DNA of 64,000 nt from Branchiostoma floridae (taxonomy: Eukaryota; Chordata; Leptocardii; Amphioxiformes; Branchiostomatidae), in NCBI RefSeq assembly GCF_000003815.2, contig NC_049991.1:16246971-16310970 (forward strand), written 5' to 3'. The stretch's first letter is position 1; every line of letters starts with the position of its first letter. Below the pieces are notes generated by a model. The model was not told the origin of the DNA. It saw nothing but the letters and a program-made list of their open reading frames with translations, and ran no database searches. Of this stretch, positions 1-64,000 are shown piece after piece. Position numbers and translations under genes: made by a program.

Positions 1-85
1 ACAGGAAATCACTGCTTTAACACGAGTTGATTACACTACACTTGCAACAAGACTCTAGTTGGAGCTGCATTTCACCCAGCTGTAC

Positions 86-3000
86 CTTTAGATAAGGATG
101 AGGAGTCCTGTCCATCCTGGCTGGAGGACTCGGCTGCACTCCCCACACTGTCCCTGTCCCTCTGTCTCTCCCTCTTCTCCTTACCTAGTGCAAAGGGGCT
201 CTCGGCTGCTTCCTAAGTGTATGTGCAAAGACAATTACTCTAGGCATCAAACGTTCAAAGCAGAAGTAAATGGGGTAACAGGGAGGTGTCAAATTCTACA
301 TCACATGCAGATATGTACCTCAATAATCATCAAACATTACGACTGGACAGAATACATTATTTGTGATGTTCAACTTACGAAAGCTTGAGGCTGTTTTATA
401 AGTTTTTAGAACTATCCCCATGGGGACTCAAAACAGCCTCCAATAACATATAAAATGTACATTGTAGTATAATAGTAACAGACAGTTGTAAGTCCAAAAA
501 TAGTTGGCCCATGTCAGAACATTTGCCTAAAGAAACAGGATCCAGATGTTCATAATTCTCCTGAATTAGAGATGTTGGCAAGCCAGTGTGAGGGCTGCTA
601 GAAGCGTGACTTAGTCAGGCCAAAAGTCAAATACCTTGATATATTTCTCTAGCAGATCGTAGTCCGGATTGCTTGGCTCCTTCAGGATGTACTTGATGAT
701 GGAGGCGTGTATGCGGAAGAACACCTCCAGGGCCTCCATGGCCAGGTCGGGCGGGTTGTGGTAGTGGATCTTGCGGGGGTAGCGAGCCTCATCCTCGTGT
801 AGGTAGACAGCAGCCAGCCGGTAGTGTTCCAGGAACACCTGCGGAGGGTTGCCCCGCTTCTCCGCCACCTTCCCCAACATGTAGTGATGGAGCCACTCCT
901 CCTCCTCTCCGTCTCCCTCTATCTGGTTAGCCTGAGAAACAACAATCAGCTATTAACCATCTCCCTCTACATTCAGCCTGCTAAGGTTTTTTTAGCCACT
1001 TCTCTAAAATGTAGTGATGGAGCCACTCCTCCTCCTCGCAATCCCCCTCTATCTGGTTAGCCTGAGAAACCGCAATCAGCTCTTAATCCTTAGTCTGCTA
1101 AGGTTTCTCAGCCACCTTCCCCAACATGTAGTGATGGAGCCACTCCTCCTCCTCACCATCCCCCTCTATCTGGTTAGCCTGAGAAACAGCAATTAGATAT
1201 TAACTTTCAGTCTGCTAAGGCTTCTCAGCCACCTTCCCCAACATGTAGTGATGGAGCCACTCCTCCTCCTCTCCATCCCCCTCTATCTGGTTAGCCTGAG
1301 AAACAACAATCAGCTATTAACCCTTAGTGTGCTAAGGCTTCTCAGCCACCTTCCCCAACATGTAGTGATGGAGCCACTCCTCCTCCTCACCATCCCCCTC
1401 TATCTGGTTAGCCTGAGAAACAACAATCAGCTCTTAATCCTTAGTCTGCTAAGGTTTCTCAGCCACCTTCCCCAACATGTAGTGATGGAGCCACTCCTCC
1501 TCCTCTCCATCCCCCTCTATCTGGTTAGCCTGAGAAACAACAATCAGCTCTTAATCCTTAGTCTGCTAAGGTTTCTCAGCCACCTTCCCCAACATGTAGT
1601 GATGGAGCCACTCCTCCTCCTCACCATCCCCCTCTATCTGGTTAGCCTGAGAAACAACAATCAGCTATTAACCCTTAGTGTGCTAAGGCTTCTCAACCAC
1701 CTTTCCCAACATGTAGTGATGGAGCCACTCCTCCTCCTCGCCATCCCCCTCTATCTGGTTAGCCTGAGAAACAACAATCAGCTATTAACCCTTAGTGTGC
1801 TAAGGCTTCTCAACCACCTTTCCCAACATGTAGTGATGGAGCCACTCCTCCTCCTCACCATCCCCCTCTATCTGGTTAGCCTGAGAAACAGCAATTAGAT
1901 ATTAACTTTCAGTCTGCTAAGGCTTCTCAGCCACCTTCCCCAACATGTAGTGATGGAGCCACTCCTCCTCCTCTCCATCCCCCTCTATCTGGTTAGCCTG
2001 AGAAACAACAATCAGCTCTTAATCCTTAGTCTGCTAAGGTTTCTCAGCCACCTTCCCCAACATGTAGTGATGGAGCCACTCCTCCTCCTCACCATCCCCC
2101 TCTATCTGGTTAGCCTGAGAAACAACAATCAGCTATTAACCCTTAGTGTGCTAAGGCTTCTCAACCACCTTTCCCAACATGTAGTGATGGAGCCACTCCT
2201 CCTCCTCGCCATCCCCCTCTATCTGGTTAGCCTGGGAAATAGTAATCAGCTATTAACCCTCAGTCTGCTACTAGAAGTAAGGTAGTCGTTTGGCACCAAA
2301 TTTGGACTGGTTCCACCCTGGCTTGTACAGTAGGAAGGTTATTGTCTGGATAAAGCAGCAGGCCTTATTGTCTCCATTCTTGTTTGTCTGGCTGTATACA
2401 TGGACTTGGCAACATTCTGTGAGTGAGTCACAATGACTTTGGTAATGGAACAGTGACTTGGAAACAATGAATTTTTACAGGTAGTGACTTGATGTTCAAG
2501 TTGAATCTCAGTGGGTGAATCTCACAAACGATTGTTCATAAATATAAGGGAATAACAAATGCTGTCTTTAAGTTCAAACTACTGTAGAAACATCTTATAC
2601 ATGTACCTCCACTATACATGTATAAAACGCATTTGACCTAACCTGCCTTAAGCTTACCTTGCTATTTGCAATACTGGACTGAAGCAGCTTACTCCATTAT
2701 AAAGTATGATTACATTTAAGACACTGGCTCTCACCTGAGTGAAGCAGTACTCGCTCCTAGACAGCATCTCTGCCTTCTTGCCGACCATCTGTTGGACAAT
2801 CTCGGGCGCGAGGGTGATCTCCTTTCGCTGCTTGAGCTGTCGGGAGGCGTGAGAGTGGAGCCAGTAGGCCAGCGAACCGTACTCGATCCACAGGGACACG
2901 TTGGTGTTGTCCAACTCGAGGGCTCTCTTAAAACACCTTAGGAAGAATCGCAGTAAGGATTTGCATGTGTGTTCATTGTAGTCCATTAACATGTCCCTAA

Positions 3001-6000
3001 TCTCCAAGCGGATGTTGGGTGGAAAATTGTTAAGCCTCCTGACTAGTTTGTCAGGAAAAACGGATAATAAAAAAAAATTAACAATTTTATATCCGGACAT
3101 CTACAAGCAAATGTTAGGGTATAAAATGGCTTTATACCCTGACACCTGCAAGCAGATCTGGGGATGGAAAACTGTAAACTATAAAGCCTTCTGACCATCA
3201 GAGACTGCCAGAAAAAATGGCTGGTCAAAGTCTTTACATCCAACTTCACATCCAACATCTGCTTTGAGATCACATGTACAGTAGCTTTCATCTGCTAGTC
3301 TCAAATTATAATGCTGCTTCTCCTGTTTATCGGCTTTCATTTTCATTTCATTCATTTACACATACAGGAAATGCATTTTACCTGTTGGTGCTTTTTAACT
3401 TGGGATTTAAAAAGTAAGCATCATATAGAAAAAGTAACAGTGTTCATTGTCAAACAAAGTTTAAACCATGTTTGACACACTTCTTACCTCAGTGCAGCGA
3501 GGGAGTGTTTGTGGATGGGCCCCTCGTTCTTCAGCTCCTGTGAGTTGAGCTTCTGCTCGATGCGGCTGCTGCGAGCCAGCGCCATGCCTGCCCAGGAGTC
3601 CAGTCTGTCCGGACACACACAGATGTCCTGCAGGTAGAACTTGATGGCTTTGCTGTAATAAGGGCATGGAAAAGAGAGAGAAAAAAAGACGTTATTTAAA
3701 GATAAGAGTAACAATAAATGAAACAAGTAAAATGTCTTGCTATGTGTATATGTGGCTTTCCATGTGTACCTTTCTATAGTCATGACATTATTGTGACATA
3801 GCAACAGAAATTTAAATTTTAAAGAATATCTGGGATCTGTAAGCACAATTCTTTACTTTAACAAAATTTATCGTGACTTTGCTAATGACTCATACAAATG
3901 TAGAAAGCAGTCCTATTGACTATTAATTACCTAACTTTTCGACAGGTGTTTTTTATGTATTTTTACAGTCAGGAAAATGTTAATGTATGAAACAAGTAAG
4001 TGGTAAACAAAATGATGGCAAACCTGGACTCCTTGTTTTTGAAGTAGTAGTCAGCGAGTAGATAGTACAGCTCCTTCACAACAGGGAGAGTGATGGGTCG
4101 GTCACTGGGGATGGCCGGAGGCTCGTCCGCCTGACCCTCGATGTACGCCACTACTGATTCTGTCGTGTTGGCGGGATTGGGATCCGTCGGAACCAGCGCT
4201 ACGATTCGTCTGAGCAGGTGTTCCAGCTCCGCGGAGACTGTGCTGGTCTTGTAGCTGTCAAACTCCGGGATGACCTTGGGTTTGAAGAACTCGAACATGG
4301 GCTCCACGTCATCCCAGGTCAAGGGCACCTGGAGAAGGAAGGAACAGAAACTTGCTGATTTAGGCCTAGCTTTTGGAAATGAAAAATATGATAAGAAAGG
4401 CAACAAAACACACTGAACGTACAAAAAATTAGTCAGGAGCATAATTTTTTATATTCCTTTGTAACCATTTTTTCACTTTCACAAACATCCTGGCCGGGCC
4501 CTGTTTTGGAAATTGGGCCTAAGCCTTAGAAGGGAAGGATGAATAAAATAAGATATGTAGAACAAGGAAATACTGGAGAGAGAAATGAATGGTAATAGTA
4601 AGAAAAAAAATTGGGTGTCAGGGGAAAGAAAATGGGAGGAGGAAATAGGAAGAGAGGATGTGTAATGGGACAAGTTGTGGTGAAAATGCAGAGAATCAAA
4701 ATGTTTAAATTTACACTGTACCAGCAGAGACTCCATGTAAAACAGGACAAAGAAAATTGTGTAATGTTGTTGAAGACAGGTTCATATGCAGGATAAGGGA
4801 GTTATTGAAGGAAATGTACAAAACAGAAAAATAGAGGAAACAAGGGGGGGGGGCAAGAAATTGGAATTGTTGATGATGTACGAGGGGCGTGCAATTAGTA
4901 ATGGTCCTGACCCATTTCCAGGAGATTAATGAAACTTGGCACAGTTATTAGTCTTTCTCTTCATAGGAATCACCCAGAGTTATGCATTTCTCCCATCGTT
5001 TGATGCAGCTCTGGACACCGATTTTGTAGGACACCCCAGGTTGGTCCTCCAACTGATGCCTCATCAATGGCACAAGAGGGACGACCAGGTCTGGGAGCTG
5101 TTTCCACAGACTTCCAGCCACGTTTGAATTCAGGATGCCAGCGTTTTACAAGGTCATATGATGGGGCATCATCACCATAAGTTTCATTTATTTCATCAAA
5201 AGTCTTCTTTGGTGTGCGTCCTTTCAAATACAAAAACCGGATCACTGCACGACACTCAACTGGTTCCATTTCACACCTGGTCCATTTCGCACCTGACTAA
5301 GTTCAAACACCAGTAAATCAGAAACCACAATTAGTTCAGAGATGTCTTTTGCAACATAACCCATAGAGATATGAATCATTACACATACAAAATTTCATTT
5401 AGATCAGACAACTGGAAGTGGGTCAGGACCATTACTTATTGCACGCCCCTCGTTTAAGAGGACAGTTATACAAGGTTTTTACTCACTGAGTCACGTGTTC
5501 TATCTGCATAACGTGATGCCACGACAGCTGTGGACTGTTCATTCCTTGACAAAGACTGGTGCTGTTCAGTTGAAAATTTGAGTCCAATTTTTGTGTTGGA
5601 TATTACAGTTAAACTAGTTCAAGAAGGTTTTTTACCTGTGGTGACTCGTGCTCCATGAGATGGCGCGCTTTAGCCTTCTTGTTGGGGTGCCCGTACAGGC
5701 AGTAGTAGCACTGCTCCAGGGACATCTCCAGGTGGTCCTTCAGAGACTTGGCATTGCTCTTCTCAGCCAGACCCTTCAGCTCGTCATTCAGAACTGTCAC
5801 GTAGAACTTCAGGAGGAGACCATTGCTGTTGCAACACCAGGATCTCCTGCAGTGGACACCAGGGCAAGAAAAGACTTTTCTTTAATACACTAACAAGTAT
5901 CTTGTTCATCTTGAACAACACTGGTTAGTTATAGATTACTGGTATACTACACAAGGCTAAATTTGAGGGTCCTTTACTAAGACAGGTACTATCAAATTCA

Positions 6001-9000
6001 ACAAAATTTATATTTGCAGTTGTGTTGAGTGAGTGAGTGAATGAGTGAGTGAGTGAGTGAGTGATAAAAAAGACGTTTTTTTCCAATTCACTCTAAATCT
6101 GTGCTCCCCTGTGTGTGCGCAGCTCTCTGAACACCTGCAATACAAGCCAAACATGAAAGACTAAGTAGGTACTATCTCCCACCTGCCCAGGTACTCATGT
6201 GATGTATTAAGCAGCATGAGAGATGATGGCAGCATGCTCTGCTGTTTGGCTCCTTCCCCTGCCATGTCCTGTTTCCCCCCCTCCTCCTGTGCTGACAGTG
6301 GTACATTTGTTTGTATATCCACCTCCATGGCAACACTGCCGGTTTCATCCTGCAGGGACTTGATGCGCTCCTCCTGGAGTCAAACAGAAACTCAACATGT
6401 AAACTAAGCATATCTGTTGGCCACACCTTAGGACCAAGGTCTTTTTATAGCAAGTACAGGCACTGGATATTACAAATACTGGATACTACTACTACTACTA
6501 TTACTACAAAGAAAGACAAAGTGCCTAACAACAGTTGCTATGTAAAGGAACATTGTAATGGCCCCACAGTTGAAACAACTTCTGATGATGTATACAACAT
6601 ACTGGGGTACAACATTTCTCATGTTGGAAATAACTACTGGATACTACTACTACATTGTACTACTACTACCAAGGAAGACAAAAGTGCCTAGCAACGATTG
6701 CTACATGTTGGTAAAAGATCATTTGTAATGGCCTGATATCTGACAACTATTTGTGATATTGTAAATAACAATTGTGCAAAATTTCATGTTTTTTTCCCAT
6801 CATCTGAGCAATTTTTGCATCTATCGATTGGACTATCATGGCAATTTTCAGTTAGTGTGGGACAAACTTTATTATGTCAGCAACTGAAACAAAAGTGTAC
6901 CAATATCAATTGCATTTTTTAATGATCCTTACAATGTAACTGAAACAAAACTAGAAATTAATAGTGCAACAAATAGAAACAAAGTATTATTTCTGTGCCT
7001 TGAACTTAAAAAAAAAGATGCTGAGACTCCCTACAACTGTACGTAGATGGGGGAGAACTGTTGTCATTCCTGAATGCAGTTTTACCAACTCACAGGGCCT
7101 ACTGTAGGCGGGTTGGACATCAGCTGGCTGTGTGGGGGGCTGGTGGTACAGACAACTGGGGTCTGCTGTGGGGACCTGGTGTTAGTCTGTAGCTGATCCT
7201 ACAGGTGCACAAAGGTCACATGCACCTGTCTACATGTACAAATATGCCTGCCAAACATTATCACAATCGCAATCTATAATTCCATCCTGAAACCCTTCAT
7301 GTAGGCACTATACTCTGAAGAGAGCAGGCTGGCTCCTTCTTTCTTTTGACAGCTCATCTGTCTTAAGTGCCAGTCATCACACATGTTCTGGTGGCTATTT
7401 CTGAATGAATCATCAAGAAAGATGATGGATGCCTTCTGAAAGATGGCTGATGCCTTCTGATTATGCTTCTCAACACAGCTGCTACATGTACTTGTTGTGT
7501 GTAACAGTTTTAATTCTTTATGTTCCACATAGGAAAGGGACTTGCAAAAACAGTATCATTGTAGATTTAAAGCTCACAGAGAATATAGAACATAGCAAAT
7601 GAATGATATCAAGCTAGATACAAATGTAGATGCTAAAGTGCATGTAGCACAAGGCAAGAAGGAAAAGTTAAATCATAGTAAAGGAGGTGGACTTGGTCTT
7701 TCTGACCCAAACAAATTACACCAAACATAACCCATACCTGGTACTTAATGAGCCTGTAGAGCAGTATCCAGGGCAGTACGGTGGAGGTGGTGGGTTCCGA
7801 TCCCTCCGCTGTCGCCATCACCATGTCAATGACCTTGATGAGGTTCTGGGTGAGACGTGCCAGTCGGTGGGAGGGCAGGATCTTGATGACATCCTTACCT
7901 TTAGACATGGCCCTACAACAGACAGGTTCAAAATTTTATAAGGCACCATCACACTTGTCTTATGATCTTTTAGCCATGTGATCAAGACTCTCTCCAGCTT
8001 TCAAATTTGTCAGTCCTCTTACTTTGATGAAGTAAGCTATACTTCATCAAAGGCAGAAGGTGCAGAAATGCTTCCCAAGGAAATTATGCACTTTTTACCT
8101 CTAATACGCCTTTCACTTTTCCCTACATTTGGAGGGATAAACAAACTTCAAATGGTTTCAAGTTAATTCTGAGGTAGTATCGTTGACAGCACAATAAAAA
8201 TGTCATGTCAAGTTTCAACTTTTTTTTGTCTATCAATGGCATGAGACCTGCTAAAATATTTGCCAATCATAAACAACAAAAATTCCATCCAGGAACAGAT
8301 CTAGAAGGACTTGAGGATTATTGTCTGACAGAAGGAATATTGTACACATATACAACAATCTATTACCTGTCCAGCCCAGTGCAGAGCTGTGTCAGCATGT
8401 TGCCCCATTGTTCCTTACTGGAGCTGCTGTACTCTGCCTGCCACTGCTGCACAGCCTCTTGTACCGACTCCTCTCCACACACCAGACACTGCTCATAGTT
8501 GGACAGTCTCAGAAGAGACTCCTATAATAATAACAGTACAACATGTACATGTACTTGGTTGGAACATCAGGCATTTTCATATGACTGGTTTATTTTGAAA
8601 TTCAACAAACTGACACTGACATAGCAGCCACACAACTGAATTGCGACATTTTTGTCTAGTTTTCTTTCTGATAAACTTTCATTTTATTTGCTTAGCCAGG
8701 TCGACCAATATACGCTAATTTACTGATAAACTACATGTAATTTCAGAGCCTTGTTAAGTTCAGTTACACTTGTTCCTTTGTATTCTCCAATCATTGTGAT
8801 TATGATGAAATACACTAGGCAAGACATCTGAAAACTATTCCCAAAAAAATCACCATGATGAAGACTCCTTAAAAATCAATTTGACCCAAGATCTTTCCTC
8901 CAGGACTTTGTTTTCCCATCACAAAGTTGAAAACAGACCTGTAGTAAGAGCAGCTGTGAGGGCCGTTCTGTCACCCCCTCCACAACTTTCCCCTCCTTGA

Positions 9001-12000
9001 AAGGGGCCTGCTTCAGGGTGGGGAGGAGAACTTCTATAACCAGCTGGTAGTTTCCTGCAAAATAAACACAAAATTGACCTTAAATCATCAGTTCATCATT
9101 GGAATAGTCCAACAATGTGTTGCAGCAAGGCTAAGGTAGGGTAGTCATGGCACTATAATGAAAACACACATAAAGCATTCTTACAGAGCCAACATGAAAA
9201 ATCTATCTTAACACAAAAAAAAATGTACATGTAGGTATTGACATAGGATTACAAAAAAAAACACACACCTACATAAAGAAAAAACAAAGCATTTGCATTA
9301 AACATACTTGTCAAAAGCTTCTTTGTTAGATTACTTTTCTTTAATGTTATCTAACGCTGAAAATACTTACAATGTCAGATGTAGGCAAAAATGTATCTTC
9401 AGAATCTTCTCTTGACGTTAGAGGAGTGACTATGGAAGCCATCGAGGTCTTCCTCCCTCTAGCATGTCCAAAAATGTCTTAGTCCAATTAATAGGTGTGA
9501 GAACTACCATCTTCAGTTGTACACACTGTACATATCTAATCTTCCATCCTGAGTTAGATAAACTTGCCCCACCTGCTTCGTACAGCCTCTGCACCTCCTC
9601 CAGTGACTTGCACCTCTGCAGAGACTCCAGCTGTTTCTGTACCGTGTCCCGGGTGATGCTCTGGTCCTGACGACAGTTGGGCAGGGACACCACTACAGGG
9701 GCGTGGTCAGCCTCCTCACAACCCTACAGGAAAAACATGCGCATGGTAGTCATTTATTGTTGTATGCAACATAATGCAGCCTGCAGTTTCTGGCAGTGTG
9801 CTACACTCACTCACTCAAGATTTAAGAAAAATACCTTTGATCAATCATTTCTGCATTGTTACTTTACCAATTTGTTAATGCTACAACTCAATAAGAGTAT
9901 GACTACAGTCTTATGTACATGAATGTATCATTATTAACTTTTTTTACTACCCATTACAATGAATGATACACCAGCTAGAGGATGGAGAACAAATGTTTAG
10001 ACACGCATGTATGTATAACCCTGGTAAGACATTCTGCTTTACATGTATATCTAATTAACAATTACACAACTTCCCTAATGTTCAATGTCTGACACTGTCT
10101 TTTAAAAAAAAGTGTCTGCATCTGCTGTGTTGGCTGAAACTTCAACACATCATCAATAATGTATTACTGCAATTACTGTTTTGTGCTGTTTTAAATCTGT
10201 ACATGCAAAAGATGGATCCCATCTCATATTTCTGGTAAGACCATTAGGTACTCACAAGTCATCACTCAGCTAAGTACACTGGAAACACAGACAAGTCATC
10301 ACAAGGGTACATAAGACCAGCCAGTACTCACAGGTTTGGGCATGGCCAGCAGGTTGGTGCAGATGTCGAAGGCATCCAGGGCCTGTTCCATCTCACCCTG
10401 CAGCATCAGGAAACGGGCCTTCACCCAGTACACTGGAAACAAAGACAAACAACTTAAAACACAAGCCAGGTGTTAAGTGACAACATACAATACTATATCA
10501 TTCATAATACAAAACAAATCAGGCAACAGGATAAATTCTGTAAAGATTCAGATGTTTCAGATGACATTATTCATCAAATAGCATCTACAATTTTTCAATA
10601 GTAACTAAACTCATCATCTGTCTCTTAAAAACACCGCCAACACCAATGTTTTTTTTATTACACTGTACATGTAATATGTTTCAAGCAGAAAACATTTCCA
10701 AAACTTTTTTTCTGAGATGCGGTAGGAAAAATTTGTCCCTGAAAAAAAGGCTCATGTAGCTACCTCTGATGGCATACTCCAGCCACCCATCCTGCAGGAT
10801 GTCCCTACATGCAGTCATGGCCGTCAGGTGGAACATGTCGGCTACGTAGTGCTTCCCTGGGAAGTCTGGGCCCAGGTGAGTAGGGGCGGCCGCTGGGCTC
10901 TTCCTGGGGGAGGAAAAATAAAGAAAAGAAACAATGTACTATACAGTCAGTTAAGTTTCCACACTTCAATTTTGCAGCACTACGATGGAAATCAATGATC
11001 GGTGTAGAAAACAGTGTTTTTGAGTTTGATTTTTGATGAGGTTAGGATGAGAGGCCATCACAAAAACCACAAACACAAAAGCACTCTTGCGGATAACTAT
11101 CTCACCATTTACAGTATCATAGTTATGTGACTTGCCTCAAATTACTGCAATTCACTTTGTCTTCTTGGTATTAAACTTTCAAGGTCCCAGAAAATTTAAC
11201 TTGTTCTTGGAACTAAATGTTCACTGTGGCGGCAGGTGGGCATTAGAAAGTCTCATGTATTATTTGTTATCAGTAATGATAAGTTCACTTTACAGTCATC
11301 ATTGTGAAATCCGTGAACATAAAAGTACATTGAAAAAATCAGGAATTACAGTAAACTAGATTTTTGCAGGCTAAATTGCTTTCCTAATTACTAGTACAGC
11401 AGTCATCACTTTTGTCTGCTTTATTCAACAAGTTGTCAGTGGCAGAAATATCAAAACTTACAAGTACAATGTATAGTATGGGGAGAAAGTTTTAATATTG
11501 TCAGTAGACTTAACAGTGCACCCTAGCAATACACAGATGAACTGCAGATTACAACATGTGACCACCAACAGTGCAAATCAGTGCCCACCCTGGTGAGTTC
11601 CTGGGTGCTACGGAGGCTTTAGTCTTAAACCCCAGCCAGTGGTCCAGCTTGAGTTCGGCGTACACCAGAGCAGCCAATCCGTTCTTCAGGATCCAGCTGT
11701 TGCCGTAGTCACGGTAGAAGACGGAGGGGAGCACGATGTGGTTCCGGACCCTCTCAAACACCTGCAGGAAAACGTCAGGCTGTCCCTGGGGCCTGGGGAA
11801 ACATAGGAGAGAGTGAGTGAGTGAGTGGGTGGTGGAGTGAGTGAGTGAGTGGGTGGGTGGGTGGTTGTTTGAGTGAGTGGTTGAGTGAGAGAGTGAGTGT
11901 GTGAGTGTGTGAGTGAGTGAATGAGTGAGTGAGTGTGAGCAAATGAGCAAGTGAGTGAGGAGTAAGTGAGAATGGAGTGAGTGAATGGATTTTATTACTT

Positions 12001-15000
12001 GACTTTCATACATGATACAAAGTACACATGTATACAAATGAAGATGGAAACTGACCCTATACACCAAAATGTGTTGGAAAGAGTTTCAGAATCAATAGAA
12101 ACAAACTCTGGAGAATGCATGTTAAACTCACCACTTTGAGTAGAAGCGCTGTGCCATGTAGACAATGTACATGTTCATCAGGTGGAGAACACCACTGTTC
12201 ACTTCATGCTTCCTCAGGAACTCCAGAACATCCACCTAATCAATGTAGACAAAACACTTGTTTAGCCAGGTTACCAGGTGCTGTACAAACTGCAGGATAT
12301 GTTAGAACATTAAGGTACTTAAAGGTGCCAAGCAACTCGTTCCAGTCTCTGGCCACCTTCGTCTCAAGGTTGTCCAGTCCCACTTAAACCCAACCTACTC
12401 CTCTGAGACTTTTGACTGATACATGATGTCAGTTATTTTCAGTTTCGGCAAATGGACATTACTGGAAGTCTTAGAAGAAGAATAACTATAAATGATTATG
12501 ATAAAAGGTGCCTAAAAGCACCTGAAAAACAAATTTGTTCAAGAATTTTCCTTGGAAAGCCATTACAGCCTAAACTATCTATTGCAATAAGTAAGGTGCT
12601 GTGTCCGAAGAAACTTACCTGCTCCGTCAGTACATAAGAAGTTGGGCTCCTGTTGCCTGATAGCTTCTGTAGGAGGTCCATCCTCTCCAGGGGCGCGGTC
12701 CTCACCACTGTCTCCTCCTGACTGCTCGCCTCCTGACTACTGGCATCCTCCTCCATTAGGTCATCTACAAACGTTTCAACATCGTCAACTGGTCATAAGG
12801 AAAGAGGGCCACATCGGGTTACAGTTTCATGAATGAGACTGCAAAACAGCACACATTATTTCTCTTAGAAATATCAGGCTTGCTGACCCAATAGTTTGTT
12901 AGTCTGTTTGAACCTTTGTCTATTCATGAAGCTCAAATTGGCCTTCAGGCCACTTTTTACTGAGGTCTTGAGGGAAGAGGATAAGAGAGATTATGAATAC
13001 CGCTCAGGAACAGATCTAACCCCTACCCCATGTGAAAATTACATGATTGTTATCTGACATTCGAGTTGTTTCTACATTTCGTTGTTGTTTCTTACCTGAT
13101 CCCTGAAGGCTGGACGGCAGATAATTTTGGAGAAGCTCCTGAAAGTTAATCGTCTCTTCTTTCTTTTTTCCAGTGTTCCTAACTCTCTGGGAACGCCGCT
13201 TGGCAGACAGGTCGCTATCAGGCGCCAGGCGTTTCCGCTTTGGCCCTCTCTTGGCCTGACTGGATCCATCAGTGTCCATGGACTGAGAGGAGTCCTCGGG
13301 AGGGGGCTTGACCTCCTGGGTCTGTCCCATGGTGACCACCTGGGTGCCTGATGCAGATATGACGACATGCGGCTGCAGAATGGGCACTGTTTGTGTGCTG
13401 GAAGAAGTGGCAACAGCAGTAGAGACGGGAGATGCAGTTGTTTGGACAGTGACATGTGCAGATACCTTTATCTCACTCCCAGGGCTTCTAATTTCTGGAG
13501 CTGACGTTGCCTGACTCGCAGAGGATCCCAGATACGGAGTCACGTCCACCCGGCAACCAATGGTCACAGGTTTCTCAGCAGTCTTGACATAGTCATACGT
13601 CGCCACCAAACTCTCCCCAAGAGCCTTCCATGTTATGGATGTCAGCGGCTTGGCAAAGGGGACAATGGGATCCTCCGGTCTGCGCCTAAGTTCTCGTCTC
13701 TTCTCCCGCATGTCCAGAGCCTCCTTGATGAACTGTTTTGCTTCCTCCTCATCCACAGTTTCAGTGTCTATACTCGGGTCGCACAGTCGGAACAGGTGCT
13801 GGGTGTCCCTTCGGAAGGGAGGGTACTCCGAGAAAATCTTGTTGCGGAAGGCAAGCCCCTTCGCGTAGTGGGGTTCGCGTTCCAAGGCCTGTGAGATGGC
13901 GTCCAGGCAGTGCTCGTAACAGTTTAGAGCGTACTGGAGAGTGATGACGTTGTCCAGGCAGGGCCAGTGCTTTGGGTTGCAGGTCAAACCCTGTAGTGAG
14001 ACCGACAAGGAATTTTTATGTTATTTAAGACAAACACCAAAATATATTACAACTGTGGACAACCAAGAGAGATTACAAATGTTGCTTTGTAGTTGTACAC
14101 ACATATTTCTGTAGCAAGCATGATGCTAGTTAATGTACAATACACACATAACATTAGCTGTTCATACATTTTTTGTAGGTGTACAAATGTATCAGCCCCA
14201 GGTACTTACACATTCGAAGCAGTACTTGGCGAGTGAGTAGTTGTGTATCTGTAAGGCGACCATCCCCATCTTGTACCACACGGTCACGTCAGAGCTGTCC
14301 AGGTTCACAGCCTCCAGGTAAGACTCCATTGCCGCCTCCAGACTGCCGTCCTGCGCCAACATGGCCGCCATGTTCTTATGGGCAGAGTACTTCAGGAGCA
14401 GACCTGGGAAAATTGGACTGTCCATCAGGGTTTCTTCTTACCTAGACCTTAACCTATTCTACCTCCAGTTTGCTCTTCTGATAGCTTCAGCAAACATTTC
14501 AATGGATACAGGAGTCAGACACTTCTGAAAGGAAGCAATAAGGAGATTGTAGCAAACTAGTGCTAGCAATGTAGCATAGGATTGATGGAGTCATTGGTCC
14601 TCAAATAACCTAAAGTAACCTCAAATGAAGTAAGCAACCCGACTTTGGCAACACCTTGCGACCACTTCCGGATTTTTAAAAGTTTAAAATGTGTGTACTT
14701 TAATCACGGTAGGTGGAGTGAGGAAAGTCGTGTAAAGTGCCCTTCCCAAGGATACAACATCTACCCAGGAATGCCAGGAATCAATACCATGACCTCTCAA
14801 TCTCCTGTCCACAATCAGGTTAACCCCCCACCTGGGTGGATGAGCCCTTCTGGTTCCCCATCAGCAGCCAGTGGTTCTGCCTCCTTCACCAGACTGGACT
14901 CCAGCAGTGCCTGGTACACCTCAGCTGCTGCTGCATGGTTACCTACATGGACATTCATATACAATAATGACACAGGGAATACAAGTTTTGTGTAATTTCC

Positions 15001-16449
15001 ATTCAATATGTACATCCATCAATTGTTACTTTCTATATAGTAAAAATTCAAACATAACACACAGCTCAAATATCGAATGAGTGGATTCTTTGCACAACCG
15101 TTGCTTTATTTCCACCAATTTTTCATTGACCATCTGTCAACTTCTTCAGGGTAATACTAATTGGTTCACTGGTAACAAGGGTTGTGTAAAAAGAGTTGGA
15201 CAGTCCCTTTATTCAGTGACTTACAGACCTGATGAATGTATACACACATGATTAAAAAAAGTTTGTGACTAATGTTGCACACTGTAGCAGGCAGTCATAC
15301 AAATTTAATCAATGAAGCTGTAATGTGTCATGTACCTAGTTTCTTTGCCTGAGAACTATTCACTGAAGATGATCTGGAGGGGTTCAATCCTCAAGCATGA
15401 CAACTAACAAGGAATCCAGGCTGTTGCCACATCCACAGGCCAGCTCTTCAGTACCAAGGCTAACACTTTGGCCTCAGCCCTGACAGTTCTGTACCTGATC
15501 TCTGCATCCCCATTGCCTTGTTGTACAAGGTGTGGTGAATAGAGAAGAAGAACACATGATGATATATATAAGGTAACTTTACCTGATCTCTGTATGCCCA
15601 GTGCCTTGTTGTACAGAGCGAAGGCCTCTGCCTCCCTGGCCTCCTTGGTGGTGTCCACCTGCGGAGCTGAATCACTCTCATCACTGGAGCTGTCGTTTAA
15701 CGCAGCTATACGGATCTGCAGGGGACCAAGCACATTTTTTTTCATTCATTATTTTATTCTGCACTCACTCATTCATTCATTCATTCTGCACTCATTTTAC
15801 TACTTTGTACATGTACATGATATAACAATCACTGACTGACAGAGGTTCATGTGGCTGAAGTGTCAGGGGAGATATGTGCATCATCAAAATTGAATTTGCA
15901 GATGCCTTATTAGTTAACCACTGTAACATGTTGTCCTTCTTGCTACATGCCTATTTCCATTTATCTGGAGAAATATACATATCATAACTTAGGATACCCG
16001 CTTTTAAATGAAACATGACGCATTATATTCAAAACAACATTCTTCTGCTTTTAATGGCTGTTATTCATAACTTATATAATGGCATTCATCATGAAAAATC
16101 ATTCCAACAGTGAGGTTTTCTTTACATACACATCACGATGTCCATCGAATGATAATAAATCTTGACAAAACTGGTGCACGTCAAACTTAACACAAATTTA
16201 TATCTTCCTCTTCTTCTTCATTTCAAACAAAGCTTGAAATACTTTCTTTCTGTATCCTGCAAAACTTGACGACAAAATCATGATTTGGGACTGCTAAAAA
16301 AGTAAATGCCCTACGTTCAAAACGGTGTGATGGTGGCGTGCACATGTGGGGAGGGGGGCTAGGGAGATCATAACATGTACATAACACGACGTACAAACGA
16401 CTATAATTTACCTTATCAATAAGAATTGTAATATCATAACACCTACCAT
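86..16449 (-). CDS. CABIN1: Calcineurin-binding protein cabin-1 (CABIN1 orthologue), 5' 22 exons; 3' end outside window
   Basis: CABIN1 is a large nuclear scaffold that binds calcineurin and MEF2 and is part of the HUCA histone H3.3 chaperone complex. Coding exons (minus): 16447-16449, 15583-15715, 14832-14942, 14210-14403, 13096-13990, 12619-12788, 12132-12235, 11589-11792, 10764-10903, 10332-10432, 9573-9723, 8939-9054, 8367-8521, 7738-7912, 7094-7198, 6183-6373, 5636-5846, 4024-4328, 3488-3652, 2735-2936, 635-922, 86-212. Frame is continuous for about 1415 codons. The start is chosen because ATG at 16447-16449 is followed at once by a GTAGGT donor and joins IRIAALND, matching human MIRIAALN. 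TPR-like repeats fill residues 30-200. A basic KRGPKRKR...AKRRSQR nuclear-localisation-like stretch lies near residues 394-425. Blocks such as [47 protein letters not shown] and EAAE.PFA closely match the human protein as remembered. The acidic, MEF2-binding C-terminus is not in the window. Confidence 0.96.
923..2275 (-). repeat. Tandem array (about 117-bp unit, 11 extra copies) of the CABIN1 exon 21 acceptor edge
   Basis: Eleven units lie directly upstream, in transcript sense, of CABIN1 exon 21. The period is about 117 bp; the one next to the exon is about 131 bp. Each unit carries the end of the intron with a CAG acceptor and about 65 nt of the exon, which would encode [19 protein letters not shown]-like residues followed by a TAG stop. 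The unit length is a multiple of three, so long repetitive reading frames on the plus strand (1248-1898, 1950-2285) are by-products and not genes. Confidence 0.93.
4487..4514. repeat. Fragment of a palindromic MITE end
   Basis: CCTGGCCGGGCCCTGTTTTGG resembles the right ends of the palindromic elements at 36195-36366 and 56221-56405. It lies in CABIN1 intron 17. Only one arm is recognisable. Confidence 0.35.
4881..5452 (-). mobile_element. Internally deleted mariner-family DNA transposon in CABIN1 intron 17
   Basis: Terminal inverted repeats of about 38 bp begin CGAGGGGCGTGCAATTAGTA at the left end and are matched in reverse at the right end; a TA precedes the left end. The minus strand holds the N-terminal helix-turn-helix of a mariner transposase (5269 down to about 5060: [20 protein letters not shown], then [10 protein letters not shown] and PGRPS). 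A second frame just downstream (about 5010-4960) reads [17 protein letters not shown] and then a stop, the usual transposase C-terminus. The DDE/D catalytic core is deleted, so this is a non-autonomous, MITE-like copy. Confidence 0.88.
6029..6064. repeat. GAGT microsatellite in a CABIN1 intron
   Basis: Short run of GAGT tetramers with one GAAT interruption, intronic. Confidence 0.9.
11811..11985. repeat. GAGT/GGGT minisatellite-like tract in CABIN1 intron 7
   Basis: About 170 bp of imperfect GAGTGAGT/GGGTGGGT repeats directly upstream (transcript sense) of the exon 8 acceptor. A long minus-strand reading frame rich in THSLTHS across it is a translation of the repeat. Confidence 0.9.
15490..15526 (-). 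repeat. Degenerate duplicate of the CABIN1 exon 2 donor edge
   Basis: ACCTGATCTCTGCATCCCCA followed by TTGCCTTGTTGTAC repeats, with few differences, the 3' edge of exon 2 and its donor at 15581-15615. It lies about 90 bp downstream in the same intron. Confidence 0.75.
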
Positions 16450-18101
16450 GGTGTTCCTCAACCTCTTTTCGTTAGCCTACTTCAAAAGCAAAGCTTTTTT
16501 CTTCGTTGAAGTGCTGTTAGGAGGCGTACAAAACTTCCACAACAAAGACCCACAAAAATCTAACCAAATCCCGCCATCTTGGTTTGACCTGAGAATGAAA
16601 ATAGCATCACATTTGCAAACATATCAAAGTAACCCACATGTCTACATCTGTAAGTATGATTTGATTATCAATGATATTATAGAAAAATACATAACATTAC
16701 CATGCTAAATTCTTAGACTTCGTAGACTTTTACGAGTACCGCATTGAATTTAATTTTTGCAAGATATAACGTTAATTATGATCCAAGCGACGCCTATCAA
16801 TTTAGTCCATAAGTGCAGGTAGACGTTGAAATACAGTACTGTATTAAATGTTGCCGATGTGGTTTTCTAATGAATAATAATATCGAGTGTATTTGCAGCG
16901 TGTGGTGACATCATCACAACGAACTTTTTAAAAATCCAAATACTCTTCTTTCTAACACAAACTTAGAACCACCATTATTAACACCACATCTTCTCCCTAC
17001 CACAAAATTATATTCCCACCATTTTAAGGGCATTAAATACAGTAACTTGACTAAGTTTATGCTTGGCCAATTCTTGACAGGATTATCAGCTACATGTATA
17101 TCTAGCTCTTCCCTTAACGGGATGACAAAAATTTCAGATGTAAATAAATATTCATTTGATGTAAATCTATCAAAATGTTCCCTTCATGCCTCCAATCTAT
17201 CCTTATATCCAAGGAGGTTAAACCTGACCTTGTTGTATCTACATTTGTATCCTTTTCAAGTTCTGGTTGCAAACACGCTTTGACAAATCAGGAAGTGGTG
17301 AGTTACATTGCATAAGATTTATTCCATTGCAGACAAATGTCTATTAAACTGTGCTCTATCTCCACTCAATAGCACTCTGTTACAAAATGTGGAGACAAAT
17401 TTCACTCAAAGACATAGGCATTTACAATAAGTCATCCTATATACAAAATATACAGCTCGTCATATACATTTTCAATTGGCATAATACTGTTACATAGTAC
17501 TGTATTACTTACAATTGACCATGAATCAAGTAATGCCTTGATAAAATTAACTAACACAAGTTTCATTACTATTGTTCTGCCAGGTCATTCTAGTGATGCT
17601 GAAGAAGAGTGATGGATGTCACTCGAAACATCTGGAAGTACATGTAAATCCAGTTGTAGAGATTGAATAGTACTTGAATAAGTTTCATTCCTTGACATCA
17701 CAAAAGAGTGGAATTAAAGGCAACCTGCTGGTGTATTTGACACATACAACTGTAGAAGAGTTCAGTTCAATAAATAACTGGCATGCACTTTGATATCATA
17801 AAGCACTTGCTACATATATCACATACAATATGCACTATTTCCTGTCCGGAACACAAGTGTGTATTAGTCATGTACTTCTACAATGTACATGTCTGACTAT
17901 CAGTATCATTTTGATACTAGTATTATTGACATAAATCTGCTTGCTTTTGTTCTTCAGACAAGCATGATTTATCAAAGTCTTACTCCGATGTACCATTGAA
18001 TTTGGCAAAGCTTGTTTTGTCATGGTCCCATTAACTTGTCCCTGATCTCTTGTTCAGCATCAGAAAAGCCATGTGAGGAATGCCCAAATTCCTGTCAGTG
18101 A
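16450..18101. other. Intergenic DNA between the LRR gene and CABIN1
   Basis: About 1.65 kb between the LRR gene stop (18102) and the CABIN1 start codon. It holds the CABIN1 promoter and 5' UTR next to 16450, the LRR 3' UTR next to 18101, and a hammerhead-like hairpin relic near 17594-17633. No convincing coding exon was seen. Confidence 0.6.
17594..17633 (+). ncRNA. Hammerhead-ribozyme-like hairpin relic, possibly from a Penelope-like element
   Basis: A stem GAGTG / CACTC with loop ATGGATGT is preceded by CTGAAGA and followed by GAAAC; outer bases GATG and CATC can pair. This is the layout of a hammerhead core, with an imperfect first core box. Penelope-like elements are known to carry small hammerheads in their terminal repeats. 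A similar hairpin lies at 41741-41780. The call rests on motif layout only. Confidence 0.45.
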
Positions 18102-21100
18102 CTACAACTGAAAGTTCTTTGCTGCAAAGTCCTTGGCCTCCTTGAGACGTGCTCGGCTGTAAGGGTAGAAAACAATGGGGAAATTATGCATTTTGTTCAC
18201 ATCAACATTGCAATGTCAGATCTAGACGTAGATGGAAATGTGTCAAGAACACATGCAAATTAAGGTCTCATCTTGACAATGTCTGGTCATGCATTTGCTC
18301 TAAACACGTTTTTAATAGCAGAAGGATTGTAATGTCACAAGTTGATCAAACTAAAAATTACCAGTCATGATCACCTTGTAGTAGCATGTAAAAGTAACTT
18401 AGTCCATGGCTTTTGATATGCTATTCCAAACCAAAATCTGGTATCAGTTCAATAGAAAACCACTTTACACAGCTGTACACACCTGCTGCACCTGCTGACA
18501 GGTCTGGAACTCGCACCTGACGATGGCCTGCTGTCACTTCTGTCTCCAACTTCGGGAGACAAAGAGAAAACAAATGCTGTAAGACTATTGTCAAAGAGGC
18601 AAGGATAAGAATACCCTATATTTTGGGCGGATGGGGTAAAATTCTTTTCTGTCCCAACAATCAAATTTCTGTCCCAGGACGGAAAGACAGGTCCTGGAGG
18701 CAGCCCTGTTCTATAGACCCTAAAATCCAATCTAATAATCTCACTGCAATTACAGACTATTCTACATCATCAGCCATCATAGTGTCAATGATAATAAAAC
18801 TATAACAAGAAACAATGTAAAACTGTAGAAGTCTTCTGTCCTGTCCACTGACCTGACCGTGCTGAAGGTGGAGGCTCTACAGGGAGGGAGTCCATCGTGG
18901 CTCTCAGGGAGGAAAACCTGAACACAACAAACAGGGACGGAGGGGGATTTTAACTTTACTATAGACAGCCATTATACATGTACACACTGTTGAAACAATG
19001 TCTACATGTACATGTATGGACAATTAATTGACAGGGAGGGAGTCCATATGCATGGTGGCTCTCGGGGAGGAAACACAACAAACAGGGAGGGAGGAGGCTT
19101 TTAACTTTATCACAGACAGCCATTATACATGTACATACTGTTTAAAGATGTACACAACAACAACATACATCTCATCATCATACAACTAATTACATTGTAT
19201 GGTCACGGTGGTTAAACCAATGTCTAGGCTCATCAGAACTGGCAGGAAAACCAGCGGCTTACATCACCTCAAAAGTGCGTCGCCTTGGTTAAACATTCTT
19301 TACATCCAGTATCCTAAAATATAACATCAAGTATCCTAAACTATAACTTTTTAGTTAAAGTTGTGTTGTTGCCATGTCATTCTCATGAGGCAGACTTTAA
19401 ATAAGGATACAGCCTCTATAACTAACAGCTATATGGTGAGAAAAAGGGTCTGACCTTTGACCTAAATCAGACTGGAAGGTGCTGAGCTGCTGCTCCACAT
19501 TCCTCAGCTGGCTCTCCACTTGTCTGGCACTCACAACTGTAAGGGAGGGAAATGATTCCTCCAGTTAACACATCATGATGCAACTTCATGTTACTTCCTG
19601 TAACACGGTTAACACTAATCATGATGCCAACTTCATGTTACTTCCCGTAACATTTATCCACTAGGTTACACACATCTGCCACTTAAAAAAACAGTGTGTT
19701 TGAGAGATCTCTGGTGCAGCATTTTTACTGTGCTGCAAAATACAGTACTGTATATGCTGTTTTTATGGACAACTAAACTTTCTGTGATGATGATGAAAGT
19801 TTCTGTGTACGAGTTCCAAAGTGAAACTTTCAATTTTAGATTCACACAAGAATGCACAGCCACAAAGAAGCATCTACACTGCTGACAAATCAGAACCATC
19901 CTCCTAACGCCCGGTCCCCAACGGCATTAGCCTATGGGGCCCTGCTATCTCATGCCCTATCAGTGGTTATTATGATTGTCGCCACAAAAAAGCTGTCAAC
20001 CAATCAGAGAATAGGCCTTTCTTGGCTTGTTGTTGTCGCAAGCTGTCTCACAAAGGCCGCTGGGAAGCTATCAGCCAATCATGTTACGTATTACATGGCT
20101 CCATCCTCCTACGCCCGATCCCCAACGGCTGACTGCCCATATAAGGACAAGCTCATTAATATTTATAAGTAGGGCGGTCCCTAACTGGTCTGAGTGGACA
20201 AGGTAGCAGAGGTAAACACAGTAAGTTTTGACACGACTGTGGTTCCTCTGCGTAGGAGAATGTGTAGAACACAATCACAAAGTTTCTTTACTTGTTGATG
20301 CAGACATGGGCCTCATGACCGGGGCTGACCCAACCCTTCCTGACTGCCTCTTGGTTGTCAGCTGAGAATTAAAAAAAACATGTCAAGTTGGTCAGTTGTT
20401 CTCAGTAACTTCTGAAAACTACAGTCTACAATGAAACACACACTTCAGGCAGATCTAGATCTTTCAATCTGTTGAAAAAAGTACAGTTTAGGATAGACAA
20501 GTATGTACTCACTCCATCCAGAAGTTCAAGAGAAGGTATTCGGCTCTGCAACTCCTGGTGATAACTACAAGTGAAACATTAGGGATGATTTCAGAGCAGA
20601 CAAGCCTTTACAGGTATAACACACACACACATGGTATGTCTTCATGTATGGAATATTATTCCAGACAGTTAAGATTGTCCCTCTCTTGTTCATGTGTGTA
20701 GAATGCTACCAACTTTTTAACTAATTCAAAACACACTTAAGAATAAGATTATCAGAAGGAAATAGACAAAGAGCAATATCTGTAAATTCTTTTCCTTGTC
20801 GTACCTGAATCTCTCCTTACAGAAGGGGTTCCCAGAGATGTGCAGCTCAGCTAGTTGCTGACACTTGGACAGTAGACACTGAAGTACACATGGATGACAC
20901 ATACATTTGTATATGTATGAAGCTTAAGGTTCTGATCTCATAAATACATGGCTACAATGATGCAGTACCACGTGGGTAGGAGATTCATTCTGGTACACTG
21001 CTATGGGTATCTCCCAACTTACTATACTAGTATGTAGCCTCCATTAAAATAAATCTGCTGGGTTACATAAATTGATCTCAGTAGATGCATCAATTGGATG

Positions 21101-24100
21101 ACACCTTACCACTTGATCCCATGAGACTATGGCGTTTTCACTGACATTGAAGACCTCCAGAGCTGGAAACTGTTCCGAGACGCTCCCCAGCTCCTTCAGT
21201 AGGTTGTTGGACACATTCAGCTCCTGCAGATGTCTGTACATGTACATGTAAGTCAGGAGGGTTTGGTTAAGCCACAGTTACATACATGTACAGCATCAAG
21301 TTTTTTATCATATGTAGTATGGTAGTAGTTGTCCACTGAGCTCTGCTGCTGCAGTGGTCCGGACAATTGCTAAGTTTTGTTCAGAGTACCCCCCCCCCCC
21401 CCAACGAGAACATTGAAACATGCTGTCAGGCAATATACCCTGATAAAATTCAAAACAAAACAAAACAAGCAGCCACAATCAGTCTTTTATCAAAATCTCT
21501 CCAATTTTTCCTAATCACAATGGACAGGATGAAGTGGAGGGGCTACAGTTTATTGTTATGTCATATCTATGATTATGACATATCTATAATATGACATGGG
21601 CACAAACTGTAACCTGACTAAATCTCACGGGCAGCCCTTGAACTAGTCAGGTCCCATCAAGCCCCCTTATGACAGTGAGAGATTGTGTAACAAAGTCTGG
21701 TACAAACCGTACCTAACTTAGGACAACATTTTCTACCACAAGACACATGGATTTTGTTTGACACATCCAATCTTCTTTAGTCCATAGATAAACACAATTT
21801 GAAGAATCATCCTTACCTGAGTTTTCCTATTGCTGTGAGACTGGATAACCTATTGGTTGCCAAGTTTAAAGTCTGTAAAAATAACACAGTCAGGTAATTT
21901 GATGAGCTGGTAAGTAAATGTCAGATAGTTGGAATCACAATTTGGCTTTGGCATCTATATTGATTTACAAAATATTGGCAATATAGACATACATGGAAGT
22001 CAATAGTTTTGGGTTAAAATCAAAAGGAAGGTTTTCAAGGACAGAAAGACAGATTTATGTCAAAGAGAAAAACAGCATGATTGTAATGTACTATTCAATA
22101 CCCACTGTTAAACTGTGGAGATCTCTCAAACCAGACAGGTCAGTCAGGAAGTTTGTGGACAGGTCCAGATCCTGTAACTGTAGAAAGGATTGGAATGACA
22201 CAGATTTTCTCCTGAATTCTGAACTTCCTTCTTATCAGCAGTATTTGTTTTCATGAACATTTTCTTGCTAATACATTTTATCTGACACATCATATCATGA
22301 CATCTGACATTAAAAAGACTTGCTTCAAATGGATTTAGAACTTGAAAACTGAGCATAACAATACAAATTGAAGCAAATTGAAGCATATTAACTAGCCCTG
22401 AGAAAAGTCGGAATTTAGATCAGTAGAGTATGGAATACCTTTTTGCACCTCATGTTTCTTATAGCAGCAAGTCTGTTGTTGGAGGCATTCAGTTCCTCCA
22501 GGTGGGGAAGGCAGTTGACAGCCTGTGGGAGGGAAAGGTCAACATGTTGCAGTCTTTGTTATTGTAGGCTAACATGTGACATACAGGCATTGGGCCTAAA
22601 ACATCCTTAAGCTTGATGTAACACTTATTCATTTTGGTAGTCACAAAATATGGCATGATCTCTTCTTGATTTTGAAAAATTTGAAGTGTGTTTTCAGATG
22701 GCATATAACACATTAGTATTACGTTAACATTATGTATCTGAAGAGCCAATACAACACATGTATAACCGTCGTTCTGCGTAATACACCACCTTAGCAAGCA
22801 TGCAGTGCTGCAGCAGCTGGCTATATTACATGGAACAACCTGTCATAACTAACCTATGGACACCTAGTTGTTATGCATTCAACATACATTGCTGGCATGT
22901 TTTGACATGTTTTAGCTATAAAGCATAAATTTCATGCACATATGTACTCCTAGACCATATATACATTTTGTATATATGTCAACTATTTTCTAGTAGCACA
23001 GTGTGTTCTTACCGCCAGCTCCTGCAGCTTGTTACAGCTGGCATCCAGGTGTGTGAGTTGTGAGTTAGCTGTCAGCTCCTTCCCCTCCAGCTGGGAGATG
23101 TCATTACTGTCTATCCTCAGGATCTTCAGCTTCCTCAGGCAGCTCAGGCCTTTCCCTGGGCACAACAGAACAACAATCACATCATACTGTCTATCCTCAG
23201 GATCTTCAGCTTTCTCTGGCAATACAGGCCTTTCCCTGGGAACAACAGAACAACAATCACATCGTACTGTCTATCCTCAGAACCTTTAGCTTTCTCAGGC
23301 AGCTCAGGCCTTTCCCTGGGAACAACAGAACAACAATCACATCATACTGTCTATCCTTAGGATCTTCAGCTTTCTCAGGCAGCTCAGGCCTTTCCCTGGG
23401 AACAACAGAACAACAATCACATCATACTGTCCATCCTCAGGACCTTTAGCTTTCTCAGGCAGCTCAAGCCTTTCCCTGGGAACAAAATTTGCATCATAGT
23501 GATTACAGTGATTTCTTTAAATCCATGTAAAAATGCTGTCTTATACTGTTTTCAGTCTTACTGTAATAGCATGTCAAGTGCATGTCAATTCACTGGGATT
23601 ATGACAGCTCCAACTACTTTTTCTTTTGCACAGGTTTTAGAAAATTAAATCAGTCTATACTGCTATTATAAAAGTGACATGTAAGTTTCAGTTTGTCAAA
23701 GCATTAAAACAAAGCATTGACTTGACTTGAATGATGAAGACATTTGTGAAAAGTTGACCATAAGTATCTGATATATATTACCCACCTAGTCTTCGTATTC
23801 TGTTATGTTGCAGCTGCAAGCAGGCAAGTTCTTGTAATCTGAAAGTATAAAATTCAATGTAGAACTTATAATTAATGGTAATTTCCTATATGTGTACTGT
23901 TACATGTATGTATATAAATGACATATTTTTCAGTAAAAATATCTTAAGATTGTGGAGTTTTTCAAATTTTAAAACCATAGCATACCTGTCTAAATTCTTG
24001 ACTTCTGTTATCTTGTTTCCATAGAGTTTCAGCTCCCGTAGGTCCTTTTTAACAAAAATTAATATTAAAATCATCAGTAAACAAGGGATGCAGTGATACA

Positions 24101-25969
24101 CAGAGACACATACTTTGTAGTCTTCAGGCCTTGAAATACTTTTTCTGTTTTCTGCAGCTGTTATGAGTACAATAGTTCTTTCTAAGGTTGACTTACCTTG
24201 TTTTGTTCCAGGTTCTCTATTGTCGTCAGTTCATTGCATGACAGATCTAGAATACGCAGTCTGGTGAACTGTAAAAAGAACAGTCATATTAATGTTAATG
24301 CAGAATGCACTTTTCAAAAGACATTTAGAATTCAAGAGGTCAAAAGAATACTATGGAAATCTGCCGACTGTATCTTTTTCTATAAATGACCAGTTTATTA
24401 TTTTAACCACCCTTTGGTGTAACACATAAGCTTTGCAGGCACACAGCATGGCAGCAGGTGGTTATATTACATTGAACTAAACAAAACAAAAAATTTAAAA
24501 CAAAACTTTAAACTTAAATATCTCACCCAGCAGAAATTCTTACTATATGACAAAGTTGTCTATTCCAGTTTATATTAATAACTCTCCTCACCTTCTCCAG
24601 GTTATGTATTTTGGTGATGTCTTCAGCATGGAGGTCCACTTCATACACCTTCCCATAGTCCTTCTCACCTGACTTCTGCAGCTGGATTCAAACAACTTAT
24701 CAATGTGAATAAATAGTGTACACATGTACATCATACTGTATTACCTTTAATTTTGACCTAGTCCCAGCCTCACGTGTATTGTATCATTGTAAACTATACA
24801 TAGGATGGTTTATAGATGATCATTTGTATCTATGGCATGTGCTTTTGACACTTTTTCTATGGGATACATAAACAGCTACAGGTACCATGATGTGTGTTTT
24901 TCCTTTGAATAACAAACAGTATCATAAATACTCCTGCTTCACACATTTGTAACCTGCCTTTCCAGTTTGAAATGAATTTTTAACTGTTGCCAATAACTAC
25001 TATATATATAAAAGACATGTCTACGGAAAGTATCTCTAGACAAAAACCTAGTGCATTCAGACATAACACATACTATATCTGCAGGAGAGATCTTGTCCTG
25101 TCTCCTCTCCCCACCTCCCCCAGACTGGACATCTATCATCAGCACGTTCTGTTCGCTGGGTCCGTCCTCCTCAGGTGTGCTGACCACTCCATTGTCTCGC
25201 TCCGTCCGGAACACTGGCTTACTGTTCACAAGAGATGTCCAATCAAGAGTGCTTGAAATAACGTTGAATATCCTTATGATTTCTGACAATGATACATACT
25301 ATAATCGTACCTTTGCCTGTTATAAAGGTTCCTTACAAGTTGTCTACACACACGTTTGTACCTATAATAGTATAATCAACTATTTGTTTGTTTGTTTGTA
25401 TTGCATGAATTATCTCATAGCAAAACATGTAAAGCAGGTGTGTACTGTAGTCGAGTACATTTGTACATGTACAAGCAATATATTTGGACATAATTATTTG
25501 ATCCACTCATTTGTGGATCTCTGCTGTTTTCGATAAGTATGGTGGGTTCTCTTACGTGCTCAAGGTGTGGCTATCCTCAAATGAGGAACTTCCTTGGGCC
25601 AAACACATAACCATTTTATCACCGATCCTACGGATGATGGCCATAATCTTACAATCACTTGAAACAGTCTTAGTCTAAGTCTAACGTCATGATCACGATA
25701 TAAAATGTGTTATAAAGTTATATGTAATGTAGGTGTTATGCAACATGTGTGCTAATCTGACCTTAATATCTACAACTTTGACATATTTTCCCTAAATTGT
25801 TCGATTGTTGTTGACGATCTACCTAAGGGGGAGGGGGGCAGTAACGTTACCGTGTTTTGGTCGTCGCCGGTGCCTTTATTCGGGAAGGCTGAACGAGTGG
25901 AGGCATCTTCATCCCGCTCCTCAGTCTGTCCGCCGATCTCACGCCTTGTTTTATCTGCGGTTTCGCCAT
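18102..25969 (-). CDS. Complete 18-exon gene for a 489-residue SDS22-type leucine-rich-repeat protein
   Basis: Exons (minus): 25851-25969, 25074-25221, 24592-24681, 24197-24268, 23986-24044, 23786-23838, 23013-23155, 22439-22522, 22106-22177, 21817-21872, 21110-21233, 20805-20878, 20513-20564, 20292-20361, 19455-19536, 18858-18917, 18483-18539, 18102-18156. They sum to 1470 nt, exactly 490 codons. The start gives MAKPQIKQGVRSADRLRSG with no signal peptide, so a cytosolic protein is likely. Residues 1-90 are low complexity. About twelve LRRs follow (for example LRILDLSCNELTTIENL, LQDLDLSTNFLTDLSGL, LQELNVSNNLLKELGS), mostly about one per exon. A capping segment, LHISGNPFCKERF...IPSLELLDG, follows. 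The tail has a short Q-rich helical stretch (VESQLRNVEQQLSTFQSDL), an S/R-rich stretch and a terminal RARLKEAKDFAAKNFQL. Such LRR proteins are often ciliary, centrosomal or PP1 regulators; I could not assign a named orthologue. Confidence 0.9.
19032..19142 (-). repeat. Duplicate of the LRR gene exon 16 acceptor edge
   Basis: About 110 bp (GGGAGGGAGTCCATATGCAT ... ACAGACAGCCATTATACATG) repeats 18880-18990. The copied part includes the 5' end of exon 16 (LRATMDSLP) and intron just upstream. It lies about 150 bp further into the intron. Confidence 0.85.
19890..20200 (+). promoter_or_regulatory. Promoter-like CCAAT/TATA cluster inside an LRR gene intron
   Basis: Between exons 14 and 15, the plus strand shows CCAATCAGAGA (about 20000), GCCAATCATG (about 20080) and CATATAAGGAC (about 20140). 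A 28-bp direct repeat, CCTCCTAACGCCCGGTCCCC and its near copy, lies at about 19899 and 20107. The layout is that of a TATA/CCAAT promoter, but it may be a repeat-derived segment. No open reading frame follows clearly. Confidence 0.3.
23111..23480 (-). repeat. 80-bp tandem repeat (5 units) of the LRR gene exon 7 acceptor edge
   Basis: Units begin at 23111, 23191, 23271, 23351 and 23431, an exact 80-bp period. The first overlaps real exon 7; the others lie upstream in transcript sense. Each carries a CCCAG-like acceptor and the part coding LSCLRKLKILRI. Eighty is not a multiple of three, so included copies would shift the frame. Confidence 0.93.
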
Positions 25970-26844
25970 TTCTTAGTTTCTGTATCTTCTTGAAGACTAA
26001 AGGCCTAAACTTTCATGACTGCTGCTGGCATCTCGTAGCCAAGGTTCCGAAATGCAGTTAGCGACAAATAAAAGTAGCCTTTTATTCGTATCCTTAGAAT
26101 GGTCAAAAACGATAAGTAAGTTGCCTGTGTGCTAGTCCAATAAATAACCATTTTGGGCAAACAAAATCATTTATGAATACAAAAAAAAAGTTTTTTGTTG
26201 ATTTTTTGTGTGTGTATAATCTGCCTTTATTCGTACCTAACGTTAATTTTGCAGAGATATTTTGGTATCTGAATACTTAGCTTACTTGACACCAGGCGAC
26301 CTTTAACCTTTCGCCTTCAGAAACTGAGATCAGCTGGACGTTGTGTGTTGTTTGTGTTTTTACTGGCTTCATCACCAAAAAGAGACCGTTTTCTGCAGTC
26401 AGTAGAGTTTTATTTACGTGTTCAAAATGCTAAGAGTCGTACAAAGTGGGCGAGTTTGCTGCACAGGCTTTGGACATGCGTTTATTGACGGGGCGGCGCG
26501 CTGTGCTGAAGAAATGGGGAGGGCTAGGGACGTGGACTGTACAGTTTGTGTTATGGAAATCCCCTTCTTCCAACACCTGAAATCGGCCTATTGGTGGTCC
26601 ATTCAGCATTTACCTGGTCGGAGCTGGTCTGGACTTGTCCCGGTGCGTCAGCTACCACCGGGGGATTTCCATGAGGTAAGTTTCCAATCGTGGAACAGAA
26701 CAATGGACTGGGACGTTGTCAGGGACTTTCCTTTGAGTCAGTTTGACCTAAGCTTACCCCATTGCTACTGCACAAGAACAGCAGTTACGCAAGTATTCAA
26801 GCCGAGACCAAGGAGTAAAATAGGCCGTGAGTCAGTGGTCAGCT
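25970..26844. promoter_or_regulatory. Shared divergent promoter region between the LRR gene and the TNF-receptor-like gene
   Basis: The two start codons point away from each other, 875 bp apart. The region holds both 5' UTRs. A 162-codon open frame (26418-26906) overlaps the receptor's first exon in another frame and is probably not translated as such. Confidence 0.5.
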
Positions 26845-29237
26845 ATGGCTATCAACCTAAATATCTTGCTGTGTGTCATGCTGCTCATGCCTCACTGTCT
26901 GGGTAGGTGTGATTGTGATAGTCATTGTCACTCTTTGCTCATCATGTTTATGATACCACAGTGTTAGTGTTAGTCAGCATCTAGATTTCACCATAGGTGC
27001 AGGCAGACATTACATTTGTTCTGCAGGGCCATTGTTATGCATATGTGCAGTTTACATTTTTTTAGACTGCATCCTGCAAAGTATAAAGTCACAAACATTT
27101 ATTTCAAATCGGGGTTATTAGACAGTAGACTGATTTTTATAATATATCTGTTACAGATGTCTTAGGAAGATCTGTTCCCAGTTGTGAAGGAGGGAAAGTC
27201 TGGAATGTCCAGGTGCGCACATGTGAGTGCCCACTGTGGACCTACTGGTACCAGCCCACCCATGGATGCGAGCCCTGCAGTCAGCTGTGCAGGGGCGAGG
27301 TATCACATTGTGAAGATCAGAGCGAATGCCAAGGTGTGTAGGGGCAATTAAGGAACATCTACTGTGCAGATTTGTCACCAGTACTAGTATTGTGTGGGCT
27401 TGCATTTCGGTCGACAAATATCTAACACAACATGTATATATGAAATATTATTTCATCCAGATCATAATCCAAAGTAAAGATCATCAGTTGTGTTAGAGAT
27501 TGATTCCACAAATGTTCAGTTAAGCTATTTGTGTTCAAATTTTTCAACGTAGAAGCTTTCTTTACATTGGCCTTACAAAAGAAAAATACCAAATGAGGTC
27601 ACTACCAAAAATAGAAGGGGAAGTCCCATAAAGCTTGTGGACTGTTCCACTTACTGACATGATGGGGAGGTAAATAATTCAACATATACTATTACCAGTA
27701 ACATCCTTTCTGCTGTATGTCCATTTACTAATTATTAGCATTTTTCTACACTTTGTAATGATATGGAATGTTACAGGGTACTTGCAGTCCCTGACATCAA
27801 CACTGAAGCCAGTCTCTACAGAATCCTCATGGACTGTCTCCCCTGCTGGGCAAAACAGTGCCTCTTTAACAGGTGAGGAGGCATTTTAGTACCCTTCAAA
27901 ATGTCAAATCTTGATCTCAGTCAAAGCCATGACAACCCTGTTTGGGTATCATTTGGAGAGGAGCAGGAAGGATTCCTGCCTGACTGTAAAGGACTCAACA
28001 GTGGAAGCCACTGAACCAGGCAGGGAATTCCCCTCAAAATAGTGCAGATGAATGAATTGTTTGTTAGTTTATTAAGAGCATAGTGCAGACTCTCTCTTAC
28101 ATTGTGCAGAGAAAAGCAGCTGTTAGTAACAAATGTTATGTTGCATGTTTTTCTTACGAAAACTTTCTTCTATTCTTTTTTTTTTTCAAACTTAAGAGTT
28201 GACAACAGTGGAGCTGGCTGTCATTTTTATTGGACTGGTTGTGTTCATACTTGTGCTGAGAATGATCTTCATGGAGTGGACTCTGTGTAAGTTGAAGAAG
28301 CAGGTCTCCAAGATTGCTGGAATTAATGCCCAGCCTTTTGAGAGGCAAAGGTAGGTTTAATAATCATCTCTGTGCTTTGCTGTGCTGTAATCAACTATTT
28401 GTATTTATATTATGTAGATGTATGTTCTTTTACAAAGTATCTGCAATAGATGCTATATGTTAATTTGAATATTTGTAGTAGCAGACTCAGAACAAAAATA
28501 TGGAGGCTGGTTAAACAGTTGTGCATGGTGTTTTTTTTGTTTATATAGTCTGCTGTATTATCTTGCTAGATATTTGTATAGAAATCTATAGACATCGTAT
28601 GATTGTCATGCAGATCTTCTGTGGTGACTTTGATAGATACACAAACAGAACTACTTGTACCTTTGGGTTCCAGTCTTATGGACCACACCTGGGAGAAGCA
28701 GCGTTACGAGCCTGACGGTGCTTTAACTGAGCAGGACAGAGGACGCACAGGTCTTCAGCCTGACACACAAGAGACTGAGGAGTCGCTACCTCCAGGTAAT
28801 TATCTTCACAAGACACTATCACCTCACCTGTCATGGACACATTTACATGAATGACATACTTACCTTAGCTGCTGTTTTATATTAGTGGTCCTTCTTATGG
28901 TGTATGTACATTAATATTGTAGAATTGGAGTCATTAAAAGATTTGCACTGCTCGCTATAAAATGAGAAGAGAAGTCAGCAATAGACTGTATGTTTGATAT
29001 TATCAGTTATATTTCTATGTTTCTATTAGTTATATTTCTATATTACTATGGGTCTTTTATTGTACATTTATCATTGTTGCTGTAGGAGGTGCCCAATGTG
29101 CACGTGTGGTGACATCTTCCTCTCCTTCTGATGATGATGTCCAACACAGCCCGACCAGCGATACAAAGCTGCACAAGCCATCTGTGAATGGAGACATGCT
29201 GCAGGAGCACCATGATGCTGTTAACGCTGATCAGTGA
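26845..29237 (+). CDS. TNF-receptor-superfamily-like type I membrane protein with one BCMA/TACI/Fn14-type cysteine-rich domain
   Basis: Exons: 26845-26902, 27157-27333, 27777-27872, 28197-28350, 28614-28795, 29086-29237; 819 nt, 272 residues. The ATG at 26845 is chosen because it opens a signal peptide (MAINLNILLCVMLLMPHCL) ending at a GTAGGT donor in the right phase. Exon 2 codes a compact domain with Cys at 29, 42, 44, 57, 60, 64, 71 and 77. The pattern C-x4-YW-x6-C-x2-C-x3-C-x6-C-x5-C matches the BCMA/TACI/Fn14 short CRD. A Ser/Thr-rich stalk follows, then a membrane span at about residues 117-136 (VIFIGLVVFILVL) and a 136-residue acidic cytoplasmic tail with no death domain. BCMA's ligand-contact DxL loop is not conserved, so the ligand cannot be predicted. 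An AATAAA lies at about 29741. Family assignment rests on cysteine spacing. Confidence 0.8.
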
Positions 29238-29658
29238 ATGTTTCTTCTGAAAAACGAAAATGAAATCATAAATATAAACTGACTTGTCAGAACAAAATGT
29301 AGCAAACAAAACTAACTTTTTGTTTGTATGCTTTCCTTCCTTTGTGGTTATTAGGATAGTTTGATTTGTAATAATGACACCAACAGATGTTGCATAGATG
29401 GGAAAACTCTTTTGTATCAACAGAGTCTTACAGATTGAGATTATTGAGAGGCCAACAGTGCTGCCCAAAAATCGGTCCAGTGATGGTGTGACAAGACATG
29501 ATGATTTCTTTATATTTCAAAAGTATACAAAAAATAATGTTGAACTTAAGTCACCTTCAAACATAACATTCACAAACAAATATAGAAAGTTTACTTTCAC
29601 ATGATCTAGCTTAACAGACTACTTTTCTGTGTATTCCTATGCAAAGAAGTTCATGTGA

Positions 29659-29696
29659 CATATATATATATATATATATATATATAGATATACATG
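29659..29696. repeat. TA microsatellite
   Basis: Run of TA dinucleotides ending in TAGATATACATGTATA, in the 3' UTR of the receptor-like gene. Confidence 0.95.
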
Positions 29697-30788
29697 TATA
29701 TGGTGACCAGCTCCTCAAGCATTATCCTGCTACATTATGTAATAAAACACCACAGGGTGTCTGTTACTTTATCGGTAACCATGGTGACAGCTATCTGGTT
29801 CACGTCATTGACATTATTTGTTTGGAGAAGAAGAACAAATGAAGCAATAACAATATATTTTGTTTACATTCCCAGAAGTAAACATAACAGCTGTAAACAA
29901 AAGCCATATCCATTTGTATATAATCATTGCCAACATCTGTATATATATTGCTTAACACCATGGTATCAACAGAAAGCATGCGCTATTCTTTATTTCGTGG
30001 TCTCTTCTGTTGTTTTCTTATACAGCATAAGTCTTAGAATAGTTGAAAGCACTTCTCCAAAGACATAATTCAACTTTTACAAAGCTTGTATACAGGTGAA
30101 CTAAACTCGACTTATAAGCGAGATTACAGTACAGGTAGGGACTGTTGGTCTATGCTATTTGCTGTCATGCATGGTTTAGTTTACTTCAGACAGGAGGGCC
30201 TGAACCAGGTCTTCCAATGGGGGTGCAGGGATCGTAGAATTCAACAACAAAATCGGGAAATTGGCCAGGTGAGTCAGCCTACGCTAAGGTTCATGTTCCC
30301 CCAATTGTACAATATTTAGAATTTTGTATAACAGCTAATGGACAAATAAAGCCTCTCAAAGCCCCCTTCGGTGCGGCCTGCCAACTCCTCTGGTGGTAGC
30401 AAAACTCTCCTAGCAAAGCATTCTCTCTATAATGGCCAGGGTACTCAGTCTGGTAGAGACTAGGTCTACATGACCCTTTCCGTGAGGGGCGGGGAGCTAC
30501 ATATATTCGCATTCGTAGCTGCCCCAATGTTATGCCAACGTTAAGTGTTGTCGGTAAATTATCTAGTAAGGCTTACATTAAGTGCAACAGTAGTGTGTCT
30601 TAAGAAATGCATTTGTTGAAGTCCGATATGTATTTAAACATTTGAGAGGTCGGATTTCATTAACCCGCGTAGGTTATCACTCGACCAAAACAGAGAGGGT
30701 ACACGGTACACACCCATCTCGTATATCGCTGGTTCTTGGCAACAAAACAAAAGAGTAACACAAAGTAATCCAGCGTATGTTTGGTTAC

Positions 30789-30881
30789 CAACTTCGAATA
30801 CCCACTGGAGGAATCGTCACTGGGGTCATTCCGGTCAGGTGGAAGTGAAAGACACGGAACTGTGGTATAAGGTGGCGCCAT
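30789..30881 (-). CDS. Possible orphan first coding exon (31 codons)
   Basis: AACATGGCGCCACC is a good start context. The frame reads MAPPYTTVPCLSLPPDRNDP, then a Ser/Asp-rich stretch, ending at AAGTTG before a GTAACC donor. No matching downstream exon was found to the left, so this may be a gene with distant exons, a non-coding RNA or chance. Confidence 0.25.
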
Positions 30882-31747
30882 GTTAGCAGACGTTTTCGAC
30901 GGTTTCGGGCACGGATTTCATGCAGGTATATCGTCGCTATGCCTATGTACCTGTATGTACATGTATGTGTATATCGTCGTTACCAGACTCTCCTTGTCTG
31001 GGTGGTCTTCTTCTTAAAACGTCAGAGAAGTAATGACTCTGTCAGCCACCTTGGCCCTTCTCAATGAGCCATGTCCGACTGCGATGACTCCCACCTGTAG
31101 ACGTGTTGCACTCTTCTGGTCTCTCCACGAATTACGAGGATACACTCTTCTTCCTCTCTTCTTTTTTTCTTGCAGTTTTTCCACCTACCACCTAGTTTGA
31201 GACATTTTGTACGTTTGTAGTTAAAGATTTAGGCCAGGATACGTGTGTTGACCTAACGGTGCCAAAAAACATTAAGGGATAGGTGTAAACAATTTGGTGA
31301 AGATTTATCATCAGCCACGCTCAGCGCAAAGATTGCTTCCCGACAGAGGAGCTTAAACATTAGTAACTGTGTAGACCTATGTGCAAGTGTAGTTGAGTAG
31401 TAATTGCGTTGGTCCCCTAATATTAATGTACAATGGGTGTTACAAGTTCTGCCTCAATTATGGCTACAAAAAGGATGGTAATACAATACACGTCATACGG
31501 GTCATACACGGCGCAATACTTTCAACACGTACGAAGGGACAATTTCACTGGATTGGCGTTTCACACGTATTTATTATTTTATTGGCGTGCAAAAATGTAT
31601 GTGGCTTTAATAACGATACTACAAATGTGTGTTAAACATTATTTTTTCAGGACTGGGGAGGTTTCGACAAGGTGTGTACAATACCTATACCTTGACTATG
31701 TGAACCAAAGGCATCGGTGAACGGCGATCAGTATTCTATTGCACAAA

Positions 31748-33906
31748 ATGGATAAAAAGGGTTTGTTCTTGTTCATTCTGGTCTCCTGTACATGTATCGC
31801 CATTTACGCCTTACTCGGGAGGGTCTCCCTGACTGTGGTGATGACAACAGCAGAAAAGAGCAAGCCCGGCATGCATTTCGTGTACCTCGGGACAGGCGAG
31901 ACGGAGGGCGCCACAGACGACACCAGGGCCACCCTCTCCTGCCGTCTGAAGAACAAGGTCCCGTTTTCAACCATTACTAGGACGTTGGAGGCCTTTCAAG
32001 GACGTCCTGCAGTCAGAAACGTCTTTCCAAAACAGAGTTTGGAGAACATGGTACACTACAACTCGTGTGCGGTCGTCAGCAGCAGCCATGCCATGAAATT
32101 CCACAAGTACGGAACGAAAATAGGTAATGTAGATTCTTCTGCTATTTTTCTGTAAGACTTAAGTGGACGTAAAACTTCCATGGTGTTTACACGTGTATCT
32201 GCAGGGTTGACTGTTGAACAAAAAGACGACACAAAGTGACCTAGAATACGATGAAAGGGTAACAACTTGTGAAGCGAAGGAATAATCATTACCCATGGAT
32301 TTTACGTCTGAAGATGACCCATGTATTTTTATACTATTCGGTAAATATACACACGTACATTTCATTTGTACTTACTTATCTTCTTCATGGGAAACGTATG
32401 CTTCAGTATAGAATCAAGTTTTCACAAGTCTCGATATTAGATGAGGTAACGGGCCAGTATTGTCTGCCTTTATAAAAGAAGAGATTACACTTGTTAACCC
32501 CCTTCATCTTTGTTGATGACATACTAGTACTCCTTCCCCTCTAGATGCACATGACGCCGTATTGAGGTTCAACTGCGCACCGACGAAGAACTACACCGTG
32601 AACGTGGGCAGGCGCACGGACTTACGTTTGATCAACACGGTTATCCCCTACTCAAATTGTCAACGGGAGTTCTGGGACAAGCGCATCAAAATGTTCAACA
32701 ACGAGATTGTCGTAGTCCGCAACTATTTAAACGTTCGGGTCAATAAAAACAACAAACTGGATCTAAGACTGGACGCGCACCACAGTTTTGAAAATTATAT
32801 CAGATACAGAAGGAGGTTTCCAAACAGGGCTATGCACTTCTTTCAAAGACCCAACTTCGGTTGGGATATAAAGAACGAACTCAAGCACTTTTGCAACGGC
32901 ATGACCAACTGTAAGACGACGGAGTTCGAGAAGAGTCCGAGCACAGGAGCACACGGTGAGTCGTAAAGCCGGCTTTACAAATCAAGAATTTAGCTCGGCC
33001 GAGTTGTCAGCGAGCTCAAAATTACGAGGAGGCATGACCCTGATGCCTTCGAACTAATAGCAGAGTTTATNNNNNNNNNNNNNNNNNNNNNNNNNNNNNN
33101 NNNNNNNNNNNNNNNNNNNNNNNNNNNNNNNNNNNNNNNNNNNNNNNNNNNNNNNNNNNNNNNNNNNNNNTTCCTGATTTGTAAAGGGGGCTTAACTACG
33201 TCAATCCCCTTAAATGGATGAGGGATCATGTTCAACGTGTACAATAAAAAGGGCGCCCGAGATGCCTTTTTGACATCGTGTAGTGTAACTCTCACATCAG
33301 AGGTTAAAGAACTTGATCATCACCTTGTTCTGACTCTCATGTCATGTGCACAACCCTTTCCACTCGAAGCTGCGACCGCCAAAGCAATCGTTTTGACAGA
33401 TCGTTCAAGGAATCTCACGTCTTGCAATTGTGTGTTTGTAGTCTCTTGAATCATACTTTTATAATGTATCACTATTCTAATCATCATATGAAGGGTTCTA
33501 CAAATCTTATTTGGGTTGCCGGTCGCTCAGCGATCCCCGCTCTGTAGAAAGAGAGCTTTATATGATCTTATATATAGGGGTCGGCTGACTGTCGAGAACG
33601 AACAATCTCTCCTTTTAATAAGAGTAAAATAATGTTGTGATGACTCGTGGCTGATATGTTGCAGGAGTCGTGATGATGCTGCACCTGTGTGACTGGGTCT
33701 ACACGTACGAGTTCATCCCTTCTGCAGTAGACAGGAACACCACCCTGGCTCACTACTTTGACGAAGACTTGAAGTTTACCGGGCGTTATCACTCCTACAA
33801 CACGGAGAGAGACTACTGGAGGGTGCTGACTGTGACGCCGTTGGAGGAGGTGGAGAAGACTGGGGTGGCAGTCTTCAGGGGATTGTCTCAGTATAACTGT
33901 ACATAG
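31748..33906 (+). CDS. Beta-galactoside alpha-2,6-sialyltransferase-like (ST6Gal family), paralogue A
   Basis: Golgi type II membrane enzyme that would transfer sialic acid from CMP-Neu5Ac to galactose-terminated glycans. Exons: 31748-32123, 32545-32955, 33665-33906; 1029 nt, 342 residues. A membrane anchor lies at about residues 6-27 (LFLFILVSCTCIAIYALL), with a short stem. Sialylmotif L starts at Cys107 ([16 protein letters not shown], then HDAVLRFN). Motif S is at about 257-279 ([17 protein letters not shown]). Motif III is YHSY and the VS motif is His305-x4-Glu310. Cys107 and Cys271 match the disulfide linking L and S. The family's RFNGAPT reads RFNCAPT here and in paralogue B. Both introns are phase 1. 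Intron 2 contains a MITE and the assembly gap; coding sequence is intact. Confidence 0.92.
32971..33188. mobile_element. Inverted-repeat MITE spanning the assembly gap
   Basis: Left end CTTTACAAATCAAGAATTTA (from 32973) is answered on the right by TTCCTGATTTGTAAAG (33171-33186), its inverse. The centre includes the 100 unknown bases, so the length is uncertain. A palindrome here would explain the gap. Confidence 0.7.
33071..33170. other. Assembly gap, 100 unknown bases
   Basis: Run of n in sialyltransferase A intron 2. A round 100 usually marks a gap of unknown size. Confidence 0.99.
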
Positions 33907-34299
33907 CCTCACAGGAGGTTATGTGATGGTTTATTTTTTAGCACGATTCTGACGTTTTTGTGCTCGTTTACCACGTTCTGTCAACCGGCGGTAAATTTTC
34001 CACATGATCTTTCGGTTGGAATGACGGTGTCCACAGGCCGAAAAAGTGTAGCAATGAAAACTGCGGCATTGCAATGGGGACGGAGTTACGGTTTATATGT
34101 ATTAAACTGTACATTTTCTGCTGTTGGTGTGTTTTAGTGTTCGCCTTTTATCCTATGGCCTCTGTATTTATAAAGGATGTTTAACACGATGAATGTTTCT
34201 AGGGCACTGCTGTTAAGGGCAAAATGGTCTCCTGTGTGTGGCGAGTGTCCTTGATGTCACATTCAACAACAAAGACAACTTGCTAACTTCTTGAATTTT

Positions 34300-34950
34300 T
34301 CATCATACGATGTAAAGTTCGAAAGGCTCGAAAGTCGCTTGTGTTGAAGTTCGGCGGAAAAAATGTACAGTGCAACTCCTCCACCCGCACGGTCCGGTCG
34401 CGTCTGTGAACAGTATATCCCGGTAATGACACTGTACTAAAGAGTCGGTAATGTCATCATTCAACCACGTTTCTGTCACATCAACAATGCTGGTTCCGTT
34501 GACCAAAGAAACAGTGTGCAGTTCATCGGTCTTATACCTGAAGGAAATTTGGAAGTTTCAAAGTGCGTTTGTGTGGTGGACTGAGAGGATCGTGTAACAG
34601 AACCCGAATAGTCAGTCTTGCTAAAAACACATCCTCACGGAATGCTCCTGATTTGCATGTGAGTTTAGGAATTGGACAGCAACGACTGTCATTTAAATAA
34701 TAAAGGTCTTTTACCTACAATGGGGGGAGAGGGGGGGGGGGGATATTGCGCTTGAAACGACTGCCTGCCTTCTTCCCTCTGACTCTGGATCGTAGTTTCC
34801 ATAGTCCGAGACTGAGGAGGTGCTCCTTGAGTTGACTGGCGGATGGTGCTGCCGCTCGTTTCAGTCCCCGCATGAAGTCCACGGAGGAGTGGAACAGCGG
34901 AAACCGAACAGCGCCCGCGACCAGGAGCCATATCGTTGGTGAAAGATCCA
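34300..34950 (-). mobile_element. Fragment of a non-LTR retrotransposon (LINE), 5' part
   Basis: On the minus strand a basic stretch (LWKLRSRVRGKKAGSRFKRN, about 34740-34800) is followed downstream by VDVTETWLNDDITDSLVQ (about 34430-34490). The latter resembles the TETWL motif of the LINE endonuclease domain. The frame is not continuous and no reverse transcriptase was seen, so this is a truncated, decayed copy. Confidence 0.6.
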
Positions 34951-35425
34951 CAGCGAGCGTTGAAATCCCATCAACCGGAGTCCACACAATCAGTCCACAA
35001 AGGGTCAGGCATACCTTCCATTGTATATGTATATCAATCTCAATAAATAAATAAATAGACAGCTGCGTCGTTAGTATGTCCTGATAACAACAAGAAGATC
35101 TATTTCTTAACCTCCTTGGTACCATAAAAGCATAAGCTACAATGAATAGGAGGGTCAATTGTTCTGCCTGAATAAGCTTACGTATGATATAAAAGACAGT
35201 TAAGTACACAAGACGTGAACAGAATAGTCGTCGGCATTATTTGTGTACATTTTTTACGTATACAGCTCTGTTTTTCGTGTACACCAACAGCCGGGCGGAC
35301 CCCGATTTGGAACCGACGTTAGCCTTGCAGGTTTGAAGGTTGGGAGTTTTCATCTTATCTAGAATTTGCTGTTTGTCGGTTTCGATAGCACTCAGTTTCT
35401 TGTAGTCAGCCTGTGAGGTAACACT

Positions 35426-35611
35426 AGTTCACCTTTATCCAATAGGTAACCTATATCCGCTGTTTTTGGAAACTGAGTGCTGCTTGGGGATAGCAAGTGT
35501 TAAGACGGTGGGGCCAAACTGCAATACATGTATCTTAAAAATATTGCAGTTTGAAACCACCGTCCGTCGACTTAATGTCCTTGAATACTCTGTATTTAAC
35601 AACAACGGATT

Positions 35612-35642
<31 letters not shown>

Positions 35643-35696
35643 TGTTAACCCCTATTTATGTTATGATATAGGTTAACCCTCGGATAAAGGTGAGCT
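35426..35696. mobile_element. Palindromic MITE, about 270 bp
   Basis: AGTTCACCTTTATCC...TAACCTATATCC at the left is matched in reverse by ATATAGGTTAACCC...GGATAAAGGTGAGCT at the right. An inner inverted repeat pairs CAAACTGCAATA with TATTGCAGTTTG. A TTTA microsatellite (about 35612-35642) lies inside. Confidence 0.8.
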
Positions 35697-35853
35697 ATTG
35701 TTGCAATCATAACTGACATACAGTCTTAAAACAGCACATGATGAGCGAATAAGAGCGCAACCCGTGATCCTTCAAAAGAAGATGGGCTCAATGGTCATTC
35801 AGGTCATTCGGTTAATGCATGACTGCTCACTAATATTGCCGTGGATTTCGTCA

Positions 35854-35888
35854 GACCAAGGAGCTTTTATTATAAAAGCTCCTTGGTC
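35854..35888. repeat. Near-perfect 35-bp palindrome
   Basis: GACCAAGGAGCTTTTAT and its inverse are back to back. A related hairpin, AAGGAGCTTTCAT...ATGAAAGCTCCTT, closes the repeats at 63119-63412, so this is probably the fused ends of one MITE family. Confidence 0.85.
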
Positions 35889-36194
35889 AGACACGTAAAC
35901 CAGGTCACCCATCCTTGGATACGGCCTAGTCGTCTGAGAAACGCACAAAGGGGCATTTATTTTCTCGGCACCGGGAATAAATAAATGTACACTGGCAGAA
36001 TCGAATTTCTGTCACTTGTATCTATCGTCAACGGCGGCAAACCTCGAGGTAAGTCATGCGGCGTCATATTTACGTCTCGTTCTGGTTAGCTTGGTTATGG
36101 TACAGCCATGACGTCACATTCGTGTTACGGTGGGTTGGTGACAGAAGATGGTGGGTATTCTAGGCCTAGGATGTGTTGTACAAAACCTACGTCG

Positions 36195-36366
36195 CATTTC
36201 CCACCCGGGACCCGGCCGGGCTGTTTGGGAAACAGAAATTTTATGCCAATAAATATGCACAAGGCACGCCGTTGAATTGTTTTGGGTCCGTTTTGTGTTT
36301 TTGTTGTCTTTTATATCATATTTATCGTTCCGGAAAGCTGCCCGGTCGGGCCCCTTTGTGAAAATG
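36195..36366. mobile_element. Palindromic GGGCCC-rich MITE, copy 1
   Basis: CATTTCCCACCCGGGACCCG at the left is matched in reverse by CGGTCGGGCCCCTTTGTGAA at the right. The same element is at 56221-56405, with fragments at 4487 and probably 58412-58570. Confidence 0.8.
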
Positions 36367-37236
36367 TAACCTTAGCCTTAGCTATGTTACTCGCTCTGAG
36401 ACCCTGTTGGTTCTATACATACACATGCGCCCTCAATGACAAAGAAAACCACAGCAAAAAAACATCGTAAAAACCTCCTTGGTCGTACGTCCGACTACAG
36501 ACACGCCTTTTCTTTGTCAAAATCGTATTTTCAAGGTTTCTTTCTAAAGCCCCGTCGGATGATACATGTCTGGCCGCTGGCCTTCTTCAATGCTGTCAAG
36601 CCTTTGGTGGTGTGTCTGTAACCCCCTTGGGCGTATATTTCAGATGGATGCTTTGGCCACACGACATGGGTCGGTAAATACGTTTTCTCCTACCAGAGCA
36701 TAGGGACGGTTTTTAGTGACCTAAATGTTACAGACAATTCCTCTGAAAATGTATTAGCACAACAATAATAAAAACTCTACATTCCTGACCTGCACTTTGC
36801 AAGCAGTGAAAAAAAAATGCTCCATGTTTTGTGAAATAAGTTGGTTGTGTGCCCAACGTTGAGTGCTTCCGTGCCAGGCAGGCGGCCTGCCCGCCCTAAC
36901 ACGGAACCCTACGATGCCCCATGCGGGGCCATTTGGGGGTATATATATGTAGATGTAGATGTGTGATAATGATAGACGCCTGGCTAATCTCATAGAAAAT
37001 CACTACGTTGGCAGCACAGTATCCATGGTGCAAACCGTGAATATACAGCTGCCGGCCGCCGTAAAATATCCAGTCCAGCCGGTTCCAATGGCCTACTGGA
37101 TGTTAAAGTTCTTTGTCGCTGGACGCTGCCTTCCCATCGTAGATATATTTTTACGGCTCACAACCACAGCACTTGCCGATAATGGTTAACTCTATTTTTG
37201 CCGCTGCACTCAATGCTTACTCACACGATTCCTCGT

Positions 37237-37300
37237 TATTACCTTCGTCAGAATGGCAAGGTTATGTTTTGAGTAGAGACATGGTGTTGTGTCTCTATAT
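37237..37300. repeat. Head of a dispersed repeat shared with 60738
   Basis: TACCTTCGTCAGAATGGCAA then GGTTATGTTTT resembles the start of the AT-rich repeat block at 60738. Confidence 0.55.
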
Positions 37301-37379
37301 GTAGGTCAACAGCATATATCTAGAGTAGCTGTGGATGGACATTCATCATATTTGGTATTTGAGCTCGGCACTCGTCTTA

Positions 37380-38060
37380 CCGCTAACTGCATATTCCCGT
37401 TGTCGCATACGTACGTTGTTTGGCAAGTCCTCTGCACTGAGGTTGACAATGATGCACTTTTTTTTCGCGGCTGCTGGTTTTATTATGGATGTTTAGAAAT
37501 ATCACCCCTACAATTTGTTTGTCTTACGGTGTTTTGGTCCAGGGCCGCTTTGTGTTAGCCTTGCCATAATTAAATATTGCAAGCAGATGCGTGGTTTTAT
37601 CTGATCGTCAAAGTTATTCGCGTTCGCACCTGTAACTGCATGTTCCCGTTGTCGCATACGTACGTTGTTTGGCAAGTCCTGTGCACTGAGGTTGACAATG
37701 ATACACTTCTTTTTTCGCGGCTGCATGTTTTACTATGTATGTTTAAAAATATCACCCCTACAATTTGTTTGTCTTACGGTGTTTTGGTCCAGGGCCGCTT
37801 TGTGTGAGCCTTGCCATAATTAAATATTGCAAGCAGATGCGTAGTTTTATCTGATCGTCAAAGTTATTCGCGTTCGCACCTGTAACTGCATGTTCCCGTT
37901 GTCGCATACGTACGTTGTTTGGCAAGTCCTGTGCACTGAGGTTGACGATGATGCACGTTGTATTTTTTCGCGGCAGCTGGTTTTATTATGTATGTTTAAA
38001 AATATCACCCCTACAATTTGTTCGTCTTACGGTGTTTTGGTCCAGGGCCGCTTTGACAGT
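37380..38060. repeat. Satellite-like tandem repeat, three units of about 250 bp
   Basis: The landmark TTCCCGTTGTCGCATACGTA occurs at 37394, 37643 and 37893. Units include GTGTTTTGGTCCAGGGCCGC. The three open frames across them are copies of one repeat translation and not genes. Confidence 0.93.
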
Positions 38061-39257
38061 TGTTCACCTTTCTCGAAATATGTTGGATTATGATTGTACC
38101 ATACACACAAGTTGACTGTTGTTCACCTTGCTCGAAATATGTCAACATCTGTGACCAGCTGTGACCAGCTGTTTATGTTGTCAACAGCTGCGACCAGCTG
38201 GTCATGATATGTTTGACAACTTCGATCTACTTTGAATATGACAGTATCACCCATCTGTGGTAATTTTATGTAGCTGCGGGCCAATGGCCATTTACGTTTT
38301 AAAGGAACATGGTTGGTACTTTTATTATGATAATGCTGTCTTCATATATACTTGTACCTTCAGCCTCTTGTTATGGTTGTAATAATTTCAGAAATCCAAG
38401 TTTGCCAAGACTAGCCTAAATAGACAAAGCTGGGTGAACACACTACACGATGAAGCGTGTAAGCCATATTATGAATTATAAAATTACATCAATGTCCTGT
38501 TCCGTGCTTCATACTAATTACGTCCATAACAGAAACATGTTAGTAATTGGCGCGTTTGTCAGTCTGCCTGTCGGTCTTGTAGCACTTGTAGGTGTGTCTT
38601 TTGTGAATGTGCCTGTGTATTAGACCATCCGGTTACTTATCGTCACCATAACTTTAGACTTTGACCACATGTTATCTCACAATCCATACCTGCTTAGGTC
38701 TTTAACATTAAGATTCACATGACACAGACATATTAAGCAACTTTAAATAAAACGATATAAATTAGTTAACACCGTGAAAAGAATCATTATAGGATATAAG
38801 CACAACGTCACACACCAAAGAAGACAAAACAAGCAACATATATACCAGACCGACGTCACAGACTATGTTACCTACGGTCACTTGTTTTGTTTTTTTTGCA
38901 TTTACTATTTCAAGTTTGTAGATCTTCTGGGGATTCGGCCTCGTAGAGAAACTAGCTTTCTGTTGCCGACTCCCCTCAGATTGTATCTAATCTGTGAAGC
39001 TGAATAAGTGAAAAAATAGATAACTAAATAATCACGTAGAGCGTAGCCCTAACAAAAGCACAGGCAATGACACCGCCTCTGTAACTACTAGTATCAAGTA
39101 TTCATTTATTAATTCATTCATTCATTCATTGCTCTTGCTCGTACCTAAAAAGGTATGACTTTTGTTTCTTTGATAGTAGACGAAATAAGTACTTGTTTGG
39201 GGCATTTTTAGTAACGTCTTTTGAATTCACTTTCACTAGGACCATTTATTCCCGAAC

Positions 39258-41710
39258 ATGGAAAAAAGGACGGCGTTCACCCTCGCCATCCCTCTGTGCG
39301 TCCTGTTCAACGTCTTGTTCTTGAGGTTCTCTCCCATCATCATCATTACGTCATCGGAGAACAGCCATCCCATCATACTGTGCCGCCACGGAAACACCGA
39401 CTGCACGAATGAACCAACGTATCAAACAACCCATATCAATTGGAATGGAAGTGAATTTATCGATGTACAAACAGGCAGACCAACTGCTAAGAAGAATGCT
39501 CTCTATTGCCGACTGAAGAAAGTTAGTTTCTCCACCATGACGAGAACGTTGCCACCACCTTCTAACGGTAGCGTCCTCAACCCGTACTTTCCGAGTGAGA
39601 GTTTAGAGAATCTGGTTCGTTATAACTCGTGTGCAGTGGTGAGCAGCAGTCATGGTCTAAAACTCCACAACTACGGACACGACATAGGTACATTTCCAGA
39701 TTTTATCTTATGACTTATTTTCGTTTTATGACCTCACTGAAGAAAGACAACCACATTGAATGTGATAATCTAGATATCTTACAATTATGCAATAGAAATT
39801 GCCGCTAATTCCATATTGAAAATAGTATTTAAGAAGTTTGGGAGAACAGACAGACACAACAAGAAGTGGCAACACCCTCACAATCTTGTCCATTTCACAC
39901 AGTACATGCTCAATATAGGGCACATGTAATCCACGGGTACTAACAGCACTAATCCCTTTCTGTCAGCTTGCAAGACCAAAATGGGCCAAGTCAACCTTCC
40001 CACCCTGCCAGTCTCCATATTATATATGCCATATACACTATCTTCCCCCTCACACCCTGCCTCTCTACTCGACATTTTTTGTTACTTTGATTTTAAGTTG
40101 ATCCACTGTCTGAATGTGTTATCATTGTTATTATTATTACCATTATTATATTAAGTTATCTTGAGTTATTTGTATTGTAAATAGTTGACAGCTGACGATT
40201 ACTTATGCAAGTTTGACCTTTGATTTCAATTTTGATTCAGTTGCAAGTTGTGATTTTGTGTTATTTTATGTTGGGGTCTCCCGGCCCACCAGGAGGTATT
40301 GAAAAACGCCAGTAGGCGATGTATTTTCCTGGATAAATAAATAAACTGAACTGACATACATTCCAACAGACACAACAGATACACCGTAATCACGGAGATT
40401 TTTTCTATTATTAATTATTTCCAGATTCTCACGATGCCGTTCTGAGGTTCAACTGTGCTCCCACCCAAGGTTTCTCTGCGCATGTCGGCAGTCGGACAGA
40501 TATACGTTTGATAAATACGCAGATCCCCGAGAAGACGTGTACGGACGAGTTTTGGGACGAACGCATCAAAATGTTCAACAATGAAACTGTGGTCATCCGA
40601 AATTTCGATTCTATACGTGTGGTAAGAGGGAAAATTGACACTCGAAAAGATAAATACAAAAGCTTTTTCAATTATATACGATACAGAAAGATGTATCCCA
40701 ATAGCACAACGCACTTTATACAAAGATCTAATTTCGGGTTGGATTTGAGGAATGAACTCAAGCGGTTTTGCGAGACGACGAAAGGCTGCAAGCCAAGCAA
40801 AATGAGTCCAAGCTCTGGATCACTTGGTAAGTTACTTAAATGTGACTTTTAAAAAGATGAGATTCGTTTTATATTTTCCGTTGTTACTTTAAAGTTCGAA
40901 AGTTCTATTTCAGAATTCTCCCGGAATTCTAGCTATGTCCCGTGGTGTAAATGTACTTTTCATTTCATTTTTAAGAGTATAACGTTCCTAAATATCTTCA
41001 TTTCCTATTTGATATTCCGAAGAGATGTTAAATTTGATGTGTCTGTTTCAATATCATGTAATGCTACGGTCACAATTGCAGCGTTGTCAGCAGGGTATGT
41101 AGCCCCGGCCGGGCTCTGAAGCCACATATTTGTCCCAGTGGACTACCGAATACAGTGGGGAAACCTCTAGATATGTGCTCACAATCATCGTGCGGAGTCA
41201 AGCTATTTGTTACCGGGTCCCGGGTTGACTTTAACTCCGAATTAGAATAAACCCGGGCTCCGGCTGTGCCCACGACTAACCCGGTAGCTGCTGGGTGTCC
41301 AACGGGGCCACGTAGGGGTCACGCCCAAAAGTGAAAAACAAACTGTAAACTATCCGACGGGGTCCCTTTTCCCAATTGTGACCGAAGCATAATCCACGTT
41401 AAACATCCAAAATAAGATGCAAACTGATGGCGATACCTTTACCCCTCCATCCTCCCCCCTCCCCACAGGAGTGATAATGATGCTGCATCTGTGCGACTGG
41501 GTCTACACCTACGAGATAGTTCCCTCCAGTGTGGACAAGACGCGCCTAGCTTATTACTACAGCGGGAACATCACTAAGAATCATAATGCATTTCACTCCA
41601 TCGCCACGGAAAGGCAGTACTTCAGAACACTGACAGTGACACCACCAGATGAAGTGGAGAGAACGGGCGTGGCAGTCTTTAGGGGCCTGTCTCAGTACAA
41701 CTGTACATAA
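39258..41710 (+). CDS. Beta-galactoside alpha-2,6-sialyltransferase-like (ST6Gal family), paralogue B
   Basis: Tandem paralogue of the gene at 31748. Exons: 39258-39687, 40425-40826, 41469-41710; 1074 nt, 357 residues. Intron positions and phases match paralogue A. It has an N-terminal anchor ([18 protein letters not shown]), a stem slightly longer than A's, motif L ([16 protein letters not shown], then [12 protein letters not shown]), motif S ([18 protein letters not shown]) and the VS pair in FHSIATE (His-x4-Glu). The C-terminus [13 protein letters not shown] is the same as A's. All key residues are kept, so both copies look active. The motif-L Gly-to-Cys change is shared and so predates the duplication. 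Intron 1 carries a LINE tail at 40260-40365. Confidence 0.92.
40260..40365 (+). mobile_element. 3' end of a truncated non-LTR retrotransposon
   Basis: GGGGTCTCCCGGCCCACCAG, ATTGAAAAACGCCAGTAGGC and TTTTCCTGGATAAATAAATA followed by CTGAACTGA is a typical short-repeat LINE 3' tail. The 5' limit is unclear and may reach about 39830. It lies in sialyltransferase B intron 1. Confidence 0.6.
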
Positions 41711-41740
41711 CTGCTTCTGCATTGTTCTGAAAGTTTATTC

Positions 41741-41780
41741 TACGGTGGAGAGAGTGGTGGACGACACTCGAAACGTCAGG
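41741..41780 (+). ncRNA. Second hammerhead-like hairpin relic
   Basis: GAGTG / CACTC stem with loop GTGGACGA, followed by GAAACGTC. The first core box is not recognisable. It resembles 17594-17633 and lies 30 bp after sialyltransferase B. TACCTGGATGGC...ACCAGGATGGCTAACCTTCA downstream fits a retroelement terminal region. Confidence 0.4.
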
Positions 41781-42344
41781 GAGTCATCTCTGAAGCTTAT
41801 CCATGTGAAGAGAATGTATTGTTTGTAAATGTCGTTTACCTGGATGGCTATACCAGGATGGCTAACCTTCATAAACTATTTCTGTTTCTTTCTTATTGTA
41901 TCTTTATTTTGTCTTATTGGATTCAAATTATGCTTCCCATGGATAGCGACCCGCGGGAAATGAGTTCAGACAATTATAATTATCTTGGATGGCCCATACA
42001 TGTTCTTGTAACTGTTATGAAGAGATTTTGAAGAGCTGTACATGTAAAATAGGAACCAGACAGTATGTCTTTGTCTTGTCTGTAGAGTCCTCTAGCTAAA
42101 CGACAATGATATGGGCATTTTAAAGCTTATCCTTTGTAACTTCAATTTATTCCATTGAAATCTATTAGGTCATTCTCGTATACAATATGTTTTCTGATGT
42201 ATTTCGACTCCATTTCTGTCATTTAACATATCATACTACCTAATGGGCTTGGTCGAGACTGTGAGCATTGTGATCTAAATATATATTATGGTAGAAAACC
42301 TTAGCACTTGAGAATACGTCAAAATGATAATGGAATGACACAGG

Positions 42345-45300
42345 CTTCTGCTGCTCAGGATTTATTTTTTGAAAGAAACAAGATAAAAGAGATATGAATA
42401 TGCAATACAACATAGTACCGACACAAATAAAAAAGGAACGCAGTTCTATAGACAGATAGATACAAATGTGGGTTGAAATAGCGATGAGCCAAAAGGCATG
42501 ATTGGATTCTACGGCTACTACACCGATAATATCTGCTGCTCATCAAGCGCTTGGAGGTTGGAGATAAAGCTCGGATGGGAGAATCTGCGGGATTGCCAGG
42601 TTTTGCTTGTCATCTCCTGCAGCTCATAAGTGGCTGGTAGAGGGCGCTGTAGGGTTGCTCTCGGATGAAACTGCAACAAACAACGTAAGCCCCGTGGTCT
42701 TGCGAAGTCATGGAGCTGCGGAGAGAAGGGACAGAGTGTTAACCTGTGGCTTCCCCTGTAGTGTGGGTGTATTCTGACTAGATGTCATGTACGTGGTCAT
42801 AAAATAATCACGACCTTAAGCTCACCATTTTATCACTCATTTTCGAGCTTCGAGCAGCGCATTTTATCTGTATTTTTCTTGTAAGACATATCTCATGTCA
42901 CTTCAAATGCCTGGACGACAAGTGTTACATAAGGAAAGATACGTCATAGAATCTGCTTTTACTCTGTAACGGATGAAAACGTAAAGAGCCCCATTGACAT
43001 TCCACACTGCATTGGCAACGTCACGTTTTCGACTTCAAACCTTCAGACATTTTGCATCACAAGTAGTTCCACATTCGTAGTAGGTGGTTCTTCCAAACAC
43101 ACATTCAGGCCTTCCGGCAGTTACCATTGGCAACGATTAAAGGATTTACCAAGGCACATAATTGGTACAGTAATAGCAGGGACAAATGCTGCCTAGTCCG
43201 CGGGCAATTCGGAAGCTGCGCAACATGGATTAGAAACAGACGCGTACTTGAATGAAGCGCGTTGAAATGGCGAAATTAGCCAACCTCGTCCTATAAAAGC
43301 TGTGATAACGTCTGAACAGCTGGGAGGATGGATAAGGGACACACACAGAACAGTCGTAAAGGGGGTAATTAGGATTGTGCGGATAGGAAGCATGTGTATT
43401 ACGTTCTATGGGAGCTTTTAACGTTTAGAAATCAAGAGGTTGGAATAAACGTTTAAGTAATGCTTCAGTATGACAGATGCTGGGTGCTTGTTCGAAACTA
43501 TGTCGAGGTCAGCACGAATGGGAAGAAATAGACTATTTTCAGCTACAATTTCGTGCAATCAACAGGGCGAAAACTCACGAGAATATATTTGCAATAAACT
43601 TTTCTTTTATTCGAAACTCTTACTCTCAAACAGAAGAAGAATTTGTAGGATAGCCCGGCCATTGTTGACCGGAGACATAATGACAATGGATAACGGTACA
43701 GACAACAGCCTTTGCACCACGATTTGCAAAATATGATTAAGTGTCAAACAATTAATCTCCCGGCAGATTTACAAGTGGCATGAAATAGTATCAAAGCTGG
43801 CCAAGGAATATAGCTTACCAAGGAATGTCCTCCAGCCTTGGGTGGCTAAATTCTTTGACCAGCTTTGATACTACTAGCTACCGCGGTGGATTTGCATGGA
43901 GATGATAAAACAACAGTCTTCAAACAGACGTGTCAGATGGATGAAAAAAATAGGGACAAGTTACCCTCATGGGATTTCAGTCGGTCTTTTGCAGTCTATC
44001 CAGCTACGGTCAGACTTCTATTCTACTAGTCTTTGATTCCTAACCTGGCCAAAGTCTCCTGTTATTATGCGGCCAGGCGGGGTCTGTTAAAGACTAATGA
44101 AACAATGCTAGAGAGCGGTTGGTGCTGACCTTATGGAAGCTGCACTTTCTGGTTGAGGATGAGCTCCACCAGGTCCCCGACCTGCAGGTAGTTGCTGTCC
44201 TTCTTGTTTGACGTCCAGGAGAATTTGTAGGCGTGGTTGTCCACATCCAGGTCCGCCGCGCGTTTCCTGCCTGCAGCCTTGCCGCCTTGGTTACAAACAA
44301 ACAAAGAAACGCCGGATTAGGTGAATGAAATAGATGAGATCATTCACAAGCTACCAGTGAAAAATATACGACATGCATATTGCAGTAGCATTGCTAGTCC
44401 ACCTGATAATAGTAGTAATTTGATATTATATGACTCCGGATTGTGATGCATCCATTCAATTCAGACGACATGGCCTCCTAACATTTTGCATTGACATCAT
44501 TCAGATAGCTGCACGTTTAGTCGCAATATCCAGTTGTCAAAGGGATGTTGGCACAAAATTCTTCCTTAATTAGTTATCTCCAGTGACTCTTGCAATTTGC
44601 GTCCATAGTGGGGAAGTAGATACTAGAAATCCATTTGTTTTATTCCATGCAGCCAGTTCTTTCAACGGCCAACAGAATAAAAACGGCACTTCTAACAGGC
44701 AGGAAGTCTTGCAGTCTCCAAGGGATCACTGGTGAATGGGGCTATCTTCTTCAAGTATCTAGTTAAGTATCTATTGCATTGTTAGAAAAGTAGTCTTCGA
44801 AGAAATGTTCAGTTGCAATTATATCGCTTTACATACCCACGACAGCACGCCTAATGCTTCTGTAGATGTACTACACTATCTACTTATTATATTGCTATCT
44901 GGTAGAATCTGCACTTCTGCAGGTAGATCATAGAGATCCCAACTGGAGTCTCTGCTGACCACGATCAGGATGGTGCTAAGGTGGTCTCCGATCCCATTTT
45001 TTACAAATCCTAAATTTCGAGCCTTATGTTACGAAGTTCTGCTTTTTAAAGAAATAAATTTGAATTCACAGTCTTTGATAGAGATTCTACCTGTAGAATC
45101 ACCGTCTCTACATATAGCCTTGGATGCTGCATGAAATAGGAAGAACGACTTATACAGGAAAGCAAGTCTGTATCCGAAACGCTCTAGCAACTTGGTATGA
45201 TATGGCTAGTAATGAATATATACATTGCCTGAAACATCCGGAGATAAACTGACCTGTGATGTCGTCCAGGATGGCCTTCAGCGCGTGCAACCTCCCCAGT

Positions 45301-48300
45301 TTGTACACGTTCTTGCTCTTGGCGTTCGACATGACAGCCTCTGCCATTCGCTTGTCCCTGAACAAAGGCGTTGATAGATCAATTTAAAACACAACTAAAG
45401 GCTGGAGTAAAAGTGTGCGAAACGGAAATGTTTGCATGAGTGGAGATATGCTCTGACTGTTATCGGGTGTAAGAAGTTGTGGAGTTACTGAACTGAACAC
45501 AGGACACAGACACGAAATGAAAGGAAGGTTCATTAGTATAAAAAAAAGAGATTGATACGACTGTAGTAGTCTTTGCACCTGCATGAGGAAAATTGCCTTC
45601 CACTGACTCAAACTTCTTTCTGTTGAGCAAACATACAAGTCGCGCATATCCTTTGAAAATCATTTGTGACATTCTAGACCGGAAGGATTGCCCCTTACTC
45701 TTCGTCCTGGTACAGCGGCATCATCTCCTCCGTGACGGCGTTCTCCTGACCAGGGTACCCATAGTCCACGAAGCCGGCCAGCCTGGTTCTCTCGGTCCTA
45801 CAGGACGGGTTGGCAGATTCGGGCATTAAGTAGTGAAGGGAGTTAATTGAAACTGACGCTTTAATGGAATGAATGAATAAATGGTTTAAAAAAGGTAGGT
45901 AAAGGTTAAGAGGTAAAGGTAGTCCGATCCGGCCATTTTGAGGCCTAAAGGCAGCTGTGTCCAGGATACGCTTTGGAAGCCGATGCGTATACTGCCCTGA
46001 TCAAAGTTAGGTAACCATTTTTACACCTGGAAGTGGAAAAAGCTTGAAGCGCCTTTCACAAGGTCTAGCAAGGAAGGCCAGAAATGCCAGAGATCGGTCA
46101 TTCGACGCAACATTAATGGTTTACTCAGTATTGATTAAAGACAATGAAAGAGAGGCAGTAGCTACTACAGCAAAGTAGCAATATTAAAACGTCCTGAAAA
46201 GTGTTTTGAATGGATATAAAATTTGAGCTTGGGTTCCTTAGAAGGATTCGTACCTTGTGTTTGGGCTTTCGTAGTTCGGAGCCGCCTCCAGACAGGCGCA
46301 GCTTGTCAGTAGCACCAATGTGAAGAAAAGAAGCACAACTTTGCCCTCCATGTTTCCTCCTTGGCGGTCCTCGCACTTGGGTTTGACGGGCTGTTCTGTT
46401 AAGGACGGATACAGAGGTAAGTATGTGTTATTATAATCACTTTCTGACGCAGTTTGCTCAATCTGGGGACATACAAGAATAGCTGCAACTGACGTATCTC
46501 CGGTGTTTTTGCTCCCGGTGGAACCATGTATTCTTCCTGTTGCAGGAAGGTTAATTCTAACGTCATAAAAATAATGATTTGCACTCATGAGGATCCGATG
46601 ACGCACCCCTACCAGTCCCACGGTTGGAAATGTCAGATCAATTAAAGGAACTTTTTTCCCTTTAGAACATCAAACTGCTGCCTTCACCACGTGAGTCATT
46701 ACTTTTGAAGTTACTCTTTCTATTTCAAGCTGGTATCGACGCTTGAGGCTGTTCGACCACACCGATGATCACAAGACAGCTTTAATTCCGCGCAGAGCGG
46801 TACAGACTGGTTTGTTGGATTTTGTTTCAGCTGGCAATATCTAGCTCTGCATTTATCACTCTCACGGCAAGGCCGAAGAAATACCTAAAACTGACTTTTA
46901 CAGATAACTTTCCGCGTGGTTTATATGTGCATTAAAAAGAGGCTTCTCATATACCACTGTTGACTATTTCTAACGGGTTGCAACATGAGTTTGACTTCTT
47001 TCTTTTTGGAAGCAACAGAAGACGAAAAGTCACACATTTTCTACAATATGTGGGTTCTGCGATTTTAAGAGAAAAGAGGCTTTCTGTTCGTCAGTGAATG
47101 TGGGAAATTGGGATATATCTTCGTAAACAAAAATGATTCTTTCAGTTTGACTAAATGAACACTAAAATGTGTTTCGTCTTAGATTAGGAACTTAGATCTG
47201 GGACCGTGCTGTGCCCACATAAAGCACTACCTGGCCACAAGGGAGGTTGAGACTGGTGTTAACCTCACCCGCGTGTGCACCGTGCAGTTATGTCCAGTTC
47301 GGCTACCTACAGATAATGTGCAAATGGATGGAGGCAGCAGGGGCAAGCAGTCAGGCTATCCGCAGGGAATGTGCAGTCTCCACATCTAACTGGCGAAATC
47401 AGGAGTCAAGACCGGGTGAAGCAATACAGTCAAGGGTTAAGAGAAAACTAATCTACCGTGTACCATCATGGCGGAATGTGGAGACTTGGGAGCAAAAATT
47501 TGAAACATTTGCTGACAGCATAAAAGACTTGCTTAGGACTTAAACAGGCTCTCTGGACGACATTAAACAAAACAAATGAAACAAGAGGAAGGGTGAAACT
47601 AAAGTATCCAAGAAACATTTTGAAAAGTGTCTGATCCTTACGACTTCCAGCATTGATAGATTGTAGCTCACTACAGCTTTGCACCATCAACAATACTTTT
47701 GCTATGACGCATTCGTGTGAAAAAAAGACGATTACTCAGTAGAAAGCCTATGAGTTTTCCCGTTCGATGATATTTTGGAGCGAGGGTAATACAACTACAC
47801 AGGTTGGTTTTGTGAGCTTGTTATGTAACTCTTACCGTTGTGGAATGACCAAACTCCCCACCAAATGGCTAACTGCTCCCATCTGCGGCTTTCAAAAGTT
47901 GACTGTAAGTCTATTTTTGCTTTAATATCATCACATTATGGTTCTATTGGCAGTTTTGCTTCATTTCCAGTACCACAACAACGCCATGACGTAAATGATA
48001 CTGACTAATGAGCCCGATCCTTCTCTTCTATATCGACATGAGGCACTTGAAAAGTGGCGGTGAACAGAGAAACTTGCTATAGGCTGGACTAGTCGATAAA
48101 CCAAAAGCTATGGCAACAGTTTTCTCAGACTTTCTGGAGAAATATTGAACAGCATCGTCATATGTTCTTGCCAAAACTGTGCACCAAATGTCTTCTTTGT
48201 CGTTTTACTGGTGGAATCTTCTCAATGCCCTCTCTACGTCGCCTAGCTTACTCAGACACCGACTTAATCGCTTATAGTCATACTTAAGCTGTTCTGTCAC

Positions 48301-50815
48301 TGGTGATTTAGGGTTGTGTGCTGAAATCAATAAACCACCCGTCACTATACTGGCCATTTGGACACAGCTAGTGTAAGGATCGAGGGAGTTATGGACTTTC
48401 CAGGTCCGTCAGCAAAGTTTTCATTCCCCCAAGTTGCTGTCGGGCACTAGGTCTAGACTACATAGGGTGCCATGATTAAAAGTTATGGCGATGGTCTCAC
48501 TGGCCCTGTATATGCACCTTTAGCTGAAAGTAATTGGAACATCAATCTTCGGCGATCGGAGAGGTTCTTGAACTTTTCACACTTTTAACTTTTAAGCCGT
48601 AGAGTTTTCGACTTTAGTAACACAATTTGGATTCCATTTCCGCCCCTATTGATGCTGCATGGTCGAAGATTGATTCTCTAATTATGATGTATCCAAAAGA
48701 ATTGATGATGGGAAAATAGTCAAACGATTAGGAATCTTCTGTTTCATCCACTCTCTGCGTCTTGCACTGCCCCGTTCTGTTCTGCAAACTTTGTAAGACA
48801 CAAAGCCACAAGGCTACAGGCCTTTCCTTCGGCCGAAGATTGATTCACCCATTATGATATAGTGTAGCAATTACAGTTGACAGGAAATCATGATTCAAAG
48901 TTTAGTTTTTTTCAAACGCACCCAAATCTCCTGCATTATTGCTACGCACGCTATTGGCAATATCATCATCATCATACTAGTTAAATGTGCGAACAATGAA
49001 AACAGAGATCAGAGTTTCAAAATGCTGTTGTACCATGTAGGAAGCTGTTTAAGAAATGCCACGTTTTTCTCTGTGTGTTTGAATCGCCATATGTTATGTA
49101 CATCATCGTTGTGTTTATCTATGCATGTACATAAACGACACGCTCTGCAGGCATCATAGAACCAGTATGATTGCTACAAAGACACTAAAATGTTTTCATG
49201 CTGAAACCGTAGCATCGTGATAGTTATGCAATAATGTTAACTCTAAAGAAAAAGGGCAATGATCGTTTCCATTCAGCGCAATCTTTCCCCGAGATCTTTT
49301 AAGTGGCAATGTCACATGTGCACGTACATTTGCCACGTTTTCCCCCAATTAATGATTAAAACCCTGCCTCACACTTGGATGCAGTATGTTGATTATAGAT
49401 AGTTGGAATCATTCCAACTACGTTACTGAGCTTTTCTTGCATTCAATGTTCTGTGAAAGAAAAAGCGATTGAACGTGAAGTGAAGGTAACCTTTGAGTAC
49501 TCAGGGATGCCACGCCATATAGAAAGGATGTTTTACATGAAATATGAATATGACACAACTGGAGATTCCACTGTTTCTGGTTGAATGGACAGCTCGAGAT
49601 ATTCTTTGTGCGCGAAGATCGTTGAAGAGATTTATTAGTCACATATGAGCACAGTTGATATACTTTTCTTCTAGCAGTGACTAATTTTTAAAGGTATACA
49701 CTCGTACCTCCATACTTTTTCAGTGTTCTTGTGTACACTGCTTGTCTACCGACTAAATACTCACAGCTGTTATTCCAACATGTCTGAACAAGTTATGTTT
49801 CAGTTAACACCGACTAGCTTTCTAACAAGCATACACACGATAAAATATATTGTTAAATGTAGTTTTATAAACTGCATCGTGGTTATATTTTGGCATTGAC
49901 TTAGACGAACCCCTTTAGCTGATGATGACTTCTCTCATACTGTTCGAACAAGTGGTCGGATAAAACTGCTGTTATAAAATCATACCAAAACCTGGTTCTG
50001 AACAATCCTGTCAACAACAAAAAAACATCCGCCCCAAACTTAAAGATTGGCCACGCCATGAGCTGTCTAGCTAAGGCGTATATGATCACAGTAGATGTGT
50101 AAAACAATTTTCAACGAGTATGTTCAATGCAAGGCCATAGTTGACCACTTCTAGGCATTGAACTAAGTTAATGGAAGATGGAAATTATTATTGGAAATAG
50201 CGGCTAAAATTGGGAAACAGTTGTCATAGAGAGATTTCCATAGTTTGGACTCGCCATCCAATAGAAGAGAAAAATCACTCATAATTCAACACTTCTCTTA
50301 GAGTTGAAAATACATAAGTGAAATATATCAGTATCGAAAAAGTAAACCGTCCATTTAACAGTTTTTTTTTTTACATAACGGGGTAGAGAAGTCGATCAGG
50401 AAATAGCCGTCCGCTCAAAATTTGCAAGTGAGAAAATAGATTCTGCAGCAGGGTACGGCCTTCCTACTACCTGTTGAGGTGACTAGAAACAGACAAGAAA
50501 TGGGCCTCGCTGAAAGTAGAAGCAATGTTCAGCAGCCAATGACACTAATGGACAATTTTCGGTGACTAGAGCGTTAGAGAAAAGCTGGTAAAATGATGCG
50601 GAATCCGATTTACACGTACCGATAATGTCCTAAAAATGAGTTACGGACACTCTTCCCGATAAATATCAGTATACTGTCAGCCCAAGAAATTGCTGATTTT
50701 CTCCTAAAACACTGACGGACTACAAATATTTTTTCAAAGATCAGTAGAAGAAAAGATGAAAACTCACCTGCTGGTTTCTCACACCCTGAAGAGGCAACAC
50801 GCTGCAAGCTTGTGA
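42345..50815 (-). CDS. Secreted peptide-hormone precursor, PTH/PTHrP/TIP39-like (151 residues)
   Basis: Coding exons (minus): 46254-46351, 45699-45797, 45254-45357, 44131-44285; 456 nt. A 5' UTR exon ends at 50774 (CCAGCAG before GTGAGTT). A probable 3' UTR exon is 42345-42671, since the TAA is followed by a GTCAGC donor and an acceptor lies at 42671. Residues 1-19 form a signal peptide (MEGKVVLLFFTLVLLTSCAC). Lys68-Arg69 precedes a helical peptide from Met70 to Ala105, closed by Gly-Arg-Lys-Arg, a cleavage and amidation signal. Aligned to PTH(1-34), Glu72, Lys81, Arg88, Leu92 and Leu96 fall on Glu4, Lys13, Arg20, Leu24 and Leu28, and RLHALKAILDDI resembles RVEWLRKKLQDV. The intron just before AspLysArg matches the intron position of vertebrate PTH genes. 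Amidation is not typical of PTH, so another class B1 GPCR ligand is possible. Confidence 0.6.
43787..43872. mobile_element. Short 86-bp hairpin MITE in the 3' UTR intron of the PTH-like gene
   Basis: AGTATCAAAGCTGGCCAA is matched in reverse by TTGACCAGCTTTGATACT. Confidence 0.8.
46400..50767. other. First intron of the PTH-like gene
   Basis: About 4.4 kb of unique-looking, AT-rich sequence between the non-coding first exon and the signal-peptide exon. The plus-strand open frame at 47247-47543 shows no recognisable domain. Nothing else could be supported. Confidence 0.5.
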
Positions 50816-50837
50816 GGCAGAAGGGCAGAAACGCGCG

Positions 50838-50850
50838 CCTTTTTATGGCA
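50838..50850 (-). promoter_or_regulatory. TATA-like box of the PTH-like gene
   Basis: CCATAAAAAGG on the minus strand sits about 30 bp before a likely start site near 50815 and 70 bp before the non-coding exon 1 donor. A TATA promoter is common for hormone genes. Confidence 0.5.
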
Positions 50851-53800
50851 CAGGCTCTTCTCGTTCCGTACGTTTGCCGAATCTCGGTTGTCTCCGCCGC
50901 TGCAATTACTTCCGTGGACTCTTCACTTCGCGTCTTAAATGGCGGAAATCCTTCCAGGTATACCCGGGCCTGTTTCTAAGGAGACAAAAGAACGTTGCTC
51001 CTGACTACGGCCAACCACATGTTGCGTGTAGTTACTGGGGTGGAGAAGCTGTCTCTCTCTTTAGGGACGGTTCACTACGTACTTCTGTTACAAATTCAGG
51101 ATATGTCGTTACGCGTGGGTATCATTTAAGATTAAAACTACTATTCATCGGACAGGACAAAACTTTTAAGTTTTAAAAAAATGTTCCCCTAAGTATTGGC
51201 ATCTTCTGTGCCGTGATTACATGTAGATATTATCTAGTCCAATTTCTCCTGAACAGAATTGAAAAAAAAAATCCTTTATGAAACTTTCGTGCATTATATT
51301 GCCCCTGCATAAAAGTATTGCAAGAAGCAATGATTCATTTAAGAAATCAGACCGCCCATAACACTTATTGCTTAATTTCTACTGACAAGACAGCGGATTT
51401 CATGTATAACGCCAGTACCGGCAAGTTTATAAGACAACGGAACAGCACAAAGCAAGAAGCTTAAGACACTCGGACCTACGATACAGGCACGAACTGATAG
51501 CTGAACTACCATGATCAACTATAGTGTATGACTCAAGTAGCTAACTTGTCTAGTCATGACTGTGTTGAATGAACCATCCCTTACAACTCAGCGCTTTCAA
51601 AACCAGTAAACGATACGTAAATTGCAAATTACACCATGTCTCCGAAATCCATATCCCGCGCAGGGTTTCCTGGACACCGAGGAATCGCACCATTCTTCCA
51701 ATAAACGTCAAACTAATGCTGTAAAGAGACTTGGCAGATTGAAGGACAGGCGTTTGCAACATTTGAGTACAAAAAAAGGTTTATCACACAAAGCAAAATA
51801 CCTGCTGATCAGAAAAGAATTTGCTCCCCTTGGTTACTCTGTATCACATTGCCGGCGGCCTTGGTACTTTCTAATAGGCTAGTTTGTACTTTATAATTTC
51901 CCGGGGGCCTGGAGATCAAGTGCTAGCGTGAAGAGCAGAACAGTCGAGACCGTCATTCCTCGTCGCTTTCATGTGCCATCGATGCATGTCATCGTGTGCC
52001 GAAATGCGCACATTGATGTCAATGATGAAAACGAAAAATCTCCAAGGGGTATCGTTTGTTGAGTGAGTGGACAAGCTCGATTGTTTGGTACTGGCGCTGT
52101 TTATCTGTGATAAGCCTTTGATTTCCCATATGACGTTTCTTGAGCGAAAAAACATCGCTCGAAGTTTTGTCGTAAGAATTGTCTTGTAATCCACATTCAA
52201 ATGGTCTGAAATGAAAGACGAATCCCTGAAGAGACTCTGGATTCAAGCGTAAAGTTTTGGTAAATTTGCCATCATTAGGCTCTTTGCTACCATGTCTTCT
52301 GTGTGTCGTTCCAATTAGTTCCGGCGCCATGCCAAACTGCGTGGGGCACAGCAGGCACAATGGCACGTCGGCTACGGTACACCGTCCCGGTTTGTTCAAC
52401 TCCCAACGTGAACGGAAGGTTTATGACCACCCCCAGCAACCCACGCGACGTAGTCAAAGGGTTTCTTGAATGCACACTAGTCTGTGGTATAGGCAATCGT
52501 GCGGGTCGACAGGAATTTCGCCCTTGGTCATGATGTAATCACAAAACTCATTTGTCATTAAAAACATGGGGCTATTTGTTAACCACTGCCTCCAAAGGGG
52601 AAGTCACCCCCGTAATGTGCGTAGAAATATCTGAAGACGATACATTTATTTCCCGTGTACGTCATGGTATCAGTGCGTACCCCTACCCATGCATTCGGGT
52701 ATCAGTTTGCAAATAAAGACTATGATATCTTGGCTGACGGTGGGAGTCTTCAATCTTGCGAGACCACGGAGATTTACTTTGACTTGCTTAAGTTGTGGAC
52801 ATTTTCTGCCTTCGTACACATAAAGTCCACAAGTCATCAGTCCTTATATGTTGAACCTTCTTCCATTAAGTAAACGTTCGTCATCACAGTTACTTTTCGT
52901 TGCCCGGATAACGCATGTGGTATTCAAAATTCCGTTTCAGCGTTTTCTTCAACTATGGACAATTTCTCCAAATTACTCCAAATACAACGCCTGGGATTCT
53001 TTTATTGTAAAAGATCAAATATTCTCCTTTGGTCCATAGGGAAGACCTAAATTCAAAAGGAGCCTGATATGTACATGGGATATACAGATGCACTAATTAT
53101 TGAATTAAACAACAGTTACTGCTTCTCACGCTGTTAAGTTGCTTCGTCTGGTTTTAAGTATTGCCGCAGCTTTATAATAGACTTCAACAGCAATGCTACA
53201 GCATAGTAAATGCAAAAATAGGCAAATATACCAAGGACTGCTCTGCTATTAGAAAGAATACCGAAACTAATGATTAGCCTACCCCATTGCAATATTATAT
53301 CAAAGAATTATGTTAGCCCTTATTGTCATGCTACCTAGGTTGTTAAGCTTTATCCTATACCTTTATTTTGTACTTTGTGTAATAGTTGTTGCCTTACATT
53401 GTATCATGTACAATTGTCGTGCAATAAAGTTCGTCTACGTTCAACTGTCCAAGGTACTGAAAGCGCAGCTGCCTGAAGCTGTAACATCTTTTCATCAAAA
53501 TGAGTTCATTCCGGGACGACTTAGCAATCTTCGGAACAACTTACGTTTGGCAGTGTATGAATACATTTTAGGCATGTGTCATTAACTAAATCTATATGTT
53601 ACTAAATGCAAAATAATGGATGTTATTTGAAACGTCTGACCGTTTCCAAAATCATATCCAGTTGCTTGAGTAACTGCATTTTAGCGTATCTTATTACCTA
53701 GATGTCTAACCTTCATCGACGTATATGTTACTAGTTAGACAATATCAAGACTGGATATGGCCACAAACTGCTGGAAGAAAAGTCGTAACAACATGATGTT

Positions 53801-54370
53801 GTTATGTAGTGCACGGTATGGGCAGTGTACGTGCCGTCGCTCACGACTTCAGCTCAGTTGATTCGTCAAGGACATCGTGGTTTGCTTCCAGACATCTCGA
53901 GGTCACCTTTCCATTTAGAGTGAATGCGCCAACGTTACAGTTAATGACCACGACAACAACATAGGAACTCTAAGCCTAAGCCATTACTTACTTACTTACT
54001 AAGCCATTTACTCGCGTGTTAACTACGACTACGTGGTTACACTGACATGTCACTGAATTGTCTCACTTCTCCCACAAAGTGAACAGTGGCAAACATTTCC
54101 TCATGGGTCCTGTGATATCCATGTAAAGCATTTATACTACAAAAGATTATTGTATACAATATAAAAAATAAAGCCGATACTGTGAGTCATCAATGATTCT
54201 ACAAAGATGTATTAAATTAAATGTTTTTACAAGAGAACAAGCATGTGTCCATTTTTAGTTCTAAAACAAGACCATTTTTAGTACCAAAACAATCCCAGGT
54301 TTAGTTCCAAAACTAATTCCTGTGCAGTCCATGCAGGGAATTTCTAAAAGTTGTTCACTGTGAGCTAGAA
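50851..54370. other. Intergenic DNA between the PTH-like gene and B3GNTL1
   Basis: Holds the PTH-like promoter flank and the B3GNTL1 3' UTR. ATGGCGGAAATCCTTCCAG before GTATAC (about 50938) could be a tiny divergent first exon. A region at about 51930-52500 has several broken minus-strand frames that may be a decayed mobile element. No supported gene. Confidence 0.4.
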
Positions 54371-57300
54371 TCAGCTAAAGAGGAAGTAGTCGACTCCTTC
54401 TTGAAGATTGAGTGAGGCCAGATTCTTCTCAAACTCACCTCCTGTCAGGTCCTGAGTACAAACAGATCCACACTGTGTGTTAGCAACACAGAAATGACAA
54501 AAAACATCACAACAAAGTATCAAATCAACGTGACTGTAACAAAGTACAATTTGTGGCAATGCTTGTTGCAATTACTCCTCTAAGTTGGGGATGATGATAG
54601 GCAGTAGGCTAGCTTATCAAATTGGTTTGATGCACCGCTTGAAAATGAAACTTTTAAGATTTCTTGGGCTGACAAAACCCCCAAAGCCACTAAGTTCAAT
54701 ATACTGCAAAATAAAATAATACGGTATGTTTGTCATCAAATCATGCAGAGTCATGTGTATCACCATCCAACAATTTTATGACACAATGAATACTTACAAG
54801 ATTGGCTAAGTTGTCTAAAATGAAAGAAAAATACCAGGCCAGTTCAAACTCTCATTGCTCAAACGATCAATTCGAGTCAAATTTCTCGATGCACATTACC
54901 AGCATTGCAGGAAGCAGCCTAATCTTATTTATCAGACAAACACAGAGATAATAGATACAGCTACTAAAAGTCCATTAGGGCCCATTATACTTCACCCCAA
55001 CATTTAGCTGCATAAATGATTGCAGCAAAGCAGACAACAGCACATCATAATGTAGAAGCCTGCGTTGGCAGGCATGAGAATTAAGACGTTGACAGAAAAA
55101 TTTACATTGCCTGTTGTGGATGTAAAGTGAAGAAAGTGTATGTCAGAAGGGATTAATATTCATCTACACAAGTCATTTAAGGCCACACTGGCTTGGTTTT
55201 CAGGACACACATCGATTTTGACATTTTGAAATCTGAAAACAAGTTATTCCCTCAAGGAACTACAAGCAAAGATTTGCAACAAAGCCACACGCAATGTGAA
55301 ATTGTTAGAAAATAATTGCAAGAGTATGACACAAATTAGATTCTGGAACAAGGCCAGAAAACGAGAGAACAAGACAAAGTATTTTTGCTTATACATTGTA
55401 CCACATACACTTAGATTTACAGCATGTGAATTTTTATTTCAGACACTCCCATCAGTTCTGGCGTAACAAAAACAGGATGTCATCCAAGAAACCAAGCCTG
55501 TGCTGCCTAAGTGAAAATAATAGATGTACATGTAGCTTTCACTTGTTTGGTTATCGTAAATATGTTCTTCCAATTACCAGATTGTACATAGCGGGGGTCA
55601 GGAAGAATAACAAAATTTCAACAAGTTCTTGGGGAAATCATGATCAAGACTGCGAGCTGTGAAGTTATATTTTGAGCTGTATTTCTCAGCATGTCTGAGG
55701 CATTTAGTGAAGTGGAAAATGAGAGACTTAATCAAATCTGCATTCAATGTCTTCAGACATCAGCACACAGACAGTAAAAAAGAAAACCAAGCAAAGTACG
55801 AAGAATTAGGATTTTCCTCTCCTTGCCTCAAATTTTTTGCCTTCAGGACATCTGTTGCCCATTAAACCAATTTTGTGTTGCTTTAAGTACTTTGCTCTTC
55901 GCAGGAAATGAGTTGGGCATCAAGACTAGAGCTAAGAGCACCACTGTGCAATTAGTACTGATGAAGCCAGCAGGTGTGGGTGGGTGGTACATCCTGCCAC
56001 TACGTGGTGTGTTCGGAGTTAAACCCACAGGAACAATACATGTGCTTCAGGTAGCCTGTTATAACCTTGTCCTGGGTTAATCAGTGGAAAAGTGATCATG
56101 TAATCAGTCAACTCAGCATCACTAATGCAGAAGGTTACTACAGGTTACTAGGTACAGTTGACTTGGAATAACCTGCCACACCTTTTGGTGTATCTGAATT
56201 TCTATGGCCCTTGGGTTATACATTTCCAAACAGGGGCCCGCCTGGGCTGTTTGTGGAACCGAAAAATATAAATGTACATGTATACGTAAAAATATACACA
56301 GATAATGCCCACAACTATTCTTTTTATTTCTTGTGTAGTTTGGTGTCTTTTATGTCATTCCTTTTGTTCCAAAAAGCTGCTTGGCTGGGCCCCAGTTTGG
56401 AAGTGTGACGTACATTGTAAGCCTTATGCAAGACCTTCAGCAGGGGGCTGGTCCACAGTAGTAGTGATGTGTGTTCAATGATCATACATTCTCATAAAAG
56501 CTGACAAGAGAAAGCAACTGCTTTTTCATTCCCCTGCTGGGGGGGTTGAATACGCAACTTCCTCACTAATGCAAATTAATACCCTATTGCTATTGTATAT
56601 GTACAGGGAACACAGCTATGTTAACTGCAAGAAAAATGTTGGAGTTAGAGCAGTGCTTTACTAGCAACAGGTAGATTAGGCAGCCATGTCAGCTTGGACA
56701 TGCTCCAAACAACATGTATCATCTGTGATATATCATTGATCAGCAGTTCTTTGTTGAAAGGGAGGGAGATGGGAGACAATATCTATTAGCCAAGCAGAGA
56801 TGAATCCTGTTTCTACCCATGTATAATGTCTTGCCAACAGAAGATCTGCTTGTACTAAGTTGTAGATTAAAAGTGAGGTAGGGGGTTTGATTTATGCTTC
56901 ACTGACTATGCAATAAGCAACAGGTATAAACAAAGTTTGAGTTATTCCAGCTCATTAATTTCAATGTCCACCCATGCATGTTTTCAAACAAATATTTTGA
57001 AGCTGATACTTTAAATTGATTCTTTGTTAAAGATTATCACTACAATGTCTACCCTTAGCCTGACTAAAATCGCGCTAGGGGAGGGGGCCATTAACCCCAG
57101 CCAGTAAGAAACACAGGCTATGTCTAACCTATGCTACAAAAAAGCCGAAAAGACTAAGGTAAGCATTTCTTTGCTTTCCCTGATATCTTCAAGAGGTAAA
57201 AATTGCTGGCATTTTCTGAGCCATTTACATGTAAATGCAATTAACAAACCGACATTCTCTGGTGACCTTGGAAGTGAGGCAACTGCAAAAATAACTGCAG

Positions 57301-60300
57301 GTGCTCGTTTTTTCTTGCTACACTGTAGTTAATGGCAACTTTTGGGACTAATGAGTGGAATAATGAGTTGCTATTTTGTAGCTAGTTACAGCTGATAATG
57401 GTCTGCATTGGAGTATATATATATATATATATATATGAGAGACATATAGATAGATAGATAGATAGAGATAGAGAGATACAAATGTATTCCCAAGGCAGTA
57501 TAATACTTGCACACAATAATCATATGTCATATTCCATACATGCTGTGAGGCAGATTTTTTCTTCAACAACCTGAATCCGTTTTTTCCATTAGAAATAAGC
57601 TATATTTAATAACAATGTAAATCAAGCAAATGACGACCATGTCCTTGGTGCTGAAAAATCTGCTGCATCTTTTTAAGTTAAAATTTTTTCGTTATGGCCC
57701 ATAAGAAAAATGTAATAAGAAAATGGTAACTTTTGTGTAAGAAGAAAACAGCCTGCAGGAATCTTCAACAGTGGATAATGACAACACATAACAGTTACTG
57801 TAAATGCAGAAACTTTCGCGGTGGTTTAATGTTCGTGGTTTTCGCGGTGGCTGCTTTACCGCAAACTTAAAACCACCGAAAGCATTTTTCCATGGCATTA
57901 GGAGACTACAGCGCATGGTACTACCGCAAACCACCGCAAAAAGTCCTATTTTCCACTACAGCGAAATTAAACCCCGCGAACTTAAATGCATTTACAGTAT
58001 GTTGTTTTCATTTGGGGACAGCAATTCTACAACACTGACTCCAACTTCATCACATTCATACAGTATCAATCATCAGATCTATGAGAGACCTTGCATAAAA
58101 GGGAGCAAAATGTCCCCAAATGCCCTGGGATTTATCTAAAGATCTCGAACTGTTACACCTCCATCACATGTCCTTGGTTATGTAATGTCATACTAGGGTA
58201 CTGTAAATGCATTTAAGTTTGTTGGGATTTAATTTCGCGGTAGCTGGAAAATGGACTTTTTGTAGTGGCTTTAATTTCGCGGTAGCACCATGCACTGTAG
58301 TCTGTTACTGCCATAGAAAAATGTTTGCGGTGGTTTTAAATTTGCGGTGAAGCGGCCGCCGCGAAAACCGCAAACATTAAACCACCGCAAAAGTTTGTGC
58401 ATTTACAGTAACCTTTCCAAACTGACATGCATTCGGGCAGTTTGCGGGACCCAAAAATATGATAAAAATACCAACACAAGAAACAGAGAAAAAATGAGCA
58501 TACTTTGTGTATATCTAACATGCATTTTCATTTCTTGTTAGGCAAACAGCCCAAACAGAACCCTGGTATCAAATGGTTAAAACAACAGTCCTGTTATATA
58601 CATAAGGCAGGAATTGTACAGGGACTCACCAGTTTGACACATATTATAAAAGGTGGGGAGGCTTCTCTGAAATGTATGATGGGAACTCTTGGTTTTGGCA
58701 CATCCTGTGGAGAAAGTTGTCATTGTTAGATGTAGGTCTACATGTAGTTCTGGAATGGTACAAAGTTTTGTTTAAGGTTTTTGAAATGTCTCTTTTTTTA
58801 TAGTAAGCCATGTTTGTTCTAATGATGAAGATGATGATGGTACATGTGTATATGTTCTGAGTTTTTCTTTTGGTTATGTACAGCAAAGTAGAATATTTCC
58901 ACTTACATATGTCTGAGTACGCACTTCCACAGTTGAAAACATATTCACTGAGAGTTATTTTGTTACGTTCTTGCCGGGTGAGAATGCCGGAAAGCGCACA
59001 CAGGTCAAAAGGGAACCAGGAACACTTAAACCTTATCACAACACATCTGCCTTTACAAGTCTCCCGTTGTTTGCACGAACGGTCTAGCTTCCCCCCAGGC
59101 ATGGCCAGTACACCTGAGTGCTGACCCTGGCCTTTTAACTGCCTGTGGGTCAGCAGAGGCTATCTCTGCCCATCCCACACAGCCGTTCCCCTGGGTGGCC
59201 CCATTGTACCGGAGTGAGTGAGTTAACCTATAGAACTGGAGATAGCGCTGTGCCTTTGAGAGGCAGACAGGCGGATGGCCTGTACTGCATGACTGTGCTC
59301 CTGCACTTTACAAGTTGGCAGGATACCAAAAGAAAATGGTGTATAACTTTCATGCAGCAAGAATATATATAGCGTTGATAATATCTTTATGCCAGGGCGC
59401 ACTCTGGCTAATCTGGCCCTAAAAGCACATCACAGGATCTGGTCTAGTAGGGTTTAAACAACATGAAAGACGGTAAGCTGGGGATTGGTAGCTTTGAATC
59501 TGATATCACAAACAGAGCACAATGGTCGAAGTAGGAACATGCAGAAGATACATGTTGGCATGTCTCATTAGGGTCATGTTGATTCCATTTTGATTGTGGA
59601 TGACATCCGTGTGCATCAATTTTTGTCTGCTTCCAAAACAAACATTTTCGACCATACTGTAAAACTGAATGGACTTGAGTTGCATTTTACGACATTTGCA
59701 TCCATTCCCCGAAATTTTCTTTGCAGTTCTAAGTGTATAATTTCATCATGATGCAGATACTCTGTCCAATTTGTGTAAAATGGGGAAAGTACAAAAAATA
59801 TTGGGAAACAGAATATACAAAAGTCAAAGAATGTCAACAAAGTCCATTCCAAGAGGAAATGTGAAAGAAAATAAAGAATGAAGTATTCAGTATATCATAC
59901 ACTGCATGTTCAATCATTTGTTCAACCTTCCTGACCACTTAGATTTCATAATGAAGGCAACATGCTGGTTTTTTGTGTGACCTGGTAACACTTTCTTTTC
60001 TTTGCATGCTCACACTAGTTTGGGGGTTCCCAGAGGATGTTATTTATTTACTAGTAATTAAGTCAACACGGCAATTACATAACATTACCAACTTTCATCT
60101 TGAAATACTACTTTGTAACCTTGCCCTTTTACAAAAAATTTGCACCTGAAAATATTACAATGACATGCACTTCCAACTCCCATGACTTCTAAAACAGCTA
60201 ATTTCTGGCATGCCATTACATGTATATTTAAGAAAATGATAACAATTGGGACTGCTCACAAGGATATTGCTAATCTAAAAAGCAATCATTCCTTTCTCAA

Positions 60301-60490
60301 TAGCTTTTCATTCAGCACTAACGAAGATACAAATTTCTATATCAATCAGTGAATAGAAAGTACTACTTGAATATGTGACTGTATAAGGCAGTTTTTTCAA
60401 GAGCCATTAAGTTAAACTTACCTTTGATTCCTCATATGTATAAAAGCCTTTCTCAATCTTTTTAACATCAACATCGCAGAATGCAGCTAC
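54371..60490 (-). CDS. B3GNTL1: B3GNTL1 (GT2-family glycosyltransferase-like protein), last three coding exons
   Basis: B3GNTL1 is a putative beta-1,3-N-acetylglucosaminyltransferase with a GT2-type N-terminal domain; its substrate is not well settled. Only the C-terminal 74 residues are here. Exons (minus): 60422-60490 ([20 protein letters not shown]), 58630-58704 ([20 protein letters not shown]), 54371-54451 ([20 protein letters not shown], then DYFLFS and stop). All introns are phase 0. Human B3GNTL1 as remembered reads VVAFCDVDENKIRKGFY, RPKPRIPILHFR, PPFVICVK and LDLTGGAFEDNL near its end, so identity is strong. The catalytic domain would lie beyond the right edge. The 5.6 kb and 1.7 kb introns are filled with MITEs. 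Confidence 0.95.
56221..56405. mobile_element. Palindromic GGGCCC-rich MITE, copy 2
   Basis: CATTTCCAAACAGGGGCCCG at the left is matched in reverse by CTGGGCCCCAGTTTGGAAGT at the right. Same family as 36195-36366; intronic in B3GNTL1. Confidence 0.85.
57417..57480. repeat. TA and TAGA microsatellites
   Basis: TA run followed by a TAGA/GAGATA run, in a B3GNTL1 intron. Confidence 0.95.
57796..57999. mobile_element. CGCGGTGG palindromic MITE, copy 1
   Basis: TACTGTAAATGCA at the left is inverted as TGCATTTACAGTA at the right. Inside, TTTCGCGGTGGTTT and its inverse AACCACCGCAAA recur. Intronic in B3GNTL1. Confidence 0.9.
58199..58410. mobile_element. CGCGGTGG palindromic MITE, copy 2
   Basis: Same ends and inner motifs as the copy 200 bp to the left. 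It ends about 220 bp from B3GNTL1's penultimate exon. Confidence 0.9.
58412..58570. mobile_element. Probable diverged GGGCCC-type MITE
   Basis: TTTCCAAACTGACATGCATT, GGGCAGTTTGCGGGACCC and, at the far end, GGCAAACAGCCCAAACAGAA resemble the arms and centre of 56221-56405 with heavy divergence. Confidence 0.45.
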
Positions 60491-60737
60491 CTGAAAAGAG
60501 AAAATGTGGAATACAAGAACATGAGACCTTCTCAAACACCATAATAAAAGACCAAAGTAGCCAGTAATGTAAATGTAAAGGGGGGGGGGCAGGGCGTGGA
60601 CCATGTGGAGATATGGTGAGTATGTGCTTTTGAGGCCCGCCAACTTTCACGACTTAAGCAACAGCCACCAAATTTGGTGACTTTTCCTAAAATTTAGTTG
60701 GCAACAATTTCACAAAGTTTGACATATTTTCCATAGT

Positions 60738-61990
60738 TACCTTTGCCAGAATGGCTAAGGTTATGTTTTAGGCTTGTGGGTCTGTGTATCTGTCTGTGTG
60801 TGTGTGTGTGTGTGTGTTAACAGCATGACTCGAGAAGCCTTGGATGGATCCCGATGATATTTGGTAGGTGGATAGGGGTCGGGAAAACGAAGGTCAAGTT
60901 CGATAATGGGCTCCCTAGCGGCTTGCTAAGGTACTGCAGCAGAACCTCAATTTTTGATATCTCGTGTTCTGGACATGCTGTGGTTATGATTTTTGAGTGG
61001 TAGGTAGCCCTTGGGGCAGAGAGTAGGTACTTTAGGTTTGGACCCCCTAGCGGCTTGTTTGGAACTGCAGTCGCCGATTTCCTTCCAAACTTTGGACGAG
61101 AATAACTCGAGAACGTGTTGATGGATCGTCACGATTTTTGGTTTGTAGATAGCCCAAGTAACAATGTACATTATGGAATACTAATTATGCAAATCAGTAA
61201 CTTATTTGCATAATTAATGAGGAAAGTTTATAAATCCACTGCATTTCATGATAGGACTTTCAAACTTGTCACATATATAGATGAGAAAGTGAGAAATATC
61301 AATGCATATTAATTATACAAATGATGACCTCATTTGCATAATTAATGAGAAAATATAAACGTGTTGACGGATCGTCATGATTTTTGGTATGTAGATAGCC
61401 AAAGGGAAGACTTACATGATGGAAGTCTAATTATGCAAATTGACAGCTAATTTGCATAATTAATGAGGAAAGTTTGTAAATCCACTGCATTCCTTTATAG
61501 GACTTTCAAACTTGTCACACTTGTAGCTGAGAAAAAGAAATATCTATACATATTAATTATGCAGATGATGATCTCATTTGCATAATTAATGGCAAAATAT
61601 GAACTTGTTGACGGATCGTCATGATTTTTGGTATGTAGATATCCTAAGTAAAAACTTACATAATGAGATATTAATTATATAAATTAACAGCTAATTTGCA
61701 TAATTAATGCGGAAAGTTGATAAATCCACTGCATTCCGTGATAGGACTTTCAAACTTGACACATATGGAACTGAGAAAGATGGCAGAGAGTAAGAGGTGT
61801 ATGTTTGGGTCCGGTAAGGTCTTTTCTTGAACTGCAGGAGCCGGTTTAGTTTCCTACTTTGAAAGAGAATAAGTCAAGAAGGGATGAAAGGATCATCATG
61901 ATTTTTGGTATGCTGATAGCTTAAGTGATGCTTGATACAATTTAATATCATTATGTAAATAGGGATCTAATTTGTATAAGCAATGGCGAA
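60738..61990. repeat. AT-rich dispersed repeat block with four 240-275-bp units
   Basis: Starts TACCTTTGCCAGAATGGCTA and a TG microsatellite (about 60795-60817). It then repeats GATGGATCGTCACGATTTTT with GGTATGTAGATAGCC at about 61106, 61363, 61605 and 61880. Each unit carries ATTTGCATAATTAATGAG and ATCCACTGCATT. No coding capacity was seen. Confidence 0.85.
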
Positions 61991-63118
61991 ATGTTATGAA
62001 CCAACTCCGGGCATATAAAATAAAATGTAATGAGTAACACATTTATGTCTACAGACATCATTCTACATAACAAGCCTGGTTTATTTGGCAAAGGTATGTG
62101 TTCGTGGAACTCTAGTTTTTTATGTGTTGCCATTTCATGACAGGCATTTTTTGACAAAAATTGCTAATTTTGGTTCTAACAATGTACTTTTCATTTATTT
62201 GCTAGATTACTGCTATTTTATAACAAAAAAAAAAAAACCCTTATGTCATCCAGAATATCTTTCACAATTAAACATGAATAGATTATGATCATTTAATGAC
62301 CACAGCCAGAAAAGGCAGATTTCTGCCTTGCAAACCTGTCTACACATGCAAGTAAATTGTCACATGTTTCACCGGGTGCCCATTGTGCAAACGTGATGTG
62401 CCCTTAGATGGGGTGCACGTGCAAACACGAAGAAAACAGACTACTTGCACGTGCATAACATGCCTTTTTTGTGAAAACCCATGTGCGTAAGCTGTGCAAA
62501 CCTTAGTACACGCGTGCATACGTGTGGGAACTCTCAACGACATGAGCTTTCTTGTGTGAATGACTGGTGCATAACTTAGCGGTAATAATCACCTATTAAT
62601 CATCTCCCCGAAGGAGGTCCAAATCACCCAAGCCTAACCCACATATCTACTTGTGCATTGCGTAGAGCTTAAACACTACAGTAACAGGGCGTGTTGGTCG
62701 ACCCGGGCGGTGGGGAACACTCCATTCCACCCACAGAAAGCCAGCGTGACCCTCAATAGACTGGATAATAGTTGGGAGGCCAGTTAATGCTCTCCAATCC
62801 ATGTAGAATTTGATCCCACAGTGTATGCAATTAAATTCAATTCCGTGCTGTAGAATCATTTCCAAGCTCTCAGAGACATAGTTCACCGGTGCAGTCTTTC
62901 AGGGTTGGAGCTGCGTGAAAGTACTTCAAGTGAAAGAAGTCAAGGTCCGAAATGCCAAGCTTTCTACTATCTTTGCCAAAAGATAGAACTGGCCCACTGA
63001 GGTCAGAGAAACCTCAATGGCCAAGCATGTGAATTGGCAACAAATTATGGCACAGTCCTCACTACAAGGACTATATGGGGAGAATCTTGACTTCCATCTA
63101 CTGAGCAATTAAGGCTCT

Positions 63119-63412
63119 GCTTCAGGAGATTGGGAAACCATCCCTGGTGCATTCACCTATTGTTGTACATTTGTAAGACCAAGGATGGTGCATCAGATAA
63201 AAGCTCCTGACCTCCACTTAAGGTGATTAGGGAACCATCTCTGGTATATTCACCTATTGTTGTAAGACCAAGGACGGTTGCACCTGGCAGATAAAGTTCC
63301 TTGGAAAGACCTCCGCTTCAGGAAATTAGGCCATCTCTGGCAATTCACCTATTGTTGTACATTTGTAAGACCAAGGAGCTTTCATTCAGATGAAAGCTCC
63401 TTCGTAAGACTT
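63119..63412. repeat. Three-unit tandem repeat ending in a hairpin
   Basis: GGTGCATTCACCTATTGTTG and TAAGACCAAGGA-type segments recur about every 95 bp. The block closes with AAGGAGCTTTCAT / ATGAAAGCTCCTT, akin to the palindrome at 35854. Confidence 0.8.
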
Positions 63413-63639
63413 ATCATACATTTGATACAGTGACCTACAGTACTGTACAATCAGTCATGTACTAACCAAATTCCTCATCTGCACATTTCTTTAAATCAAG
63501 ACAGTCACTTTAAACGCATGTTAGGATGACATTTGTTTTAGTCTAACAAATGCATAAACAAGCCCTGCTTTGAAATCTTTTCTTGTTCATGCATGTTAAA
63601 GATGCAGTTCAGGTCTCATTTCTATCCTCTCTGTCAGTA

Positions 63640-64000
63640 AACTTGTTAAATGTGTATATATTGCGATAAGAGTTTCATGTATGTAGAAAACGAAGTACAC
63701 TTTGTCCTAGAGTGTTCGCTGTACAAAGATCTGCGAAATGCATTCGCTAATGCTACACATATAGATAAAAAATATGCGCACCTGACGAAGGAAAATCTGT
63801 TCAAATACCTTATGTCATCATCTAACTACGATATACTGGAAAAACTCTGTAAGCTCGTCCACGCATGTTTTAAGAAGAGAGAAGAAACATGTAAACTGTA
63901 ATATATATGTATAGCTTTCCGATTACTTACTATGTACCAAACTGACTGCATTTAGCCCCAATGGGGCATGAATATGCAATAAACTTCATTGTCATTGTCA
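63640..64000 (+). mobile_element. 3' end of a LINE (non-LTR retrotransposon)
   Basis: The last 83 codons (63650-63901) read CIYCDKSFMYVENEVHFVLE then CSLYKDLR, the Cys/His-rich C-terminal motif (ENExHFxLxCPxY) of many LINE reverse transcriptases. A short 3' UTR ends in AATAAAC and a repeated CATTGT tail that runs off the window, typical of CR1/L2-like elements. It is 5'-truncated and on the plus strand. Confidence 0.8.

Follow-up and report, generated by a model that had tools for sequence, protein, structure and literature searches.

The 64-kb stretch of Branchiostoma floridae DNA analysed here (the window) appears, from its sequence, to carry a genuine gene of four exons that encodes a small secreted peptide of hormone type, resembling parathyroid hormone (PTH). 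The gene, as rebuilt from the sequence, lies on the minus strand of contig C13 of the genome and has a coding sequence of 456 nt, or 151 residues, whose three introns are all of the GT...AG type. Its features are:

46254..46351, minus strand: exon 1, with the start codon and the signal peptide MEGKVVLLFFTLVLLTSCACLEAAP..., ending at a phase-2 donor, GTACGA; GC at the three codon positions 0.52/0.42/0.62
45699..45797, minus strand: exon 2, the propeptide spacer, ending at a phase-2 donor, GTAAGG; codon-position GC 0.64/0.36/0.84
45254..45357, minus strand: exon 3, with the Lys-Arg site for cleavage, then residues 1-31 of the peptide (MAEAVMSNAKSKNVYKLGRLHALKAILDDIT), ending at a phase-1 donor, GTCAGT
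44131..44285, minus strand: exon 4, with GGKAA-GRKR (predicted amide donor and cleavage site), the C-terminal flanking peptide AADLDV...QKVQLP and the stop; codon-position GC 0.59/0.31/0.80
44271..44285, minus strand: optional first 15 nt of exon 4, skipped with the frame kept if the acceptor GCTGCAG is used and the exon starts at 44270
43606..43611, minus strand: AATAAA, candidate polyadenylation signal about 520 nt beyond the stop, the sole TTTATT/TTTAAT match within 43001-44131

The precursor thus runs from a predicted signal peptide, whose residues 5-13 have an average hydropathy of 3.2, through KR (residues 68-69) and a single 36-residue peptide (70-105) to GRKR (106-109). A non-functional locus, whether open frames that arose by chance or a copy in decay, is highly improbable: the four exons are open and bounded by GT-AG splice sites, and their third-position GC is 0.79, compared with an overall GC of 0.39-0.42 in the introns (0.52-0.62 in the exons). 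The third-position GC excess, averaged over the exons, is 0.322, compared with 0.019 +/- 0.071 in null chains built from stop-free stretches, and none of 3000 such chains matched the coding signature. No second copy of the gene was found in the window by tblastn.

AlphaFold2, given exon 3 alone and without relatives, predicts a single helix over residues 2-33 of 34, with a mean pLDDT of 93. The first-pass annotation had proposed a 151-residue secreted precursor with one helical peptide between KR and GRKR, and both the rebuilt gene and this prediction agree with it. The helix is not notably amphipathic, since the hydrophobic moment at 100 degrees of peptide residues 14-31 does not rise above that of shuffles (1943 of 2000 reach it), a measure that is uninformative for human PTH 17-31 as well (800 of 2000). 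The second, in-frame acceptor of exon 4, unremarked before, would give ...DDIT-GRKR and hence a predicted amidated 31-mer instead of the 36-mer; the pyrimidine fraction is 0.69 at the upstream acceptor (AAG) and 0.38 at the downstream one (CAG).

At an offset of +1, the peptide is identical to human PTH at 6 of 33 positions (E3=E4, K12=K13, R19=R20, L23=L24, L27=L28 and D29=D30), and MAFFT places it ungapped in the same register with PTH-type peptides. Glu4, Lys13, Arg20, Leu24 and Leu28 of PTH are therefore all kept at the right spacing, as had been claimed, together with Asp30; this register requires the first residue of the peptide to be aligned with PTH position 2, leaving PTH residue 1 without a counterpart. 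R19 and L23 fall on R20 and L24, the only two columns without variation among five PTH/PTHrP/TIP39 peptides, and the aromatic residue at PTH position 23 (Trp, or Phe in PTHrP) is absent, the peptide having Ala22 there. The intron preceding the KR is of phase 2, as is the vertebrate intron before KR, and lies 4 nt upstream of the KR codons. The parallel drawn earlier with vertebrate genes holds here as well, as the accessible text of one paper places an intron just before the KR in vertebrate PTH-family genes (PMC4354418). The candidate shares with vertebrate PTH, PTHrP and TIP39 the order of signal peptide, KR and helical peptide, and differs from them in its start, its lack of Trp23, its predicted amide and an intron after peptide residue 31; in Xenopus and chicken PTH the mature protein is encoded by one exon, according to the part of the source consulted (PMC3009671).

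Among the family profiles tested, the PTH type fitted the peptide best: its score on the mean PTH-family profile was reached by 3 of 5000 free shuffles under BLOSUM62 and 0 of 5000 under BLOSUM45 (the order in which all paired free-shuffle counts are given), and by 75 and 96 of 5000 shuffles that kept the hydrophobic pattern. In the 64-kb window, 8 of 5929 36-mers score at or above the peptide on this profile, in a set that includes overlapping cuts of exon 3 itself, and the count is therefore given no weight. The profile of nine secretin-type hormones came out near chance (663 and 560 of 5000). The CRF type was rejected on score (796 and 805 of 5000), and so was the calcitonin/CGRP type, as the peptide has no Cys and hence no N-terminal disulphide loop, and calcitonin and CGRP scores were at chance. 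Database searches were silent: neither the whole precursor nor two cuts of the peptide matched any Pfam family at E values up to 10 (PF01279 and PF14980 unmatched), and a PDB sequence search returned no match. Human TIP39 is itself recognised by its own Pfam model and not by PF01279. With hhalign, the peptide aligned to the PTH alignment at an E value of 0.12, where the secretin-family control PHM did no worse (0.037); against the nine secretin-type hormones, a single column was aligned (E 0.29).

GHRH, PACAP and secretin hormones are also helical, often amidated ligands of class B1 receptors, and it is conceivable, if rather unlikely, that the candidate is an amidated peptide of this type carried on one exon. 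Its start, MAEAVMSN, resembles YADAIFTN of GHRH, with which it shares 8 identities over the 36-mer at offset 0, and among single vertebrate hormones GHRH (132 and 52 of 5000) and, under one matrix, VIP (466 and 27, the latter at offset -4) outscore human PTH (158 and 158; PTHrP 130 and 250). GHRH also has a C-terminal amide and an intron at a position comparable to codon 32 of the candidate peptide, and a mean profile of PACAP, VIP, GHRH, secretin and PHM was reached by 546 and 125 of 5000 shuffles. Against this type speak the near-chance score on the nine-hormone profile, the replacement by Met6 of a Phe6 invariant in the nine hormones, and a Met in place of the first His/Tyr. The Pfam model Hormone_2 had no match on the window and nothing above cut-off genome-wide either; its silence counts little, because a PACAP/glucagon-type gene has been published for B. 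floridae and the genome that holds it still gave nothing over cut-off. The PTH and secretin profiles discriminate imperfectly between their families, since both PHM (5 and 2 of 1000 on the PTH profile) and an amphioxus exon described below, C4b (1 and 2 of 5000 on the secretin profile, 1 and 1 on the vertebrate PTH profile), score on both. The profile comparison proposed in the first-pass annotation thus placed PTH ahead of the nine-hormone secretin and CRF profiles, and left GHRH as a better single match than human PTH and the PHM control unseparated.

The same genome contains plainer PTH-like exons, C4a to C4e, on another contig, C4, several of them close together. A genome search with PF01279 gave matches only on C4, below the cut-off of the model; C4a matched the family at E 0.0012 and C4b at E 0.026, each short of the required 22 bits, and C4e resembles both. 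Among 18 single peptides, C4e was the best match of the candidate, with 9 of 30 residues identical, no gap and the same first residue, a score reached by 3 and 1 of 20000 free shuffles and by 566 and 288 of 20000 pattern-keeping ones. A profile of C4a and C4b, both found independently of the window, gave 9 and 0 of 5000 free shuffles and 368 and 193 of 5000 pattern-keeping ones; pairwise, C4a and C4c were at chance. The exon phases are also alike: exon 3 of the candidate and C4e are each entered in phase 2 and left in phase 1, and in C4e the acceptor CAG|A precedes the dibasic site and DAL-G is followed by a donor. The C4 exons, like the candidate, each carry a dibasic site and then a single peptide, roughly 27-35 residues long, with Asp/Glu at PTH position 4 and Arg20. 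They differ in keeping Trp23, where the candidate has Ala, in showing, in those exons that were read, no GRKR directly behind the peptide, and in being clustered, whereas the candidate is a single-peptide gene on C13. For C4e, a downstream exon with Gly-basic-basic was sought, and three candidates with poor acceptors were rejected.

The gene might instead encode a secreted neuropeptide precursor whose family is unrelated or confined to the lineage, the PTH-like residues reflecting convergence of a short helical peptide; this appears marginally less probable still than a secretin-type hormone. The peptide is indeed short, pattern-keeping shuffles reach its PTH score at the rates given above, no Pfam family claims it, and genome searches linked window and C4 in neither direction (C4a or C4e did not return the window exon, and the peptide did not return contig C4). 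The register, start and exon phases shared with C4e and the 9 of 30 identities argue against convergence. PTH is thus the best-supported family, with moderate support from sequence comparison, and is not proven. Of the PTH-family membership proposed at the outset, the best family-profile fit and the closeness to C4e stand; a Pfam match is lacking, hhalign is weak, and some pattern-keeping shuffles reach the score.

On balance, we lean towards a prepro-hormone gene whose helical amide acts on a PTH-type class B1 receptor and which is, by descent, a diverged paralogue of the C4 exons for PTH-like peptides. The signal peptide would direct the precursor into the secretory pathway, where a prohormone convertase would cleave after KR(69) and at GRKR(106-109), and the exposed Gly would be converted to a C-terminal amide, releasing a helical 36-residue amide or, by alternative splicing, one of 31 residues. 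By analogy with vertebrate PTH, the N-terminal part may activate the receptor and the Arg19-Leu23-Leu27 face may bind its extracellular domain. Genome searches for HRM domains gave 17 exon matches among the matches listed.

A predicted amide had been put forward as significant for the origin of the family. This novelty is not supported, as amphioxus PTH-like peptides are already in print, according to the accessible parts of two papers citing Mirabeau and Joly 2013 (PMC4354418; PMC5640766), and the insect ligand also has an amidation site. In the portion of the insect study available, iPTH/PXXXamide is the ligand of an invertebrate PTH-type receptor and shares with the candidate a KR, a single peptide, a Gly-basic-basic amidation site and a C-terminal extension; its GXX amidation and cleavage signal is strictly conserved, and the Pro that is mildly conserved at -4 of iPTH is absent from the candidate, in a comparison made with the published description of the insect peptide (PMC7224569). 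C4a-C4e may correspond to the amphioxus PTHs described by Mirabeau and Joly 2013; the accessible parts of five further papers give no amphioxus PTH sequence (PMC4772807, PMC7251081, PMC9049855, PMC11521371, PMC3961327). Since such peptides are already known, the candidate gene most probably adds a further, divergent member to the PTH-like family, and the gain is this member and its processing rather than the origin of the family. A bolder proposal, which we consider unlikely, is that a separate PTH-type gene, on a chromosome other than that of the C4 set, yields an amidated 36-mer and 31-mer by acceptor choice. Together with the insect ligand, which also carries an amide, this would imply an amidated ancestral ligand of the PTH receptor and a loss of the amide in vertebrates. 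PTH-type signalling among invertebrate chordates is relevant to the origin of the vertebrate calcium hormones, and a divergent, predicted-amidated peptide beside the less modified C4 set would allow the ancestral form to be tested in receptor assays.

The precursor gene lies on the minus strand of the window, in four exons joined by GT-AG introns:

46351-46254, minus strand, exon 1, followed by a phase-2 intron
45797-45699, minus strand, exon 2, followed by a phase-2 intron
45357-45254, minus strand, exon 3, followed by a phase-1 intron
44285-44131, minus strand, exon 4, the last exon

Rejoined, these exons encode 151 residues, with a hydrophobic N-terminus and a 36-residue peptide (residues 70-105) between KR (68-69) and GRKR (106-109). 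The coding signature is strong: GC content is 0.57, 0.36 and 0.79 at codon positions 1, 2 and 3 and 0.39-0.42 in the introns, and none of 3000 chains built from stop-free stretches elsewhere in the window attained the mean third-position GC excess of 0.322. For exon 3 by itself, the prediction is a single helix (mean pLDDT 93), whose hydrophobic moment is ordinary. Exon structure, coding signature and predicted helix thus confirm the precursor with a helical peptide between KR and GRKR described in the first-pass annotation, and this is a real and probably functional prepro-hormone gene. That annotation missed a second in-frame acceptor of intron 3, lying 15 nt downstream of the first. Use of the first, AAG (pyrimidine fraction 0.69), yields DDIT-GGKAA-GRKR, and use of the second, CAG (0.38), DDIT-GRKR; with either, the sequence predicts an amidated peptide, of 36 or 31 residues, respectively.

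The most likely family of this peptide, at somewhat better than an even chance, is the PTH type that had been proposed; the competing readings are a peptide of secretin/GHRH type and one from an unrelated family. It shares 6/33 residues with human PTH and 7/35 with PTHrP (both at offset +1), and 6/36 with TIP39 (offset +3). Scores against single hormones are low and show no preference for PTH: with BLOSUM62 and BLOSUM45, respectively, they were reached by 158 and 158 of 5000 unconstrained shuffles for human PTH, 130 and 250 for PTHrP, 132 and 52 for GHRH, and 466 and 27 for VIP, the last two bearing on the rival assignment to the secretin/GHRH type. Family averaging sharpens the PTH signal: the score on the PTH profile is reached by 3 and 0 of 5000 shuffles, whereas the corresponding counts are 663 and 560 on the profile of nine secretin-type hormones, 546 and 125 on that of PACAP/VIP/GHRH/secretin/PHM and 796 and 805 on that of CRF. 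The controls PHM, a secretin-type hormone, and GLP2 also score on the PTH profile (5 and 2, and 41 and 26, of 1000), so the profiles separate the two families imperfectly; in hhalign, PHM scored higher than the window peptide. The PTH assignment, favoured by the averaged profile, is tempered by shuffles retaining the hydrophobic/small/polar pattern, 75 and 96 of 5000 of which reach the PTH score; part of the signal is therefore this pattern, as membership of an unrelated family would allow. Nor did the precursor or peptide match anything in Pfam, although human TIP39 is likewise absent from the PF01279 matches.

In the 513 Mb, 431-contig assembly, the window occupies C13:16246971-16310970. The Pfam PTH model found one place in the whole genome, on another contig, C4 (20.8 bits, cut-off 22; E 0.21), where KR-led exons were read. 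Five KR/RR-led PTH-like peptide exons lie there within 90 kb (3090586-3093034 and 3176679-3176776):

C4, 3092927, exon C4a, best of the KR-led exons and query of a genome search
C4, 3092299, exon C4b, found with C4a (E 0.09)
C4, 3091801, exon C4c, spotted by eye
C4, 3090586, exon C4d, found with C4a (E 4.0)
C4, 3176679, exon C4e, found with C4a (E 3.3)

The C4a search returned four places including itself, all on C4, and a search with C4e returned the identical four (C4a, C4b and C4d at E 0.8-5.6); these weak matches gain support because all fall inside 90 kb of one contig in a 513 Mb genome. Against Pfam PTH, C4a (E 0.0012) and C4b (E 0.026) were both below cut-off and C4c gave no match. C4a is PTH-like on the profiles (PTH 0 and 0, secretin 297 and 167 of 5000), C4b scores on both (1 and 1, 1 and 2) and C4c on neither. 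The C4 exons encode the plainest PTH-like peptides found by these searches, possibly the published amphioxus ones.

Among 18 peptides, C4e best matches the window peptide, ungapped from a common first residue (9/30 identical; 3 and 1 of 20000 unconstrained shuffles, 566 and 288 pattern-keeping), followed by C4d (15 and 3 of 20000 unconstrained) and C4b (44 and 27); C4a and C4c are at chance. The window gene's peptide exon has phases 2 in and 1 out, and C4e reads likewise; a signal-peptide-like frame, one of four listed, lies at 3175978, about 700 nt upstream of C4e. Whole-genome searches with the window peptide, C4a or C4e did not link C13 and C4, which counts against kinship.

Elsewhere, the window holds two plus-strand sialyltransferase (GT29) exons (32520-32966 and 40415-40852; Pfam E 4e-9 and 2e-10), a short minus-strand frame with a Mos1-type transposase HTH_48 domain (4970-5296; E 1.3e-10) and open frames built from a repeated unit and its variants (1197-2285). 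Minus-strand exons at 611-14020 resemble a CABIN1-type gene; four of their frames had no Pfam match. Hormone-receptor (HRM) exons gave at least 17 matches in the genome, on contigs C10 (at least 12), C18 (at least 3), C15 and C4. The HRM domain is found in adhesion receptors too.

On and colleagues reportedly paired amphioxus PTH peptides functionally with a receptor in 2015. PTH-like peptides of tunicates and amphioxi have been identified bioinformatically, as outlined in PMC4354418, and a PTH/PTHrP receptor gene is reported in B. floridae (PMC3483286). The predicted amide had been regarded as notable for the origin of the family. An insect PTH-receptor ligand, described in PMC7224569, has KR, peptide and GRR, where the window gene has KR, peptide and GRKR, and the insect amidation signal is strictly conserved; amidation of a PTH-type ligand is, on that account, not new for an invertebrate. 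The window gene is at most one further member of an already known peptide type, and may already be among the published amphioxus PTH peptides.
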